Positions 1-64,000 of a DNA stretch of 64,000 bases are shown here, piece by piece. The stretch spans positions 310,001 to 374,000 of the forward strand of contig JAQBPX010000038.1 in NCBI GenBank assembly GCA_028287305.1, in the 5' to 3' direction. A model generated the notes under the pieces. It was not told the origin of the DNA. It saw nothing but the letters and a program-made list of their open reading frames with translations, and searched no databases. The stretch is from Gemmatimonadota bacterium. Its GTDB lineage: Bacteria > Gemmatimonadota > Gemmatimonadetes > Gemmatimonadales > Gemmatimonadaceae. Position 1 is the stretch's first letter. Every line of letters begins with the position of its first letter. Made by a program: the position numbers and the translations under genes.

Positions 1-462
1 TCCGCTGGCAGGCGTACCTTCGACTTTCCCCGCATCCGAATCGGCGTATTCGGCGATTCACTCGACCTGTTGCTCGACCTGGGTGCGAGCACGCTGCCAA
101 CGCCGGCCGCGCTGGCGGTGCTGGGTGGGACGGCCGGAATCCGTGGGGCGAGCTTCATCAAGGACTCCGTCTTCCGTAAGTGGCAGCTCGCGCACCCGGA
201 GTGGCGAGTGGTCGAGCAGGCGGATCAGGTGTCGCGACAGGCGATGATCGAGGTGCCGCAGGTGAACATCGCCGGCTTGTCACTGGGTCCAGTGTGGTTC
301 GTGCGTCGCCCTGATCGCGCCCTCGGTGAGATGATGACCGCCATGATGGACCGGCCCATCGACGGCTCGCTTGGTGGCTCCGCCTTGCGCTATCTCGACG
401 TGACGCTCGACTATCCTCGTGGCGTCGCGGGGTTCACGCGCGCCTCGCCGCCGGCGCCGTGA
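1..462 (+). CDS. Retropepsin/pepsin-like aspartyl protease, C-terminal part (5' end outside window)
   Basis: The frame is already open at base 1, so the gene starts upstream of the window; about 153 residues are visible. The stretch FGDSLDLLLDLGAST resembles the active-site segment of aspartyl-protease-like proteins (D-[TSL]-G-A-[ST]) with Leu in the second position. It is followed by a short hydrophobic region and an EVPQVNIAGLSLGPVWFV segment like the second beta-hairpin of retropepsin-like domains. A second catalytic half may lie upstream. The TGA stop overlaps the GTG start of the next gene (GTGA), so the two are probably co-transcribed. Protease activity is inferred from one motif only; a non-catalytic relative is possible. 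Confidence 0.55.
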   Translation, partial: SAGRRTFDFPRIRIGVFGDSLDLLLDLGASTLPTPAALAVLGGTAGIRGASFIKDSVFRKWQLAHPEWRVVEQADQVSRQAMIEVPQVNIAGLSLGPVWFVRRPDRALGEMMTAMMDRPIDGSLGGSALRYLDVTLDYPRGVAGFTRASPPAP

Positions 463-995
463 CCGCGCGCAAGCTGGCCTGCTGCCCTGGCTGCGGCGCG
501 CGCGTCCCCGACGAAGGAAGGGCCACGCACCCGTACTACGACGCGTCGCCTGGCTGCTGGGCGACCTACGGGAGCGTGCTCGCGCGTGAGTACACCGACG
601 CGCGCTACGCATCGGTGCACCGACTCACGGTGGACAGTTACGCCGTGCAGCATCCGGGCGTGGAGGAACGTCGCACGATCCAGTCGGTCGCAGTGCACCT
701 GATTGGACTGCAGCTGGTGCTGGAGCGCTCGCTGACGAGTGCACACGTGGTGCAGCTGCTGCGCATCGCGGCTGACCGCAGCGGCCAGTATCACTGGCTC
801 GTTCCCCCCGCCGCCGATCCCGCGTGCACCGTGGTCGAGGTGAGCAGGGCCGGGATCAGGGATCCAGTCGCGCACGTTCACGCGGTTCGCGCATGGGCGA
901 GCCACGCCTGGCGCACCTGGCAACCTCATCACGCCCAGGTGAGGCACTGGGCCCTGGAGCTGGAGGGGCGCGATGTCGCCGCACATTCACCGTAA
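459..995 (+). CDS. DUF5946 family protein
   Basis: This 178-aa soluble protein starts at GTG 459, overlapping the upstream stop by four bases. The N-terminus has a CPGCG motif (Cys9 and Cys12), then a THPYYDASPGCWATYG block, then HRLTVDSYAVQHPG. That series is the signature of the DUF5946 family. The paired cysteines with nearby His/Cys could bind a metal, but this is inference. There is no signal peptide, so it should be cytoplasmic. Its biochemical role is unknown, and pairing with a protease-like gene gives little guidance. Family assignment is fairly secure because several conserved blocks occur in the right order over the usual length. Confidence 0.75.
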   Translation: MTARKLACCPGCGARVPDEGRATHPYYDASPGCWATYGSVLAREYTDARYASVHRLTVDSYAVQHPGVEERRTIQSVAVHLIGLQLVLERSLTSAHVVQLLRIAADRSGQYHWLVPPAADPACTVVEVSRAGIRDPVAHVHAVRAWASHAWRTWQPHHAQVRHWALELEGRDVAAHSP

Positions 996-1089
996 GCATC
1001 AGGCAAGGGTGACGTAGGCGTTCGCGCTTTCAGGCAACCCGGGTTCCCGCGCCGGGGACGAACCAGGCATCCCTTCCTCGGAGACCCAC

Positions 1090-2322
1090 ATGAAACGCCC
1101 GCTCGTTCACCTGCTCGCCTGCGTCGCCTGCGTCGCCGGCATCAGTGTCTCACTCGGCGCCCAGGCGCCCACGGACAGCGCGCTGCGCGCGGAACTGCTC
1201 GCCAGGCAGCAGGACGCGATGACGCGCAAGCGCGAACTGCTTCCGCCGCCCGGGCCCGGCGGGATGACCACGATACGATCGGACGATCCGGTGTTCGCGA
1301 GGCTCGCGTCGCTCGACTCGACGACTACGGAATACATCCGGGGCGTGATCGCGCGCGTGGGCTGGCCGGATGAACGGCTGGTGGGCAAGGAGGGCTCGCA
1401 CGCGGCGTGGTCGCTGGTGCGCCAGAGCCGAGACCAGGATTTTCGTCGCGCGAGCCTGACACTGATGCAGAAGTCGGTGGCCGCCGGCCGCGCCTCCGCC
1501 ACCGATGCCGCAATGCTGGAGGATGAGATCCGGGTTTCCCTGGGCCAGATGCAGTGGTACGGCACGCGATACACCGTTCGCGACGGCAAGCGACAGCTCA
1601 ACACGATCGAGGACTCGGTGAACGTGGACACGCGTCGCGCCGCCGTGGGTCTCGGACCGCTCGCGGATTCGGTGCGCTCGATGGGCATCGGCGCGACGGT
1701 TTCCGGCATGTCCACCATTTCGACCGGCAGCGCCACTGGAATGCCGCAGGCCGCGATGATTCCCGATCCGCCAGCAAGCGAGCCGGCGAGCGACACCGCC
1801 CTCCGGCACGAATTGATCGTGCGCCTTCGCGAGGACCAGCGCGTGCGGCAGCTGGGCGCCGTGAAGCTTGGGCAGGCCGTGATCGTGGATCCGGCGCGGG
1901 CGAGGGAGCTTCGCAGCGTGGACTCGTCGAACACGGCCTTCATGAAGGCCCTGGTCAAGCGTGTCGGCTGGCCGGGCCGGACGATGGTCGGCCGCTCCGG
2001 CGCGCAGGCCGCCTTCCTGCTCAGCCAGCATGCCGATGCCGATACGGCGTTTCAGCGCGAGGTGCTCGAGCAGGTGACGGCGGCGGCGGCGAAGGGCGAG
2101 GCAGGCAACAGCGACGTGGCCTACCTCACCGACCGCGTGCTGCGTCATGCCGGCAAGCCGCAGCGCTTCGGCACGCAGGTCTCGATCATCGACGGCAAGC
2201 CGAGCATCTCGCCGGTGGAGGACTCGGCGCACGTGAACGATCGCCGCAAGGCGATGGGGCTGGGGAGCGTGGAGGATTACCTCAACAACATGTCGGTCAT
2301 GCGGAAGCCGCCGGCTGCGTGA
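1090..2322 (+). CDS. Exported protein with two tandem DUF6624 domains
   Basis: A 410-aa protein with a signal peptide (residues 1-24, cleavage near SLGAQA). The mature part holds two copies of the same domain, about residues 30-195 and 235-400. Each copy has an Asp/Arg-rich helix, a V(G/K)WP block (RVGWPDERLVG; RVGWPGRTMVG), a segment ending in FRR or FQR, and a YGT...EDS..V(D/N).RR...GLG tail. This order matches DUF6624, a family of unknown function. A single-domain paralogue lies at 14938-15582. It converges on an esterase gene across a strong hairpin, and the paralogue is also beside an esterase. Function is not known; periplasmic or surface location is inferred from the signal peptide. 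Confidence 0.8.
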   Translation: MKRPLVHLLACVACVAGISVSLGAQAPTDSALRAELLARQQDAMTRKRELLPPPGPGGMTTIRSDDPVFARLASLDSTTTEYIRGVIARVGWPDERLVGKEGSHAAWSLVRQSRDQDFRRASLTLMQKSVAAGRASATDAAMLEDEIRVSLGQMQWYGTRYTVRDGKRQLNTIEDSVNVDTRRAAVGLGPLADSVRSMGIGATVSGMSTISTGSATGMPQAAMIPDPPASEPASDTALRHELIVRLREDQRVRQLGAVKLGQAVIVDPARARELRSVDSSNTAFMKALVKRVGWPGRTMVGRSGAQAAFLLSQHADADTAFQREVLEQVTAAAAKGEAGNSDVAYLTDRVLRHAGKPQRFGTQVSIIDGKPSISPVEDSAHVNDRRKAMGLGSVEDYLNNMSVMRKPPAA

Positions 2323-2384
2323 GGTCGCTGGCACGCTCGGGGGTACGCGCGCAACAAAGGCCTAGCCCCCGGGGGCGCGGCTGC

Positions 2385-2420
2385 CCCCGCAGTTCCCGGA
2401 TGGACGCGGGAACTGCGGGG
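2385..2420. terminator. Bidirectional hairpin terminator between convergent genes
   Basis: The arms CCCCGCAGTTCCCG (2385-2398) and CGGGAACTGCGGGG (2407-2420) are perfectly complementary, giving a 14-bp stem with an 8-base loop. It sits in the 133-bp gap between two convergent genes, where a two-way terminator would be expected. There is no long T tract on either side, so it may act as a blocking structure or a weak intrinsic terminator. Confidence 0.6.
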
Positions 2421-2455
2421 CTATTGTGCTGTTGAGCACGGCTCGCTGAGCCTGG

Positions 2456-3625
2456 TCAGCGCTGAAAGCTCCACCGCAGCTGCTCGACCAGCATTTCCTC
2501 CCAGAGCATGTCATCGTGTCCGCCGAGGAAGCGTACATACCTCACGCGGTTTCCCGCTCGCTCCAGCCGATCCGCCAGCTGCCTCGCGGCATGCTCCAGG
2601 CGAGGCTCGAAGCTGCCGGCCGCGAGAAAGTACGAAGCATGCGCGCCTGGTGGCCCATCGGGAATGAGGTCGAAGCTGGGAGAGGCGACCAGCGCCGCGC
2701 CGAACAGTTCCGGATGGCGTCGCACCATCACGATCGCCAGCGAGCCGCCATTCGAGCCTCCCCAGAACGCGGTGTTGGTCGCTCCCGTGGGAACGCCGAG
2801 CGTGCGCTCCGCCCACGGCATCACCACCCCAGTCAGGAACTGCTCGTGCCTCACGAACTTCGCGCTGTCACCGCGAAACCCGAAGTTGTACTCGAGAGTG
2901 CGATCAAAGCGCGCCTCCGCTGTCCTTGCGGGCGCGGGACGGATCCCGACCATCGCCGTGGGCGGAATGGCGCCGCTGGTATTGAGCGTGTCGAGCAGGG
3001 CGGCCACCGTACGTACCGCGTTTCCATCGCCCATGTAGAGCACGTGCCGCTGCGTCGTCCGGGCCCAGCCCGCCGGCAGGTAGGACAGCACCTCCCGGCG
3101 CTCGCCGTCGGCGAACTCCAGGGTGTCGGCGCGCACGGCCCCCTGCACTCGCCGAGCCCGCAGGGGAGGTGGCGGCGCCGACGGCCCGCGCCACTCGTTG
3201 CGCGCGGGCAGGCCGACAGTGGTAGAGGACATCACGCGATATCCGAGTCGCGCGGCGCGCATGCCCGCGGCCTGCATGGTGAGGATCCAGCGATCGGTTC
3301 CCTCCACGCGCGACATGGGCACCGAGATCGCCCCGATCACCTCCAGCGAGTCTCGGCTGCTCGCCACCAGCGTGAGCGTGTCGCCCACGAGGAACGCACC
3401 ATCCTGCGCGGCGAATCGCGCGAGGTCGCCCGCGCCCAGCGACCACCGCAGCCGGCAGGGCGCTGAGTCGGGTGCAGTCCCGCGCGCGGGCTGCGTGCAG
3501 TCGTGCATCGAGGACGTTCCCTGGTCGACGGTCGCGAATGCAACGCGTCCGTCGAGCGCGGGCGGGTGTGGATGGGCACAGGCGAGGACGGCGACCACCG
3601 CGATGGCGAGAGGGCGAGTGTGCAT
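2456..3625 (-). CDS. Esterase-family alpha/beta hydrolase lipoprotein
   Basis: A 389-aa protein with a lipoprotein signal (AVLACAHP; Cys16). It has an N-terminal module with paired cysteines (SSMHDC...APC), an Ig/CBM48-like region to about residue 150, and a C-terminal esterase domain of the Fes/esterase D type. The nucleophile elbow is GGSNG (Ser291) and the catalytic His is probably His370 in FLGGHDD. These enzymes cleave ester bonds in small molecules or peptidyl esters; the substrate here is unknown. A close paralogue with the same domain order is at 15582-16724. The start is ATG with a good signal peptide. It is divergent from the S41 peptidase gene. Confidence 0.78.
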   Translation of the reverse strand: MHTRPLAIAVVAVLACAHPHPPALDGRVAFATVDQGTSSMHDCTQPARGTAPDSAPCRLRWSLGAGDLARFAAQDGAFLVGDTLTLVASSRDSLEVIGAISVPMSRVEGTDRWILTMQAAGMRAARLGYRVMSSTTVGLPARNEWRGPSAPPPPLRARRVQGAVRADTLEFADGERREVLSYLPAGWARTTQRHVLYMGDGNAVRTVAALLDTLNTSGAIPPTAMVGIRPAPARTAEARFDRTLEYNFGFRGDSAKFVRHEQFLTGVVMPWAERTLGVPTGATNTAFWGGSNGGSLAIVMVRRHPELFGAALVASPSFDLIPDGPPGAHASYFLAAGSFEPRLEHAARQLADRLERAGNRVRYVRFLGGHDDMLWEEMLVEQLRWSFQR

Positions 3626-3968
3626 GCGTTCCGGTGAGAGGTTCCGACAACGCTAGTGTTGCCGACGCCGCCAATCGCGCACGGGCCGCAACATCTTTCC
3701 ATTCCCGTATCCTGTACTTACACCTCTTGCGCAGAGAGGGTCGGATCCTCGATCGGGGCGCGCCGCTGCAGACGGAAGAGTCTTCCGACTGGCGCGCCGA
3801 CGTTCCCCTGACGGAGTCATTCCTGCAGGCCGACCACTGGCTGGACGGGGTCCACTGCGCGACGCCGAAGTCGTAACGCGTGGCGATCTCCGCCTGGCTC
3901 AGGCGCCCCACAAGCGTGCCGTACAAGAACTGTCGGGAATCTGTCGGGGCCGAAACTGACATCACCAC
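3626..3968. other. Divergent intergenic region, no gene recognised
   Basis: About 340 bases separate the esterase start (minus strand) from the S41 peptidase start (plus strand), so promoters for both probably lie here. Short open frames cross it on both strands, but none has a convincing start, ribosome site or recognisable family. No clear consensus promoter was identified. Confidence 0.5.
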
Positions 3969-5240
3969 GTGCGCGTCTGGCGGGAACCTCCTTTGCCAAC
4001 TCGATCCCGGGTGCCCGTGCCTGCACATCTTCTCGCGCTGCTCGCCTCCGTCACGATGCACGCCGCCGTTCGCCCTGAGTCCACGGATACCCTACCGCTC
4101 GCCACGCGCGAACGGGTCGCCACCACCATCGAGCGCGAGGTGCGCGGCTACTTCGCGCACTGGAGCGCGGTGCCGGGAGTGAACTTCGACAGCCTTGTGC
4201 TCGTGTATCGCGCGCAGGTGCGGGCGACTGCCGGGCGCCGCGAGTTCGACTTCGCCACGATGGAATTCCTCGCCGCGCTGCACAATGGCCACACCGACTT
4301 CAACGACGACTCACTGTGGTCGCGCGAGGGGGCGCCCCTTGGCTTCGGCCTTCGCTACCTCGAGGGTGCGTGGGTGGTGAGCCGCAGCGCGCGGGACGGG
4401 TTGCGCGTTGGAGATCGTGTCGAGCTGATCGACGGTGAGCCGTTCGAGCGGTTCTTCCAACGGCAACGGCGTTTCATCGGCGCATCGAGCGAGCGGGCGG
4501 CGCGCGGTGGACTGGGGGGTCGCCCGTACCTGTTTCCCACTCGCTTTTCGCTCGGCGTCTCGGGTGGCGGCACCGCGATCGTGGATCGTGCGGTGCCCGT
4601 ACCGCCAGCGCCGAGCCTGCCCCTGGGTGACACTCCGCACCGATGGATCGTTGCCGACAGCGTGGCCTACCTGCGCGTGCCCGCGTTCCAGCCTGGGAGC
4701 TACGAGCAGTCTGCGCTCACGGCGCTCGCCGAGTTGAAGTCGGCGCCCGTCCTGATTCTCGACCTGCGCAACAATGGCGGCGGCAGCACGCCGTGGAAGC
4801 TACGCAAGGCACTCGTGGGCACGCGGCACGCCGACTTCGGGATCGAGCGTGACAACGTGGCACCGGGCCTGTTGATGCGCGCGGTATCGCCCCTGGTGCT
4901 CGCCACGTGGCGAGTGCCGCGCTATCGCGGCCGCATGATCGTGCTCGCGAACGGCGGATGCGGCTCGGCCTGCGAGGACCTGCTCGTGGCGCTCAAGGGC
5001 GCGCCCCGCGTCGCGGTGGTGGGCGACACGACCTTCGGTTCCACGGGCCAGCCGCGATTCATGAACTTCGGGAATGGAATGCGCGCCCGCGTGAGTGCAC
5101 GGCGCGCCACGCTTCCAGATGGATCGCGCTTCGAGGGCGTCGGGATCGCCCCCGACGTGTACGTGGCGGTGCCCATTGGCGCGACCACCGACGTGCAGCT
5201 CGAGCGCGCGCTGGCGATGGCGCGCTCCGGGGCGCGCTAG
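3969..5240 (+). CDS. S41-family serine peptidase (C-terminal-processing-protease-like)
   Basis: A 423-aa protein with the features of an S41 tail-type protease. An N-terminal helical region is followed by a PDZ-like segment (GLRVGDRVELIDGEPF), the strand LILDLRNNGGGST, and the nucleophile segment GGCGSACEDLLVAL, where the Ser lies before the conserved ED. The C-terminal block is GVGIAPDV. Such enzymes cut exported proteins near the C-terminus. A GTG at 4011 would give a shorter protein beginning with the hydrophobic stretch HLLALLASVTMHAA and is an equally good start; neither has a clear Shine-Dalgarno. A catalytic Lys is not obvious, so activity is inferred from the Ser region. Confidence 0.75.
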   Translation: MRVWREPPLPTRSRVPVPAHLLALLASVTMHAAVRPESTDTLPLATRERVATTIEREVRGYFAHWSAVPGVNFDSLVLVYRAQVRATAGRREFDFATMEFLAALHNGHTDFNDDSLWSREGAPLGFGLRYLEGAWVVSRSARDGLRVGDRVELIDGEPFERFFQRQRRFIGASSERAARGGLGGRPYLFPTRFSLGVSGGGTAIVDRAVPVPPAPSLPLGDTPHRWIVADSVAYLRVPAFQPGSYEQSALTALAELKSAPVLILDLRNNGGGSTPWKLRKALVGTRHADFGIERDNVAPGLLMRAVSPLVLATWRVPRYRGRMIVLANGGCGSACEDLLVALKGAPRVAVVGDTTFGSTGQPRFMNFGNGMRARVSARRATLPDGSRFEGVGIAPDVYVAVPIGATTDVQLERALAMARSGAR

Positions 5241-5364
5241 TGGGGTCCCGGTGGAAAGGCCCACGTGAAGGTCCCGTACGAGTGCGGTATGGAGGCGCGG
5301 CGATGCGTGCGCCGGGTGCTACACTGGCGGCGGACAGGACTCACTCACACTCGCACGAGGCGTC

Positions 5365-6093
5365 ATGAAGCTCACTCGCATGCTCGCGGCGCTGCTCGCA
5401 CTCGGCTGCGCGTCATCCGTACCAGTAGCGACCGCGCCGAGCCGGTCGTCCATCCTTGCCCTGCTCACCCCCGGCGATCCCGACCTGGACGGGCGACGGG
5501 TGAAGCCCTACTCCGCGCAGTTCCGCATCACCGGCAAGCGAATCCCCGGGGACACCGCCGAGTCGGTGATCGCGCGCTTCAGGCAGTCAGTCAGCCAGCC
5601 GGCGAGTGGCGTGCTGCTTGCGCACTTCGACTACGGCGCCGAGCGCGTCTCCATCGACAGCATCTGGATGGACGCACGCTCCCTGCGCCCGCGTCGCGAA
5701 TGGCTTCGCGTTGGCCCCACCACCATGCAGTTCGAGTATTCGCCCACCGAGGTGCAGGTCGCCTCCACGCGAGGGGATTCCACCCGGCGCGTCACGCGGG
5801 CGTTCACGGAGGAGACCTTTGCCTTCAACCAGCTGGAATCGATCGTGCAGGCGATTCCGCTCAAGGCGGGCTATCAGCGCATCGTGCCGCTCTTCTCGGA
5901 GATGGATGCGAAGGTCGAGCACGATACGATCACCGTGCTCGCGCGCAGCGCCTCCGATGGGCGATGGACGGTGCAATTCGCCGACCCGGTGATCGTGCAG
6001 ACCTACACGGTGGACGAGGAGACGCATGCCGTGCACTCACTCAGCACCCTCGTACGGCGGCAGGGCATGACCATGACGCGCCGCGCGCCATGA
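5365..6093 (+). CDS. Lipoprotein of unknown function
   Basis: A 242-aa protein beginning MKLTRMLAALLALGCASS, a classical lipobox with Cys15, so it should be lipid-anchored. The rest is beta-rich and polar without a catalytic motif; segments such as VEHDTITVLAR and YTVDEETHAVHSL resemble DUF3108-like outer-membrane-associated proteins, but this is only a fold-level impression. The stop overlaps the start of the downstream serine hydrolase (ATGA at 6090), so the two are translationally coupled and may act together. A similar beta-rich exported protein occurs at 37737-38603. No function is proposed. Confidence 0.6.
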   Translation: MKLTRMLAALLALGCASSVPVATAPSRSSILALLTPGDPDLDGRRVKPYSAQFRITGKRIPGDTAESVIARFRQSVSQPASGVLLAHFDYGAERVSIDSIWMDARSLRPRREWLRVGPTTMQFEYSPTEVQVASTRGDSTRRVTRAFTEETFAFNQLESIVQAIPLKAGYQRIVPLFSEMDAKVEHDTITVLARSASDGRWTVQFADPVIVQTYTVDEETHAVHSLSTLVRRQGMTMTRRAP

Positions 6094-7184
6094 CTCGCTC
6101 CCTTCGCCTCGTGCTCGCCATGCTGCTCATGGCCGGCTGCACGCCATGGCCAGCGGTGGGGACCGGCGCCCTGCGCGTCTCCCACGAGTGGCACTCCACC
6201 CTGGCCATCTACCTCGACTCGATCGGCGCCACCGGCCGCAGCGGGCTCGTGATGGTGGACAGCGGCGGCGAAGTGACCTTCACGCACGGATTCGGTGACG
6301 CGAATCGCGGCACCCGCTCACGCAATGCGGCCTCCACGCTCTTCGAGCTCTCCTCCATCGCCAAGGTCTTCACCGCCGTGGCCATCGAGCAGCAGGCCGA
6401 GGCGGGGCACCTGCGCCTCGACGATTCCCTTCCCCGCTTCCTCGAAAGCGTTCCCCCCGACAAGGCGGGCATCACCGTGCGGCAGCTCCTCAGCCACACC
6501 GCGGGGCTCGAGATCTATCACGACACCGCCGGCGACTTCGAGCCGCTCTCCAAGGAGGAGGCGCTTCACCGGATCCTCACCACCAAGCTCCGCTACGCAC
6601 CGGGCACGCGCGAGGGGTACTCCAACTCCGGCTACACGCTGCTCGCGGCCATCCTCGAGCGCGTGAGTGGCGAGCCCTGGCAAGGCTACCTGCAGCGTCG
6701 CGTGCTCGCGCCGGCCGGACTGCGCGAAACCTGGTTCTGGGGCGACCGCGCCATGCCGGAGTCGCGGGTGGCGCACGGCTACCTCCAGGGCCGCGACGTG
6801 GGCGACCCGCGCGACTGGACGCTCACCTGGGTCGGGGTGGGCGCAGCAGGCATGGTGTCCACCGCGGCCGACCTCGTGCGCTTCTCGCACGCGATCGACG
6901 ACGGCACGCTCGTGTCGGCCGCCACTGCACGCGACATGGAACGCGCCCCGCTCGGGCACTGGGCACTGGGGTGGGAGCTTCCCCGCGCCGATTCGGGGCG
7001 ACTGGTGATGAAGGGCGGATCGAACGACTTCGGCTTCAACTCCCAGCTCCTCCGCTATCGTGCCGACCGCGTGACGATCGTCCTCCTCTTCAACGCGAAG
7101 GTGGACCCCGAAGACTATCCTCACCAGCGCTACGGGCCCCGCATCTCGCGCATCGTGCTCGACGGCCTGCGAACACCCCCGTGA
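6090..7184 (+). CDS. Serine hydrolase, class C beta-lactamase/DD-peptidase fold, lipoprotein
   Basis: A 364-aa lipoprotein (lipobox LLMAGC, Cys17) of the beta-lactamase-related family. The SxxK motif is S89-I-A-K92 and the Y-x-N motif is Y177-S-N179, both correctly spaced. The third motif is probably in the KGGSND region near the C-terminus. Family members include DD-peptidases, esterases and D-amino-acid amidases rather than true beta-lactamases, and the substrate cannot be predicted. The start is fixed by ATGA overlap with the upstream lipoprotein gene. Confidence 0.82.
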   Translation: MTRSLRLVLAMLLMAGCTPWPAVGTGALRVSHEWHSTLAIYLDSIGATGRSGLVMVDSGGEVTFTHGFGDANRGTRSRNAASTLFELSSIAKVFTAVAIEQQAEAGHLRLDDSLPRFLESVPPDKAGITVRQLLSHTAGLEIYHDTAGDFEPLSKEEALHRILTTKLRYAPGTREGYSNSGYTLLAAILERVSGEPWQGYLQRRVLAPAGLRETWFWGDRAMPESRVAHGYLQGRDVGDPRDWTLTWVGVGAAGMVSTAADLVRFSHAIDDGTLVSAATARDMERAPLGHWALGWELPRADSGRLVMKGGSNDFGFNSQLLRYRADRVTIVLLFNAKVDPEDYPHQRYGPRISRIVLDGLRTPP

Positions 7185-7215
7185 CGCGAGCGTCGCTGCG
7201 CGGGTAGTTCGCAAC

Positions 7216-7962
7216 ATGCACCCAGCGCCCGATACGCTGCGACCCGTCGTGTTCGCCTACGACTTTCCGCACAAGAAGACGCAGGACGTCATCCTCCGGC
7301 TCGTCGCGTCGGGTGTGACGCCCGCCGCCGTGATCGCTGCCCCGCCGGTCGACCTTCACCTGCCTCCCTCCGCGCTGCGCGTAAAGGCGCGGCACGTCGG
7401 GCTGGTCGATCCATCGGCACTCTGCGCGGCGCTCCACATCGAATATCACGTGGTGGACCATCGCTCCTCCGAGTGCCTGATGGAGCTCGACCTGCTCGAC
7501 ACCACCCTCGGCATCATCGCCGGCGCGCGCATCCTGCCCCGCTCCGTGATCGAGCGCTTCAGTCGCGGTATCATCAACCTGCACCCCGGCCTGCTCCCCG
7601 CCACGCGGGGTCTCGACGCAATGCAGTGGACCATCTACCGCGACCTGCCACTCGGTGTCAGCGCGCACCTCATCGACCACCGCGTGGACGCCGGCGCCCT
7701 CTTGCTCACGCAGCAGATCGACGAGTATCCGGACGACACGCTCGTGGACGTGAGCCTCCGGCTCTACGAGACGCAACTCGACGTGCTCCCGGAAGCGATC
7801 CGCATCGCGATGGAGCACCCCGCGCACGAGCTGCCGCAGGTGGAGGGAGGCAGCCACAATCGCGGATTTCCGGCGGAGCTCGTGCCGCTGCTGCGTGAGC
7901 GGTTCCGTGAGCGTCGCCGGCGGATGCGACGGGGCCGCTCGATGGTGCGGGCGTCGGCCTGA
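7216..7962 (+). CDS. Formyltransferase-fold protein
   Basis: A 248-aa cytoplasmic protein with the formyl_transferase signature INLHPGLLPATRG: Asn121 and His123, with Asp158 (HRVDAGAL) in the place of the catalytic Asp. These are the Asn-His-Asp triad of enzymes that move a formyl group from 10-formyl-tetrahydrofolate to an amine, as in GAR, methionyl-tRNA and sugar formyltransferases. The N-terminus (RPVVFAYDF) is a Rossmann strand with an unusual fingerprint. It lacks the C-terminal OB domain of tRNA formyltransferase, so a sugar or nucleotide amine substrate is more likely. It stands alone between exported-protein genes. Confidence 0.75.
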   Translation: MHPAPDTLRPVVFAYDFPHKKTQDVILRLVASGVTPAAVIAAPPVDLHLPPSALRVKARHVGLVDPSALCAALHIEYHVVDHRSSECLMELDLLDTTLGIIAGARILPRSVIERFSRGIINLHPGLLPATRGLDAMQWTIYRDLPLGVSAHLIDHRVDAGALLLTQQIDEYPDDTLVDVSLRLYETQLDVLPEAIRIAMEHPAHELPQVEGGSHNRGFPAELVPLLRERFRERRRRMRRGRSMVRASA

Positions 7963-8055
7963 CCGATCCTTGAGAGTTCCTTACACGCCGCGTGCACGGG
8001 CACGACGCGACCGTTCACGCGTGGGGCATGTTTCATTCACCCCCTCAGGAGCTCC

Positions 8056-8175
8056 ATGGTCCTCTCCCGCGTATTCGGCACCGGCACCAGCACCACCGTT
8101 GCAGTCGGCTCCGTGGTCATCATCCTCGGCGCGTTGATCGCCCGCAGGAAGCGGCGGCGCAATCAGAACCGTTGA
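8056..8175 (+). CDS. Small single-pass membrane protein (39 aa)
   Basis: The frame starts at ATG 8056 with an AGGAG ribosome site at about 8046-8050. The product is 39 residues: a polar start (VLSRVFGTGTSTT), a hydrophobic helix (VAVGSVVIILGALIA) and a strongly basic tail (RRKRRRNQNR). This is the layout of a one-helix membrane protein with a cytoplasmic C-terminus by the positive-inside rule. Its stop is only four bases before the ATG of the downstream DUF5700 gene, so the two are probably one transcript. Family unknown; gene reality rests on the ribosome site, composition and spacing. Confidence 0.55.
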   Translation: MVLSRVFGTGTSTTVAVGSVVIILGALIARRKRRRNQNR

Positions 8176-8179
8176 CCGC

Positions 8180-9286
8180 ATGGCACCACCGGCGCGAGCG
8201 GGCATCGCGGCTGCGCTGTGGCTCGCGGCGCTCGCCTGCGTGCACCTTGCTCAGCAGCCAGCCGCGCCCCCGCAACTGGCCCTGCACCTCGACTATGACG
8301 GCGCCGAGCGCCTGATCGCTGCCCTCGAGCGCGACTCGCTACCTCCGCGGGCGCTCGACACCCTGCTCGCGGTTCCCGGCGTGGGCGCCATGGTGGACAA
8401 CGTGACGCGGTTCATCCCCGGAGTGGGCCGCGAGGAGTTCCGGCGTCGAGCGGCACTGTTTGCGCGCACCAAGCGTCGCGATGGGCCGGCCACGGACTTC
8501 ATGCAGCTCACGCAGGTGTGGGGCAGCCGTGACACGGTGCAACGGCTGGTGCACGACCTGCGCGCCAGCGAAGGCGAGATCGTGCGCGGCACGCTGCGCC
8601 AGCTGGGGCGATATGCGCCGCCCACGGGGCCCCTCGACGTGCGGGTGTACTTCGTGGCCGGCGGTGTGTCGTTCGGGTTCGTGCCCGACGACTCCACTAC
8701 CGCCTTCTACATCAACCTCACGCGCGCCGACGGCGACCTTGGCGGCGTCACCTGGAACATGGCCCACGAAGCCTACCATGTGATGCAGAAGGCGGCCGCG
8801 CGGCGCGTTCCCTCGCTGAGGCACGTGGCTGACGCCCCGCAGGAGCTTCCGCTGCCGGAGCGACTCGTGGCCACCACGCTCATGGAAGGCACCGCGAGCT
8901 ACGCCACCGATCCGGCGCGCACGCCCGGCGCCGGTCCCAGGCTCACGCAGGCGCGCGCGAGCTACCTGCGCAACACGCAGCCCGATCGCCTGCTGGCGCA
9001 CTTCGCGCGCTTCGACAGCGTGCTCGCGCGCGTGGCGGACCGCGCGAGTGATTGGGAAGCCGCGTATGGCGCCGGCTTCACCGGTGACGACCCGCCCTTC
9101 TACTTCGTCGGCTTCGCCATCTCCGCCGCGCTCGACAGCGCCACGGCCGGTGGCGCCATCCGCACCGCGTTCTCCGCGCCGCCTGCCGAGTTCTTTCGCC
9201 AGTACATCCGGCTGTACCACGCCAACGCCCGGGCGGGCCCGCACTTCTCACCGCGCACCGAGGCGATCATCAGGGCGATGCCGTAG
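8180..9286 (+). CDS. DUF5700-type putative zinc metalloprotease, exported
   Basis: A 368-aa protein with an N-terminal hydrophobic signal (residues 8-21, ending LACVHL, possibly a lipobox). The zinc motif HEAYH is at His196/Glu197/His200, and EGTASY (Glu236) supplies a probable third ligand, as in gluzincins. This arrangement and length match DUF5700, a putative zinc-dependent peptidase family. A second member is at 42957-44426. The substrate is unknown. The gene follows the 39-aa membrane protein and overlaps the convergent M28 peptidase gene by 17 bp at the stop. Confidence 0.72.
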   Translation: MAPPARAGIAAALWLAALACVHLAQQPAAPPQLALHLDYDGAERLIAALERDSLPPRALDTLLAVPGVGAMVDNVTRFIPGVGREEFRRRAALFARTKRRDGPATDFMQLTQVWGSRDTVQRLVHDLRASEGEIVRGTLRQLGRYAPPTGPLDVRVYFVAGGVSFGFVPDDSTTAFYINLTRADGDLGGVTWNMAHEAYHVMQKAAARRVPSLRHVADAPQELPLPERLVATTLMEGTASYATDPARTPGAGPRLTQARASYLRNTQPDRLLAHFARFDSVLARVADRASDWEAAYGAGFTGDDPPFYFVGFAISAALDSATAGGAIRTAFSAPPAEFFRQYIRLYHANARAGPHFSPRTEAIIRAMP

Positions 9287-10838
9287 GCCGCGCGATCATC
9301 TCATCGGCGTTCGCGGCATCGTACGCGAGCGAGGCCAGTATGATCGCGTTGCGCACGAGGTCCGTGGGCACCGCCCGCTCCCAGCTGTCGGCGCTCGTGT
9401 GGTGCGTGAGCGTCCAGTACTCCAGCGGATCCTGGATGAACTGGAAGCCTGGCAATCCCGCACGGTCGAATGGCACATGGTCGGTGGCGCCGGTGCGGCT
9501 GGGCGAGACGGTCGTCATGCCCAGGTCGCGAAGGGGCACCATCCACTGCCGGAAGATGTCGCCGGCGGCGCTGTTGCCCTGCGCGTAGAGGCCGCGAATG
9601 GCGCCCGCGCCGTTGTCGAGGTTGAGGTACAGCGCGAGCCGGCCAGCTTCCGGCGATCCCGGCGCAAAGTGCGCCTTGACGTAGGCCGAGGAGCCGAGAA
9701 GTCCCTGCTCCTCCCCACTCCACAGGGCCACGCGCACGGTGCGGCGCATCGGAAGTCCCACGGCGCGCAGGATTCGCATGGCTTCCAGCACCACGGCCAC
9801 GTTCACGCCGTTGTCGGTGGCACCGGTACCCACCTGCCACGAATCGAGGTGGGCGCCGAGCATCACCACTTCGCCTCGCTTGCCGGTATCGCGCCCAGGA
9901 ATCTCGCCCACCACGTTCGTGGAATAGCCGAGCGGTGGCACGAGGGTCACGCCGAGCTCTCCCTCCACCACGACGCGGGTTCCGCTCGCCAGCAACCGAT
10001 CGAGGCGGCCCGCGCCCTCCGACGCGAGCAGCAGCACCGGAATGGTGGGCTTGCCCGGCTGGTACTCCGGCGCGCTTCCGCTTTCGGCAAAGGGCGACGC
10101 ACAGCTGGACCCGCCGGCGCCCACCAGCCCGGCCTGGCCGGTCGAGGGGACCAGCAGGCCGATCGCCCGTTCGCGCACCAGGAATTCCGTGATGGCGGTG
10201 CAGCGCGCCACCATGGAACGCACCACGTCACTCACCGTCATCGCGCTCTCGCTGGCCCAGACGCTCGCATCCTCCCTCGGTCGCGCGCGCGGATGCTCGA
10301 GCGCCGCCAGCGCGTCGGCGGACAGGCGGGTGGCACCGGGCTCGAAGTGAAGTCGGGAGGGCGCGAGGGGGCCCAGCATGACCCAGCGTCCTGCAAGCCT
10401 TCCGCGCCAGGGCGACAGGTCCTGCGATCCCGCGAGTTGCATGCGCACCACCTGGCCACGCATCCGTCCATGCGTGCCGATCGACCACGCGGAGCCGGTC
10501 ACCTGCAGCGGGAACGCGGATGGGGACACGACCCGCGCGAACTCCAGCTCCTGCGTCCAGCCCGCGCGCGACCACGGGCCCCAGTGCTCGCGGCGGGGAT
10601 CCTGCACGCCCCATTCGCGCAGCCGCGTCACGGCCCAGTCGCTGGCCGCATGGAACGAGCTCGAGTTGGTGACGCGCGCGCCGAACCGGTCGGTGAGCGC
10701 CTGCGCCAGCGCGATCACCTGCGACCGGGTACTTCCCTCTTCGCGAATGGCCGCCATGGCGCGCGCATCCACTTCCTGCCCACGGGCGGGCAGGGTGCCG
10801 AGCAGCACGAGGAATGCGGCGGTTCGCGCAGCCCTCAC
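9270..10838 (-). CDS. M28-family metallopeptidase (aminopeptidase-like)
   Basis: A 522-aa exported protein starting at GTG 10838 (signal peptide ending LPARGQ). The zinc ligands of M28 are visible: HLDSW, ATDNGVN, the catalytic pair in WSGEEQG, GATDHVPF and THHTSADSW. An insert between the N-terminal helix region and the catalytic domain resembles a PA domain. M28 enzymes remove N-terminal residues from peptides; this one should act outside the cytoplasm. GTGA overlap with the PDZ protein gene upstream shows coupling. The chosen start excludes a long unlikely N-terminal extension in the same frame. Confidence 0.85.
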   Translation of the reverse strand: MRAARTAAFLVLLGTLPARGQEVDARAMAAIREEGSTRSQVIALAQALTDRFGARVTNSSSFHAASDWAVTRLREWGVQDPRREHWGPWSRAGWTQELEFARVVSPSAFPLQVTGSAWSIGTHGRMRGQVVRMQLAGSQDLSPWRGRLAGRWVMLGPLAPSRLHFEPGATRLSADALAALEHPRARPREDASVWASESAMTVSDVVRSMVARCTAITEFLVRERAIGLLVPSTGQAGLVGAGGSSCASPFAESGSAPEYQPGKPTIPVLLLASEGAGRLDRLLASGTRVVVEGELGVTLVPPLGYSTNVVGEIPGRDTGKRGEVVMLGAHLDSWQVGTGATDNGVNVAVVLEAMRILRAVGLPMRRTVRVALWSGEEQGLLGSSAYVKAHFAPGSPEAGRLALYLNLDNGAGAIRGLYAQGNSAAGDIFRQWMVPLRDLGMTTVSPSRTGATDHVPFDRAGLPGFQFIQDPLEYWTLTHHTSADSWERAVPTDLVRNAIILASLAYDAANADEMIARPTASP

Positions 10839-11302
10839 TTCTTCGCCGCCACCACGCACCGCATCGCCATCGCGTCGGTGGGTGCCGCGTTGCGCGAACC
10901 CGCCGTGGCGCTGTCGTAGTTGAGCGTGGGGTTCCTCACCACCAGCTGGCCGGTGACGAGCGTCAGCGGAACGGAGGTGCTGTCGCGGCGCACCACCAGC
11001 GGATGCACGGTGCCGACCATCCCGAAGGAGAGTGCCCCTCGCTGGTTGGCGGGCTGTCCATCCACCGAGAGGATCACGTCGCCCTCGCGCATGCCGGCCT
11101 CGGCGGCGGGCGACTCCGGACTCACCGCGCTGACGGTGGGAAGCGACATCACCCCGCCGCTGCTGAGGCTCGTGCGGAAACCGATGCCGGTGCAGGGAGA
11201 TCCTGGCGGCCGGCGATTGACGATCTGCCGTTGTGCGTGCAGCTGTTGCGCGCCCAGGCAGGCGGGGGCAAGCACGAGGGCGATCAGGCGGAGGCGTGAC
11301 AT
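10835..11302 (-). CDS. Exported PDZ-domain protein
   Basis: A 155-aa protein with a signal peptide (MSRLRLIALVLAPACLGAQQ). The mature part is a single PDZ domain: VSPESPAAEAGMREGDVILSVDGQPA is the typical ligand-groove and helix segment. Two cysteines (SPCTGIGF and MRCVVAAKK) could form a disulfide. It lacks a protease domain of its own and is coupled by a 4-bp overlap to the M28 peptidase downstream, so it may act as a substrate-recruiting partner for that enzyme; this is inference from gene order. Confidence 0.72.
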   Translation of the reverse strand: MSRLRLIALVLAPACLGAQQLHAQRQIVNRRPPGSPCTGIGFRTSLSSGGVMSLPTVSAVSPESPAAEAGMREGDVILSVDGQPANQRGALSFGMVGTVHPLVVRRDSTSVPLTLVTGQLVVRNPTLNYDSATAGSRNAAPTDAMAMRCVVAAKK

Positions 11303-11328
11303 GCGAGTGGGGTTGAAGTGATGGCAGC

Positions 11329-12948
11329 TCAGCGGCGCGCGATTGCCCAGGCAATCCCGCTCACGCTGCCCGTCAATCGCACGGTTGTGCGCGCGGCGCC
11401 CGACACGATCGGGATGTAGCCGGCGTAGCCAACGCCGGGCGTGGTGATCTGGAGGCTGTTTCCCGCGCCAAGTGTCAGCGCCTGCGCATCCTGGCACTTC
11501 TCCACGCCGCCGGAGAAGGTGAGGCACTGCGCGTCGGGTACCCACTCGTGCCACACCGACTTCACGTCGGTGTTTGCCAGCTCGGCGTTTGGGGTGAGGT
11601 CGTCGAGCGCCGCCGAGAGTGTCCATGTGAGTAGCGCGGTGGCGGGATCCCACGCCGGATCCAGCAGCGCGCGCATGCGAGTGGTGAGTGACGTGCGCTC
11701 AGCCAGGTCGCCGGCCCGCACGTACCAGCCATTCAGGCTGCCGCGCGACACCGCACGCATCGCGCTGTCCTGCGACGCGCCCTTGCGCCGCGCGCGCTGG
11801 ACAAGGTCCCTCAGGAAGCTGCGGGTGTTCCCGCCACCCGATTCCACGTCGCCGTAACCGAACTGCACCTCGCTCGCATATTCGGCCAGGTACGGATCGC
11901 CGGACGCGGCCGCCGCCGCGACGTCGAGGTTCGCGTCAAGGGGCTGGCTGGCCGCGCGCCGCAGGGCCTCCGCCGTGTAGAGCTCGGCCACGCCGCTCAC
12001 CGATGCGGGCGTCGAGAACGACAGCGGCGCGGTCGCACCGGCGCCGAGCGAGTACTGCGCCTCCATGAGCTCCGTCACCTGGCGCGTGAGCGAGTGGAAC
12101 ATGGGCGCCTCGGTGGACCCTTGCGACATGGACATCAGCATCACTCCACTTACCTGCTTCGCGCCCGCCAGGTGCGTGATGGTGACCTGCGTGCGCCCAT
12201 CGCGCGAGACGTCGAACAGCGCGAGCAGCTGGTCGGTAGCGACGCTCGTCACGGGAAGCGTGTCCCCGAACGCGCGCTTGAGCATGGGCAGCACGTCCAG
12301 CGCCACGCGATTCGCCGCGAGCCGCGCGGCCTCGAGCACCTCCGCTCCCATCTTCTTCTCCTCGCCCACGGGGAGCGCAAGCACCAGCGGTCCGGCGACG
12401 TGAAACACGCGCGCCGTGAGCGTGCGATCGGGCAGGTCGCTGTGCAGCTGGATCTCGTCGCCCAGGAACCAGGGGTGCGGCTGGCAGCTGAAGTCGGTGA
12501 ACTCGTTCACGCACGCGGCGGCGGCAGCACGCGACGCGCGGGCCTGCCGCGTCGAGAGCGACGGAAGCATCACGAGCGTCGAGGCACCCTCGCCGCCGGA
12601 GCGCGCTGCCACGCCGAACAGCGACTGGATCGTGGATCCCGCGTCGCGGATCTTCACCGTGTACGCGCCGGTTCCCGTGAACTCGCCGGTCTTCGCACTC
12701 GTGATCGCGCGAGTGTCCACATAGGTTAGCACGTAGTTCGCGCTCCCCGCGGGGATCACCAGGCATTGGTCCGTTGCGCCCAGCATCCGCACCTCGCCCG
12801 GCGCCAGCGCAAGCGTGGCCGACGCGCAGTACGCGGGTTTCGACTTGTCCGGGCCGGCGGGATGGTCACAGGCGGACATCATCGTTGTCGCGGCGAGGAA
12901 CGCCACGAGCGTGGATGGCGAGCCGGTCCAGAATGGAGTCGAGCGCAT
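11329..12948 (-). CDS. Large lipoprotein of unknown function
   Basis: A 539-aa lipoprotein (lipobox TTMMSACDHP). The start at 12948 has an AGGGGA ribosome site; an alternative ATG at 12963 overlaps the upstream stop as ATGA. The sequence is a mixed alpha/beta exported protein with several cysteines (CVNEFTDFSC; QCLTFSGGVEKC). The block DVSRDGRTQVTITHL followed by FHSLTRQVTELMEAQ looks like the region of M30/hyicolysin-type peptidases where an HExxH motif would fall, but the zinc ligands are absent. It could therefore be a degenerate, non-catalytic relative; that is a weak inference. It follows an M50 protease gene. Confidence 0.55.
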   Translation of the reverse strand: MRSTPFWTGSPSTLVAFLAATTMMSACDHPAGPDKSKPAYCASATLALAPGEVRMLGATDQCLVIPAGSANYVLTYVDTRAITSAKTGEFTGTGAYTVKIRDAGSTIQSLFGVAARSGGEGASTLVMLPSLSTRQARASRAAAAACVNEFTDFSCQPHPWFLGDEIQLHSDLPDRTLTARVFHVAGPLVLALPVGEEKKMGAEVLEAARLAANRVALDVLPMLKRAFGDTLPVTSVATDQLLALFDVSRDGRTQVTITHLAGAKQVSGVMLMSMSQGSTEAPMFHSLTRQVTELMEAQYSLGAGATAPLSFSTPASVSGVAELYTAEALRRAASQPLDANLDVAAAAASGDPYLAEYASEVQFGYGDVESGGGNTRSFLRDLVQRARRKGASQDSAMRAVSRGSLNGWYVRAGDLAERTSLTTRMRALLDPAWDPATALLTWTLSAALDDLTPNAELANTDVKSVWHEWVPDAQCLTFSGGVEKCQDAQALTLGAGNSLQITTPGVGYAGYIPIVSGAARTTVRLTGSVSGIAWAIARR

Positions 12949-12959
12949 GTGTCCCCTGT

Positions 12960-13997
12960 TCATATGGTGTACACGAGCGTGGTCGCGTCGAGCGTTGCAC
13001 GCTCGCGCATGCGGTCCAGCGTCGCGGCGTGGGAGAGGAACAGTCCGGGCGAGAGTCCGTCCCACGCATCCTGCGCCAGTAGCTCGATGCTGGCCTGCGC
13101 GCGTGCCAGCTGGCCCTCGGCAAGTCGAACGGCGGCGAACGCGACGCGCAGCTCGCCGGTACCGTCGCCCATGGATGCCATGTCGATTCCCGCCCCCGCC
13201 AGCACGTCGCGCGCGGCCAGCGGGTTGGATTGCCAGAGTGCGAGATGGATCGCCTCGTCCACCGCCACCGCTCGCGCGTGCGAGGCCCCCTCGCACTCGG
13301 CAACCAGGCGCGCGGTGTCGAGCAGGCTCGTGGCTTCCGCATGGTGCCCGAGGTCGAGCGCGCGCCGGTGAAGCAGCACGTGGCCACGGCTGCACGCCGC
13401 CTGCGATAGCTGCAGCATCAGGAGTCCCACGAGCTCCTCGTTCCACTCGCGGGGTCGCCGGAGGTGAAGCAGCTGGCTGATGGCCGACAGCGCGTCGAGT
13501 GGCTCCACGGACCGCAGTCGAGCGCCGTCGGAGGTGCCGCGCCGCGTGAACATTCCCGGCGCCGCCGTCGCGATCCCGATCGCCACCGACATCGCACCGA
13601 GCGTGAAGAGCAGGAAGAGTGGAGGCGAATTCACGAGCGCCCTCGCGTGCCATCCGCTGGATGCCAGCGGGAATCCAAGCATCACCACGCCTAACGCCAC
13701 GCTGGCCAGTGGCCCTCCCGCCAGCATCCATCGGGTGGACCGCACATACTCCCGCGATCCCCGCCACTCGTCCGGAACGCTCAGCGCCATCCCTCCGAAC
13801 CGCTCGGCAACGCGGTTCAGTCCCATTCGCAGCCGTCCCTCGACGCGAAGCAGCTGCAGCGGGCCGGCGATGAACAGGACCACCTTCCGGCCGAAGAATG
13901 CCCCCGCCACCACGTGGCCCAGCTCGTGGATGGCGAAGCAGGCGATCATCAGGACCGGCAGCAGCAGCAACGGCAGCACCGGCAGCAGCGCCTTCAT
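12960..13997 (-). CDS. M50-family intramembrane metalloprotease with C-terminal soluble domain
   Basis: A 345-aa membrane protein. The first helix ends in the zinc motif HELGH (His24, Glu25, His28) of site-2-type proteases, followed by further hydrophobic helices at about residues 90-110 and 125-145. The C-terminal half (from about residue 170) is soluble and helical, with TPR-like character. It lacks the PDZ domain of RseP. Such enzymes cut membrane-spanning substrates and often release transcription factors. The stop overlaps the possible ATG of the next lipoprotein gene (ATGA). The chosen ATG gives the hydrophobic helix directly; an upstream in-frame start would add 13 residues. Confidence 0.72.
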   Translation of the reverse strand: MKALLPVLPLLLLPVLMIACFAIHELGHVVAGAFFGRKVVLFIAGPLQLLRVEGRLRMGLNRVAERFGGMALSVPDEWRGSREYVRSTRWMLAGGPLASVALGVVMLGFPLASSGWHARALVNSPPLFLLFTLGAMSVAIGIATAAPGMFTRRGTSDGARLRSVEPLDALSAISQLLHLRRPREWNEELVGLLMLQLSQAACSRGHVLLHRRALDLGHHAEATSLLDTARLVAECEGASHARAVAVDEAIHLALWQSNPLAARDVLAGAGIDMASMGDGTGELRVAFAAVRLAEGQLARAQASIELLAQDAWDGLSPGLFLSHAATLDRMRERATLDATTLVYTI

Positions 13998-14161
13998 GCG
14001 CAAGGACTCATGACGCAGCCTACCGGAAGGGCGCACGGCAACAGGCGTTGCCTCGTTCGAGTGCGGTATGGAATCCGTATCCCCCGCCCGCCCCGCCGAT
14101 TGCTTACACGGTCGCGACAGCCGCCTTGCCGGCCGCCGTCGAGGAGACCGTAGGATTCGCG

Positions 14162-14806
14162 ATGACCGACACGCATTCCAGTCGCAGGGAGTTCGTCGCG
14201 CTCCTCGGCGGCGGCACCGCCGCGCTCCTCACCGGCGCATGCGCTTCCGCTGCCAGCACAGCGACTGCGTCGCCGAGCCCCGCTCCTGCGCAATCGCGAT
14301 CCAGCTGGGACGACAGCTGGACCGCGCGCCTGGGCCGCCACCGCACCGTGTTCGACGTCGCCGACCTCGACGCCAATCCCGGCATCGGCCAGGTGATCCC
14401 CATCCTTGACGCCTGGCACGAGGTGCACGGCACCACGGACCGCGACATGGGATACGTCGGCGTCATCAGGCACATGGCGGTATCCATGCTGCTCACCGAC
14501 GACATGTGGGCGAAGTACGACCTCGCCCCCGACATCAAGCACATGGACCCGAAGACGAAGCTCCCCTACAAGCGCAACCCGTTCGCGCCGCTGCTCGCCA
14601 TGGTCCAGCGGCGCGGCGTGCTGCTGCTCGGCTGCAGCAGCGCGATGACGGGACTGGCCGGCATGCTCGCGCAGCGCGCGAAGGCCGAGGCTCCCGCCGT
14701 CACGCAGGAGGTGCAGGCGAACCTCATGCCCGGCGTGATCATGCAGCCGAACGGGCTCTACGCACTCACGCGCGCGCAGGACGTGGGGTGCGGCTACATG
14801 CGCTGA
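14162..14806 (+). CDS. Tat-signal-like protein with DsrE-like C-terminus
   Basis: A 214-aa protein with an N-terminus SRREFVALLGGGTAALLTGAC, a twin-arginine-type signal that also carries a possible lipobox Cys. The mature part has the segments GVLLLGCSSAMTGLAGML and NGLYALTRAQDVGCGYMR. These resemble DsrE/DsrF-family sulfur-relay proteins, where a Cys on a beta strand carries persulfide. The Tat signal suggests export after folding. Neighbours do not indicate sulfur metabolism. DsrE assignment is tentative and rests on the C-terminal pattern; the start is well supported by the signal sequence. Confidence 0.5.
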   Translation: MTDTHSSRREFVALLGGGTAALLTGACASAASTATASPSPAPAQSRSSWDDSWTARLGRHRTVFDVADLDANPGIGQVIPILDAWHEVHGTTDRDMGYVGVIRHMAVSMLLTDDMWAKYDLAPDIKHMDPKTKLPYKRNPFAPLLAMVQRRGVLLLGCSSAMTGLAGMLAQRAKAEAPAVTQEVQANLMPGVIMQPNGLYALTRAQDVGCGYMR

Positions 14807-14937
14807 GCGAAGCCGCATCGCACGTCGCAACACCAGCGCGCCGCTCGCAACACGAGCGCTGTCGCACGTGGGGTGGTGGCTACTAACCTCGGCGCAGGTC
14901 CGGCGAATGTCCGCCGGCCGCACCCAAGGATGGTCCG

Positions 14938-15582
14938 ATGCTGCTCCGCCGACTCGCGCTCGCCTGCGCGGCACTTCCCGCACTGGCAATCGCACCACGA
15001 TCACTCGCCGCGCAGGCACCCGGGAATCCCGCGCTCGCCGCGCGCATCCTGGCGCTGTCGGCAAGCCTCACGGCACTCCGCAGCCAGCTCACCGGCGGCG
15101 AGTCCGGACCGCAGATGATCTCGCGCGAGGTCGCCACGCGGCTCGATTCCGCCACCCGCGTCGCGACGACCGAGATGAAGGCCGTGTTCGAAGCCAACGG
15201 ATTCCCCGGGCGAAAGATGGTCGGAGCGGCGGCATCGTCGGCAGCCGCTCGCATGTTCAACCTCACTCGCGAAGTCTCGTTCCAGGAGCGCGTGCTCGCC
15301 GCCATGGAGAAGGCGGTTGCCGCTGGCGACGCCGCACCGCTCGACCTCGCACTGCTCACCGACGTCACCCGCCGCAACAGTGGCCGCCCGCAGGTCTACG
15401 GCACCGCCCTCACGATGTCCCCGACGGGGCAAATCGTGCCGTTGCCCATCCAGGATTCCGCCGGTGTCGACGCCAGGCGCAAGGCGGTGGGACTCGGCCC
15501 GCTCGCCGATTCGCTGGCTGCCATCAAGCCGCTGGTGCTCCCCTCCGGCGCGCCGATGATCACGCGCCCGCCCGCTTCGTGA
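14938..15582 (+). CDS. Exported single-domain DUF6624 protein
   Basis: A 214-aa protein with a signal peptide ending LAAQA. It holds one DUF6624 domain with the markers found in the two-domain paralogue at 1090-2322: FPGRKMVG in place of WPGRxMVG, an FQERVL helix, PQVYGTALTM, and IQDSAGVDARRKAVGLGPLADSL. The TGA stop shares one base with the ATG of the following esterase gene, so they are co-translated. Function unknown; the tight link to an esterase is repeated at the other DUF6624 locus. Confidence 0.78.
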   Translation: MLLRRLALACAALPALAIAPRSLAAQAPGNPALAARILALSASLTALRSQLTGGESGPQMISREVATRLDSATRVATTEMKAVFEANGFPGRKMVGAAASSAAARMFNLTREVSFQERVLAAMEKAVAAGDAAPLDLALLTDVTRRNSGRPQVYGTALTMSPTGQIVPLPIQDSAGVDARRKAVGLGPLADSLAAIKPLVLPSGAPMITRPPAS

Positions 15583-16724
15583 TGCTCTCGCTGATGCTGA
15601 TCGGCGCGGCACTGGTCGCGCCTCTCGCACGCGCCGACACCATCGAGTTCCTGCCGCTCGGCGCCTCCATGCTGCATGACTGCATCGGGCAGCCGCCCGT
15701 CGCGGCCGACTCGATTCCCTGCCGCGCCAGGCGACAGTTCGACGCTGGGCAACTCGAGGCCCGCCTGCATGACGCACACGCCGCGTGGCTCGACGGCACG
15801 CAGCTCGTATTCGCCGTGCGGACCGGGCAGGGTCCGGTCTCGCTCATGGGCGGCATCCAGCTGCCCATGGCGCACCTGCCCGGCACGGACCTCTGGGTGC
15901 TGTCGGTTCACGTCCCGCGCGCGGACCACGCCGTGATCGGCTATCGGTTCTCGTCCGACCCGCGTGAGGCTGACACGCGCGAGTGGCGCGGGAGCCTCGC
16001 GCCCCTGCGCCCGTCGGAGGCCGTCCACCTGCGCGGCACCGTGCGCCAGGATACCATTCCGAGCACCACCATGGGCGAGCGGCGCGCGCTCGTCACGTAC
16101 CTTCCGCCTGGCTGGTCGCGTGCCGCGCGACACCCCGTGATCTTCGCGGCCGACGGACAGGCCGTGAGCGCGCTCGCCCCCCTGATCGACACGCTGGTCT
16201 CCTCTGGCACGATTCCCCCCGTCGCCGTCGTCGGCGTAGTGTCTCCGCCGTTCGTGATGGGAAAGCCACCCGTGCGCGCCCTCGAATACGTGCTCGGCGC
16301 GTCTCCCGACAGTTCGCGCTTCCTCGCGCACGAGGAGTTCTTCCTGCGGGAGGTGATTCCCTGGGCCTCGCGCACGATTGGAGCCGACACCGTACGCGCG
16401 CGACGCGCCGTGATGGGCATCTCCGACGGCGGCGCCTTCGCGATGACCATCGCGCTGCGGAACCCCGCTATCTTCGGAAGCGTGATCGCACTCTCGCCCG
16501 CAGGACGGACCCCGGTCGTGGCCGGCGCCGCGGCATTGCCGCGATTCTACGTCAGTGCGGGCTCGCTCGAGCCGCCGATCCGCCGCGTGGCGCTCGGCGC
16601 CCAGCGGGCGCTCACCGCGCGTGGCGCGGTGGTGCAATTCGCCGATCGCGTGTCGGCGCACGAGGACGTAGCATGGACCTCCGAGCTGCCGGCCGCGCTG
16701 CGCTGGCTCCTGCGCTCACCGTGA
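15582..16724 (+). CDS. Esterase-family alpha/beta hydrolase, exported
   Basis: A 380-aa paralogue of the esterase at 2456-3625. It has a signal peptide (residues 1-18), an N-terminal module with cysteines (ASMLHDC...SIPC), an Ig/CBM48-like region, and a C-terminal hydrolase domain with nucleophile GISDG (Ser281) and probable catalytic His360 (SAHED). The substrate is unknown. The start overlaps the DUF6624 stop (TGATG), and the stop overlaps the GTG start of the LytTR response regulator, so esterase, sensor and regulator form one operon. This suggests the LytTR system controls or reads the activity of this exported pair. Confidence 0.78.
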   Translation: MLSLMLIGAALVAPLARADTIEFLPLGASMLHDCIGQPPVAADSIPCRARRQFDAGQLEARLHDAHAAWLDGTQLVFAVRTGQGPVSLMGGIQLPMAHLPGTDLWVLSVHVPRADHAVIGYRFSSDPREADTREWRGSLAPLRPSEAVHLRGTVRQDTIPSTTMGERRALVTYLPPGWSRAARHPVIFAADGQAVSALAPLIDTLVSSGTIPPVAVVGVVSPPFVMGKPPVRALEYVLGASPDSSRFLAHEEFFLREVIPWASRTIGADTVRARRAVMGISDGGAFAMTIALRNPAIFGSVIALSPAGRTPVVAGAAALPRFYVSAGSLEPPIRRVALGAQRALTARGAVVQFADRVSAHEDVAWTSELPAALRWLLRSP

Positions 16725-17485
16725 CCTCGGCGGCCAGCGTCGCCATCACGGTCCTCGTCGCCGACGACGAGCCCCTCGCGCGCGATCGCATGCGACGCCT
16801 GCTGGTGGGCGCCGGATGCGCCAGCGTGCTCTCCGCCAGCGACGGGCCGGCTGCGCTCGCAGCAATTGAGGCCCACCGGCCGCAGGTCGCCTTCCTGGAC
16901 ATCCAGATGCCGGGACTCACGGGCCTTGACCTGGTTCGACAGCTCGCGCCGCAATACGTGCCGCGCGTCGTGTTCGTCACCGCATACGAGGAGTTCGCCG
17001 CGCGCGCGTTCGACGCCGAGGCGGTGGACTACCTGGTGAAGCCCTACGAGGACGCGCGCTTCATCGCGGCGTATGAGCGCGCGCTCCGGCGGCTGGCCGA
17101 GGGCGCGGCACCCGAGCTCGGCGCTCGCGTGGTGGAATCGCCGTCGGGGCGACTGGAGCGCATCGTCATTCGAACGGGCTCGCGCCTGCGACTGGTGCGC
17201 GCTCACGACGTCGAATGGATCGAGGCCGATGGCGTGTATGCGCGCGTGCACGTGGACGGCAGGTCGAGCCTGCTGCGGATGTCGCTCACCGAGCTCGAAT
17301 CGCGGCTCGATCCCGCCACCTTCATTCGCGTGCATCGGTCGGCCATCGTCAACCTCGATCGCGTGGTCGAGTTGCGTGAGAGCAGCCGGGGCGAGTACTC
17401 GGTGGTGCTCCAGGGAGGGCTGCTGGTGAAGCTGAGCCGCGCGCGGCGCGCCGCCCTGCGAGAACGACTGGGCCAGCCGCTGTGA
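16721..17485 (+). CDS. LytTR-family response regulator
   Basis: A 254-aa regulator. The receiver domain (residues 9-125) has the acidic pair Asp15/Asp16, phospho-acceptor Asp60 (FLDIQMPG), Thr87 and Lys107. A linker leads to a LytTR DNA-binding domain (about 145-250) with LVRAHDVEWIEADGVYARVH and FIRVHRSAIVNLDRVVEL. LytTR regulators bind direct repeats and usually activate exported or envelope functions. The start is GTG 16721 overlapping the esterase stop; the stop overlaps the GTG of the kinase gene. Phosphorylation by the adjacent kinase is expected. Confidence 0.92.
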   Translation: MTSAASVAITVLVADDEPLARDRMRRLLVGAGCASVLSASDGPAALAAIEAHRPQVAFLDIQMPGLTGLDLVRQLAPQYVPRVVFVTAYEEFAARAFDAEAVDYLVKPYEDARFIAAYERALRRLAEGAAPELGARVVESPSGRLERIVIRTGSRLRLVRAHDVEWIEADGVYARVHVDGRSSLLRMSLTELESRLDPATFIRVHRSAIVNLDRVVELRESSRGEYSVVLQGGLLVKLSRARRAALRERLGQPL

Positions 17486-18657
17486 GGGCGCAGCCCCTCC
17501 TGATTCGCAACGCGATCTTCAGCGTGGCGGCCAGCGTGGTCGCGTGGCTGCTCGTGGCGGTCGCGCTCGCAGCAACTCCGGGACTTCTCCTGGTCCCGGG
17601 AAGCGCACCGATCGTGATGAGCCGGCAGGCGCTGATCGCGCTGAACCTCAGGGGCGGCGTGGAGTGGCTGCTGCTCGGCCCCTGCCTGGTGATGGGGATC
17701 ATGCATCTCACCGGGCGGCGCTGGCGCCCGTGGGTGCGCGGCGCGGGCGTGATCGTCCTGGCCATCCTGTCATTCATGCTCGCGCAGCGATGGCCGGTTC
17801 GCGCACTCCCCATCACGAGCACCGCCCCCTCAGCACCGGGCAGCTTGCGAATCGTGATGCTCCCCGGCGCAGCCGGGTCGAGTGTGTCCTCACTCGAGCA
17901 GGCGATCGCACACGGCCCTGCGCGTTCGACCACGAGGTCCAGCGCCGGCACCTGCGCGCTGCTCGTGCTGATCGCCCTGGCGGGAGACGCTCGACGCCGC
18001 CGCGGCGAGCAGCAGGCCGCGGTTCGGTCTGCGCAGGCGCACAGCTCTGCCCTCGAGGCGCAGCTCTCGGCGGCTCGCCTGGACGCGCTGCGCATGCAGC
18101 TGCAGCCGCACTTCCTCTACAATGCACTGAACGCCGTGGCAGGGCTGATCGACGTGGACCCCGCGCTCGCCAAGCAGTCGGTGGTGCGGCTCGGAACGCT
18201 GCTTCGCGCCACGCTTCAGGAAACCAGCGACACCGTGACGCTGGCCGCCGAGCTGGCGTGGCTCGAGGACTACCTCGCGCTCCAGCAGCTCCGCTTTTCA
18301 GACCGGCTCGACGTCTCGATCGCGCCGGACGGCGACACGCTCGGATTGCGCGTCCCGTTCCTGATCCTGCAGCCGCTGGTCGAGAACGCGCTACAGCATG
18401 GATTGCAGGGAGGCGCGGGCATCCATGGCGGCACGATTCGAATCGGCGCGCGGGTGCGAGACGGCGTGCTGCAGCTCATGGTTCAGGACAACGGCACCGG
18501 ACTGCAGCCTCCCGACGGCCTCCGCACCGGCGTGGGAATTTCGAACGTGAGGCAGCGCCTCGCCGAGATGTACGGACGCCAGGCGTCGCTGCTCGTCCAG
18601 TCCCGGCAGCAGGGAGGCGCGGAGAGCGTGGTGAGCCTGCCCGCTACATCCCCCTGA
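17482..18657 (+). CDS. LytS-type sensor histidine kinase
   Basis: A 391-aa membrane kinase. Hydrophobic helices lie at about residues 10-40, 60-75, 88-103 and 155-168, with an extracytoplasmic loop between the last two. The His_kinase domain has His210 in QLQPHFLYNALN, followed by the HATPase region (LVENALQHG, DNGTGL, GVGISNVRQRL). It phosphorylates the adjacent LytTR regulator. GTGA overlap (17482) couples it to that gene, and its 3' end overlaps the convergent S41 peptidase gene by 14 bp. Confidence 0.92.
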   Translation: MRAQPLLIRNAIFSVAASVVAWLLVAVALAATPGLLLVPGSAPIVMSRQALIALNLRGGVEWLLLGPCLVMGIMHLTGRRWRPWVRGAGVIVLAILSFMLAQRWPVRALPITSTAPSAPGSLRIVMLPGAAGSSVSSLEQAIAHGPARSTTRSSAGTCALLVLIALAGDARRRRGEQQAAVRSAQAHSSALEAQLSAARLDALRMQLQPHFLYNALNAVAGLIDVDPALAKQSVVRLGTLLRATLQETSDTVTLAAELAWLEDYLALQQLRFSDRLDVSIAPDGDTLGLRVPFLILQPLVENALQHGLQGGAGIHGGTIRIGARVRDGVLQLMVQDNGTGLQPPDGLRTGVGISNVRQRLAEMYGRQASLLVQSRQQGGAESVVSLPATSP

Positions 18658-20992
18658 CCTCGGCAATTGCCCGCTCCAGCACTTCATCGCGCCCCTCGAT
18701 CACGCCCCTGATGGTTCGCGCCACCGGAATCGTGGGCTGCACTCCCACTCCGTGGTGCACGCCGCCGTTCCGCTTGCGAACGCGCATGCCGGTGAACACC
18801 ACCTGGTAGCGGCCTGGCACCCAGAACATGTTGACGTTCCCGTTCGTCCCGGCACTCGGCGCTCCCACCAGCGCGCCGAGGTGATAGTGCTCCACGATGC
18901 CGAGCGTCGACTCCGACGAGCTCACCGCCGCCGGCCCGACCAGCACCGCCAGCTTGCCCGCATATCGCGGCGCCTGCGGCGGGATCACCCACGGGTTGTC
19001 CACGAACTCGCCCATCCTTCCGTCGGGCTCGCGAATCAGCGGCGACTCGAAGTGATCCGACAGCAGCGTGTCACTCGAGAGGTGCGACAGCAGGGTCATC
19101 GTGTTCGCGCGGGGATGATTGCGGATGTCCACGATCAGTCCCTTCGCTGCGAGCAGCTTCGGCATCGCCGCCGAGAGCTGCGGATCGCTGGTGCGCGCGA
19201 GGTCGACGTACATCACGCCCTCGCTCACTTCCCGGATCGCGGGCAGGGCGGGTTCCGTCACGCGCGCCCTGCCGCTGTACGCGAGGCGCAGCTCACTCGA
19301 GGACGCGGCGCCCGGCGCCCGCACGCGCACGGTGATGGACGAGTCGCGCCGCGCGAATGGCAGGTCGAGCAGGGACCGCGTGCGACGCCACCCCGCGGTT
19401 GCGCCGGGGAGGCGCCGCTCGCGCGAGGAGAGCACCTGGCCCGAGGGCACGCCATCGATGCTCTCGATCACCGTTCCCCGCTGCAACTCGGCGGGCGCGC
19501 CGGGCGACACCTGCGTGATCACGAGCTGCTGCTCGATCCAGTCCACGCTGAACGGAAGGAAGCCGAACTTGTAGGGCGCGGCCTGCATCAGTGCATTGCC
19601 GTGCCCGTCGGGCAGGCGGCCCATCAGGTCGAACAGCGTGGCCCAGTAGTCGGCGGGACTCGAATCGCGCGCGGCCTTCGCCATTGCAGGCCTTAGCGCC
19701 GCGTTCCAGTCCACCTTCACGACGTCGAAGTACGGGAAGCCATGACGCACCGCATTCCACGCCACGATCACGCCGGCAATCCGGCTCGCGCGATCGTTGG
19801 GCGAGGTCACGATGGTCGCCACCGCTGGCTGGATGCGGCGCGCACGCAGCGAGTCGTCGCGCGGCAGCTCGACCAGTCGTGCGAGCGGCACCGAGGCGCT
19901 CAGCCCCGCCCCGAGCTGGCCTGACCATGGAAGGCCCGGGTTCGGTGTTCCCCTGGGTATCACACCACCCGGCGCCGGCACGGTCACCAGGCCGCTTCTA
20001 TATGAGTTGGTGGCGGTGATCGCCCCGTCCATCTCGAGACCCTGGTTGAGCCACGACACCACCCCTGCCGCGCGCCCGGTGTCGGCGCCTGCGGTGGCCG
20101 GCACTCGGCGGCCCGTGGGATAGATGGACACCCCCGGGGCGACGTCGCGAAAGAGCGTCCGGAGTGCGGATGCCAGGCTGTCGCGCGTTGGCGCGCCCTC
20201 CACCATGCGCACGCCGCGCACGGCGACGTCGTCCCAGTTCGCGGTGCGCACGCCATCGCTGGGGTGGAAGTAGCGCACCACGCCGAGCAGGCGAGCGAGT
20301 GCGGCGAGGTTCTCCATGCCGCGAGTGCTGGTGGCGCGCGGGCGCTCCAGGATCGCCGGCGGTTCGGGCGCTCCCAGGTCCACTCCCTCGAAGTCGAGCG
20401 CTGTCGGCGTGTCGGGCAATGAGGCGAAGCGCGCGACGGGAGCCGCGGGCGGTGCCACCGCCCGGCTGCTGTCGGCCGGGCCCAAGACCTCCAGCGTGAG
20501 GTCGTCCGCCCATGCGCTGCCCGATCCATTGAGCGTAACGCCCACGTTGAGCCCCAGCGCATTGGCGGGCACCGTGAGCTCGACCGCGCGCCTCGTCCAC
20601 TCGCTCGTGCCGGTGAGCGCGCTATCCTCGGCGGGCGCCAGCAGTGGAATGGGGCTGGCCGTGTTCACCGAGAGCGAGAGGTGCGCTCCCACGCCGGCTA
20701 CGTCGCGTGTCTTCACGAAGCCGCTCAGCCGAACGCGACGCCCGCGATACGAGTCGGCGCGCAACGGCTGCGTCACCGTCTCCACGCCGTAGGGGATCGC
20801 CGTGCGCGCCGAGAGCCGGGCGCTCGCGCGGCCTGAGTGCGCCACCGCGCTATCGATCGCCGCCTCGTAGTCGCCGGTGTGGAGCGAGGAGAGCGTCCAT
20901 GGCGACGCGGGCGAGGCCGACGCTCGCCCCCTGACGGACGTCGAAACGAGGGGCAGCAGCAGGAGCGCCGTGAACGACTGACGTGTCAGCAT
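18644..20992 (-). CDS. Large S41-family peptidase with N-terminal carbohydrate-binding-like domain
   Basis: A 782-aa exported protein with signal peptide MLTRQSFTALLLLPLVSTSVRGRA. An N-terminal beta-sandwich (about residues 30-185) contains phrases such as VRLSGFVKTRDVAG and GSAWADDLTLEVLG, typical of galactose-binding-like folds. A helical region with YFHPSDGVRTANWDDVAVRG follows, then a PDZ-like segment (ITQVSPGAPAELQRG) and the S41 core: GLIVDIRNHPRANTMTLL and PAAVSSSESTLGIVEHY (nucleophile Ser region). The C-terminal GVHHGVGVQPTIPV matches the S41 end motif. It should degrade exported proteins or peptides. It is divergent from the ECF sigma gene. Confidence 0.8.
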   Translation of the reverse strand: MLTRQSFTALLLLPLVSTSVRGRASASPASPWTLSSLHTGDYEAAIDSAVAHSGRASARLSARTAIPYGVETVTQPLRADSYRGRRVRLSGFVKTRDVAGVGAHLSLSVNTASPIPLLAPAEDSALTGTSEWTRRAVELTVPANALGLNVGVTLNGSGSAWADDLTLEVLGPADSSRAVAPPAAPVARFASLPDTPTALDFEGVDLGAPEPPAILERPRATSTRGMENLAALARLLGVVRYFHPSDGVRTANWDDVAVRGVRMVEGAPTRDSLASALRTLFRDVAPGVSIYPTGRRVPATAGADTGRAAGVVSWLNQGLEMDGAITATNSYRSGLVTVPAPGGVIPRGTPNPGLPWSGQLGAGLSASVPLARLVELPRDDSLRARRIQPAVATIVTSPNDRASRIAGVIVAWNAVRHGFPYFDVVKVDWNAALRPAMAKAARDSSPADYWATLFDLMGRLPDGHGNALMQAAPYKFGFLPFSVDWIEQQLVITQVSPGAPAELQRGTVIESIDGVPSGQVLSSRERRLPGATAGWRRTRSLLDLPFARRDSSITVRVRAPGAASSSELRLAYSGRARVTEPALPAIREVSEGVMYVDLARTSDPQLSAAMPKLLAAKGLIVDIRNHPRANTMTLLSHLSSDTLLSDHFESPLIREPDGRMGEFVDNPWVIPPQAPRYAGKLAVLVGPAAVSSSESTLGIVEHYHLGALVGAPSAGTNGNVNMFWVPGRYQVVFTGMRVRKRNGGVHHGVGVQPTIPVARTIRGVIEGRDEVLERAIAEVRGM

Positions 20993-21228
20993 TGTTTGTC
21001 CTCGGGGCCCGGGAGCACGGCGTCCAGGAAGTCGAGGTCGGCCTGAATGCTCATGGCGCGAACACCAATCGGTGGTGGGAATCCGAACGCTAGCCGCCCC
21101 AGCCCGCCGCGCGACCGACTTTGCCGCAGCCTTGCAACACCCGTGTCCCCTGCTTGCCCGGACGGGCTGCCAGGCCGAGAATGGGGACGTCAACCCTATT
21201 CCGCATCGCGTTGTCCCACGGGGCAGAC

Positions 21229-21816
21229 ATGGAAACGCAGCAACCAGCCTCCCTCCCCCCAGCCGCCGCGCCGCTCGATGAGCGCGCGCTGCTGGACCGC
21301 GCCCGCCGCGGGGACGCCCGCGCGCAGCGAGGGCTCTACGACCTCCATGTCGACCGGATCTATCGCCTCACCTTTCGCATGACGGGAAGCGATGACCTCG
21401 CTCGGGACATGACCCAGGACACCTTCGTGAGCGCCTTCGCCGGCCTCGACCGCTTTCGCGGCGACTCGGCCTTCAGCAGCTGGCTCCACAGCATCGCGGT
21501 GAGTGTCACGCTCAACGGCCTCAAGCGACGCAAGCGCCTCTGGTCGCGCGAACATCCGCTCGACGAGGCGCAGGCGGTCGCAGGGACGGTCGTCGCCTCG
21601 GATCCGCTCCTCAAGGCGCGGCTGGCCGAGGCGGTCTCGCTGCTGCCGGAGCGCTGCCGCACCGTGTTCCTGATGCACGACGCGGAAGGCTTCACGCACG
21701 AGCAGATCGCCAGCGCGCTGGGCGTGACGGTCGGCACCTCCAAGGCCCAACTCTCCCGCGGGCGCGCCACGCTCCGTGTCGCACTCGCGAGCTTCGCGAA
21801 GGAATGGGAATCATGA
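21229..21816 (+). CDS. ECF-type RNA polymerase sigma factor
   Basis: A 195-aa sigma-70 relative with region 2 (LYDLHVDRIYRLTFRMTGSDDLARDMTQDTFVSAFAGLDRFRGDSAFSSW is spread over about residues 37-87; the key elements are DLARDMTQDTF and FSSWL) and region 4 (LLPERCRTVFLMHDAEGFTHEQIA with the helix-turn-helix GVTVGTSKAQLSRGRATLR). No region 3, as usual for ECF factors. The start is the ATG before ETQQP; longer in-frame starts exist but add unlikely sequence. It is coupled by ATGA overlap to a membrane-anchored putative anti-sigma gene and leads an operon with three HEAT-repeat proteins. Confidence 0.92.
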   Translation: METQQPASLPPAAAPLDERALLDRARRGDARAQRGLYDLHVDRIYRLTFRMTGSDDLARDMTQDTFVSAFAGLDRFRGDSAFSSWLHSIAVSVTLNGLKRRKRLWSREHPLDEAQAVAGTVVASDPLLKARLAEAVSLLPERCRTVFLMHDAEGFTHEQIASALGVTVGTSKAQLSRGRATLRVALASFAKEWES

Positions 21817-22484
21817 GCGACCTCAACGAACATCCCGATCACGACGACCCGCGCTTCGACGCCTGGCTGCAGCAGCAGGCAGCGCAGCTCAACACTCCGC
21901 CGGCGACCCCGCGCGACGAGATGTGGAGTGCGGTGAGCAGCAAGCTCGCCGCGAAGAAGCGCTTTACGGTGTCGCGCTACGCGTGGCCGATGGCGCTTGC
22001 CGCGGCCCTCGTGCTGGGCGTGGCGCTCGATCGCATGATGGTCGCGCGCTCGGCAAGTGCGCCCGTCGCTGCCTCGCAGGCGGCGACGTCGCCGGCCGCG
22101 CAGCCCAGCGACCCCGCGCGACTCTATCGCGTGGCCGCCTCCGCCACGCTCACGGAAGCGCAGGCCCTGCTCGTGTCGTACCGGCACGATGGCCTCGCCA
22201 TGCAGGACCCCGCCGCCGCGCGCAAGCTCGGCGCCTGGGGGCGGCAGGTGCTCGCCAGCACGCGCCTCCTCATCGACTCGCCGGCCGGCGATGACGCGGA
22301 GCTCCGCCCGCTGCTCGAGGACCTCGAGCTGGTGCTCGCGCAGATCGTTCGCCTCTCGGCGAACGCCACCGATTCCTCCGAAGTCTCCAGCGACCGCGCG
22401 CTGATCGACCGCGCGCTCACCGACAACAAGCTGCTCCCGCGCCTGCGCACCGCGATCCCCGCGGCGCCACAGGGCGCGGAATAG
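21813..22484 (+). CDS. Putative anti-sigma factor, single membrane span
   Basis: A 223-aa protein with an acidic soluble N-terminus (about 50 residues, including a WSAVSSKLAAKKRF segment), one membrane helix (YAWPMALAAALVLGVAL, about 51-70) and an extracytoplasmic C-terminal part rich in helix. This cytoplasmic-helix-exterior layout directly downstream of an ECF sigma gene, with a 4-bp overlap, is the usual arrangement of anti-sigma factors. The zinc motif HxxxCxxC is absent, so it would be a non-ZAS type. Role inferred from position and topology. Confidence 0.65.
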   Translation: MSDLNEHPDHDDPRFDAWLQQQAAQLNTPPATPRDEMWSAVSSKLAAKKRFTVSRYAWPMALAAALVLGVALDRMMVARSASAPVAASQAATSPAAQPSDPARLYRVAASATLTEAQALLVSYRHDGLAMQDPAAARKLGAWGRQVLASTRLLIDSPAGDDAELRPLLEDLELVLAQIVRLSANATDSSEVSSDRALIDRALTDNKLLPRLRTAIPAAPQGAE

Positions 22485-22499
22485 CACACGGAACTCATC

Positions 22500-23753
22500 A
22501 TGCTCATCACCCTCCGCAGCATCGTGGTAGTAGCGGGCGCCGTGACGCTCCTTTTTGGTAGTCATCCTGAGCGCAGCGAGGGATCTGCCGTTGCTCCTGG
22601 TCATCCTGAGCGCAGCGAAGGATCTGCCGTTGCTGGTAGTCATCCTGAGCAGAGCCAAGGATCTGAGGTGGCCGTCGAGACCTTCCGCACCACCCCGCCC
22701 CTCCCCACCACCGAAGACGATCCCGCCGACTCGCTCTACCGCACCGCCCGCGAGGCCCTCAACGCGCGCAACTACCGTCGCGCCGCCGACCTCTTCGGCG
22801 ACATCCCCCGCCGCTTTCCCAAGTCCACCTACACCGCCGACTCCTACTACTGGCGCGCCTTTGCCCTCTACCGCGCCGGCAGCGAGGACGACCTGCGCGA
22901 CGCCGTCGCCTCCCTGGAGGAGCAGCGCTCCGCGCACGCCGACGCCGGCACCCGCGCCGACGCCGACGCGCTCATGATCCGCATCCGCGGCGCACTCGGC
23001 AAGAAGGGCGACCAGGAGTCGGGCAAGAAGGTCGCGAGCGCCGCCCTCGAGGGCGCGCGCTGCTCGAAGGACGATGACGAGGACGACGTCCGCACCGCCG
23101 CGCTCAACGCCCTCATGCAGATGGACGCGAGCCGCGCGATGCCCATCCTCAAGCAGGTGATGGCGCGCCGCGACGCCTGCTCAGCGTCCCTCCGAAGGAA
23201 GGGGATCTTCCTCCTCTCGCAGGTGAACACGAAGGAGAGCGACGCCATGATCGTGGACGCCATCACGGCGGATCCGTCGCAGGAAGTCCGGGAGCAGGCC
23301 GTGTTCTGGATGGGCCAGCGCCGCTCGCCCGAGAACGCCGCCTTCCTCAAGAACCTCTTCCGCAGCTCGAAGAGCGAGGAGCTCCAGAAGAACGTCCTCT
23401 TCTCGCTCTCGCAGATGGGCGGCATGGGCAACGACAAGTGGCTGCTCGAGGTCGCGAACGATACTTCGGTACCGATGGAAGTGCGCAAGCACGCCCTGTT
23501 CTGCGCCAGCCAGGCCGGCACCAGGAGCACGGACTTCGCCGCGATGTACGACCGCATGAAGGAGCCCGAGCTGAAGGAACAGCTCATCTGGCTGGTCTCG
23601 GAATCCAACAGCACCGCCGCCGCCGACAAGCTGATCGACATCGCGAAGAACGACCCGAATCGCGAGATGCGGAAGAAGGCCATCTTCTGGCTCGGCCAGA
23701 AGAATGACCCGCGCATCCAGCAGCTGCTGCTCGACATCATCAACAAGAGGTAG
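22500..23753 (+). CDS. Exported TPR/HEAT-repeat protein containing an in-frame repeat array
   Basis: A 417-aa protein with a signal peptide (MLITLRSIVVVAGAVTLLFG). Immediately after it come three 13-residue units (SHPERSEGSAVAP and variants) encoded by a DNA repeat. Residues about 65-140 are TPR/YbgF-like (ALNARNYRRAADLFGDIPRRFP). From about 190 to the end there are six or more HEAT units of about 31 residues, each with an AxFWxGQ-type strand-helix signature (QAVFWMGQRRSPEN; KAIFWLGQKNDPR). HEAT arrays bind other proteins. It is the third gene of the ECF sigma operon and precedes two related HEAT genes, so it is probably part of the regulated response. Confidence 0.8.
   Translation: MLITLRSIVVVAGAVTLLFGSHPERSEGSAVAPGHPERSEGSAVAGSHPEQSQGSEVAVETFRTTPPLPTTEDDPADSLYRTAREALNARNYRRAADLFGDIPRRFPKSTYTADSYYWRAFALYRAGSEDDLRDAVASLEEQRSAHADAGTRADADALMIRIRGALGKKGDQESGKKVASAALEGARCSKDDDEDDVRTAALNALMQMDASRAMPILKQVMARRDACSASLRRKGIFLLSQVNTKESDAMIVDAITADPSQEVREQAVFWMGQRRSPENAAFLKNLFRSSKSEELQKNVLFSLSQMGGMGNDKWLLEVANDTSVPMEVRKHALFCASQAGTRSTDFAAMYDRMKEPELKEQLIWLVSESNSTAAADKLIDIAKNDPNREMRKKAIFWLGQKNDPRIQQLLLDIINKR
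22561..22664 (+). repeat. Three tandem copies of a 26-bp interspersed repeat on a 39-bp period
   Basis: Copies begin at 22561, 22600 and 22639, each starting GTCATCCTGAG and ending AAGGATCT or GGGATCT. The 26-bp core contains inverted ATCCT/AGGAT arms. Spacers are 13 bp and the period is exactly 39 bp, or 13 codons, so the array stays in frame in the HEAT protein. On the minus strand the same DNA encodes the SLRSAQDD/FAALRMT-type peptide often seen in spurious predictions, which marks it as a widely distributed bacterial repeat rather than a protein domain. Confidence 0.85.
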
Positions 23754-23757
23754 CCCA

Positions 23758-24738
23758 ATGCGCCGGCTCGTTTCCCTCGCGGCAGCGGCGCTCATCGCCG
23801 CGCCGCTCACCAGCGGCGCGCAGGCGCCCCTCGCCTCCGCCATCGAGCACGCTCCCGACGGCGTCGTCCGCCTGCAGTACGCCGCGCGCCAGGGCGTCTG
23901 CGGCGACGGAAGGGACGTCGTCGCCATGGGCGAGATGCTGTTCATGCGCGACCTCACCTCGTACGGCCACTTCAAGGGCGTGGACTGCCAGCCCGGCCCC
24001 CTTCGCGTTTCACTCACGCGCAGCGGCGGCAGGACCACCCGCAGCGTGGTGCAGGTGGGCGGATCCTGGCGCTCCACCTCCGAGCACGTGACGGACCTGG
24101 GCGTCGTCAGCTCGCGCGAAGCGGCGGACTACATCCTTTCCATCGTGCCGCAGCTCGAGGGCGGCAGGCAGCGGGAACGCTCGCTGCTGCCGGCGGTGCT
24201 CGCCGCCGATTTCGACGCGCTTCCCCCGCTGCTGTCCCTCGCCCGGAGCACCTCGCGCACCCGCGACACGCGACGCCAGGCCATCCAATGGATCGGCGTG
24301 CTCGGCGACCGCGAGCAGGTGCCGGCGCTCGCGTCGCTCGTGCATGCCGACGACAGCGAGGACGGCATCGCCACCTCGGCGCTCGGCGCGCTCGCCGCGC
24401 TCCGCAATGACGCGGGCCTCCCCACGCTGCTCGGCATTGCGCGCAATACGGCCGAGTCGATCACCCTTCGCAAGAGCGCGCTCTTCTGGGCTGGGCAGAG
24501 CCCCACCACGAAGACGTCGGACATCGTGGAAGTCTATGAAGGCGCCACGAATCGCGACCTCAGGGAGCACGCGATCTTCGTCCTCTCCGACCGCCACGAC
24601 GAGCCCTCGCTCCAGGCGCTGCTCAACATCGCCAAGACTGACCGCGACACGCGCATGCGCGGCCGCGCCCTCTTTTGGCTGGCCGAACGCGACGATCCGC
24701 GCGTGACGAAGCTCATCTCCGACCTCATCGGCAAGTGA
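23758..24738 (+). CDS. Exported HEAT-repeat protein with GVCGDG domain
   Basis: A 326-aa protein with a signal peptide (MRRLVSLAAAALIAAPLTSGA). The N-terminal domain has AARQGVCGDGRDVV followed by GVDCQPGPLRV; this pair of cysteines and the GP block is shared with the next gene. From about residue 165 come HEAT repeats, including KSALFWAGQSPTTK and ending RALFWLAERDDPR, the same signature as in the two flanking proteins. Starts four bases after the previous stop; its stop overlaps the next GTG start (GTGA). Probably a periplasmic scaffold; partner unknown. Confidence 0.8.
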   Translation: MRRLVSLAAAALIAAPLTSGAQAPLASAIEHAPDGVVRLQYAARQGVCGDGRDVVAMGEMLFMRDLTSYGHFKGVDCQPGPLRVSLTRSGGRTTRSVVQVGGSWRSTSEHVTDLGVVSSREAADYILSIVPQLEGGRQRERSLLPAVLAADFDALPPLLSLARSTSRTRDTRRQAIQWIGVLGDREQVPALASLVHADDSEDGIATSALGALAALRNDAGLPTLLGIARNTAESITLRKSALFWAGQSPTTKTSDIVEVYEGATNRDLREHAIFVLSDRHDEPSLQALLNIAKTDRDTRMRGRALFWLAERDDPRVTKLISDLIGK

Positions 24739-25514
24739 AATACTCACCGGCATTCATGTTCGCGGTGCTCGCCCTGGGCACACCCCTCGGCGCAAGTGCC
24801 CAGCAGCTAGCGCAACGCGTGCGCTCGAGCGATGGCGTGGTCACCTTCCAGCTCCACGCGCGCCCCGGAGTGTGCGGCGATGGCTCGCGCTACATCCACG
24901 TGGGTCGCTCCTACATGGGACAGGTGGGTCGCGATGGCTTCAGCGCTCCCTGCGTGGCCGGCCCCGTCCACGTTCGCCTGCAGGTCCGCAATGGCGACGT
25001 CGAGCGCCTCGACGCCTACGTCGGTCCCCGTGCGGCAGAGGGGCGCGACCTTGGCATGGTCGGCAGCGCCGAGGGAACCGCGTTCCTCCTGTCGATAGCG
25101 GCGAGCGCCGACGGCAACGCGGGGCAGAAGGCCATCATGCCCGCGGTGATCGCCGACAGCTCGGTCGTCTGGCCTGCGCTGCTGAAGATCGCGCGCGACC
25201 GTGACCGCCCGCGCGCCACGCGCAATGAAGCGAGCTTCTGGCTGTCACGCCTCGCGGGCGCCTCGCTCGCCGGCGTGCCCAACGATCCAACCGCCGGCGA
25301 GCCGGACACGCACGGCGCGAAGGACGAGGACGACGAGAAGACCAACGCGGTGTTCGTCCTCTCGCAGCTCAGCGGTGGCCGCGGCATCGAGCCGATGCTC
25401 GACATCGCGCGCTCGAACCCGGACCTCAAGGTTCGCAACTCCGCCCTCTTCTGGCTCGGCCAGAGCGGCGACCCGCGCGCCGTGGACCTGTTCGAGTCGA
25501 TCCTGCGCCGGTAG
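24735..25514 (+). CDS. Exported HEAT-repeat protein with GVCGDG domain (short paralogue)
   Basis: A 259-aa protein starting at GTG 24735, with a signal peptide ending LGASAQQ. The N-terminal domain repeats the GVCGDG...C...GPV pattern (HARPGVCGDGSRYI; SAPCVAGPVHV) of the upstream protein, so both come from a duplication. Its HEAT section is shorter and interrupted by an acidic stretch (GAKDEDDEKTN), ending in SALFWLGQSGDPR. It closes the ECF sigma operon. One base separates its stop from the stop of the convergent ADOP permease. Confidence 0.8.
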   Translation: MKYSPAFMFAVLALGTPLGASAQQLAQRVRSSDGVVTFQLHARPGVCGDGSRYIHVGRSYMGQVGRDGFSAPCVAGPVHVRLQVRNGDVERLDAYVGPRAAEGRDLGMVGSAEGTAFLLSIAASADGNAGQKAIMPAVIADSSVVWPALLKIARDRDRPRATRNEASFWLSRLAGASLAGVPNDPTAGEPDTHGAKDEDDEKTNAVFVLSQLSGGRGIEPMLDIARSNPDLKVRNSALFWLGQSGDPRAVDLFESILRR

Positions 25515-25515
25515 G

Positions 25516-28215
25516 TCACTCCCTCCGCAACGACTCCATCGGATCCATCGCCGCCGCCCGTCTCGCCGGCAGCCAGCTCGCGAGCCCCGCGACCACCAGC
25601 ATCACCAGGCAGCTCGCGCCCATGGTGACCGGGTCGCTGGGGCTCACGTCGTACAACAGGCCGCTCAGCACGTGCGTGGTCGCCAGCGCCCCGCCCAGCC
25701 CCGCCGCCACGCCAATCGCCGCGAGCAGCACGCCATGCCGCGCGATCATCCGCGTCACGTCACCACTCGTGGCGCCCAGCGCCATCCGCACGCCGATCTC
25801 CCGGCGCCGCACCATCACTCCATAGGCAAGCACGCCGTACAGTCCCACCGCCCCGAGCAGCAGCGCGATCACGCTCGCCGCGCCCAGCATCACCAGCACG
25901 AACCGCGTGCGCGCCGACGCCAGCGAGAGGATCTGCGACAGCGGCTGTTCGTCGTAGGTCGGCAATGCCGGGTCCGCGCGCCGCAGTATCGCGCGCAGTG
26001 GCGCAACCAGCGACTGCGGATCACCACTCCCGCGCACCTCGAGCCCCACGCTGCTCGACACGTTCACCCCCGCGCCATCGGGCGTCACGAGCGGGAAGTA
26101 CACGATCTCATCCGCCGGCTTGTCCAGCGCGGTCATGTGGACGTCGGCCACCACGCCCACCACGCTGAACCACGGGCCATCCAGCCCGGGGCGCAGCCGC
26201 TTGCCCAGCGGATCCTGGCCCTTCCAGTAACGCTCGGCGAACGCGCGGCTCACCACCGCCTCCGCCAGCGGCTTGTCCGCCGACGCGCGCTCGAACGTCC
26301 GCCCGCCCTGCAGCGGAATTCCCATGGCCGCAAAGAACCCCGAGCTCACGTTCGCCAGCGGCCGGTCCGGCGGCACCTCGTTCGGCGCCAGAGGCATCTC
26401 CTCGATCGTGAAGATGTTGTCGCTGTTGTCGCCCGAGAGCGGGATCCAGTCGGTCACCGCCACGCTGCGCACCCCCGGCAGCGCGCCCGCCTCGTCCATC
26501 ACGCGGTTCATCAGCGCCACGCGGCTCGCCGGGCTCGCATACGTTGCGCGCGGCATCGCGATGCGCATCGAGAGCACCCCGCTGGGCTCGAACCCTGGCG
26601 ACACATCCCGGAGCCGCGCGAAGCTGCGCGCCATCAACGCCGATCCCGCCACCAGCACCAGCGCGAGCGCCACCTGCCCCACCACCAGCGCACTGCGCGC
26701 CCGCTGCCGCTCCGGCCCCGCGGTCGCGGAGCGCGAGCTCGACTTGAGCACCACCGCCGGCACCAGCTTCCTCGAGCGCAGCACCGGAAGCAGGCTCACG
26801 AGCACCGCCGCGACCGTCGTGACGAGCAACGCGAACGCCACGACGCGCGCATCCACATGCACCTCCGCCAGCCGCGGCAGTTCGAGAGCATTCGGCGCCG
26901 CCTGCAACGCGCGAATGCCGGTCATCGCCAGCAGCGTGCCGAGCACGCCCCCCGCGGCGCTGAGCAGCAGCGCTTCCGGCAGGTACTGCGCGGCCAGCAC
27001 GCCTCGCCCTGCCCCGAGCGCGACGCGAATCGCAATGTCGCGCTCAGCCCCCTCGGCGCGAACCAGGAACAGGCTCGCGACGTTGGCGCACGCGATGATC
27101 AACAGCAATCCCACCGCGCCGAGCAAGATCCAGAGCATCCCCTGCACGTCGCCCACGATCGCGTCGCGCAGCGGGCGCACCACCGGCGCGAGGCGCGCCT
27201 GCGCCATCATCTCTCGCGGGATGTTCGACGGGAACTCGTCGAGCAGTCGCGGCAGGTAGCGCTCCAGCTCGGCGCGCGCCGTCGCGAGCGTCGCGCCCGC
27301 GCGCAGCCGCCCGACGGCCTCGAAGTTGAAGCTCGCCGGATTCGCATGCGCGGCGTCGAACGCGATCGGCACCCACGCGTCGCTCCGCCCCGGAAACGCG
27401 AAGCCATCCGGCATGACGCCGATCACCTCGCGCTGCACGCCGTCCACGTTCACCAGCTTGCCGAGCGCGCGAGGGTCGCTCCCGAACGTGCGAGCCCAGA
27501 ACGCGCGAGAAATCACGATCACCGGGCTCGCGCTCAGCTCGTCGTCGCGCGCCGAGATCACGCGCCCCGCCACCGGCGTGGCGCGCAGCGTGGGGAAGAA
27601 GCTGCCCGTCACCGCCGCCACCGCCACGCGCTCCGGCGTGCCGTCAGCCGCCGCGCTGCGCACGTTGGCGTGACCCATCCGGTAGCCCGTTATGTGCTCG
27701 AACGCCTGCGTCGCGTGGCGCTCGTAGAGCAGGATGGTGCCGTCGCTCTGGTCCACCGTGCTGCGCCCCGAGATCTGGATCGAGTGCGACAGTCGCACCA
27801 GCCGCTCCGGCTCGGCGAAGGGCAGCGGCCGGATCAGAATCCCGTCCACCACCGAGAACACCGCGGTGGCCGCGCCGATGCCCAGCGCCAGCATCACGAT
27901 CACCGCCGCCGCGAATCCCGGCGCCGAGCGCAGGCGTCGCAGCGCGAATCGCGCGTGCAGCAGCGCGGTGGTGACGATCTCGAGTCGCTTCATTCTGCGG
28001 TTCCGCTCGTGGCTCAGGTCAATGCAGCGCTCCCGCACCCGCGAGATGTCGCCGAAGCGCCGCTGCGCCTCATCCTGCGCGTCCCGTTCGCCCAGGCCGG
28101 CTTCGCACAGCAGCTCGGCGCGCATCGCGAGGTGGAACGCGAGCTCGTCGTCCACGTCGCGCTCCGGCGGCGTGCGCCAGAAGCGCCGCTCGCGCAGCCA
28201 CCGCGCGCCGCTCAT
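25516..28215 (-). CDS. ADOP-type ABC transporter permease (FtsX/MacB-like)
   Basis: An 899-aa membrane protein. It begins with the cytoplasmic ADOP segment (RDVDDELAFHLAMRAELL...RRFGDISRVRE), then a first MacB/FtsX half: helix RSAPGFAAAVIVMLALGIGAA, periplasmic MacB_PCD domain, and three helices (LLGAVGLLLIIACANVASLF). A second half repeats this, ending RREIGVRMALGATSGDV and the conserved PARRAAAMDPMESLR. About eight membrane helices in total. These permeases work with an ATPase encoded elsewhere, as none is adjacent. The start overlaps the PadR stop (ATGA), so it is the target of that repressor. Confidence 0.9.
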   Translation of the reverse strand: MSGARWLRERRFWRTPPERDVDDELAFHLAMRAELLCEAGLGERDAQDEAQRRFGDISRVRERCIDLSHERNRRMKRLEIVTTALLHARFALRRLRSAPGFAAAVIVMLALGIGAATAVFSVVDGILIRPLPFAEPERLVRLSHSIQISGRSTVDQSDGTILLYERHATQAFEHITGYRMGHANVRSAAADGTPERVAVAAVTGSFFPTLRATPVAGRVISARDDELSASPVIVISRAFWARTFGSDPRALGKLVNVDGVQREVIGVMPDGFAFPGRSDAWVPIAFDAAHANPASFNFEAVGRLRAGATLATARAELERYLPRLLDEFPSNIPREMMAQARLAPVVRPLRDAIVGDVQGMLWILLGAVGLLLIIACANVASLFLVRAEGAERDIAIRVALGAGRGVLAAQYLPEALLLSAAGGVLGTLLAMTGIRALQAAPNALELPRLAEVHVDARVVAFALLVTTVAAVLVSLLPVLRSRKLVPAVVLKSSSRSATAGPERQRARSALVVGQVALALVLVAGSALMARSFARLRDVSPGFEPSGVLSMRIAMPRATYASPASRVALMNRVMDEAGALPGVRSVAVTDWIPLSGDNSDNIFTIEEMPLAPNEVPPDRPLANVSSGFFAAMGIPLQGGRTFERASADKPLAEAVVSRAFAERYWKGQDPLGKRLRPGLDGPWFSVVGVVADVHMTALDKPADEIVYFPLVTPDGAGVNVSSSVGLEVRGSGDPQSLVAPLRAILRRADPALPTYDEQPLSQILSLASARTRFVLVMLGAASVIALLLGAVGLYGVLAYGVMVRRREIGVRMALGATSGDVTRMIARHGVLLAAIGVAAGLGGALATTHVLSGLLYDVSPSDPVTMGASCLVMLVVAGLASWLPARRAAAMDPMESLRRE

Positions 28216-28547
28216 GGTTTCGCGGCTTCCAGCACGCGCCCCATGGTCGCCACGAAGTTGCGCCACCGGTTCTCCTCGGCGCGCAGCATGCGCCGGCCGA
28301 GCGCGGTGAGCGAGTAGAACTTGGCGCGGCGGCCATTGTCCGACACGCCCCACTCGGCGGCGATCCATCCCTCGGCTTCCAGGCGGTAGAGCGCGGGGTA
28401 GAGCGAGCCTTCCTGGAGGTTGAGCTCCTCGCCGGAGACGGTCTCGATCCAGCGCGAGATCCCGAATCCGTGCGACGGATTCCAGCTCAGCGCCTTGAGG
28501 ACCAGGAGCTCGATGGTGCCGTAGTGGTCGCGTTCCAGCTTCGCCAT
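28212..28547 (-). CDS. PadR-family transcriptional regulator
   Basis: A 111-aa winged-helix protein: ELLVLKALSWNPSHGFGISRWIE, then [25 protein letters not shown], and the wing NGRRAKFYSLTALGRR, all typical of short PadR regulators. The C-terminal helix is short, as in the ADOP-linked subgroup. PadR proteins repress their own operon and release on ligand or stress. The gene overlaps the ADOP permease by four bases and has a palindrome at its promoter. A second PadR of the same type is at 45983-46327. Confidence 0.92.
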   Translation of the reverse strand: MAKLERDHYGTIELLVLKALSWNPSHGFGISRWIETVSGEELNLQEGSLYPALYRLEAEGWIAAEWGVSDNGRRAKFYSLTALGRRMLRAEENRWRNFVATMGRVLEAAKP

Positions 28548-28554
28548 GTGTCTC

Positions 28555-28600
28555 CCTCAGAATTCTGAGGAAGTATTTCACCGACGTGCGAATCGCGCAA
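28555..28600 (-). promoter_or_regulatory. Promoter with palindromic candidate operator for the PadR-ADOP operon
   Basis: On the minus strand a -35-like TTGCGC (28600-28595) lies 17 bases from a -10-like AATACT (28577-28572). Just downstream is a perfect 16-bp palindrome, CCTCAGAATTCTGAGG (28570-28555), covering the expected transcription start. PadR regulators bind such palindromes and autoregulate, so this is the likely operator. The boxes are only moderately close to consensus. Confidence 0.5.
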
Positions 28601-28608
28601 GAGCCGGC

Positions 28609-29484
28609 CTACTCCGCCACGTATCTCCACCCTGCGGCTTCCTTCCGCCACACCGTGAAGAACGGGAATGGCGCCGGCGCCGGCTTTCCATCGTCCGGGT
28701 GGAGCGTGATGCGCCCCAGGCTCAGCCCCATGTCCCCACTGCGCGCCACGATCGCGACGTCCGAGCCCCACGTGAGGTTCTTCGAGTCCCCGCCCGACGC
28801 GATGCCGGCGACCACTTCCTCCAGGCCGTGACGGAAGTCGATGTCGCCCGGTCCGCCCAGGTGCGTGGCGCCAGCTGAGCCGAAGCTGCGGAACGCGGCC
28901 ACCGTGCCGCGCACGCCGGCGTCGGCGGAGAACGCACTCTCCGCCGCCGCCAGTTCGCGCGCCGCCGCCAGCGAATCCATCCCCGTGGCCGCGACCAGCT
29001 GTGCGGGAAACGAGCGCGACGCCACCTCTCCCGGCGCACGCGCTGCGCGCTTGTATGCCCGGATCCGCCACGCGCCGTTCTCGCGCACCCAGTACGCCAG
29101 GTACTTCATGGGAATCATGGTGCCGTCGGCGCGACGCAGCGTGGCGAAGCCGTAGGTGTAGCCGTTCGTGCCGTCAGCCGACACGTCGCCCGACACCGGT
29201 GCCCACTCCAGCGTGGAGGTCACGTTGGCGGGGTTCGACGCGAACAGCTCGCGCGCCGCCGCCTGCCCCGTGGCAATCCTGCCACCCCCCACCACCTGCA
29301 CGTCCGTCGAGAAGCCCGCGAGCAGCTTGTCGATCATCGGCAGCTGCGGCGTGGCCGCGCCCATCGCGCGATCGGCGGCGAACAGCTCCTCGCGTGCGGA
29401 CGCGGGCGACGCGAGCGAGGTGGACGCGCCCTGTGCGCAGGCGAGCGCGGCGAGGGCCAGGGAAGACAGGATGAGGTTTCGCAT
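28609..29484 (-). CDS. Lipoprotein with two NTF2-like (DUF4440/SnoaL) domains
   Basis: A 291-aa protein with a lipobox (ALAALACAQG). The mature part has two similar NTF2-like cone domains: residues about 30-150 (REELFAADRAMG; MKYLAYWVRENGAWRIRAYKR) and 160-290 (AARELAAAESAFSADAG; FPFFTVWRKEAAGWRYVAE). Each ends in the W-x-x-x-x-G-x-W-R block typical of DUF4440. These pockets bind small ligands; no catalytic residues can be assigned. It lies upstream of the PadR gene on the same strand with its own likely promoter. Confidence 0.72.
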   Translation of the reverse strand: MRNLILSSLALAALACAQGASTSLASPASAREELFAADRAMGAATPQLPMIDKLLAGFSTDVQVVGGGRIATGQAAARELFASNPANVTSTLEWAPVSGDVSADGTNGYTYGFATLRRADGTMIPMKYLAYWVRENGAWRIRAYKRAARAPGEVASRSFPAQLVAATGMDSLAAARELAAAESAFSADAGVRGTVAAFRSFGSAGATHLGGPGDIDFRHGLEEVVAGIASGGDSKNLTWGSDVAIVARSGDMGLSLGRITLHPDDGKPAPAPFPFFTVWRKEAAGWRYVAE

Positions 29485-29664
29485 CCGCGCAGGATACCAG
29501 CCGCGAGCCGGTCGCGCTGTTCGCTTTTGGTCATCCCCGGGGCGCCCCCGTTTGTCCCGGCGCCCAGATGCATTTCACCACCGCGCCACGCGCCCTGCAC
29601 CACCCGGCATGCGCCTCAGCCCATTCCACGCGTTTGGTCCCTCGCACGCAATAATCTTCAAGCC

Positions 29665-30219
29665 ATGCGCATCCTCACCTCACGACTCGCTCCACTGCTC
29701 GTCCTCGTCGCCGCCCCGCGGCTGGCAGGCGCGCAATCGCCCCATCCCGCCGCACTGCGTCGCACATCGCGGCCCGACGTCGCCCTCGTTGCCGCCACGC
29801 AGGCACCCACGCAGGCACCCACACACGCACCCACGCAAGCGAGCGTGGTCGCCAGCTCGCTCGCAGGCGCCGCGGGCTCGCTCGCCGGAATCGGCGCGGT
29901 GATGCTCACCGTCCACTGTACCTCGCGCGACAACGACGAAGCCTGCGGCATCTCCCGCATTCTCGGCGCCGGCGCCGCGGGGATCGCCGGCTCCGTGGTG
30001 GCCGTGGCCCTCTTCTCGTCCCGCGCAGGCGTGTCGCGCTCGGCCGCCGGCGCCCTGCTCGGCAGCACGCTCGGCACCGCGCTCGCCCTCGGCGCGCACT
30101 ATGCGCTCAATCACGACTCGGCCCGAAACCTGGGCGACACCGCCGTCATTCCGCTCTTCGTGATCGGCCAGGGAGTGGGAGCAGCGCTCGGCTCGCGTGC
30201 GTTCGCGAGGCGGTCGTAG
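29665..30219 (+). CDS. Exported glycine/alanine-rich membrane protein
   Basis: A 184-aa protein with a signal peptide (RLAPLLVLVAAPRLAGAQ). A short repeat region (TQAPTQAPTHAPTQAS) follows, then alternating hydrophobic segments rich in Gly and Ala (SLAGAAGSLAGIGAVMLTV; ILGAGAAGIAGSVVAVALF; ALLGSTLGTALALGA; VIGQGVGAALGSRAF). Such glycine-zipper-like helices are found in small outer-membrane or envelope proteins. Two cysteines (VHCTSRDNDEACG) may be linked. Family not recognised. Confidence 0.55.
   Translation: MRILTSRLAPLLVLVAAPRLAGAQSPHPAALRRTSRPDVALVAATQAPTQAPTHAPTQASVVASSLAGAAGSLAGIGAVMLTVHCTSRDNDEACGISRILGAGAAGIAGSVVAVALFSSRAGVSRSAAGALLGSTLGTALALGAHYALNHDSARNLGDTAVIPLFVIGQGVGAALGSRAFARRS
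29797..29844 (+). repeat. Four 12-bp tandem repeats
   Basis: Units ACGCAGGCACCC (29797 and 29809), ACACACGCACCC (29821) and ACGCAAGCGAGC (29833) lie in frame and encode TQAP, TQAP, THAP and TQAS. The array lengthens a Pro/Thr linker after the signal peptide and could vary in copy number between strains. Confidence 0.7.
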
Positions 30220-30267
30220 CACATTCAGGAGCGCCCCGGATCACGTGACCCCCCAGCTCACGCCGCC

Positions 30268-30831
30268 ATGACCCCACAGCTCGACGCCCTCATCGCGCAG
30301 TTTCACGCGGCATCCCGCCGCCTGCACGCGCTCACCGATACCCTGCCCCACGATCGATGGAACGCGCGCGCCACTCCGGCGAGCTGGTCGGTGGCCGAGT
30401 GCGTCGCGCACCTCAACCTGACGTCGGCGGCGTACGAGCCGCGCTTCACCCAGGCCCTCGTCGACGCTCGCGCCCTCGGCCCCCGCAACGGCAAGGCGCT
30501 GAAAATGGACGTCCCCGGCCGAATCCTCTCCGCCCTCATCGGCCCCATGCTGCGCATCGGCGGCTGGAAGTTCGGCCGAATGCCCACCACTCCCGCGTTC
30601 GTGCCCAGTGGTGACCAGCCGAAGGATGCGGTGATGAGTGAGTTCGACGCGCGCACCGCCTTCATGGTGCAGTTCCTGGGCTCCGCGCAGGAACTGCCGA
30701 TCGACCGTGTAAGGATTTCGTCGCCCTTCAACGAGAAGATGAAGTACAGCCTCTGGTCGGCGCTCCTCATCCTGCCGCGTCACGCGCAGCGGCACATCGA
30801 GCAGGCGGAGAATGTGTGGCACGGTCGGTGA
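30268..30831 (+). CDS. DinB-family protein (four-helix bundle, metal-binding)
   Basis: A 187-aa cytoplasmic protein with the DinB_2 pattern: LHALTDTLPHDRWNARATPASWSV then AECVAHLN with His48, and at the C-terminus LPRHAQRHIEQAE with His172 and His176. The three histidines form the usual divalent-metal site. Members include thiol-dependent transferases and stress-induced proteins; the substrate here is unknown. It stands alone between an exported protein and a lipoprotein gene. Confidence 0.82.
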   Translation: MTPQLDALIAQFHAASRRLHALTDTLPHDRWNARATPASWSVAECVAHLNLTSAAYEPRFTQALVDARALGPRNGKALKMDVPGRILSALIGPMLRIGGWKFGRMPTTPAFVPSGDQPKDAVMSEFDARTAFMVQFLGSAQELPIDRVRISSPFNEKMKYSLWSALLILPRHAQRHIEQAENVWHGR

Positions 30832-30884
30832 CGGATGACTCGTCGCGCCGGTTGTGCCCAGGGTAGCCCTCACCAGGAGTAGTC

Positions 30885-31625
30885 ATGTCGCTGCACCGCC
30901 CGTCCTCCCTCGTCGCGCTCGCGACGGTCATCGTGCTCGCCGCCGCCTGCGGATCCGATTCCACGTCGCCCGTCGCCACGCAGAATGGTGACAAGATCGC
31001 CTTCACCAGCGCACAGGTGAGCTCGCTCGACAGCTCCGGTGGCGTGATCGTCGCCTCGAACCCGGGAGACCCAACACTGCGGGCGCTCCTCGATTCCACG
31101 CTGATGGTGTTCAAGGCTGGCGTGGAAGCGCAGAAGGTGGCCGTCACCACGAACGTGACCACCGCCCCACTCTACTTCGCCGGCATCCATCGCGTGGTCA
31201 GCCGCGCGAGCGGCTCCTTCTCCACCTGGAACGTGGTGGGCATGGACGATCCCGCGAAGCTCACGAGCCTGGTCGAGGTCAGCGGCTTCGCGTCGTCCAC
31301 GAACGCCACCGCGCCCACCTCGGTGAGCGGCACCATCGGCGACGGAACCGGCGTGGTGAACGCGCTCTTCCTCAACGTGACGCAGGCCGGGATCGTCACC
31401 AGGTGGAATGCGAACACCGGCACCGTGAGCATCACCAGCGACGCGCCCACCGGCACCTGCCCCGCGGGGATGAGCACCGCGAACACCGCCTGCTCCATCG
31501 AGGTGATGCACCTGCACTTCACCGCGAACGCGGCGAGTGGCAGCAATGGCGCTGGCGCGCGCTCGGCCGTGGTCCCGAGCGACGTGAGCATCCCGACCAT
31601 CCGCCTCACCTACACGGGGCCGTAA
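30885..31625 (+). CDS. Lipoprotein of unknown function
   Basis: A 246-aa lipoprotein (lipobox VLAAACGSDS). The rest is beta-rich with Ser/Thr/Gly-rich stretches (SGFASSTNATAPTSVSGTIGDG) and a late Cys pair (TGTCPAGMSTANTAC). It resembles a beta-sandwich surface protein without an evident active site. The following erythromycin-esterase-like gene starts seven bases after its stop, so they are probably co-transcribed. No family recognised. Confidence 0.6.
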   Translation: MSLHRPSSLVALATVIVLAAACGSDSTSPVATQNGDKIAFTSAQVSSLDSSGGVIVASNPGDPTLRALLDSTLMVFKAGVEAQKVAVTTNVTTAPLYFAGIHRVVSRASGSFSTWNVVGMDDPAKLTSLVEVSGFASSTNATAPTSVSGTIGDGTGVVNALFLNVTQAGIVTRWNANTGTVSITSDAPTGTCPAGMSTANTACSIEVMHLHFTANAASGSNGAGARSAVVPSDVSIPTIRLTYTGP

Positions 31626-31632
31626 GCCGAGC

Positions 31633-32931
31633 ATGATGCGCCGGGCAGGCCGCACGATTGCGGTGGCGGCCTGCCTGGGCCTCGTGCTTGTACCGCCCTG
31701 CCGCGCGCAGGTCAGCCCGGCACCCGCCGACGCGTTCATCGCGTGGGCGCGCACGCGCGCGATCCCCGTTGCATCCTCCGGCGACGCACTCGCCCGACTC
31801 GCGAAGGGCGCTCGCGTGATCGGCATCGGGGAGTCGTCACACGGCACCCACGAGTTCGCGCTCTCGCGCGCCGCGCTCACGGAATCGCTCCGCTCCCGCA
31901 TGCGCATCTCGGCGGTGATCCTCGAGTCGAGCCTCGTCTCCGCACGCCAGGTGGACCGCTGGATCACCGGCGCCACCGATTCCCTCCCCGACTTCGACCG
32001 CGACGTGAGCTACGGATGGGGCGCGCAGCCGGAGCTGCGCGAGTCGCTGGCCGAGCTACGCAAGCAGAACCTCGCGCAGCCCGCCGCGCGCCGAATCCAT
32101 TTCTATGGCATGGACCTCCCGGCGAACGGCGGCGGCAGCATCATCCCCGCGCTCGCGCCGGCGTGGGAGTACCTGGTCCGCGTGGATCCCGCGTACGCCC
32201 GCCTCTCCCGCGCGCGCATCGCACCGCTGGCCGAGCGGCTCTCCAGCGAGGGCTACGGGATCATCGGGCGCTATGCGGCCCTGTCGCAGCCGGACCGCGA
32301 CACGCTCGCACGTGCGCTGCGCGAACTGGTCGCGCATCTCACGAAGGGCGAGTCGCGCTACGTGAAGGCCAGCGGTCGCGACGACTTCGACTGGGCACTC
32401 CGCTCAGCCACCGTGGCCATGCAGGTGGAGGTCGCGGCGCGCGTCGGCTGGAACGATGCCAGTAATCCGCGGGACCAGGCGATGGCGAGCAACGTCCTCT
32501 GGATCTCGCGGCGCGAGTCGAGTCGCGGCTCCGTGATCGTCTGGTCGCACAACCTCCATGTGTCGCGCGCGCCGATCGGCGGTCCCGTGTTCGCCGGCAG
32601 GGGCGGCGAACCCATGGTCCGCAGCATGGGACAGTGGCTCGCCGCATCGCTCGGCTCACGCTACGTGGCGATCGGGTCCGCCTTTCGCGCCAGCTCACTG
32701 GACGAGGGACCGGTGGCACCCGATTCGGCCAGCCTGGACGCGGTGCTTTCGCGGCTCGGCCCATCCTTCTTCCTGTCACTCGTTCCGGCGCCGCATGCTG
32801 GTGCTGCCGCGAGCTGGCTGGCCGGCACGCATCCGAAACGAGTAGAGGGCGGCTACGTCACCATGCCGCTGCGCCCGTCATTCGATGCCGTGCTGTTCGT
32901 CGACTCGCTGAGCGCCTCCCACCACCCGTAG
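31633..32931 (+). CDS. Erythromycin esterase-like hydrolase, exported
   Basis: A 432-aa protein with a signal peptide ending LVPPCRAQ. The signature GESSHGTHEF (His70) is the catalytic motif region of the EreA/EreB superfamily; other shared blocks are VILESSLVSARQVDRWI, RIHFYGMDLP, NPRDQAMASNVLWI and VIVWSHNLHVSR. The family hydrolyses esters, including macrolide lactones in true resistance enzymes, but most chromosomal members have unknown substrates. Secretion argues against a simple cytoplasmic antibiotic-inactivating role. Confidence 0.8.
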   Translation: MMRRAGRTIAVAACLGLVLVPPCRAQVSPAPADAFIAWARTRAIPVASSGDALARLAKGARVIGIGESSHGTHEFALSRAALTESLRSRMRISAVILESSLVSARQVDRWITGATDSLPDFDRDVSYGWGAQPELRESLAELRKQNLAQPAARRIHFYGMDLPANGGGSIIPALAPAWEYLVRVDPAYARLSRARIAPLAERLSSEGYGIIGRYAALSQPDRDTLARALRELVAHLTKGESRYVKASGRDDFDWALRSATVAMQVEVAARVGWNDASNPRDQAMASNVLWISRRESSRGSVIVWSHNLHVSRAPIGGPVFAGRGGEPMVRSMGQWLAASLGSRYVAIGSAFRASSLDEGPVAPDSASLDAVLSRLGPSFFLSLVPAPHAGAAASWLAGTHPKRVEGGYVTMPLRPSFDAVLFVDSLSASHHP

Positions 32932-32954
32932 CCACGCCCCAACGGAGATCCGCC

Positions 32955-33506
32955 ATGTTCCATCGTCACCTGGTCCGCTCACTCGCTGCCGCCGCGGCGT
33001 TCGCGCTTTCTGCTCGTGTCGTGAGCGCCCAGGCGCTCAACCCCCAGGACGTGCAGGACGCCATCGCGGTGCGCGCCGAGATCACCTCCGAGTATGCGAA
33101 GTGGGGCAAGGCTCGCCTGGCGCATGATCGGGCCACCTTCGACCAGATGCTGGCGCCGGACTTCTGGGTGCAGCCGCAGCCCGATGGCCCGAAGCTGGAG
33201 CGCGCCACCTTCATCGACCGCATCGCGCGCACCGGCGCGGGACCGGCGCTCGTGCGCTTCGAGAGCCACATCCTCACCCTGCAGCACCTGGCGGATGGCA
33301 CATGGGTCGCCGTGATCACCGAGAAGCTGGAGGGCAATCGCACCACGCCCGACGGTGCCACCGTGCGCTCCGCGTCGCTCTGGATCACGCGCGATGGCTG
33401 GAAGAAGGTGGATGGCCAGTGGCGCATCGGCTTCAGCCAGGGCGTGGGCACGCAGGTCTGGCCCACCGGCAACCCGCCCTTCGCCGACTGGGGCAGCGCG
33501 CAATGA
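32955..33506 (+). CDS. Exported NTF2-like (DUF4440) protein
   Basis: A 183-aa protein with a signal peptide (residues 1-25, ending VVSAQ). The mature domain is NTF2-like: EYAKWGKARLAHDRATFDQMLAPDFWVQ and LWITRDGWKKVDGQWRIGFSQG, the latter being the conserved W-x-x-x-x-G-x-W-R strand. Function is unknown; such domains bind ligands or act as small isomerases. The stop overlaps the ATG of the CHRD lipoprotein gene downstream (ATGA). Confidence 0.75.
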   Translation: MFHRHLVRSLAAAAAFALSARVVSAQALNPQDVQDAIAVRAEITSEYAKWGKARLAHDRATFDQMLAPDFWVQPQPDGPKLERATFIDRIARTGAGPALVRFESHILTLQHLADGTWVAVITEKLEGNRTTPDGATVRSASLWITRDGWKKVDGQWRIGFSQGVGTQVWPTGNPPFADWGSAQ

Positions 33507-34036
33507 GGATCAGGCGCGCGCTCGCCCTGCTGCTCGCCCTGCTGCTCGTCGCGGCCGCAGCGTGCGGTGGCCCGGACTGCATCGACGAGTCGCGCGGCCT
33601 CAACACCTCGTCGGTGCTCGCACCATTGCCCAACTCCGCGAGCCTGGCCGACACCGGCAGCGCGGGGATCACGATGAACGAGTCGCGCAATCACACCAGC
33701 CGTCACGTCACCTACCAGCGCCTCGACTGGAGCGTGCGCGTATACATCCCGCGCAACACCGTGACGTCGGCGCAGCTGCGCGAGGTGGGCACGGACCGCC
33801 TGCTGTTCACCTTCCCCCCCACCGCCACGGGCGACGAGCACGCGTATTCGCAGTCCTCGTCGCCGGCCGACTACGCCGGCGACGTGCCCTGGAACGAGCT
33901 CTATCAGCTGGTGGGCTCGGGCAGGACCTACCTCGACGTGCGCTCCACGCGGTATCCCGGTGGTCACCTGCGGGGAACGGTGGGTCCCGCGCCGGTGGGG
34001 AGCTGGGAAGGGTTCGTGCACTCGTACTGCTCGTAG
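33503..34036 (+). CDS. CHRD-domain-like lipoprotein
   Basis: A 177-aa lipoprotein (lipobox VAAAACGGPD). The C-terminal segment YLDVRSTRYPGGHLRGTVG matches the end of CHRD domains (N-V-H-T-x-x-x-P-x-G-x-I-R-G), the immunoglobulin-like module first seen in chordin. The middle (RVYIPRNTVTSAQLREVGTDRLLFTF) fits the preceding strands. Two Cys near the N-terminus and one near the C-terminus may pair. It starts inside the previous stop, so the two are one operon. Confidence 0.65.
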   Translation: MRIRRALALLLALLLVAAAACGGPDCIDESRGLNTSSVLAPLPNSASLADTGSAGITMNESRNHTSRHVTYQRLDWSVRVYIPRNTVTSAQLREVGTDRLLFTFPPTATGDEHAYSQSSSPADYAGDVPWNELYQLVGSGRTYLDVRSTRYPGGHLRGTVGPAPVGSWEGFVHSYCS

Positions 34037-34102
34037 CGACTCAGCCCGCACCCTCGCGTCTCGGCCCAGCGTCGCTTCCTCAGCCTGGGGCGGGCGGTAG
34101 CG

Positions 34103-35611
34103 TTAATGCCTGGCTTGCGCCGTACCCATCAGGGATAGCAGGCGCCGCCTTTCCTCGACCGTCGCGGCGGCGTTGCGGAAGACATATAGCTCCGCCGCGT
34201 AGGGCTTTCCGAATCCCTCGAGCCCCATGCGGTGCAGGCATGTCGGCGTCGGAAGTGTCGCAGTACCAGCCACTGAACTGCTGAACAACTCGGTGAAGTC
34301 GGTGCCCGCCACTTCGCCTGCCACCCGCACGATGTCCTCCGCGCGATACGGGATCGCCGTCAGGCCGAAGCGCTCGTACATCCGCCGCATCACGTCATCC
34401 AGGGAGCGCCGGTCGTGCGTGATCTCGCGAATGCGCCCGTCGAGGCAGAAGGCCAGCGTCCAGCCGCCCTGGTATACGCCGAACCGATAGCGCGCCTTGT
34501 CCCCACCCGCTGCCTGCAGGGAGATCCCGCTGAAGGCGCCCGCCGCCCTGAAGTAGCCGTAGAGTGCGAGCTGGGTCTCCACCTTTCTCAGGAACAGCTC
34601 CGTCGAGATGAGTCCCGTGCGAACGATGGTTCGGTTGGCGTAGTACTCCGTGAACCCTTCGCTGAAGAATTGTCGCGATGCCGACTCGGCTCCGCGAATC
34701 GCCTGCCCGTTCCAGTGATGAAAGATCTCGTGCGCCAGGAAGTTGCCCCAGATGACCCGGCTGTTCGCACTCACGACGCCCGCCGTCGTGAGGGCCGCCG
34801 ACTTGCGGAACGCCTCTCCATCCTCGGCACCCGCGTAGAAGAAGGTCACCATGAGCCGGCTCGGTGGCGTGCGCGCGTAGAGAACGAGGTACTCATGGAG
34901 GATGCGCCGTACCGCGGGCTCTATCAGTGGTCGCGCGTCGCGCATCCTGCCCGGCAGCGCCAGGAGCAGCGTGAACGAGCCCTGGTGAATCGCCTGTACC
35001 CGGTGTGGACCCACGACGATCGTATTGCGGAGCAGGTCGGTCGCGTCGTCCACCAGGAAGTCCATGGCTCCGCCGCCCACCGAATCCCAGGGGACGGTAA
35101 CGTGCCATCCGGCTGGCAGCGTGAAGTGCACGCGCGACCGGCCGGCGTCGTGAGATACGATGAAGAGCGCCTTCGAGACGGAGTAGAACGTCGAGTCATC
35201 GAAGAACTGGCCGGACTGCTTTGCCCCCGTGGGCCAGCTCCCGCGGGCGTACGCGAGGTCCACATCGTAGCGCAGGCGAAGCTGTCCCGCATAGGCAGTC
35301 TCCAGCCTCCATGCCGCGCTGTCCACCTCAACGAACGGCAGGGGGCGCCCGGACGAATCCTCCATCACGAGATCGCGCACGAATGTCGCCCAGCCGCGCG
35401 GAAGGTGCTGGGCCTGGATGGAATCCATGAACACGCGTCCATCCCGCACCGTGAATTCCGCCTCCACATGGATGGCTGCCGGATTGGCGCTGGGCACGGT
35501 AATGCGATAGGTCGCATTCGTCGCGTTCATGGCGCCTTGCCCGCGTATCGCGGCAACGGCGACGAGCTGCATGACGCAGTGCGCCACGCACCTTCCGGGT
35601 CTGGAGTGCAT
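34103..35611 (-). CDS. M61-family peptidase (glycyl aminopeptidase-like)
   Basis: A 502-aa exported protein. The zinc motif is HEIFHHWN (His294, Glu295, His298) with SEGFTEYYA (Glu318) as third ligand, the M61 signature. The N-terminal half is a beta-domain (TYRITVPSANPAAIHVEAEFTV) typical of M61, but the C-terminal PDZ domain of many members is absent. The chosen ATG gives a signal-like N-terminus (CVAHCVMQLVAVAAIRGQGA); other in-frame starts exist. Such enzymes remove N-terminal residues outside the cell. It is divergent from a LytS/LytTR pair. Confidence 0.8.
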   Translation of the reverse strand: MHSRPGRCVAHCVMQLVAVAAIRGQGAMNATNATYRITVPSANPAAIHVEAEFTVRDGRVFMDSIQAQHLPRGWATFVRDLVMEDSSGRPLPFVEVDSAAWRLETAYAGQLRLRYDVDLAYARGSWPTGAKQSGQFFDDSTFYSVSKALFIVSHDAGRSRVHFTLPAGWHVTVPWDSVGGGAMDFLVDDATDLLRNTIVVGPHRVQAIHQGSFTLLLALPGRMRDARPLIEPAVRRILHEYLVLYARTPPSRLMVTFFYAGAEDGEAFRKSAALTTAGVVSANSRVIWGNFLAHEIFHHWNGQAIRGAESASRQFFSEGFTEYYANRTIVRTGLISTELFLRKVETQLALYGYFRAAGAFSGISLQAAGGDKARYRFGVYQGGWTLAFCLDGRIREITHDRRSLDDVMRRMYERFGLTAIPYRAEDIVRVAGEVAGTDFTELFSSSVAGTATLPTPTCLHRMGLEGFGKPYAAELYVFRNAAATVEERRRLLSLMGTAQARH

Positions 35612-35748
35612 GCCCCGAGAATGCGCCGGGCTCGCAGGCCATGCCACTGGTCGATGGGGAACGGCAGGTCCTGCGGGACGGGCGGTCGTCCGGCCGCATG
35701 ACAGCCTCGCCGCTTCCCACCCAGCGCTCGAGCCAGTGGAGGGCGTCG

Positions 35749-36837
35749 ATGTCCATCGCCCTCACGTGGCTGGTGATCGCCTCCATCTTCGTCACGCAGA
35801 ACATCGTGTCGAACAGGCCCCTCAACGGCACCATGCCCTGGATGAGGGTTCTCGCCTGGGAGCTCGAGTACTGGCTGGTGTTTGCCCTCTTCTCATCGTT
35901 GTTCTGGCGCATGACGACGCGCTACGGCTTCGAGCGCGGCCGGCGAATGCGGGGTGCGCTCGCTCACCTGGCCGTGGGAGCGGCATTCGCACTGGCACAG
36001 CCGGCGCTGGCCACCATGCTCAACTACGCGACGGTCATCGCGGTGGGCGGCATGGAGGATCCTCGCCTCGGACGCATCCTCAGCAGCGCGCCGCATGCGT
36101 ATCCGGTGCTCGTCATCAGCGCATTCTGGAAGTACCTGGTGGTCATCGGCGCGTGCTCGGGGCTGGTGTACCAGCGCCGCAATCGCGAGAACGAGGTGCA
36201 CCACGCCGTGATGCGCGAGCAGCTCGCCGTAGCGGAGCTCCGCTCCCTCCAGATGCAGTTGCAGCCGCACTTTCTCTTCAAGGCGCTGCATTCGGCCGCG
36301 ATGCTCACGCTGATCGACCCAGCGCGGTCGCACGAGGTACTGGTGCAGCTGGCGGCGCTGCTTCGCCGCACGCTCGAACCCGGAATGCCACTCGCGGCCA
36401 CGCTGGTGGACGAGCTCGACTTTCTCGATCGCTACCTGGACATCGAGCGGGTGCGCTTCGAGGATCGGTTGCTGGTGCGCTTCGAGGTGCCTGGGCACCT
36501 CGAGGCGGCGATGGTCCCGAGCCTCCTCCTCCAGCCGCTCGTGGAGAATGCAATCACCCACGGGTTCGCCGCGACCACCGTCGTTCACGTCATCACGATC
36601 AGGGCCCGCTCGCGCGATGGCACGCTCGTGCTCGAGGTCGAGGACGACGGGTCGGGGTTGCGGGAGGGCTGGTCGGAACGCTCCGTTCGCGTCGGCCTCG
36701 CGAACGTCCAGGCGCGCCTCGACCTCGCGAACGGCCGGAGCACTCCTCTCGAGTTCGTGCAGCCGCCTGGGGGAGGGCTGTTGGTGCGCCTCTCACTTCC
36801 GTTGATTCCCGGCGCCAGCGCCCTCCACGCCGCATGA
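35749..36837 (+). CDS. LytS-type sensor histidine kinase with altered phosphoacceptor motif
   Basis: A 362-aa membrane kinase. The ATG at 35749 has a GGAGGG ribosome site five bases upstream, which decides the start over longer in-frame alternatives. Membrane helices lie at about residues 4-16, 36-53, 70-97 and 117-140. The kinase core has His174 in QLQPHFLFKALH: Lys178 replaces the Asn found in nearly all relatives, and His181 replaces the second Asn. The ATPase part is normal (LVENAITHG, DDGSGL, GLANVQARL). It is coupled by ATGA to its LytTR regulator. Confidence 0.88.
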   Translation: MSIALTWLVIASIFVTQNIVSNRPLNGTMPWMRVLAWELEYWLVFALFSSLFWRMTTRYGFERGRRMRGALAHLAVGAAFALAQPALATMLNYATVIAVGGMEDPRLGRILSSAPHAYPVLVISAFWKYLVVIGACSGLVYQRRNRENEVHHAVMREQLAVAELRSLQMQLQPHFLFKALHSAAMLTLIDPARSHEVLVQLAALLRRTLEPGMPLAATLVDELDFLDRYLDIERVRFEDRLLVRFEVPGHLEAAMVPSLLLQPLVENAITHGFAATTVVHVITIRARSRDGTLVLEVEDDGSGLREGWSERSVRVGLANVQARLDLANGRSTPLEFVQPPGGGLLVRLSLPLIPGASALHAA

Positions 36838-37610
36838 CGAGGTCGGCGCATCACGCGGGCTGTCGCGCACTCATCGTGGACGACGAGCGAATCGCCCGCG
36901 CTGGCCTGCGTGCGATGCTCGCGCTCGAGCCGGCCATTACCGTGGTTGGCGAGGCGGCCACCGTCGTGGCGGGCGCCGCGGCGATCCGGGAGTTGCGCCC
37001 CGATATCGTGTTCCTCGACATCCAGCTGCCCGACCACGACGGTTTCCGGCTGCTCTCCGTGATCCCGGCGACCCAGCGGCCGACCGTGGTGTTCGTCACG
37101 GCCCACGCCCGCTACGCGCTCCCGGCGTTCGACGTGAGCGCGGTGGACTACCTGCTCAAGCCGTTCGACCGGCCGCGACTCTCGCAGGCAGTGGAGCGTG
37201 CGGTGCGAGATGTCCACTCGCGGAGTGTCGAGGCTGTACAGGCCGGCCGGGAATCAGCGATGGCCTGCCGAACCTTTCCGACCCGCCTGCTGGTAAGGGA
37301 TCGCGACGTCGCGTCCTTCGTGTCGCTGTCGGACGTCGAATGGATCGAGGTGTACGGCAACTACTGTCGACTGTTCATCAATGGGAGGCCGCGGCTCGTC
37401 CGCAAGACCATGAACGCGCTGGCCGCGCAGCTGGAGCCGGCGCGATTCCTCAGGATCAGCCGATCGATCATCGTGAACCTCCAGCATGTGTCCCGCATTC
37501 GGCATCGCGACAACGGACAGGCCGAGCTCCTCCTCCCAGGGGGAATGCTCGTCCGCTCTAGCCGGCGTTTTCGCGTGCAGCTTCGCTCCGCGCTTCGGGA
37601 GCTGGGCTGA
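36834..37610 (+). CDS. LytTR-family response regulator
   Basis: A 258-aa protein. Receiver domain with Asp16/Asp17, phospho-acceptor Asp62 (FLDIQLPDHDG) and Lys109 (YLLKPF), then a LytTR domain (about 150-255) with SLSDVEWIEVYGNYCRLF and FLRISRSIIVNLQHVSRI. The kinase is upstream and overlaps by four bases. It is followed after about 125 bases by an exported beta-rich protein gene, which may be under its control; the order kinase-then-regulator is opposite to the 16.7 kb system. Confidence 0.92.
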   Translation: MTRSAHHAGCRALIVDDERIARAGLRAMLALEPAITVVGEAATVVAGAAAIRELRPDIVFLDIQLPDHDGFRLLSVIPATQRPTVVFVTAHARYALPAFDVSAVDYLLKPFDRPRLSQAVERAVRDVHSRSVEAVQAGRESAMACRTFPTRLLVRDRDVASFVSLSDVEWIEVYGNYCRLFINGRPRLVRKTMNALAAQLEPARFLRISRSIIVNLQHVSRIRHRDNGQAELLLPGGMLVRSSRRFRVQLRSALRELG

Positions 37611-37736
37611 GGGGGCGCACTCCCGCGCGAGACCATCCGTCATGCAATTTCCGCCGAACATCCCTCGATGGTAGGCGGCAGGGCCGGTCGAGGAAGCTTT
37701 GGGCCAGACGTCCCTTCTCTCCCGGAGCCTCCACTG

Positions 37737-38603
37737 ATGAGCCACAGCCTTCGTCTTGGACCGATCCTCGTTCTGCTCGCCTGTACGCGCGCCGGCGCGC
37801 AGCAGGCCGACACCATTACCCTTTCCGGCGGCGCGGAGCACATCGACCTCTCGCGGTTCGCGCCTCACGTCGTGGCGGCCACGCAGGTCGTTACGAAAAA
37901 CGGCAGCGTGGTTCGCTCGTCCAGCTTCACCAACCGCTGGACCGTTGAGGACGCCGGCGGCGCACCGGCCATCCGGCTCACGATCGACAGCCCCGCCGGT
38001 GGCCCGGCTGCATCGTCCTTTCATTACGACTTCCTTTTCGACCGTCGCACCACCTTGCCCCTCAAGGCAACCCAGCGGTTCGGCAGCGGGCGCGCGGTCG
38101 ATGCCACCATGCAGGGCGTGCGAGTCACCGGCCTGGTGCAGCCCGAGCGAGATGCCCAGCCGCAGCCGTTCGACGTCTCACTGGAGTCGCCGTCCTACCT
38201 CGCTGGAGTGGTGGACTTCACCCTCGCGGCGGTTCGGGACTGGCGTGGCGTGGTGGTTCGGGTGCCGGTCTTCGGGCTGCCCAGCGCGCAGCGACACACG
38301 CAATGGCTCACCTTTCGGGCAACGCGCACGGACTCCGCCCGCGTGGGAGGCCGAATGCTGCGCGTCACGGTGATCGAGGGCGACGGACCCTCCCGCGACG
38401 AGATCTGGCTCGTGAACGAGCCGCCCTACGAACTCGCCTGGATCCAGCACAACGCCGATGGCTCCGTCACGCGCCTCGAGCAGGCGCTCGTCATCGATCC
38501 CGCTCCCGCACCTGATGAGCCCCATGGCCCTCGCGCTCATCGGAATCACCGCCTCGCTCCCTGTCATCGCACTGCCGCCCGACCTCGACCAGCTGCTCCG
38601 TAG
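37737..38603 (+). CDS. Exported beta-rich protein of unknown function, possibly with an extended C-terminus
   Basis: A 288-aa protein with signal peptide MSHSLRLGPILVLLACTRAGAQ. The mature part is beta-rich (TKNGSVVRSSSFTNRWTVED; FHYDFLFDRRTTLPLKATQRF), similar in style to DUF3108 proteins and to the lipoprotein at 5365-6093. The last 30 residues are Pro/Arg/His-rich and overlap the next gene by 89 bp, unlike other overlaps here. One extra base near 38512 would give a stop at TGATG, the usual coupling arrangement, so the tail may come from a base loss. Confidence 0.55.
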   Translation: MSHSLRLGPILVLLACTRAGAQQADTITLSGGAEHIDLSRFAPHVVAATQVVTKNGSVVRSSSFTNRWTVEDAGGAPAIRLTIDSPAGGPAASSFHYDFLFDRRTTLPLKATQRFGSGRAVDATMQGVRVTGLVQPERDAQPQPFDVSLESPSYLAGVVDFTLAAVRDWRGVVVRVPVFGLPSAQRHTQWLTFRATRTDSARVGGRMLRVTVIEGDGPSRDEIWLVNEPPYELAWIQHNADGSVTRLEQALVIDPAPAPDEPHGPRAHRNHRLAPCHRTAARPRPAAP

Positions 38604-39723
38604 CCGCGAGGCCGCGTCGGCCACCGCCTCATCCGGCGACCTCTTCACCGAGGAGGCGATCATCCAGCAGGTGCAGGGCGGCCGATGGCAACGGGGACGG
38701 CAGCAGGTCGACGCGGTCCTCGCTGGCATGGTGCGGAACCTCCACTACGTGCCGAACGCGTACTCCGCGCAGGGCAACAGCGGATTCGTCGCCGGCACCG
38801 TGCGCGTGGGCACCGACTACGCCGAACGAATGAACTTCCAGCTCGGCATCGTGCGGCGCCCCGGCGCGGCATGGCAGGTGGCGAGCGAGGTCCTCAGCGT
38901 GATCCCGCCTCCCGAATACGCTCACCCGATCACCGCCGCGCAGCTGGTGGAAGAACTCGATGACGCCGGCATCGCGCGCGGCGTCGTGCTCTCGGTGGGC
39001 TACTGGTTCGGCAACCCGAAGCGCCAGCTCCCCGACTCCGAGGCTTGGGCGAAGGCGCGCGCAGAGAACGATTGGACGGTGGCGCAGGTGGGGCAGTTCC
39101 CGGATCGGCTGGTGGCGTTGTGTGGCGTGAATCCGCGCGCGTCGTACGCGCTGACGGAACTCGAACGCTGCGCGACGCTGCCGCACGTGAAGGGAATGAA
39201 GCTCCACTTCTCGAACTCGGGCGTGGACGTGAAGAACCCCGCGCATGTCGAGAAGCTGCGCCGCTTCTTCACGGCGGCCAACGCGCGCCACATGGCGCTC
39301 GTGATCCACGCTCGGCAGCGCGGCGCCTATACGCGCGAGCACGCCGCGATCATCGTGTCGCAGCTCATTCCGGCCGCGCCGGACGTCTCCATCCAGGTGG
39401 CCCACATGGGGAGCGGCGACTTCGCGCCAGACGAGGCGAGTGACGTGTTCGTGGATGCGATTGCATCAGGCAACCCGGTAATGCGGAACGTCTGGCTCGA
39501 CATGACGCAGACCGTGCTCACCGACGGATCGCAATCGGCAGCCACGCTCAGCCACATCGCGAGCGTGCTCCGCCGCGCGGGCCTGCATCGCATCCTCTTC
39601 GGTACCGACATGACCGGCCCCGGCAACAATCCCCCGCCGCGCGAGCACTGGAAGGCCATCCGCCGCCTCCGCTTACGAGCGCGGAGCTGCAGCAGCTCGC
39701 GAACAACATCCCGCCCTACATGA
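38515..39723 (+). CDS. NTF2-like plus amidohydrolase (metal-dependent hydrolase), frameshifted near the 3' end
   Basis: About 400 residues with a signal-like N-terminus (MALALIGITASLPVIALP). Residues about 25-130 are NTF2-like (DLFTEEAIIQQVQGGRWQRGR), and from about 140 an amidohydrolase-2-type barrel: HPITAAQLVEELDDAGI, VKGMKLHFSNS, MALVIHAR, VQVAHMGSGD-type strand and RILFGTDM with the metal Asp. The final coding segment changes to RLRLRARSCSSSRTTSRPT, while the other frame reads LTSAELQQLANNIPPYMK to a stop at 39728, the normal ending of these proteins. A single C is probably missing near 39670. Confidence 0.75.
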   Translation: MSPMALALIGITASLPVIALPPDLDQLLRSREAASATASSGDLFTEEAIIQQVQGGRWQRGRQQVDAVLAGMVRNLHYVPNAYSAQGNSGFVAGTVRVGTDYAERMNFQLGIVRRPGAAWQVASEVLSVIPPPEYAHPITAAQLVEELDDAGIARGVVLSVGYWFGNPKRQLPDSEAWAKARAENDWTVAQVGQFPDRLVALCGVNPRASYALTELERCATLPHVKGMKLHFSNSGVDVKNPAHVEKLRRFFTAANARHMALVIHARQRGAYTREHAAIIVSQLIPAAPDVSIQVAHMGSGDFAPDEASDVFVDAIASGNPVMRNVWLDMTQTVLTDGSQSAATLSHIASVLRRAGLHRILFGTDMTGPGNNPPPREHWKAIRRLRLRARSCSSSRTTSRPT

Positions 39724-40459
39724 AGTGACCACCCTCCTGCCGCCGGCCACCCAGCGCCGCGCGAATGCGCGCCGCGTGCCGCCGGCTCAACTCGAGCGTC
39801 ACCTCGCCGCTGGCGACCGCCACCCGCACGGCGCCCTCGCCGGGAGACACTCCCCGCACGTGCGCCAGGTTCACGAGCGCCGAGCGATGCACCTGCACGA
39901 AGTCCGCTCCCGGTAGCTGCTTCAGCCACGCGCGCAATGGCGTGCTGCTGTGGAACACGCGCCCGTCGCGCGCGTGCAGCATGGTCTGGTCCCCCTCCGC
40001 GCGCACGTACGCAAGGTCGGCCACCTTCACGAACCCGTGGCCCGCATCCTGTCGCAGGTACATCCAGTCGCCACCGCCGCGCATCCCGCCCGCGGACTCC
40101 TCGCCGTCGACGTCCTCGCGTATCCTCGCCAGCGTGAGGTGCAGCCTCGGCATCGCCACAGGCTTGAGCAGGTAGTCCACCGCATCGGTACCGAAGGCCG
40201 CCACCGCATGCTCCGCGTGCGCCGTGACGAACACCACCCGCGTCCGCCCCGGAATGGACCCCAGCAGCTCGAACCCGGAGTCGCGCCCCAGAGCAACGTC
40301 CAGGAACACCACGTCCGGCTCGAACGCCTCCAACGCGTCTCGCGCTTCAGTAAGCGTCGCTGCCTGCGACACGACCAGCACGTCGGGCACTTCCGCCAGC
40401 AGCCGCGCCATCTCCCGGCGCGCGAGCGGCTCGTCGTCCACCACCAGCGCGCGGATCAC
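39716..40459 (-). CDS. LytTR-family response regulator
   Basis: A 247-aa protein. Receiver with Asp8/Asp9, phospho-acceptor Asp54 (VFLDVALGRD) and Lys99 (YLLKPV). The LytTR domain (about 135-240) has KVADLAYVRAEGDQTMLH and FVQVHRSALVNLAHVRGV. Its ATG overlaps the kinase stop by four bases. The 3' end overlaps the true end of the convergent amidohydrolase. Third LytTR regulator in the window. Confidence 0.92.
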   Translation of the reverse strand: MIRALVVDDEPLARREMARLLAEVPDVLVVSQAATLTEARDALEAFEPDVVFLDVALGRDSGFELLGSIPGRTRVVFVTAHAEHAVAAFGTDAVDYLLKPVAMPRLHLTLARIREDVDGEESAGGMRGGGDWMYLRQDAGHGFVKVADLAYVRAEGDQTMLHARDGRVFHSSTPLRAWLKQLPGADFVQVHRSALVNLAHVRGVSPGEGAVRVAVASGEVTLELSRRHAARIRAALGGRRQEGGHFM

Positions 40460-41499
40460 CCGGACACCCCATCGAGCGGCACGGCGAGCGAGGCCACCAC
40501 GAGTCCGCCGCGCTCCGCGAGCGTCAGCGAACCGCCCAGCCGTTCCAGCCGCGCGCGTGCCGAGCGTGTCCCCGTGCCCGCGGTGAATCCCGGGCGCAGT
40601 GAGCCCGGGTTGCTGACTTCCGCTACGAGCTGCGTGGCCGTCCGTCGCGCCGAGATCACCACCTCCATGGCCGCACCCTCGCGGCGTGCTCCATGAGTCA
40701 CCGCGTTCTCCACCAGCGGCTGTAGCACGAATCGCGGCACGCGCTGGTGTCGCGCCCCCGCATCGGCCTCCACGCGCCAGCGAAGCGAGTCCCCGAATCG
40801 CTGTCCCTGGATGGCCAGGTACTGTTCCACCGCCTCCAGCTCCTCCGACAGTGACACCATTCCGCCCTCGGGCGACTGCAGGGCGTGCCGCAACACGCCT
40901 GCCAGGTTGGTGATCATTTCGCGTGCCGCCTCGGGGGCCTCCACGGTGAGCCCGCGGATCGCATTGAGGGTGTTGAACAGGAAGTGGGGATTCAGCTGCA
41001 GCGCGATGGCGCGCAGCTGCGCATCGCGCGCCTCCAGCTGCGCGCTCGCCAGCGCGCGCTCACGCTCCCGTGCCTCGCGTGCGAAGTGCAGCATGAACCA
41101 GCCGGCGGTCCACCCCAGCAGCATCACCGGGTAGTCCAGCTCCAGCCCGCGCGGCCAGTAGTCCCAGTTGATGTGGTAGTGCACTGCCGGCGCCGCCAGC
41201 ACGAGCAGCGATCGGTCCACCAGCCCCCAGGCCTGCGAGCCTGCGACCGCAAGCACCGCGCACGAGGCCAGCAGCGCGGGCGTCAGCGCGCGACGTCGAG
41301 CGATTCCCAAAAGGCACAGGTGGAGCACGCTGCTCACCAGCAGTCCCGTGCCCGCCCGCAGCGCATTCACCCACGCCATGGCACGAACGTCGGCCGGCAG
41401 GTACCCGGGAATGGCGGCCGCGAAGTGCACCACGCCGTACGTCGTCCACACCGCGCCTTGCACCGCCGCCCCCGAGCGGCTGGCGTTGACCGGACTCAC
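40456..41499 (-). CDS. LytS-type sensor histidine kinase
   Basis: A 347-aa membrane kinase with hydrophobic helices at about residues 20-32, 48-68, 72-92, 97-108 and 122-140. The phosphoacceptor is His172 in ALQLNPHFLFNTLN, a canonical motif, followed by LVENAVTHG and a C-terminal ATPase part that ends with GTRSARARLERLGG. The D-x-G box is degenerate (EVSNPGSLRPG), so ATP binding may differ from the other two kinases. Coupled to the regulator; it starts four bases from the amidohydrolase gene upstream. Confidence 0.88.
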   Translation of the reverse strand: MSPVNASRSGAAVQGAVWTTYGVVHFAAAIPGYLPADVRAMAWVNALRAGTGLLVSSVLHLCLLGIARRRALTPALLASCAVLAVAGSQAWGLVDRSLLVLAAPAVHYHINWDYWPRGLELDYPVMLLGWTAGWFMLHFAREARERERALASAQLEARDAQLRAIALQLNPHFLFNTLNAIRGLTVEAPEAAREMITNLAGVLRHALQSPEGGMVSLSEELEAVEQYLAIQGQRFGDSLRWRVEADAGARHQRVPRFVLQPLVENAVTHGARREGAAMEVVISARRTATQLVAEVSNPGSLRPGFTAGTGTRSARARLERLGGSLTLAERGGLVVASLAVPLDGVSG

Positions 41500-41503
41500 C
41501 GGC

Positions 41504-42763
41504 TCACGACGGCGGAGCCTCCACCCTTCCCTTCACCATGCGCATCACGATGTGCCCCACCTGAGAGAAGTCCATCGCCGGATTGCCGGCCAGCACCAGG
41601 AAGCTCGCCTCGTACCCCTCGGCAATGCGGCCGATGCGTCGTGCGGGGAAGATGGTGCGGTCGGTGACGGAGGTCCACATCCGCAGCAGCTCGGCGTTCG
41701 TGAAGATCCCCGTCTTCTGCAGTGCGATGGCCTCCGGCAGGGAGCTTCCGCGATACCGGTCACTGCCCACCGCCAGCTTCACGCCGGCCAGGCGCAGCAG
41801 TCGCAGGTTGCCTTCCACCACCTGCCGCGCCGCGCGCATTGAATCCGCCGTCGCGCCGGGCGGCACGGGAGCGGACATCATCTCCAGCAGCTCGCTCGAA
41901 GTCGTCACAACGGTCACTCCCGCCCTCGCGGCACGCGCCGCATCGGCGCTCGACAGCCGGAACCGCTCGACCGGGAAGTAATCCGCCAGCGTCGGGCCAT
42001 CGGGCCGGAACCCCGGCAGGTGCGCCACCACGTCCACGCCCGCGCGCACGGCCACGCGCAGGTCGTGCGCCGTCTCCACGTGCGTCCAAACCCGCAGTCC
42101 TGACGCATGCGCCTTGCGCACCAGGTACGGCAGCAGCGCCGGGTCCATGCCGCGCCGGCCAGAATACCGCGCGTCGTCCAGGCGCGCCGCGTACTCTTCC
42201 GAGAACAGCAGGTACGCCTTCACCGCATCCGGCTTGTCGGCCATGAACCGTGTCCACGCCGTGTCGATGTCGAATCGCGTCCGCACCGGGTGGTAGAACA
42301 CGTCGCGCCCGTCCTCCGGCTTGCCCACGCCGCGCGCAAGGTTGCGCAGAACCAGCGCCTCGGGATGGCCGCCCGGTCCCGTGAATCCGCCGTTGGTGAA
42401 GGCGACGTCGACTCCCCACTGGCGATCGCGCAGGCGCGGGACGTTGTCGGGATTCATCGCGTAGAGAATCCCTGCGTCGCGGTATCGCCGCGCCGCGGCG
42501 GTGTCTCCCCGAATGCCCGCGTTGTGGTTGTGCGCCTCGCCCAGCGGCGGAATCACGAACCGGCCCGCCAGGTCGAGCACGCTGTCCACGCGTGCGGGCC
42601 GGCGCGCGGTGAAGCGTCCGTCGCTCACGTACCACGTGGCCCCGTGAAACGCGCGGCCATCGAACCACTGTCCTCCGCGCAGCTCGTAGGACGTCGGCCG
42701 CGGCGGCGACTGGGCGTGGATGGCGGAACACACCAGCGACAACAGCATGAATCGGTGTTGCAT
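41504..42763 (-). CDS. Amidohydrolase-family metal-dependent hydrolase, exported
   Basis: A 419-aa protein with a signal peptide (MQHRFMLLSLVCSAIHAQ) and a GGACGAG-like ribosome site before ATG 42763. The amidohydrolase ligands are visible: HNHN (His78, His80), WTHVETAH, VVAHLPGF and LAVGSDRY (Asp). The beta-domain at the start (YELRGGQWFDGRAFHGATWYVSDGRF) and the end (SFLVLAGNPAMDFSQVGHIVMRMVKGR) are typical of imidazolonepropionase/prolidase-like members. Substrate unknown. Its stop is four bases before the kinase start, so it heads the LytS/LytTR operon. Confidence 0.85.
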   Translation of the reverse strand: MQHRFMLLSLVCSAIHAQSPPRPTSYELRGGQWFDGRAFHGATWYVSDGRFTARRPARVDSVLDLAGRFVIPPLGEAHNHNAGIRGDTAAARRYRDAGILYAMNPDNVPRLRDRQWGVDVAFTNGGFTGPGGHPEALVLRNLARGVGKPEDGRDVFYHPVRTRFDIDTAWTRFMADKPDAVKAYLLFSEEYAARLDDARYSGRRGMDPALLPYLVRKAHASGLRVWTHVETAHDLRVAVRAGVDVVAHLPGFRPDGPTLADYFPVERFRLSSADAARAARAGVTVVTTSSELLEMMSAPVPPGATADSMRAARQVVEGNLRLLRLAGVKLAVGSDRYRGSSLPEAIALQKTGIFTNAELLRMWTSVTDRTIFPARRIGRIAEGYEASFLVLAGNPAMDFSQVGHIVMRMVKGRVEAPPS

Positions 42764-42956
42764 CTCGTCCTCGTGAAGTTGATGCCTCACAGGATGGCAA
42801 GGCGCTGGCACGCGAGCGCATGCATGTCGCCCAGCGGTCGCAGCGGTCGCCAGGCGGCACAAGCGCGCTGTCCGCGACTCAACCATCGGCGTGCACGGGC
42901 TGTCCAACGCGCATCGCATCCCGGTCGCTCCCCGCCACCGCCCACTCGTGATTTCG

Positions 42957-44426
42957 ATGCCCATACCGTTCGCTGGCCGCCTGCTTTCAATTGCCCTTTT
43001 CGCGATCGCGCTGGCCGTCCCCGCCGCGGCGCGCGCCCAGCTCACCTCGCCCGACACTGCGCACTGGACCTGGAGCGACCTTCGTTCCCAGCCTGCGGTG
43101 GACACGAGCCAGCTGCGATGGCTGGAGGACAACGTGCCGATCGATGAGGCGCACGCGCTGCTCTCGCGCATTGGCCAACTGTCGCAGCCCGCGGCCATCC
43201 AGATGCTGCCGTCGTTGAGCTACCTGGAGGGAAACCAGTCGTCGCGCTCGCTGCGCCTGCTCGCCGATTCGCTGGCGATCCGCCCCGCGGCGGGGTGGGC
43301 AGGCCAGGTTCGCATCGCGTACTTCCTTGCCCGCTCGCGCAAGGTAATTCTCGACAACGCCAGCGGCTCGACATACCAGCCAAGGTTCTCGGGCACGCCT
43401 TTCTCCCTGCCGGCTCCTCCCTCGGCCAAGCCCCAGCCTGGCGCCGCAGTGGCGCTCTCGCTCGACTTCGCCCCCGCCGAAACGCTGCTGGCGATCATCG
43501 GCACGCCCGACATTCCATATCACGACGCGCTCGCGCGCATCAGCACGCCCGCGTTCGACGCACTGGTGATTCACCATGGCCAGTCGTTCTACGACATTAC
43601 CCTCACGCGCGAGCAGCTGGCGCTGAACCTGGTCCATGCCTCCAGCACGCAGCCGCTGGACGAGCTCTATCGCTATGCGCGCCCCGGCGGCTTCTATCAC
43701 TTCGCCGACGTGCGCGAGAACGCCGATCGCTATCGCGCTCTCTTCGCCACCCTTGCCGCGCACCGGGAGGACATCGCCCGGTACCTCAACGCATCCCTGT
43801 CGCCGTATCTCCCCGCAGGCACGCGCATCGACCGGCGCGTGAGCTTCTACTTCGACGACCTCTCGGACGGATGGGGGTACAACGACATCGCCGCCGTGCC
43901 CCTGGAGTACTACAAGGACGACTTCGCGCGCATGTTCAACACCATGGTGCACGAGACCTTCCACGCGGCCCAGGCCGCGGTGCGCCGCACCTCCACGCCC
44001 CCCGCGCGGCGCCTGCCGACCGAGGCCGACTCCGCCATCGCCCAGGCATTCAGCTACGTGCTGGGCGAGGGCACGGCTAACTACCTCGCGCCCACGCTGG
44101 CCCGCTCCGCCGCGTCGGCCGACAGCATGAGCCGCGCCGGCGCCGCCATCCTCGCCGAGCTCGTGGCCATGCGCGGCGGCGACTGGAATGCCGCGCGCGC
44201 GCAGGAGCTGCTCAACCGGGGTGTGGCCGGCGGCGGCCCCTTCTACTGGCTGGGCGCTGCCATGGCGCGCGAGCTCGTCGCGCGCGATGGGCCCGCTGCC
44301 ATCGGACGCCTGCTGCAGTCCGACGGCCTGGCATTCGCGCAGGCGTACATCAGCCGCGTCCGGCCAGCATTGCTGCTGTCTGAGCCGGTGCGTGAAGCGG
44401 TGCGGCAGCTGGCGGTCACGCCGTAG
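42957..44426 (+). CDS. DUF5700-type putative zinc metalloprotease, exported
   Basis: A 489-aa protein with signal peptide ending VPAAARAQ. The zinc motif HETFH is at His332/Glu333/His336 with EGTANY (Glu371) as third ligand, 38 residues beyond the HExxH, as in the paralogue at 8180-9286 (about 40 residues). The N-terminal 190 residues are additional compared with that paralogue. It should act outside the cytoplasm. Divergent from the amidohydrolase operon; a strong inverted repeat follows its stop. Confidence 0.72.
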   Translation: MPIPFAGRLLSIALFAIALAVPAAARAQLTSPDTAHWTWSDLRSQPAVDTSQLRWLEDNVPIDEAHALLSRIGQLSQPAAIQMLPSLSYLEGNQSSRSLRLLADSLAIRPAAGWAGQVRIAYFLARSRKVILDNASGSTYQPRFSGTPFSLPAPPSAKPQPGAAVALSLDFAPAETLLAIIGTPDIPYHDALARISTPAFDALVIHHGQSFYDITLTREQLALNLVHASSTQPLDELYRYARPGGFYHFADVRENADRYRALFATLAAHREDIARYLNASLSPYLPAGTRIDRRVSFYFDDLSDGWGYNDIAAVPLEYYKDDFARMFNTMVHETFHAAQAAVRRTSTPPARRLPTEADSAIAQAFSYVLGEGTANYLAPTLARSAASADSMSRAGAAILAELVAMRGGDWNAARAQELLNRGVAGGGPFYWLGAAMARELVARDGPAAIGRLLQSDGLAFAQAYISRVRPALLLSEPVREAVRQLAVTP

Positions 44427-44462
44427 GGCCGCGCCACTTCCTACCCCTTCCAGACATTACCC

Positions 44463-44490
44463 GTACCTCACCCGGCGCTGGGTGAGGTAC
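44463..44490. repeat. Perfect inverted repeat (11-bp arms, 6-base loop)
   Basis: GTACCTCACCC (44463-44473) and GGGTGAGGTAC (44480-44490) are exact complements around GGCGCT. The site lies 36 bases after the DUF5700 stop and 45 bases before the BNR gene start. There is no T run, so it may be a factor-binding site or a processing/terminating hairpin for the upstream gene. Confidence 0.65.
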
Positions 44491-44535
44491 ATCTACGATC
44501 TGCACTATCATCCCCGGCCGATCGTTCGACAGTTC

Positions 44536-45930
44536 ATGGCTACATACACCTGCCTCCGCCACTGCGCCACGCTGGCCGCCCTCGTGCTCGGCGGCAGCGC
44601 ACGCGCACGCTCTCAGTCACCTGCCCTGGCCGCAGCCTCCGTCAGCGTTGACGTCGGCCCCGATCGCCCGCTCGTTGCCGACCTTCCCGCCTCGCCGCTG
44701 GTCGAGCCGCACCTGAGTGCGAGCCCCAGCGACCCCGCGCACCTGCTCGTGGGCGTCACCGTGGTGCAGTCTGCCGACAACGCGTCGCGCTCCTGCGCGG
44801 CGCTGGTCTCACGAGACTCCGGCCTCACGTGGGCCCGCCACGACTTTGCCACGCGCGATTGCGGCGACGCCTGGACCGCCTTCCGCGGTGACGGCACTGC
44901 TTTCATCTCAATGCTCGGCTCCCCGAGCGACAGCCTGTCCTCGCTCATCGAGCTCTACTCCTCCGCAGACGGAGGCGCCCGCTGGACGCCGGCCAGCCAG
45001 CGCGTTGCTGGCGTCCACGATCATCCCACGCTGGCGGTCGCGCGCACGGGCGGGACAAGCAGCGGTGCGGTGTACCTCACCTCCGAGGAGCAGCTGCGCG
45101 ATGCGGACCGCCACTCCCGCAGCGCCCTCTCGGTCGCACGCGCCGACGCGACGTCCGTCGCCTTCCAGGCCGTCGGCGCAGTCATCGCCAGCAGCGTGGC
45201 CATGACTGCGATGAATGCCGTCGTGCTTTCCGATGGCGCCCTGGTGGCCGCCTTCAGTGATTATGGGCGATCACTTCCCGACGGTGGTTCGGCGAGGCTG
45301 TCCACGTCGCGCGACTGGATGGTGACCTCGCGCGACGGAGGCGCCACCTTCGCCGCACCCACCCTCATCAGCGAAAGCTGTGGCTACTCCTTTCCGGTGC
45401 TGGCCGCAGACGCCTCGGCCACGGACACGCGCGACCGCCTCTACTGGGTGTGCAACACGCGCGCGTTCGACCGCATCTACCTGCACGCTTCCGGCGACCG
45501 GGGCGAGCGCTGGACCGATCCCATGGCCGTGAATGGTTCGGCCGATCGCGAGCCCTACGTGAGAACGCCATCAGTGGCCGTGAACAACCAGGGCATCGTC
45601 GCCGTGAGCTGGTACGATGCACGCGGCACCGGCTCGCGCTATCGCGGCATCTATCGCTGCCAGAACCTCTGGTTCACCGCTTCCGGCGACGGTGGCCGCA
45701 CCTTCGCCAGTCCCGTCAAGGTGTCGTCGGCGCCCAACTGTCCGGACACGCCGGGCAATGGAGAGGCCGGACGCCGCTGGCCCGCCGGGGGTGACTACCA
45801 TGGCCTCGCCGCCGGGGCCGACGGGCGCTTTCACCTGGTGTGGGCCGACAGCCGCTCGGGCGTGTACCAGCTTCGCACCGCCACGATCCGCGTGAGCGAC
45901 TCCAGGGCCGTGCCATCGCGCTCCCCTTGA
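44536..45930 (+). CDS. BNR-repeat (sialidase-like) exported protein
   Basis: A 464-aa protein with a signal peptide ending ARARSQ. Five Asp-box motifs are visible: SRDSGLTW, SADGGARW, SRDGGATF, SGDRGERW and SGDGGRTF. They mark a beta-propeller of the sialidase/BNR class. The catalytic Arg triad and Asp of true sialidases are not evident, so it may be a non-enzymatic propeller or a different glycosidase. Several Cys suggest disulfides. It ends 52 bases before a PadR gene, whose promoter overlaps its final codons. Confidence 0.75.
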   Translation: MATYTCLRHCATLAALVLGGSARARSQSPALAAASVSVDVGPDRPLVADLPASPLVEPHLSASPSDPAHLLVGVTVVQSADNASRSCAALVSRDSGLTWARHDFATRDCGDAWTAFRGDGTAFISMLGSPSDSLSSLIELYSSADGGARWTPASQRVAGVHDHPTLAVARTGGTSSGAVYLTSEEQLRDADRHSRSALSVARADATSVAFQAVGAVIASSVAMTAMNAVVLSDGALVAAFSDYGRSLPDGGSARLSTSRDWMVTSRDGGATFAAPTLISESCGYSFPVLAADASATDTRDRLYWVCNTRAFDRIYLHASGDRGERWTDPMAVNGSADREPYVRTPSVAVNNQGIVAVSWYDARGTGSRYRGIYRCQNLWFTASGDGGRTFASPVKVSSAPNCPDTPGNGEAGRRWPAGGDYHGLAAGADGRFHLVWADSRSGVYQLRTATIRVSDSRAVPSRSP

Positions 45931-45982
45931 CACCCTAGGGGAACGCCCCTATCCTCTCCCCCAGACAAACTAGGGGAGACCC
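45927..45982 (+). promoter_or_regulatory. Consensus-like promoter with palindromic candidate PadR operator
   Basis: TTGACA (45927-45932) and TATCCT (45950-45955) are separated by exactly 17 bases, close to the sigma-70 ideal. The spacer contains the palindrome CCCTAGGG (45933-45940), and a half-site CTAGGGG recurs at 45970-45976 just before the PadR start, where it also supplies the AGGGGAG ribosome site. Repression by the encoded PadR through these sites is inferred. Confidence 0.65.
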
Positions 45983-46327
45983 ATGCCGCGCCCGCCACTC
46001 GCCCTCCTCCAGGGCACCCTCGACGTCATCGTCCTCAAGACGCTCTCCTGGGGACCCATGCACGGCTACGCCATCGCCCGGTGGATCCAGCAGGTGACTG
46101 ACGACGCCCTCCGCGTGGAGGAAGGCTCGCTCTACCCTGCCCTCTACCGCATGGAGAACCGCGGCCTCGTGAAGGCCGAGTGGGGGCTGAGCGAGAACAA
46201 TCGCCGCGCCAAATACTATCGCCTCACCGCCGCCGGCAAGCGACAGCTGGTGGAGGAATCCACCAGCTGGTCCCACTTCGCCCACGCGCTCGGCAAGATC
46301 CTCACGGCCACGCAGCAGCCCGCGTAA
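45983..46327 (+). CDS. PadR-family transcriptional regulator
   Basis: A 114-aa winged-helix protein with [49 protein letters not shown] and [17 protein letters not shown], the PadR signature. It is closely similar in layout to the regulator at 28212-28547. It has a strong promoter and ribosome site, and the ADOP permease starts four bases after its stop. Expected to repress its own operon. Confidence 0.93.
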
Positions 46328-46331
46328 CGCC

Positions 46332-48995
46332 ATGGACACCGAGCCCAAATGGCGCCGCTACCTCCGCTTCTGGGGCGCTGACGCACGCGCCGACGTGGAC
46401 GACGAGCTCCGCTTCCACATGGAGTCGCGCGTCGCTGAGCTCATCGCCACCGGCCTCACTCGCGAGCAGGCCACGCGCGAGGCCCAGCTGCGCTTCGGCG
46501 ACGTAGGCGACGTCACCCGCACGCTCCATCACCTCGCCCGCGAACGGGAGTCCACCATGCACCGCACGCAGTGGCTCGAGGCCATCCGGCAGGACCTCCG
46601 CTTCGCCGCCCGCCAGCTGCTCCGCAGCCCCGGCTTCACCACCATCGCCATCCTCACGTTGGCCCTCGGCATCGGCGCCAACAGCGCGATCTTCAGCGTG
46701 GTGTACTCGGTGCTGCTGCGCCCCCTGCCCTACGCGCACGCCGACCGCCTGCTCGACCTTCGCGAGCGCAACGGCGCCGAGGACACGCAGGGAATGGTCG
46801 TCACCACCGGCAACTTCGGCACCTGGCTCGAGCGCGCCCGCAGCTTCGACGCACTCGGCGCCCTCTCGTATGGCCGCTACACCCTGACCGGCAGCGGCGA
46901 CCCGCGCGCCCTCTCCGCCCTTCGCGTCACCGCCGGATACTGGAACGCACTCTACATCCCGCCCGCGCTCGGCCGCTACTTCGGCCCCGCCGAGGACGCG
47001 CCCGGCGCTCCCAATGTCGTGGTGATCTCGCACGCAACGTGGACCTCAGTATTCGGCGGCGACTCGTCCATCATCGGTCGCGCGATCTCGCTCAACGGCG
47101 AGCCCCACACGGTGGTGGGTGTCGCCGCCAGCGAGTACGAGCTCACGCCCAGCGCGCCCGCGCTGATCACGCCCATGGCGCTCACCCCCGCAGACCTGGC
47201 CGAGCATTCCGATCACGAGCTGGCGGTGGTGGGTCGCGTGCGCCAGGGAGTGAGCACCGAGGCTGCGCTGGCCGAGCTCACGCGCATCGAGACCGAGCTG
47301 GCGCGCGAGCATCCGCATGGCAACTTCGACGGACGCATCCTCGCCACCGCGTACCGCGACAAGGTGCTCGGCCCCATCCGTCCCCTGCTGCTGTTGCTGG
47401 GCGCGTCGGTGGCGCTGGTGCTGCTCATCGCCTGCGGCAACGTCACCAACCTGCTGCTCGCGCGCGCCGCGGTGCGCCAGCGCGAGATGGCCATTCGCGG
47501 CGCGCTCGGCGCCGCGCGCAGCCGCATCATCGCGCAGCTGCTGGTGGAGAGCGTGCTGCTGGCCGCGGCCGGCGCGGTCGCCGGCATTGCGGTCGCCGCG
47601 CTCGGCGTGCGGTTCCTGGTGAGTGGCGACTCGCTGGGAGTGCCGAGACTGCAGGACGCGTCCCTCAATGCGCCGGTGCTCGCCTTCACCGCCGGACTCG
47701 CGCTGCTCTGCGGCGTGGTGTTCGGGCTGGTGCCCGCGCTGCGCGCGTCGCGCACCGACCTGCAGTCGACGCTGCGCGCCAGCGGCAATCGCGGTGGCGG
47801 CGGCGTGCGCGAGCGTCTTCGCTCGGCGCTCGTGGTGGCGGAGATCGCGGTTGCGCTCGTGCTGCTCACAGGCGCGGGACTGCTGGTGCGGAGCGCGATG
47901 CTGCTGCAGCAGGTGCCGCCGGGCTTCTCCACCGACAACATCATAGTGGGCGGCATCGCGCTTCCGCAGGCGCGCTACGCAACCGACGCCGCGAAGGCCG
48001 CGGCGTTCGCCGAGCTGGTGGCGAATGCGGCGTCGGTGCCGGGAGTGGAGGCTGCGGCGCTCGTGTCGCGCATCCCGGTAGGCGGCCGCGGCTACGATTG
48101 CGGTGTGTCGGTGGAGGGCGCGGCCAGCAGCGCCACCGTGGATGCCAACGTGCGAAGTGCGACGCCCGGCTTCTTCTCGGCACTGGGCATTCCCCTGCTG
48201 CAGGGGCGGACCTTCGCGGCCACCGATGCGGTTGCGTCGCCGGCGGTGGTGACGATCAACGCGTCGTTGGCGAAGCGACTGTTCGGCGGCGCGAGCGCGA
48301 TCGGCCGCCGCATCTCCAACTGCGTGGGCGGCAAGGATGGGGCGCCCTTTTGGCGCGAGGTGGTGGGCGTCACCGGTGACCTGCACGCGCGCGGGCTGGG
48401 GGAGGGCGTGACGGACGAGGTCTACTTCCCGAACACGCAGCTGGTGGAGGGCGCCATGACGCTGGTGGTGCGCGGCGGGGTGCCGGTGTCGGGGCTCGTG
48501 CCGTCGCTGAGGCGAGTGGTGGCGGCCACCGATCCGCAGCTCGCGCTCTCGAGCGTGCGCACCATGGATGAGATCATGCGCAACGCGATGGCGACGCCGC
48601 GCTTCACCACCATGTTGCTGCTCTCACTGGCGCTCACTGGCCTGGTGCTGGCCGCGGTGGGCATCTATGGAGTGATCGCCTACCTGGTGACGCAGCGCGA
48701 GCAGGAGATCGGCATCCGCATGGCGCTGGGCGCGCGGGCGTCGAGCGTGGTGGGGATGCTGGTGCGCCAGGGCCTCGTGCTGGCCGTGCTCGGAGTGGCG
48801 ATCGGTGCGATGGCGAGCGTGGTCGCGACGCGCTCGATGGCGTCGATGCTCTATGGAGTGACGGCGCACGACCCGCTCACGTTTGGCGCGGTAGCGACGC
48901 TGCTGGTGGTTGTGGCGGTGGTGGCGAGTGTGGTGCCGGCGAGAAGGGCAACGAGGCTGGATCCGCTGGCGGCGTTGCGGGGGGCATCGGGATAG
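46332..48995 (+). CDS. ADOP-type ABC transporter permease (FtsX/MacB-like)
   Basis: An 887-aa membrane protein with the ADOP N-terminal cytoplasmic segment ([19 protein letters not shown]...RFGDVGDV), a first MacB/FtsX half with helix [21 protein letters not shown], a periplasmic MacB_PCD domain and a helix trio ([25 protein letters not shown]), and a second half ending [16 protein letters not shown] and [16 protein letters not shown]. The pattern is the same as in the 25.5 kb permease. No ATPase gene is adjacent, so the partner is encoded elsewhere. Such transporters are thought to move lipids, peptides or antibiotics; substrate unknown. Confidence 0.92.
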
Positions 48996-49290
48996 CATCC
49001 TCGTCAGGGCAGATCTTCACGACCGTTTCCCGCTAACAGTATGCCAAACGTTCCCGTCGAATGCACCACGGCTCCCGCCGCTCAAGCAGTCTTGCGATGG
49101 ACAACGGTGCTGCGGTCGAAGGGGAGTGGCGGCGTGGGTGCGCCGAGCCACGCGCGCAGTATGCCGTGGAGGCCCGCGCCCGCCGATGGCGCGCGTGGGG
49201 AAGGCCGCAAGGAACCGGGCCGGCCGGATGCGGCAAGGAACTGAAACGGCCCGCCGACTTCGGCGGGCCGTTCAGTGCTCTGGAGTTGAA
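48996..49290. other. Intergenic region, no gene recognised
   Basis: About 295 bases follow the ADOP permease. Short open frames occur on both strands without a ribosome site or recognisable product. The only clear element is a GC-rich hairpin near the right end, annotated separately. Confidence 0.5.
49245..49272 (-). terminator. Hairpin terminator of the protease gene
   Basis: AACGGCCCGCCG (49245-49256) pairs perfectly with CGGCGGGCCGTT (49261-49272) around a four-base loop, and the stem can be extended by three pairs with one bulged A. On the minus strand it lies about 20 bases after the protease stop and is followed by TTTCAGTTCC, so it fits an intrinsic terminator for that gene; it may also stop plus-strand transcripts. 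Confidence 0.7.
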
Positions 49291-50445
49291 CTAATTGCCG
49301 TTCGAGATCTTGTAGTAGACCATTCCGGAACCGCTACTGCTTGTCCCAAAGCTAGACGCTACGATGTAGTACCGCGCCGTGCTAACGCTCGCACCCGGGT
49401 TCGTCGTGCCAGGATTCGGCGGTGTTGTCAACGGCGTTGCCGCCAGCACGCCGATGCTCGTGTCGGTAAACGACGTCGAGGTGGTTGTGCCTACGACCGT
49501 CCAGTTCTCCGTGATGGTCTGCGTCGGCCCGTTGTACAGCTGACGCCACACCGTGTACGTCGCGACATCCGGCGAGTTGGTGACCGTAACCCCGTATCCT
49601 GAGAGGTAGGCGTGCGACGACAGAACTCCCGGGGTGATCGTCGGTGTGCCCACAGTCGTTGCCGTGGTGAGGGTGAGCGTGTACCCGAGGTCTGCCTCGA
49701 TGTTCGACAGAGGGGAGTACACATACGACGAGGCGTAGTACAGGCCGCTGACTGTCGTCGTGGTGCCGCTCGTGGCAAACGCGCTCCCGTAGTACGTCAC
49801 GGCGTCGTCGCCGCTCCGGTAGAACACCGGCGAACCGCTGTCCCCTTGACCGATCTGGGCCCCGACGGTATTCACGCACTTGTACCACTTGGTCGTCTGC
49901 CCGGAGATTGGAGTCTGAATATCGACACACGTACCGCTGACCGTTCCCTCAGTCCAACCGGTCGTGCGCCCGACCCTATCCAGATACAGACCGGTCGACA
50001 CCGACCCGCGTCCCTCACCCCTGACCGCGAACCATCGGTGGTCCGTGTCGATAGTGACGTTGCATTCCCATTCGTAGCAGGTCAGTGCATTTATTGACGT
50101 CGTGCGGCCTATCCGTCCACGCCACCCCGTGGGCGATCCGAAGTAGGTGTACGTGTTAACATCCGCGTTTCTGGCTGCATGCTGCACGAGATTCTCCCAG
50201 AGGCTTGTTGTGGCTCCCGGATCGTCGCGTTCTCCAGCGATCGCAGCGCCGTTGTACACCAGCGTGTCGGGGGTGACCGACCACGCCGTGCTCGAGCAAT
50301 GCGAATTGAGAAGCAGCAGGTGGACGCCACCAGGCGTGTCAGCAAATGCGCTTACCGAACACCCGACATCCATCCCGGCGCCCAACTCGGTGGCCGAATT
50401 GTCGCGCAGCGTGGTGGGCGCTGACATCATCGCCGTTCGACTCAT
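49291..50445 (-). CDS. Chymotrypsin-like (S1-type) serine protease domain with C-terminal Ig-like domain, separated from its signal peptide
   Basis: A 384-aa product. The triad is visible: His49 in LLNSHCSS, Asp95 in RNADVNTYTY, and Ser203 in GQGDSGSPVF. Cys29 and Cys50 flank the His as in many S1 proteases. From about residue 270 a beta-rich Ig/FN3-like domain follows. The product has no signal peptide; the upstream 206-aa frame, which overlaps by ATGA, has a lipoprotein signal and a pro-region-like domain. The two are best read as one gene broken by a base loss in a C run (50452-50456), but true coupled translation is not excluded. Confidence 0.75.
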   Translation of the reverse strand: MSRTAMMSAPTTLRDNSATELGAGMDVGCSVSAFADTPGGVHLLLLNSHCSSTAWSVTPDTLVYNGAAIAGERDDPGATTSLWENLVQHAARNADVNTYTYFGSPTGWRGRIGRTTSINALTCYEWECNVTIDTDHRWFAVRGEGRGSVSTGLYLDRVGRTTGWTEGTVSGTCVDIQTPISGQTTKWYKCVNTVGAQIGQGDSGSPVFYRSGDDAVTYYGSAFATSGTTTTVSGLYYASSYVYSPLSNIEADLGYTLTLTTATTVGTPTITPGVLSSHAYLSGYGVTVTNSPDVATYTVWRQLYNGPTQTITENWTVVGTTTSTSFTDTSIGVLAATPLTTPPNPGTTNPGASVSTARYYIVASSFGTSSSGSGMVYYKISNGN

Positions 50446-51062
50446 CGCACGTCGGGGGCATCTGTCAGCTGGTATCCGGGGTTGCTGGTGATATCCAAAG
50501 CATTCGCCGGAATGCCCGCGGCGAGCAGGACCTGCTTCACACTGCTGTTTGCTGAGCCGAAGTGCGCCTCGTTTACTCCGACGCGCACGACGTTGTCTGC
50601 CTCGGCCAGGTCAATCGAGTTCACGTCGGGTAGGACTTCGAGACGCGCGAGGACGCGGTCACGGTAGTCGGCGAGCTCACCAAACGTGTACTTCGAGTGG
50701 CGATAGATGGTGGTACGACCGCGCGTGGTTGCTGGATCGATCGCTCCCGCGCTCACCCGGCGGTTGAGCGCACCAAGAGCGACGGGTCCTTTCGTAGTGT
50801 CGGCGACGAGGATGACGAGGCGTCCCTGTTTGTCGATATAGTGTCCTGCGTACTCGGGTACCTCGGTGGCAATCGCCGCAGCGGGACGCTCCTCGTTTCC
50901 ATGCGGCAGAACCTTGCTCGTTGCTACGCTTCGCGCCGCAGGCATCTGCGATGCTGGGGGAGAAAGTGCCTCCGGGACCTCACATGCGGTCGCATAGGCA
51001 CAAACGAGTACTGCACCGGCGAGAACGGCGTTTCGAAATAGCATTGGTTTTTTGGAGTACAC
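50442..51062 (-). CDS. Signal/pro-region part of the split serine protease, lipoprotein
   Basis: A 206-aa product beginning with a signal of lipoprotein type (FRNAVLAGAVLVCAYATAC). After a linker it has PEYAGHYIDKQGRLVILVADT and RDRVLARLEVLPDVNSIDLAEADNVVRVGV, which resemble pro-regions of alpha-lytic-type proteases. The frame ends TDAPDVR just where the protease domain begins in the next frame. Restoring one C gives a continuous protein of about 590 residues. Confidence 0.65.
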   Translation of the reverse strand: MYSKKPMLFRNAVLAGAVLVCAYATACEVPEALSPPASQMPAARSVATSKVLPHGNEERPAAAIATEVPEYAGHYIDKQGRLVILVADTTKGPVALGALNRRVSAGAIDPATTRGRTTIYRHSKYTFGELADYRDRVLARLEVLPDVNSIDLAEADNVVRVGVNEAHFGSANSSVKQVLLAAGIPANALDITSNPGYQLTDAPDVR

Positions 51063-51126
51063 GTTGCGCGCCGGTCGACGCGCAGAGGGAGGGGGCGAGC
51101 GGAATGCTCACCCTCGAGGAGTGGAA

Positions 51127-51495
51127 CTAGGGCGACTGCTGGAGCGGGACGGTGAGTTCGCGTGTGCTGATACTGCAACGCGGGTTCACGACGGTGAGGT
51201 TGTTCTGTTGCGAGGGAGAATATCCGGTCGCCCTGATTGTCAGGTCGAAGGTGCCGGCTCGCCGGAAGACGAGGATCTTGCCGCTGACAGCTTGTGTGCC
51301 TGGAATGGAGTCCAGTACTGCTCCATCTTGTCGGACGACCACGGAAGCGCGGTTGACGATACTCTGATTCGTGACCGCGTCGGTCACAGTAATTGCAAAC
51401 GACGGCCCGAGGGAGTCAGCGCAGCCTGTGCTCGAGTTGCAGGCGGCGCAAGCCAACAGCAGAAGTGGGGCAGACAGAAGGCGAGTGCTAAGCAT
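51127..51495 (-). CDS. Small lipoprotein with carboxypeptidase-regulatory-like domain
   Basis: A 122-aa lipoprotein (LLLLACAACNSS). The mature part is a single Ig-like fold: FAITVTDAVTNQSIVNRASVVV, GTFDLTIRATGYSPS and ISTRELTVPLQ, the pattern of carboxypeptidase-regulatory-like (CarboxypepD_reg) domains. The start at ATG 51495 is chosen for the signal; the frame extends further upstream without one. It is 64 bases upstream of the split protease gene on the same strand. Confidence 0.65.
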   Translation of the reverse strand: MLSTRLLSAPLLLLACAACNSSTGCADSLGPSFAITVTDAVTNQSIVNRASVVVRQDGAVLDSIPGTQAVSGKILVFRRAGTFDLTIRATGYSPSQQNNLTVVNPRCSISTRELTVPLQQSP

Positions 51496-51578
51496 GAATA
51501 AATGGATTTGCGACAATGACCGTTGCCGGCGTCGGCACATAGGAACTGTACCAGTCACTGCGGTAAACACAAGAGTTT

Positions 51579-51640
51579 GTGAGACGCTGCGTAACGATGA
51601 ATGTTGTAAGGATTGCCGGGCGTGAGACGCTGCGAAACGA
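51579..51640 (+). repeat. 19-bp direct repeat pair
   Basis: GTGAGACGCTGCGTAACGA (51579-51597) and GTGAGACGCTGCGAAACGA (51622-51640) differ at one base and start 43 bases apart, about four helical turns. They lie upstream of the minus-strand lipoprotein/protease genes and beside the IS3 remnant. They could be regulator-binding sites or remnants of an insertion. Confidence 0.5.
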
Positions 51641-51763
51641 ATTCGTCCCTGACACACCATTTGCTCGGAACTTCGGCTATTTAGCTGTCTGGCGACTCAC
51701 GAGAAACGGTGATTCGATCTCCGCGTCTAGCACCTCTGAGGTGCAAGCGATGAGAATGCGCGA

Positions 51764-52230
51764 TTATCTAGCGAACGAATCCCGCTCGACGCGTTTCGTC
51801 TCGATCCGGCGCCTCCGGATCTGCTCCCGCGCGAGATGGCGCCACAGCTTGTGGACGCCGTACACGCTGCGCGACGCCTGCCGGGCACGCCAGATCTCGA
51901 CGAGGGGCTGTTCATCCCGCTACGCGCGTGCGGGACGACGCAGCAGATCGCACCGGCGGGCGCGGTGCTCGTAGTGGAGCACCGCGGCTGCGAAATACGC
52001 GGAAGCTTTGCGTAGGGTCTCGTTCGTGCGCCGGAGCTCGCGATTGTCTCGTTCAGCGCTTTGATCCGATCCTCATCGGCCCGGGTCGGGCCGGCTCGCA
52101 GCCCCGTCTCGCGCACCGCCTCGCGCACCCACCGCCGCAGCTTTTCCTTCGTGCACCCGAGCTTCGGAGCGATCGCGCGGATCGCGGGCCACCGCGCCGG
52201 GTAGGCGGGTAGCCACCTGCCCCAGAGAAT
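51764..52230 (-). mobile_element. Decayed IS3-family insertion sequence (orfA and start of orfB)
   Basis: Reading on the minus strand from about 52230: an OrfA helix-turn-helix (YPARWPAIRAIAPKLGCT) followed by KEKLRRWVREAVRETGLRAGPTRADEDRIKALN is split over several blocks; after a frameshift comes NRELRRTNETLRKASAYFAA, the leucine-zipper region. A further frame has VEIWRARQASRSVYGVHKLWRHLARE, the beginning of an IS3 OrfB, ending at TAA 51766-51764. The first 20 or so OrfA residues and the DDE catalytic part of OrfB are missing. No terminal inverted repeats were found. It is a non-functional remnant. Confidence 0.8.
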
Positions 52231-52247
52231 CGCGTTAGCTTGGAAGG

Positions 52248-52823
52248 ATGCGACGGCGTGTCCTGCACCTGCTTCTGACCTTCACGCTCGCGGGTTGCAC
52301 CAGGCCTTCCAGCGTGTCGCAGCCCGTGGGAGGCGCACCTCGCACGCAGCAGATTCTCTATATCTGTAACGTCTGGCGCTCGACTCCCCCATCGGGTCGC
52401 ATTCTCGTCGATGTGCATTTCGGCGCGGCCGACGGATCGGCCAGTGCACTCGAGGCGCGTCCCTCGGATCGCGCGCAGGTCAGGCGAGTTGGCGGGGAGA
52501 TCAAGTACGAGTACCACCTGCGCGCGCTGAGGGTCGCGATCGACCGTGACAGCATTCTCGCCCTCCGGCTCGACAGGAGCGCGGTCGTCTTCCTGGTGGA
52601 TGAGCCGGCGCGACACGGTTGGCGAGTGGTACTTCGCTATCGTCATGGCAGTGGAGCGCAGGCTGCTGCACTCGTGAATGAGCTCGGGGGCACGATCCTG
52701 CTCGACCTGCATCAGGTCGACAGACTGGCGGTATGGATGCCGGATGAGTCGCTGACTGCGATGCGTCGCCGCGACTTCATCGATTCAGCTATTTCAGACC
52801 AGCTTTCTTGTCCACGGGGTTGA
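52248..52823 (+). CDS. Lipoprotein, possibly with two protease-propeptide (I9)-like halves
   Basis: A 191-aa lipoprotein (lipobox LLTFTLAGCTRP). Two similar segments follow: GRILVDVHFG...VRRVGGEIKYEYHLRALRVAI and VVFLVDEPARHG...VNELGGTILLDLHQVDRLAVWMP. Each has the strand-helix-GG-strand pattern of inhibitor I9/subtilisin propeptides (about 70 residues). If so it could inhibit or chaperone a protease, which fits nearby protease genes, but the similarity is by eye only. It begins next to the IS3 remnant. Confidence 0.45.
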   Translation: MRRRVLHLLLTFTLAGCTRPSSVSQPVGGAPRTQQILYICNVWRSTPPSGRILVDVHFGAADGSASALEARPSDRAQVRRVGGEIKYEYHLRALRVAIDRDSILALRLDRSAVVFLVDEPARHGWRVVLRYRHGSGAQAAALVNELGGTILLDLHQVDRLAVWMPDESLTAMRRRDFIDSAISDQLSCPRG

Positions 52824-52843
52824 CGCGTACCTCGCCCCCGCCC

Positions 52844-53914
52844 TCACCACGACACCACCTTCCACGTCGCCGGATAGCCCAGGTCGAACAGTCCGCCCAG
52901 CGTGAGGCGCGAGACGGTGTTCGTCGCCCCCACGTTGTCCATGATGTCACCGAGCGGCTTGGCCTCCCAGTGTCCTGATGTTTCGGTGATGAATCTCGGC
53001 ATGCTCCCGGTGTTGCGCCGCCATGCCTCGAGCGCCATCGGGCCCGAGTATCGATGCGTGGGGTAGTCATACCATACCGGCGGGATGCCCTGCACTGCGC
53101 CCACCAGCCCCAGTGCGTGACCCATCTCGTGCAGTGTGCCGTACCGACGCCGCACCGGCAGCACGGAATCGTACGGCGCGCGCGAGTTGATGCTGATGTT
53201 GCCGAGCAGCGTGGTGGGCGCAGGGAGTGACCGCTGGATGCAGGGACCGCCCACCGCCTCGGGATAGACGCCGGTTCCCTGCATGTGCGTGGTGGTGTGG
53301 ATGTAGATGCGCACCCGGCGTTCCGGCCCCGTCATCGTGGGAATCAGCTCCTCGCCCGGCGCCACGCCGCACGCGCTCCGCAACCCGGTCATCTCGACCT
53401 CGGGCAGCGCGCCGTCGATCACGCCCTCCCAGATCCGCGCGGCGCTGTCGAACTGCGCGCGCCAGGCGGCTGAGACGTCTGCGCTGTATATGGGCGTGAT
53501 GTGAAATGTGCCCGCCCGATTTCGCGCGTGCACCAGCACGCTCTCCGCGGCGCCCGCCGTATGCAGCGCCACGAGCCACCAGTCTCCCGGCAGGAGCGCA
53601 GTCATCATTCCCTGCTCGCTGACCGACGCCGCACCCGGCTCCGAGGTGCGAAACGTCACGTGATTCTGCGGCAGCGCGCTCTCCGCACCGGCCCAGAGGG
53701 CGTTGATGGCGTCCACCCGCAGCGAGTCGCCCACCATGATGTTGAAGTTCGGCGGCTGGATGAGCTGCCCCGGCACCGGCGCGCTGATCACGATGGTGGT
53801 GTCGCCGGAGGGGTGCGACGCGACCGTGACGTTGGGCTCCGCTGTGGATCCGCAGCCCCAGAGCGCCACAATCACGGCGAGTCGAAGGCTGCGGATGTGC
53901 TGAGCTTTCATCAT
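52844..53914 (-). CDS. M8 (leishmanolysin)-like zinc metalloprotease, lipoprotein
   Basis: A 356-aa protein with a lipobox (VIVALWGCGS). Residues about 25-135 form an Ig-like domain (Big-type: NVTVASHPSGDTTIVIS...MMTALLPGDWWLVAL). The protease part carries HEMGHALGLVG (His262, Glu263, His266) and a later SGHWEAK supplying the third His, followed by DIMDN in the place of a Met-turn; this is the metzincin/M8 layout. Secreted degradative role likely. Two ATG codons (53914 and 53911) are adjacent. Confidence 0.75.
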   Translation of the reverse strand: MMKAQHIRSLRLAVIVALWGCGSTAEPNVTVASHPSGDTTIVISAPVPGQLIQPPNFNIMVGDSLRVDAINALWAGAESALPQNHVTFRTSEPGAASVSEQGMMTALLPGDWWLVALHTAGAAESVLVHARNRAGTFHITPIYSADVSAAWRAQFDSAARIWEGVIDGALPEVEMTGLRSACGVAPGEELIPTMTGPERRVRIYIHTTTHMQGTGVYPEAVGGPCIQRSLPAPTTLLGNISINSRAPYDSVLPVRRRYGTLHEMGHALGLVGAVQGIPPVWYDYPTHRYSGPMALEAWRRNTGSMPRFITETSGHWEAKPLGDIMDNVGATNTVSRLTLGGLFDLGYPATWKVVSW

Positions 53915-54046
53915 GGCTGGCACCCGGGTGAAACGCCGAACACTCCTTGGGAGACCGCCGCATGAATTCGGGTCGTCACGTTCGGTCGCGTCGCTGGGCC
54001 GGGACGTTCGGGCGTGGGATCAGCCGCGACCCGCAGCGAGCCACTG

Positions 54047-54274
54047 TCATCCTTTCGAATTTCGGCTACTGGTCCCCGCTGCGGCAGCCGCGTCGAGCGC
54101 AGCTTCGAGCCGCTCCACCAGGTAGCGTGCCTCCGCATTCGACTCGCGGGTGATTCCCCGATTATCAAGGGCGCGAAAGCCCACGACTATCCCCCCGAGC
54201 ACCACCAGCAACCCTGCGCCGCTGCCGCCACTGAAGTAGATCATCGCTGCCAGCACTGCCAGTATGCCGCCCAC
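54047..54274 (-). CDS. Small membrane protein, 5' end uncertain
   Basis: A frame of 75 residues from GTG 54274 with two hydrophobic segments (GGILAVLAAMIYFSGG and AGLLVVLGGIVVGFRAL) and a charged helical tail (ESNAEARYLVERLEAALDAAAAA). The frame stays open and hydrophobic about 12 codons further upstream but has no good start before a TGA. It may be a short membrane protein with a non-ATG start or a 5'-truncated gene. No family recognised. Confidence 0.4.
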   Translation of the reverse strand: MGGILAVLAAMIYFSGGSGAGLLVVLGGIVVGFRALDNRGITRESNAEARYLVERLEAALDAAAAAGTSSRNSKG

Positions 54275-54360
54275 CCAGACGGCTGATGCGAGCGTACCTG
54301 AGCTATAGCCTCAACTTCCTGGCAGAAGCAGCAGAGGAGCCCGGCGATAGGGATCGCAAC

Positions 54361-54609
54361 TTACATCCATTCCCACTCCGAGTCGTCGAACGTCGACCCG
54401 GAGGAAGTCCCGACCCTCTCCTCCTCAGCGGCGCCGATCTCAGCGGCGGCCTCTGTCCACCCTTCGCGGACGACAGTTGGGGCCGCGATAGTTATCCGGC
54501 CCGCAGAGGCCGTGAGCTCCACGTCGCCCGTGAGCCCTGCCTGCTCGAGGAGCAGCTGCGGCAAGCGGACGCCCTGTGATCTGCCCATTCGAACTATTCT
54601 TGCGCGCAT
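54361..54609 (-). CDS. AbrB/MazE-type antitoxin-like DNA-binding protein
   Basis: An 82-aa protein with the SpoVT-AbrB swapped-hairpin signature: VRMGRSQGVRLPQLLLEQAGL followed by DVELTASAGRITIA. The acidic C-terminal tail (AAEEERVGTSSGSTFDDSEWEW) is typical of MazE antitoxins, where it binds and blocks the MazF toxin. No MazF, VapC or PemK gene is found on either side, so it is an orphan or controls a distant toxin. Start ATG 54609. Confidence 0.72.
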   Translation of the reverse strand: MRARIVRMGRSQGVRLPQLLLEQAGLTGDVELTASAGRITIAAPTVVREGWTEAAAEIGAAEEERVGTSSGSTFDDSEWEWM

Positions 54610-54662
54610 TGGGGGTTTGTCGGGGGACGATTGTCAAGCGCACATGCTATGCGCGTGTGCCG

Positions 54663-55376
54663 CTACCGCTTCGAAATCACGTCCCGATACTTCTTCGTCA
54701 CGCTGTCATAGACCAGCAGCTGCGCCGGCCCCATCCCCACGCTCTTGAGCATCGCGCTCTCGCGACCGCTGGTCGTCGCGATCTTGATGATCGCCACGCC
54801 ACTGTTGCCCACCAGCGCGGTCAGGCGATCGTACGCCGGCTGCGACGGCGTGCCGTTCACCATCAGTCCCGCGTACTCGTCGCCGCCGTCCACGAAAATG
54901 CACGTCGCCTCCTTCCTTCCCTTCGAGTAGTCCAGGCACGCGTTCGCGCGCCCGTCGCCCAGCACGCCGAACCCTCCCCGCTCGTTCCCCTTCTCGTCGG
55001 CGATCACGAGTCCCGCCGACCCGGAGATGCGCTTCGCCACCGACGTGTCGTTCATCTGCGGCGCCGGCGTGGGGGCGCCGAGCGCCGCGCGCAGCTTGCC
55101 ATTTGGCCCGAGCACGGCGACGCCGGCGCCCGATTGCGCGGCCGAGCGTCCCTCGAGGGTGAGGGGCGCACCGATCACGACGCGCGGGTGCCCGAGCGAA
55201 TCCTCGACCACCAGGCCGCGCACGTGGAGCACGTCATCGCTGCGATGGCCGGACGTCCACGCGCCTGCCGCGAGCAGCAGCAGCGCGGCGGTGGACAGGC
55301 GCGACCAGCGGCGCGCGTTGCGCAGCTCGGTGCGGAGGAGGGCGACGTCGTGCTGGGTGACGGGGGCGTCGGTCAT
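54663..55376 (-). CDS. Membrane-anchored protein of unknown function
   Basis: A 237-aa protein: a cytoplasmic start with a helix (HDVALLRTELRNARRWSRL), one membrane helix (STAALLLLAAGAW, about 28-41) and an exterior part with repeated strand motifs (RGLVVEDSLGHPRVVIGAP; GVAVLGPNGKLRAALGAP; GLVIADEKGNERGGFGV). These D-x-x-G-x-x-R-x-x-[IFL]-G turns look like a beta-helix or solenoid. No catalytic residues are evident. It is divergent from the Crp/Fnr regulator gene. Confidence 0.55.
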   Translation of the reverse strand: MTDAPVTQHDVALLRTELRNARRWSRLSTAALLLLAAGAWTSGHRSDDVLHVRGLVVEDSLGHPRVVIGAPLTLEGRSAAQSGAGVAVLGPNGKLRAALGAPTPAPQMNDTSVAKRISGSAGLVIADEKGNERGGFGVLGDGRANACLDYSKGRKEATCIFVDGGDEYAGLMVNGTPSQPAYDRLTALVGNSGVAIIKIATTSGRESAMLKSVGMGPAQLLVYDSVTKKYRDVISKR

Positions 55377-55541
55377 GTCTCGAGGCGTGCGTGGTGGAGG
55401 AGGGCGGTTCGGGAAACTCGGATTCTAACCCAGGCAAAGCGAGCCCTGCCAGAGGGCCCCCGGGGCGGCCGGGCCCGCCATGGCACGAAATGCGCGAGGC
55501 TGGCCGTGTAGTGCAGGCAGCCCTGACCGAGAGCGCACTCC

Positions 55542-56309
55542 ATGACCTCCCTGAAGGCGATCCCCGCCAACGACGACCGGGCAGCCACCGGCCGGCACGC
55601 CAACCAGCTGCTGGCAGCGATGCCTGGCGCGGTGTACGAGCGCATCTCGGCGTCGCTCGAGCCTGTGTCGCTCGAGCGCGGCCAGGTGCTGCACAAGGCG
55701 GGCGCCGAGATCCTGCACCTCTACTTCCCCATCGACGCGCTGATTTCGGTGACGATCACCATGCGCGACGGGCGCACGGCGGAGACGGGGATCGTGGGGC
55801 GTCGCGAGGTGGTGGGGATCAACGCCTTCATGGGCGGCACGGAGACTACGCAAACCGAATACGAGGTCCAGGTGCCGGGAGACGCGCTGCGCATCGGGGC
55901 CGACGTGCTGCGCGAGGAGTTCGACACCGACAAGGGGATGCGCGACGTCTTGCTCAAGTACACGCAGGCCATGCTCGCGCAGCTCTCGCAGAACGCGGCG
56001 TGCAGCCGGCTGCACCAGATCGAGCAGCGCTATGCGCGGTGGCTGCTGGAGAGCCGCGATCGCATCGCGAGCGAGGACCTGGAGCTGACGCAGGAATTCA
56101 TCAGCGACATGCTGGGCGTGCGTCGCGCGGGGATCAGCGAGGCCAGTGACCGGCTGCGCAAGGCGGGGATCGTTCAAACGACGCGCGGCCGCACGCGCAT
56201 CCTCGACAGTGAGGGGCTGGAAGCGGCATCGTGCGAGTGCTACGAAGTGCTGGTGGAGGAGTACGACCGGCTGCTGGGGACCGAGGGGTTTGTGACGTTC
56301 GGGGGGTGA
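55542..56309 (+). CDS. Crp/Fnr-family transcriptional regulator
   Basis: A 255-aa protein with a cyclic-nucleotide-binding-like beta-roll (about residues 30-140: LERGQVLHKAGAEILHLYFPIDALISV; RREVVGINAFMGG) and a C-terminal winged helix (DLELTQEFISDMLGVRRAGISEASDRLRKAGIV). The cAMP-contact residues are not conserved and the Fnr cysteines are absent, so the signal is unknown. The subgroup with LYFPIDALIS is common in soil bacteria. It has its own upstream region of 165 bases. Confidence 0.85.
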   Translation: MTSLKAIPANDDRAATGRHANQLLAAMPGAVYERISASLEPVSLERGQVLHKAGAEILHLYFPIDALISVTITMRDGRTAETGIVGRREVVGINAFMGGTETTQTEYEVQVPGDALRIGADVLREEFDTDKGMRDVLLKYTQAMLAQLSQNAACSRLHQIEQRYARWLLESRDRIASEDLELTQEFISDMLGVRRAGISEASDRLRKAGIVQTTRGRTRILDSEGLEAASCECYEVLVEEYDRLLGTEGFVTFGG

Positions 56310-56417
56310 GCGCGGAGCTCGCGCGCGGTGGACAGGGCAGCACGAGAATGGCTGAATAGCGAGCCGTCGTGTGCCAGGCTGTTGCGGTGACCGGTGCTCG
56401 CGCGACAGCTTCCCCGC

Positions 56418-57047
56418 ATGGGAGAATGGCTGCCGGTCGCGGTGGGTTGGATGCTGATCCTGGTCGCGATCGTGGTCGCGCGGTCTCGGCCCGACAGCTT
56501 CGTGGGGCGGGAGCTGCGTCGCGTCGTGAGTTTCCGGGCGACGGGCGAGCGCGGCCACCACACTCGGCGCGACACGCTGAGGGCGATGGGGTTGTGCGCG
56601 GGCACGGCCGCGCTGCTCTTCGGGGTGGGGCTGGGGCTGGGCGAGCTCGCGCAGGGGTTGGATACCTTGTCGCGCGTCGGCATGGCGATGCAGTCCTACA
56701 GCTTCATCGGCTTCATTTTGTCGGTGATGGCGGCGGTCATCGCATTGGGGTGGGGCCTACGGTCGCTGTTCTGGCGTCCCCCTCCCCCGCCCGTGGAGCT
56801 CGAGCTCTGGCCGGCGTTCGCTGACCTGCTGGACGCGCTGGCTGATGGGCGCGTGAGCCGTGAGGACTGGGACGCGCGGCTCGGTACCGCCTTCACGGAT
56901 CCCGTGCTGGAACGCATGCGACGGGACTGTCTCAAGCTTTCGGGTGGCGATCCGGCGCGGTTGACGCGGGACTTCGGCCCCTGGCTGCGGAACATGGCGA
57001 GGCTGCTGAGGGCGCAGTTCGAGGCGTTGCGGGGCACCCAGGGCTGA
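56418..57047 (+). CDS. Membrane protein of unknown function (three helices, cytoplasmic C-terminus)
   Basis: A 209-aa protein with hydrophobic helices at about residues 4-21, 62-82 and 92-114, then a proline run (WRPPPPPVELELW) and a soluble helical domain ending RNMARLLRAQFEALRG. A start at ATG 56418 is preferred since it begins directly before the first helix; an upstream non-ATG codon would add 8 residues. No family recognised. A perfect palindrome follows its stop. Confidence 0.55.
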   Translation: MGEWLPVAVGWMLILVAIVVARSRPDSFVGRELRRVVSFRATGERGHHTRRDTLRAMGLCAGTAALLFGVGLGLGELAQGLDTLSRVGMAMQSYSFIGFILSVMAAVIALGWGLRSLFWRPPPPPVELELWPAFADLLDALADGRVSREDWDARLGTAFTDPVLERMRRDCLKLSGGDPARLTRDFGPWLRNMARLLRAQFEALRGTQG

Positions 57048-57058
57048 GCAGGAGCTCC

Positions 57059-57076
57059 GCACCCTGGCCAGGGTGC
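57059..57076. promoter_or_regulatory. Perfect 18-bp palindrome
   Basis: GCACCCTGGCCAGGGTGC is a perfect palindrome 11 bases after the stop of the membrane protein and about 120 bases before the BTAD/AAA gene. It has no loop, so it is more like a dimeric-protein binding site than a terminator. Confidence 0.45.
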
Positions 57077-57194
57077 GCTGGGGCCGAAAGTTGAGACGCT
57101 ACTGAATTGCGGCTTTTTGATACGTCTCGCATCGTCTGGCTCCTGCTCCAACCGTAAGACGGCGACACGTTTCAGGAAACTGCGAGCTCGGACC

Positions 57195-60100
57195 ATGCCG
57201 ACACCGTTAGTCCTGCGAACCTTCGGAACGACCTCCATCACCTCGGGCCCGCACGTATTCGTGCCGAGCTCCGGGCGGAACTTCGCCATCCTCCTGATCC
57301 TCGCGCTCCGGCGCGAGGACAAGACCGCGCGCAAGTGGCTTCAGGCGCTCCTCTTCCCGGGCGTCGACGAATACAACGCGCGGCACTCGTTGAGGCAGCA
57401 CATCTACGAGCTGCGGAAGAAGAACATTCGTATCGAGAGCGAGGGGGAGTTGGTGTGGGTGCCGGTGGAGGATTTGGAGGCGGACTACGTGGGGCTCTCC
57501 GCGCGTGAGGCTCCGAGTAGCGCCCAGCTTCTACAACTGCATGGCGGGGTATTGGACGTCATCTGCGTTCCCGCCTCACCAGCGCTCCAACACTGGATCG
57601 ACTCCCAGCGAGATACAGTGTGCCAATCTTTACGGAGGGCTGTTGTCAGCGCACTCGTTCGTGAGAGACAGCATGCAAACTGGCGAGCAGTTGAGGTCGC
57701 AGCGCGTGCGCTACTTCAAATCGATCCACTCAATGAGGAGGGCACCCTTGCCTTGGCTGAATGCCTAGCTGCCTCCGGCTCGAAGCATCAAGCCTTGGCT
57801 TTGCTTGACCAGTACTCAGCCGAAATTGGTGAGCGACCTAAAGAATTTCACATACCAGTGGCTATCGCGCGCCGAAGGCTCGCCGCAATACCGAATGATT
57901 CGGGGCAGAAGGCGCGACCGGCGTTCGTTGGACGCGATTCAGAAATGAGTGAGCTCGCCGATCTGCTTCGCACGGCGCTGCGGGGCAAGCCTCAGGCATG
58001 CTTGATCTGGGGCGAGCCGGGAATAGGCAAAAGTCGACTGTTGAATGAATTCGCCACATTCGCAGCCTTGGAAGGGCCGCGCGTGGTCAATGCACGCATG
58101 CAGCCGCAAGATGTCCATCGGGCGATGGCGGTATTCTCCGAGCTGGTGCCCCGCTTACTTGAGATGCCCGGCGCACTGGGAGCAGAGGGGCAATCGATAC
58201 GCGCGCTGGAAACGCTCACTCATTCCCGTACCTATCCGCGGTCTGCTGAGGAGAGTCCGAACAACTACCCCTTTGAAGCGGTAGTGGCTTCTCTTGATGA
58301 TCTCCTTTCCGCGATAGCTACCGAGGTTTCTTTAGTTGTCACGATTGACGATGTTCACTGGCTAGACCCGCTTTCGCTGAGAGTGCTCGGCTCTCTTGTA
58401 GCGAGTGTTGATAGCAGGCGCCTACTGCTGGTAATGACGTCTCGCTCCAATCTGCCCGACGCGCTCTCGAATGCTTACAACTTCAGCCTCACGCGTCGGC
58501 GGTTGAAAGCGGTGCCCCGAGACGATTGCCAAACTCTGCTTCGGCAGCTCTGGACCGACGACCAGCTTCCATCTGACGATGAGATCGACCGATCTGTGGA
58601 ACTCTCCGGAGGCAATCCTCTCTTTCTACAGACGATTGCCAATCTCAGGCGGCGCGAAGGAACTCTTGTTGGCGCCTCGGCCACACTGGCGTCGATGATA
58701 ACAAGGCGCGTCGAAGGACTTCCAAGCCCTTCGCGTCGACTTCTTGAGACGATCTGCCTGCTCAACCGCTTTTCGCATGCTCAGTTGGTCGTCGACGTCG
58801 TCGGAATTGATATCGCTACCCTGCTGCACGAACTCACGTTCCTAGAAGCGAACGGTCTAATCGTCACTGCGGGGCATCAGATACTTGCAAGCCATCCTCT
58901 ACTAGCTGAGGCAGCGCTGGGAACGGCTTCGGCCGCTGCACTTCTAATTCTTCATCGGCGCGCCGCGGAGGCGCTCGAGAAGTGCCTGGATACACTCCAG
59001 GATCAGCTCGGAGCGTACGCCGAGATAGCGAATCATTGGCTGGCCGCGGGGGAAGGGCCTCAAGCTGTGGCCGCCTTGAAATGCTGCGCTTCGCACTATG
59101 AAAGAATGGGGCGCAGTCAAGAAGCAGCGCACACGCTATATCGCGTGTGCAGGCTGGAGACCGTAATCTCCGAGCGTGCCAAGTCCCTCGAGGCGTGTGT
59201 GGCGCTAGCAATTCGAGGATCGGCGTGGCAGCTAGCCTATGATGCCTCGGAGGAACTGGGCAAGATCAGCGGTGAAGTGCGTCCCGAAAACGAATTGAAC
59301 CTACTCATCTCGCGCTGGCGCCTCGGAATGAGCATGCAAGGCGAAGAGAAGCGGTTAGAAGCTTGGCTGGAGTTCCCTCCTTCCGCGGATGCGCGCTGGC
59401 GGGCAGCAAGGCTTCTGTCACACATCGCGGAGGATCTGCCCGATCCAAGCTTAGCCACACGCGCATTCGCGATCGTGGAGTCCCACATAGACCGAAGCTT
59501 GGAGTCGTGCTGCGAATTTCTACTCGTTTACCACACGGTCCATGGTGACCCAGGCGCGGCGGAAGAGCTTGCGCGCGAACACGTCCGAAAGTGGCGAGAG
59601 TCAGGGGTGCTGGAGCGAGTACTCTTCAATTCCATCAGCGCGCTGCACACTCTCGGGCACTGCGCTGAGGCTCGTGGACTTGCAGAGGAACTTCTAGCGC
59701 TAGACCTGCCAATTCCGTCAACCCAGGCCTTCTGGCTTGAAAGTATCGTTGTGCTCTGTAGGATCTCCGAAGGAGACATTCAATCCGCCGCCGCACTGCA
59801 TCTCGCGTCTTCTGCCAGGCTGCGAAAAGAACCGACGCCGACGATGAACTGGTCATACCTCGGCAATGAGGCAGAACTGAGCTATCTAGATCTGGATGTC
59901 TCAAGACTGAGGGCCGCGATTGAACTCATTCGCGGAAACTACCCCGCTACGAGTGGAGGGCGGCCCGGCTTCGTGACTCAGTGCTACGAACTGCAACTAT
60001 TCTTACTTACTGGTCACATGCAGACTAGGGAGCTCACGCTCGACCTTGAGGCACGTTCGAAAAGCGCCACGATCCCAATAATCGATACTCAGATCGCGAT

Positions 60101-60296
60101 CGTAGCGCGAGGCCTTCTTGCTGCCAATTTGCGGGAACGTGCCCTCACACTCGCAACCGAATATCTAAATGGGTCACGTGGGCGTGGACCGGTCGCGTGG
60201 GAATTGGCCCAGACGATTCAATTGCTCGACGGCAGCGCGAACAATGCGCTGATTGCCTCACTCGCCGGCAGCTTGCCCCAGCCAACTCGAAAGTAA
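57195..60296 (+). CDS. BTAD-domain AAA ATPase regulator
   Basis: A 1033-aa protein. The N-terminus (to about residue 95) is winged-helix-like (RNFAILLILALRR; ARKWLQALLFPGVDEYNARHSLRQHIYELRKK is spread over residues 46-76), followed by a BTAD helical domain (about 130-230). A STAND-type ATPase comes next: Walker A GEPGIGKS (273-280) and Walker B LVVTIDDVHWLD (Asp384/Asp385). The remaining 550 residues are TPR-like helices for signal binding. This SARP/large-LuxR-like layout suggests a ligand-controlled transcription activator; the usual DNA-binding OmpR-like part looks divergent. The codon use is less GC-rich than neighbours, suggesting transfer. Confidence 0.75.
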   Translation: MPTPLVLRTFGTTSITSGPHVFVPSSGRNFAILLILALRREDKTARKWLQALLFPGVDEYNARHSLRQHIYELRKKNIRIESEGELVWVPVEDLEADYVGLSAREAPSSAQLLQLHGGVLDVICVPASPALQHWIDSQRDTVCQSLRRAVVSALVRERQHANWRAVEVAARALLQIDPLNEEGTLALAECLAASGSKHQALALLDQYSAEIGERPKEFHIPVAIARRRLAAIPNDSGQKARPAFVGRDSEMSELADLLRTALRGKPQACLIWGEPGIGKSRLLNEFATFAALEGPRVVNARMQPQDVHRAMAVFSELVPRLLEMPGALGAEGQSIRALETLTHSRTYPRSAEESPNNYPFEAVVASLDDLLSAIATEVSLVVTIDDVHWLDPLSLRVLGSLVASVDSRRLLLVMTSRSNLPDALSNAYNFSLTRRRLKAVPRDDCQTLLRQLWTDDQLPSDDEIDRSVELSGGNPLFLQTIANLRRREGTLVGASATLASMITRRVEGLPSPSRRLLETICLLNRFSHAQLVVDVVGIDIATLLHELTFLEANGLIVTAGHQILASHPLLAEAALGTASAAALLILHRRAAEALEKCLDTLQDQLGAYAEIANHWLAAGEGPQAVAALKCCASHYERMGRSQEAAHTLYRVCRLETVISERAKSLEACVALAIRGSAWQLAYDASEELGKISGEVRPENELNLLISRWRLGMSMQGEEKRLEAWLEFPPSADARWRAARLLSHIAEDLPDPSLATRAFAIVESHIDRSLESCCEFLLVYHTVHGDPGAAEELAREHVRKWRESGVLERVLFNSISALHTLGHCAEARGLAEELLALDLPIPSTQAFWLESIVVLCRISEGDIQSAAALHLASSARLRKEPTPTMNWSYLGNEAELSYLDLDVSRLRAAIELIRGNYPATSGGRPGFVTQCYELQLFLLTGHMQTRELTLDLEARSKSATIPIIDTQIAIVARGLLAANLRERALTLATEYLNGSRGRGPVAWELAQTIQLLDGSANNALIASLAGSLPQPTRK

Positions 60297-61649
60297 CTAT
60301 ACCGCGGCCGATACCGATCGGACGAGTTTCAGTCCATCGCGACTCAGCGTAGGCTCGGCGAACAATACGTCCCAAAGGGCGCTGGCGAGGAGTCGGTCCG
60401 TAATGCTGGGGTCAAATTCTCTCCCCCTGCAGCGAATGAACTCCGCCTTCACCTCTTCTCTGGAGCGCGGCAACCGGTAGGGTCGCTCGGTTGTCATCGC
60501 ATCGAGCGTATCAGCAAACCGAATGACACGTGCCGGCAGTGGAATGGCTTCGGCGGCCAAAGCGTCGGGATACCCGGTTCCATTCCAATTTTCGTGATGG
60601 TGCCGAATCGAAGGAACAATGTCGTGCAGACGACTCATCGTGGCGACGAGATTTGCTCCGTCTATTGGATGCTCCATCATCGTCGTCCATTCCTCAGACG
60701 AGAGCTTGTCTTCCTTCTTGAGAATTGGCGCATACTTCTCATAGATCTTACCAACGTCGTGAAGCAGAGCTGCCTTATTCACTTGCTCAACTTCCTTTTC
60801 GGTGAGACCAATTGCTCGTGCGATAATAACGGCATAATGCTGAACTCTCCTAGAATGGCCGGAGGTGTAATCATCGCGCGCTTCGATTGACTTCACCATC
60901 AACTCAAGCAGTTCCTGGTTCGTGCGCTGAAGTTCGAGATTAATGGTCTGAACCTGCCGAAGTCCAAGAATCGGCACCCAGAGCGTTGCCGCCGCGTAGG
61001 GACCGAAGGCCGTGTATACCCAAGCAAAAACAAACACTAGCGGGGCTGCGAGCAGATCCAACCCGACTGTGGCTAAGTGGTTCTCGCGAAGCAAGCGTGA
61101 AACCGGAACGCCAGTCGATAGCGAGATCACGCCGGCCACCAAGACAGCGTTTACTATGAAAGACGTCGTGAATGCTAGAAGCGCGGGCAAACCCACCTGA
61201 ACGGTCAGACCGGCGAGTTCGTGGCTTGGCAGAAGGAGCATGCTCTCGCCTCCTGCCAGCCGATAGACTGTGGCCGCCAATGCAAATGTCAGTGCATTCT
61301 GGCCGACATTAAAAATCGCTTTGATGCGCGGAATTTCGCGCATGCTCTCGATTACGATTTTCACCAACGCAATAGCGAGGCACGCTGACCAGTGCGGGAC
61401 TATTGTCACCATCGCCAGATATGGAATGAACGCGATGGATCCAGACGCGTCCTTCGGCAGCAGGAACGAAAGCATCTCTGCTACAATGGCGAGCGCAGAC
61501 AGCAACACAATCGCCGTGGTGGAACCGTCCGGCAACAAAGGTGCTATTGAGTACAACACAACAGTTGCCACCGCGGCGCACGCGATGACAAAGGACACAA
61601 AAGCCGCAACCCTATTCTGCTTTAACGACATAGACGAAAGGAGGAACAT
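60297..61649 (-). CDS. HD-GYP-domain protein with membrane sensor region
   Basis: A 450-aa protein. The N-terminal half has seven to eight membrane helices (about residues 15-230) of MASE-like type. The C-terminal HD-GYP domain begins with ELMVKSIEARDDYTSGHSRRVQHYA; it has the HD pair in LLHDVGKIYEKYAPILKK, HHHENWNGTGYPD as the GYP motif, and RVIRFADTLDAMTTERPYR. Such enzymes hydrolyse cyclic di-GMP or related dinucleotides. The stop abuts the stop of the BTAD regulator with no gap. Lower GC like its neighbour. An alternative ATG is at 61631. Confidence 0.88.
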   Translation of the reverse strand: MFLLSSMSLKQNRVAAFVSFVIACAAVATVVLYSIAPLLPDGSTTAIVLLSALAIVAEMLSFLLPKDASGSIAFIPYLAMVTIVPHWSACLAIALVKIVIESMREIPRIKAIFNVGQNALTFALAATVYRLAGGESMLLLPSHELAGLTVQVGLPALLAFTTSFIVNAVLVAGVISLSTGVPVSRLLRENHLATVGLDLLAAPLVFVFAWVYTAFGPYAAATLWVPILGLRQVQTINLELQRTNQELLELMVKSIEARDDYTSGHSRRVQHYAVIIARAIGLTEKEVEQVNKAALLHDVGKIYEKYAPILKKEDKLSSEEWTTMMEHPIDGANLVATMSRLHDIVPSIRHHHENWNGTGYPDALAAEAIPLPARVIRFADTLDAMTTERPYRLPRSREEVKAEFIRCRGREFDPSITDRLLASALWDVLFAEPTLSRDGLKLVRSVSAAV

Positions 61650-61905
61650 CCCCCCGGCTCGCAGCCTAGCCCCAGTTAACCCAACCGGAAAAACTGAAGG
61701 AAAAAAGGCTGGTGAGGAAGCTCATTTTGCGTCACCTCCCGATCGTGAAGTCAGGCTATGCCTGCTTCGCTTTGGTTGGCTCCGCTCAACTGCACCATGA
61801 GTCCTTCGCTCATCTCCGCTCTTGCGAGCGAGGGGATGAAAATTCCTCTTCTACTCCTAAGTTCGCATTCCTCAGAACATGAGAAAGCCAGTCATCATCG
61901 ACCGG
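61650..61905. other. Leader region with hairpins upstream of the HD-GYP gene
   Basis: On the minus strand this 256-base region can form three small hairpins: CGCTC-GCAA-GAGCG with a GNRA loop, ATGAG...CTCAT, and CAGGC-ATA-GCCTG. A GACGCAAAA stretch also occurs. No open frame with a ribosome site was found. The segment probably carries the HD-GYP promoter and a structured leader, but no known riboswitch could be fitted. Confidence 0.35.
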
Positions 61906-62625
61906 CTACTTCCCGTACTCCACCCATCTATTCGTCGCGTCGAGTACGGCCAGCACCGCAGCCGTCTCCGCTGATTCCTTTACTTCCGCGCTCCCCGTCA
62001 ACAGCGCCGAGTCGCGGCCAAACCTCGTCATCACGCCAACAAAAACGAACTCGCGGTCGAACGCCTCCACCAGCTTCGCGCCCTCCAGCCCCAGCACGCG
62101 ATCGTCCGCCTCCGCCTGCTTGATGGCCGAGAGGGTCGCCCTGGCCGCCAGCTCGATGCGGATGCGCTCGTTCTCCACGCCCTCCGCCTCACCGATGAAG
62201 GTCTCCTCACCCTTCCGCAACGTCACGCGGCAGGCGATACCCTTGCTCCGGCTCCGGCGAACTTCCACGTCCTCGAAGTAGATCCGCCGGCCACTCGTGG
62301 CCACCGGGCTCTCCGCCACCACCGCCGGCAGCTCGAGCTCCTCCACCAGCGCCTGCGTCGCACCACTGCTGCGCCTGGGCGGCTGCGTCTCGTAGCTGGT
62401 CGCCACGCTGATCTTCTTGTGGCTCACCCGCATCCCCAAGTGCGCGATCAGTGCGCTCTCGATGTTGCGTACGGTGCTCTTCGCCGGCACGTCGGTCGTG
62501 GTCAGCACGTGGATCTCTTCCACGGCCCCGTTCTGCGCCGCCACGATGCGCGCCGAAATCACCCCCGGCAGGGTGGCCAGCAGCTCCTCCGCCCGCTGGA
62601 TGGGCAGCACGCTCCCCGCGATCAT
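61906..62625 (-). CDS. Conserved protein of unknown function
   Basis: About 239 residues from ATG 62625; a TTG at 62667 would add 14. The N-terminal domain (LPGVISARIVAAQNGAVEEIHVLTTTDV is spread over residues 19-46; the core is EEIHVLTTTDVPAKS) is an alpha/beta sandwich followed by NIESALIAHLGMRVSHKKISVA. A second similar domain begins at RRIYFEDVEVRRSRSKGIACRV and ends VFVGVMTRFGRDSALLTGSAEV. No catalytic motif. No membrane or signal segment. Co-directional with the sigma-54 activator but separated by about 340 bases. Confidence 0.6.
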   Translation of the reverse strand: MIAGSVLPIQRAEELLATLPGVISARIVAAQNGAVEEIHVLTTTDVPAKSTVRNIESALIAHLGMRVSHKKISVATSYETQPPRRSSGATQALVEELELPAVVAESPVATSGRRIYFEDVEVRRSRSKGIACRVTLRKGEETFIGEAEGVENERIRIELAARATLSAIKQAEADDRVLGLEGAKLVEAFDREFVFVGVMTRFGRDSALLTGSAEVKESAETAAVLAVLDATNRWVEYGK

Positions 62626-62860
62626 CGCGTCAGGAGCAGGCACGGCATGGTTCGAGGGTTGCGACAACGGCGGGATCTCTCGGTCTTCGTCAGGGCGGGA
62701 ACGGCAATTACGACCGATGCTCTGCGCGAGCCGTCATCGTCGAGCGTCTCTCAGCGCAGGGTGGCGAATATGGCCGCACGAGCTCGTTTGATCAAGCGCG
62801 CGTTCCTATGATACCGGCCACCCTGAAAGACGGACCAACGTGCCCTGCGTCACAATGTTT

Positions 62861-62883
62861 TCTGGTCACTTTTGGCGACCAGA
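62861..62883. repeat. Hairpin (7-bp perfect arms, 9-base loop)
   Basis: TCTGGTC (62861-62867) and GACCAGA (62877-62883) flank ACTTTTGGC. It lies in the roughly 340-base gap after the sigma-54 activator stop (minus strand). The minus strand continues with AAAACATTG rather than Ts; the plus strand has TTTT before the stem. A terminator for the activator gene is possible but weak. Nothing else was recognised in this gap. Confidence 0.4.
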
Positions 62884-62964
62884 GTTCATACACTGACTAC
62901 TTCACCGCTCCCGCCAGCTCACGGCAGCGGTGCGCAGCTCAGCCCATCGAATGGGGAGCGGGCC

Positions 62965-64000
<1,036 letters not shown>

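Follow-up and report, generated by a model that had tools for sequence, protein, structure and literature searches.

The operon algU-mucA-mucB parallels rpoE-rseA-rseB. In E. coli, the periplasmic protein RseB is encoded in the sigma operon rpoE-rseA-rseB and binds to the periplasmic domain of RseA, and cleavage of RseA needs disruption of the binding between both proteins (PMC8103513). Among the class I anti-sigma factors (ASDI), zinc and zinc-free domains occur within one group (PMC7406223).

A related design is found in the window, that is, the whole stretch of 64,000 nucleotides from a Gemmatimonadota bacterium analyzed here. At positions 21229-25514 it holds five genes on the plus strand, SIG-ANTI-H1-H2-H3, which overlap or are spaced by no more than 15 bases (Table 1), in agreement with the original prediction of a compact five-gene cluster. 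Like rpoE-rseA-rseB(-rseC), the locus combines an ECF sigma factor, a single-pass anti-sigma factor (in this case a candidate), and periplasmic partners in one operon that is self-regulated, apparently so here. Here, however, as many as three TPR/HEAT solenoids are the partners, and the periplasmic part of ANTI is a helix bundle; searches with Pfam found no RseA domain in the operon proteins and no MucB_RseB domain in H1-H3. The layout had been presented as uncommon, which does not hold for the succession of sigma factor, anti-sigma factor, and periplasmic regulator, already known from rpoE-rseA-rseB (PMC8103513), but does hold for the HEAT/TPR partners and for the periplasmic bundle of ANTI, both of which are unusual. 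Literature searches on ECF with HEAT, ECF with Gemmatimonadetes or Gemmatimonas, and DUF5916, in a collection with few subscription papers and without the main re-classification of ECF factors, returned no account of such a system. The operon thus appears to be a phylum-wide, so far undescribed variant of the sigma/anti-sigma/periplasmic-partner design. Next to it, at 25516-28581 on the minus strand, a large frame resembling a permease lies together with a PadR-type gene (28212-28547); they are convergent with the operon and stop at a distance of 2 bases from the H3 end.

Table 1. Features of the SIG-ANTI-HEAT operon, in positions of the window.
Feature	Positions	Strand	Description
ECF-type promoter	21188..21223	+	CGTCAACCCTATTCCGCATCGCGTTGTCCCACGGGG; -35 CAACC at 21191, -10 TGTC ending 21215
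SIG	21229..21816	+	ECF sigma factor, 195 aa, sigma2 and sigma4 only
ANTI	21804..22484	+	Membrane anti-sigma candidate, 223-226 aa, no zinc motif
ANTI transmembrane helix	21984..22058	+	Residues 58-82; from model helix and hydrophobic sequence
ANTI periplasmic helix bundle	22113..22427	+	Residues 101-205; from model and alignment
H1	22500..23753	+	Predicted exported TPR and HEAT protein, 417 aa
Interspersed repeat copies	22561..22664	+	Three in-frame copies encoding HPERSEGS; H1 spacer after signal peptide
H2	23758..24738	+	Exported, 326 aa; Cys domain (about residues 24-125) and HEAT
H3	24735..25514	+	Exported, 259 aa, GTG start; beta-rich Cys domain (about residues 31-108) and HEAT

The identification of SIG as an ECF sigma factor is borne out by Pfam, which detects both regions (Sigma70_r2, 8e-14; r4_2, 8e-17), and by the NCBIfam sigma70-ECF model TIGR02937, above its cut-off. 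The protein carries neither a sigma1 region nor a long sigma3. Directly 5' of SIG the promoter of the operon reads CAACCCTTTC-N11-TGTC, with an exact pattern match at 21191-21215 and 13 bases between the end of the -10 part and the start codon of SIG. When the DNA preceding SIG was aligned across loci, a single motif with fixed spacing emerged, acgCAACccTttc-N11-TGTC. A matrix built from 40 loci ranks the window promoter as the best site of the 64 kb, with a score of 20.7 against 17.7 for the next, and finds no site of at least 15 in shuffled sequence. Sites precede SIG in 38 of these 40 loci, which are the training set, and none falls inside any operon. Since the matrix was trained on those loci, a fairer test is given by 20 held-out loci, where a site precedes SIG in 17 and only two others appear in about 150 kb. 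Many ECF sigma factors, though not all, activate themselves from a promoter of the ECF type. With a single site before SIG and none inside operons, one promoter of this ECF type, located at SIG, most likely serves the operon. Separate promoters for the HEAT genes, an arrangement that the original prediction had named as evidence against it, were not found as far as the SIG-promoter type is concerned; the one conserved promoter is that preceding SIG. Promoter-like sites also lie elsewhere in this genome. The site at 42880-42904 of the window (17.7) is placed just before the gene for a secreted 511-aa DUF5700 putative zinc peptidase (42891-44426), and a strong one (26.2) at position 1501 of locus L085 has no convincing gene downstream on its strand.

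ANTI may start at the ATG at 21804 (MGIM) or at 21813, and the MGxM start conserved in the alignment of its relatives favors the former. As proposed, it is a non-zinc membrane anti-sigma candidate: the HxxxCxxC motif of the zinc subtype is absent from the window's protein and one transmembrane helix is predicted. It shares with zinc-free ASDI proteins the N-terminal cytoplasmic helices, the single transmembrane segment, the C-terminal periplasmic domain, and a gene beside that of the ECF sigma factor; in about 60 loci ANTI adjoins SIG, mostly overlapping it, as the class I definition of a cognate gene next to the ECF gene describes. It differs from them in that only two helices are predicted before the membrane, where the class I anti-sigma domain has about four, and in that neither half matches any Pfam family, anti-sigma models included. 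The AlphaFold2 model has a pLDDT of 82 overall and mostly above 90 in the C-terminal helix bundle. This bundle is conserved to the same degree as the transmembrane segment, and its mean pairwise identity of 0.42 exceeds the 0.35 of the cytoplasmic part, a pattern compatible with a binding domain. A Foldseek search of the PDB with the model gave nothing at E <= 0.001. VIA-align aligned the model with helical bundles including many chemoreceptor ligand-binding domains (best Z 10.4, rmsd 3.8, 120 residues), but a resemblance between helical bundles at this level says no more than that their arrangement is common, and a ligand-binding role for ANTI is therefore not claimed.

The HEAT content proposed for the three downstream proteins is found in all of them by Pfam HEAT_2, with 66.7 bits for H1 (2e-18), 46.7 for H2 (4e-12), and 27.7 for H3 (4e-6), the last lying exactly at the curated cut-off of 27.7. 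They also share the anticipated C-terminal HEAT unit, ending in AIFWLGQKNDPR, ALFWLAERDDPR, and ALFWLGQSGDPR in H1, H2, and H3, respectively. The description of the three as paralogs stands for H2 and H3, which have in common the predicted N-terminal GVCGDG...C...GP domain, and only for the HEAT half of H1 (about residues 188-417), as its N-terminal half is a TPR domain (about residues 71-178). This TPR half resembles by sequence the NCBIfam YbgF-type TPR (YbgF/CpoB) and BamD, but scores below the family cut-offs, and H1 further departs from those proteins in being fused to HEAT repeats and encoded with a sigma factor. In a profile search of structures, H1 matched BamD and alphaRep. The spacer after its hydrophobic stretch is variable among relatives; in the window's protein, the repeat found there is 26 bases long (GTCATCCTGAGCGNAGCGAAGGATCT) and has 91 copies genome-wide with at most 2 mismatches, compared with 0 for the reversed control. 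By eye, the signal peptide of H2 ends in AQA and that of H3 is clear. Across 34 relatives, no variation is seen at C47, C73, G76, and P77 of the shared Cys domain. The AlphaFold2 model of H3 (pLDDT 89, pTM 0.85) consists of a small beta domain and helical repeats; Foldseek found nothing for it in the PDB at E <= 0.001, and the HEAT/armadillo-type matches of its C-terminal end in VIA-align (best Z 7.2, rmsd 3.0, 63 residues) are below the meaningful level.

The gene order is kept phylum-wide. With H1 as the only query, 177 of 298 Gemmatimonadota genomes gave a match, and the order SIG-ANTI-H1-H2/H3 is present in the 40 neighborhoods of the best matches (39 genomes and, in addition, the second operon copy of the window's genome) except one, L071, where SIG is lost at an assembly gap and ANTI runs into unread bases. 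To avoid selection by H1, the 20 held-out loci were chosen by ANTI matches, weak ones and second copies included: all 20 contain SIG-ANTI and 18 an H1 of usual length, the remaining two showing a short H1-like frame and a contig edge. With the window's genome set aside, H1 (E-value cut 1e-6) and ANTI occur together in 161 of 295 genomes and singly in 6 and 4, and in 124 neither is present; in two single-gene genomes that were checked, G147 and G291, contig ends break the locus. Altogether, about 60 loci representing seven families keep the order, and their aligned SIG proteins share only 43-65% identity with that of the window. In most loci the HEAT genes number two or three, and several have H1 alone. 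Among the best 80 loci of named genomes, every one whose name includes a phylum belongs to the Gemmatimonadota, and members elsewhere are possible. From the comparison of loci, the operon, its single promoter of this type, and its conservation are well supported, and the recurrence of layout and promoter across most families points to an envelope-sensing system rather than to genes grouped by chance. In the window's genome, the second copy (G000:C16:30242-34519; L039:3243-7520) encodes H1 and one H2-type gene behind a diverged promoter, GAACGCTTTT...GCGTCC.

Besides the operon itself, the promoter motif precedes other genes. The exact pattern GCAACCCTTTC-N11-TGTC, used as a further test of the promoter independent of the first, has 30 matches in 296 genomes, 18 of them before SIG-ANTI, and 0 in the reversed control. 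With one mismatch allowed, the following gene was read at 133 sites, from which many known SIG-ANTI sites were left out, so that the numbers are counts and not proportions: the recurrent classes besides SIG-ANTI are DUF5916/CBM9 (27 sites), PadR (15), and DUF4097-like (3). Examples of DUF5916, CBM9, and PadR were confirmed by Pfam, while the DUF4097 label is by resemblance only, the scanned example having no Pfam match. Several of the PadR genes are followed by an ABC-type permease; the PadR/permease pair beside H3, even though it belongs to a class found with the motif elsewhere, has no motif site before it. In the window's own genome, such sites occur in front of a gene for a DUF5916 protein, a BlaI-BlaR1 pair, and an amidohydrolase gene. 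An ECF sigma factor from a different branch follows seven of the fetched sites; six of these belong to operon-negative genomes and the seventh to the window's genome (site at G000:C23:221358-221383, locus L313; ECF gene at C23:221677-222216). Operon-negative genomes also carry 4 of the 27 DUF5916 sites and two PadR sites. In view of these two observations, an assignment of the whole motif regulon to SIG was rejected. Another sigma factor probably reads a very similar promoter, the motif regulon may be shared between sigmas, and the SIG regulon is therefore provisional.

The evidence most relevant to ANTI comes from the genus g63 (loci L046, L362, and L363), the only one in which ANTI starts with a zinc anti-sigma domain and keeps the periplasmic bundle. 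The domain is zf-HC2 by Pfam in L046 (1e-9) and an HxxxCxxC N-terminus recognized by eye in L362 and L363. The sigma factor of L046 belongs to another tree branch, with long branches. The HEAT genes are present in L046 and L363, and in L362 H1 begins before the contig end. Such a swap fits the mixture of zinc and zinc-free domains within one class I group (PMC7406223), and zinc-domain homologs at the same operon position offer the best evidence that ANTI may be an anti-sigma factor. The rates of change are consistent with a link between the bundle and the HEAT proteins: once the part explained by SIG is removed, the distances of the ANTI bundle have their highest correlation with the N-domain of H3 (r 0.46, permutation p 0.001), compared with 0.19 for the cytoplasmic part of ANTI, in an exploratory comparison of several pairs where the permutation ignores relatedness and relatedness is not fully removed.

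These data lead to a model in which ANTI would keep SIG at the inner membrane until a periplasmic signal frees it. The released SIG would transcribe the whole operon from its one promoter, so that ANTI and the three exported TPR/HEAT proteins would be produced together with it. The HEAT proteins would then act on the periplasmic side of ANTI, H2 and H3 via their Cys domain, setting or restoring inhibition, and the outcome would be an RseB-like negative feedback built from alpha-solenoids. From the sequences we infer that SIG recognizes the promoter, ANTI inhibits SIG, and the HEAT proteins contact ANTI. As a whole, this autoregulated envelope-sensing module with HEAT feedback on ANTI is proposed with confidence balanced midway between acceptance and doubt, and the chances of the feedback role, judged by itself, are about even. 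Indirect support for that role comes from the domain swap and the rate co-variation, and the conservation of the bundle likewise points to the periplasmic side of ANTI. More tentatively, the system could be a phylum-specific class of ECF system in which the bundle and the secreted TPR/HEAT co-sensors make up one conserved unit for sensing, open to combination with different sigma factors and sigma-binding domains.

The HEAT genes could equally be outputs of the circuit. If so, their products would be effectors only, periplasmic scaffolds or chaperones that help the outer membrane and make no contact with ANTI. The YbgF/BamD-type matches of the H1 TPR half agree with this possible but rather doubtful explanation, as does the presence of the motif before DUF5916/CBM9 genes and PadR/ABC permeases, which makes a wider envelope regulon likely. 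However, it leaves unexplained why the HEAT genes stay in the sigma operon across the phylum, and why they stay with the ANTI bundle after the sigma factor and the binding domain have been swapped. The latter favors an action of the HEAT proteins at the sensor over a passive output. A positive receptor role, in which H2/H3 loaded with a ligand or in a given redox state would bind ANTI and trigger the release of SIG, is unlikely: the two invariant cysteines of the N-domain would suit it, and so would a rate co-variation that is highest with the periplasmic bundle of ANTI, but H2/H3 match no ligand-binding family and the model has no significant structural match. That the genes are unrelated neighbors, joined by chance or by one recent event, has practically no likelihood left, being refuted by their conservation in so many divergent loci and families. 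Feedback on ANTI is thus favored over both the receptor role and pure output.

If the feedback model is true, it would provide a little-studied phylum with a defined envelope-sensing sigma circuit and a readable promoter, whose matrix makes the regulon directly testable. It would also mean that alpha-solenoid proteins can fill the role that RseB has in proteobacteria. The domain swap, finally, suggests that anti-sigma factors consist of a sensing half and a sigma-binding half that can evolve as separable modules.
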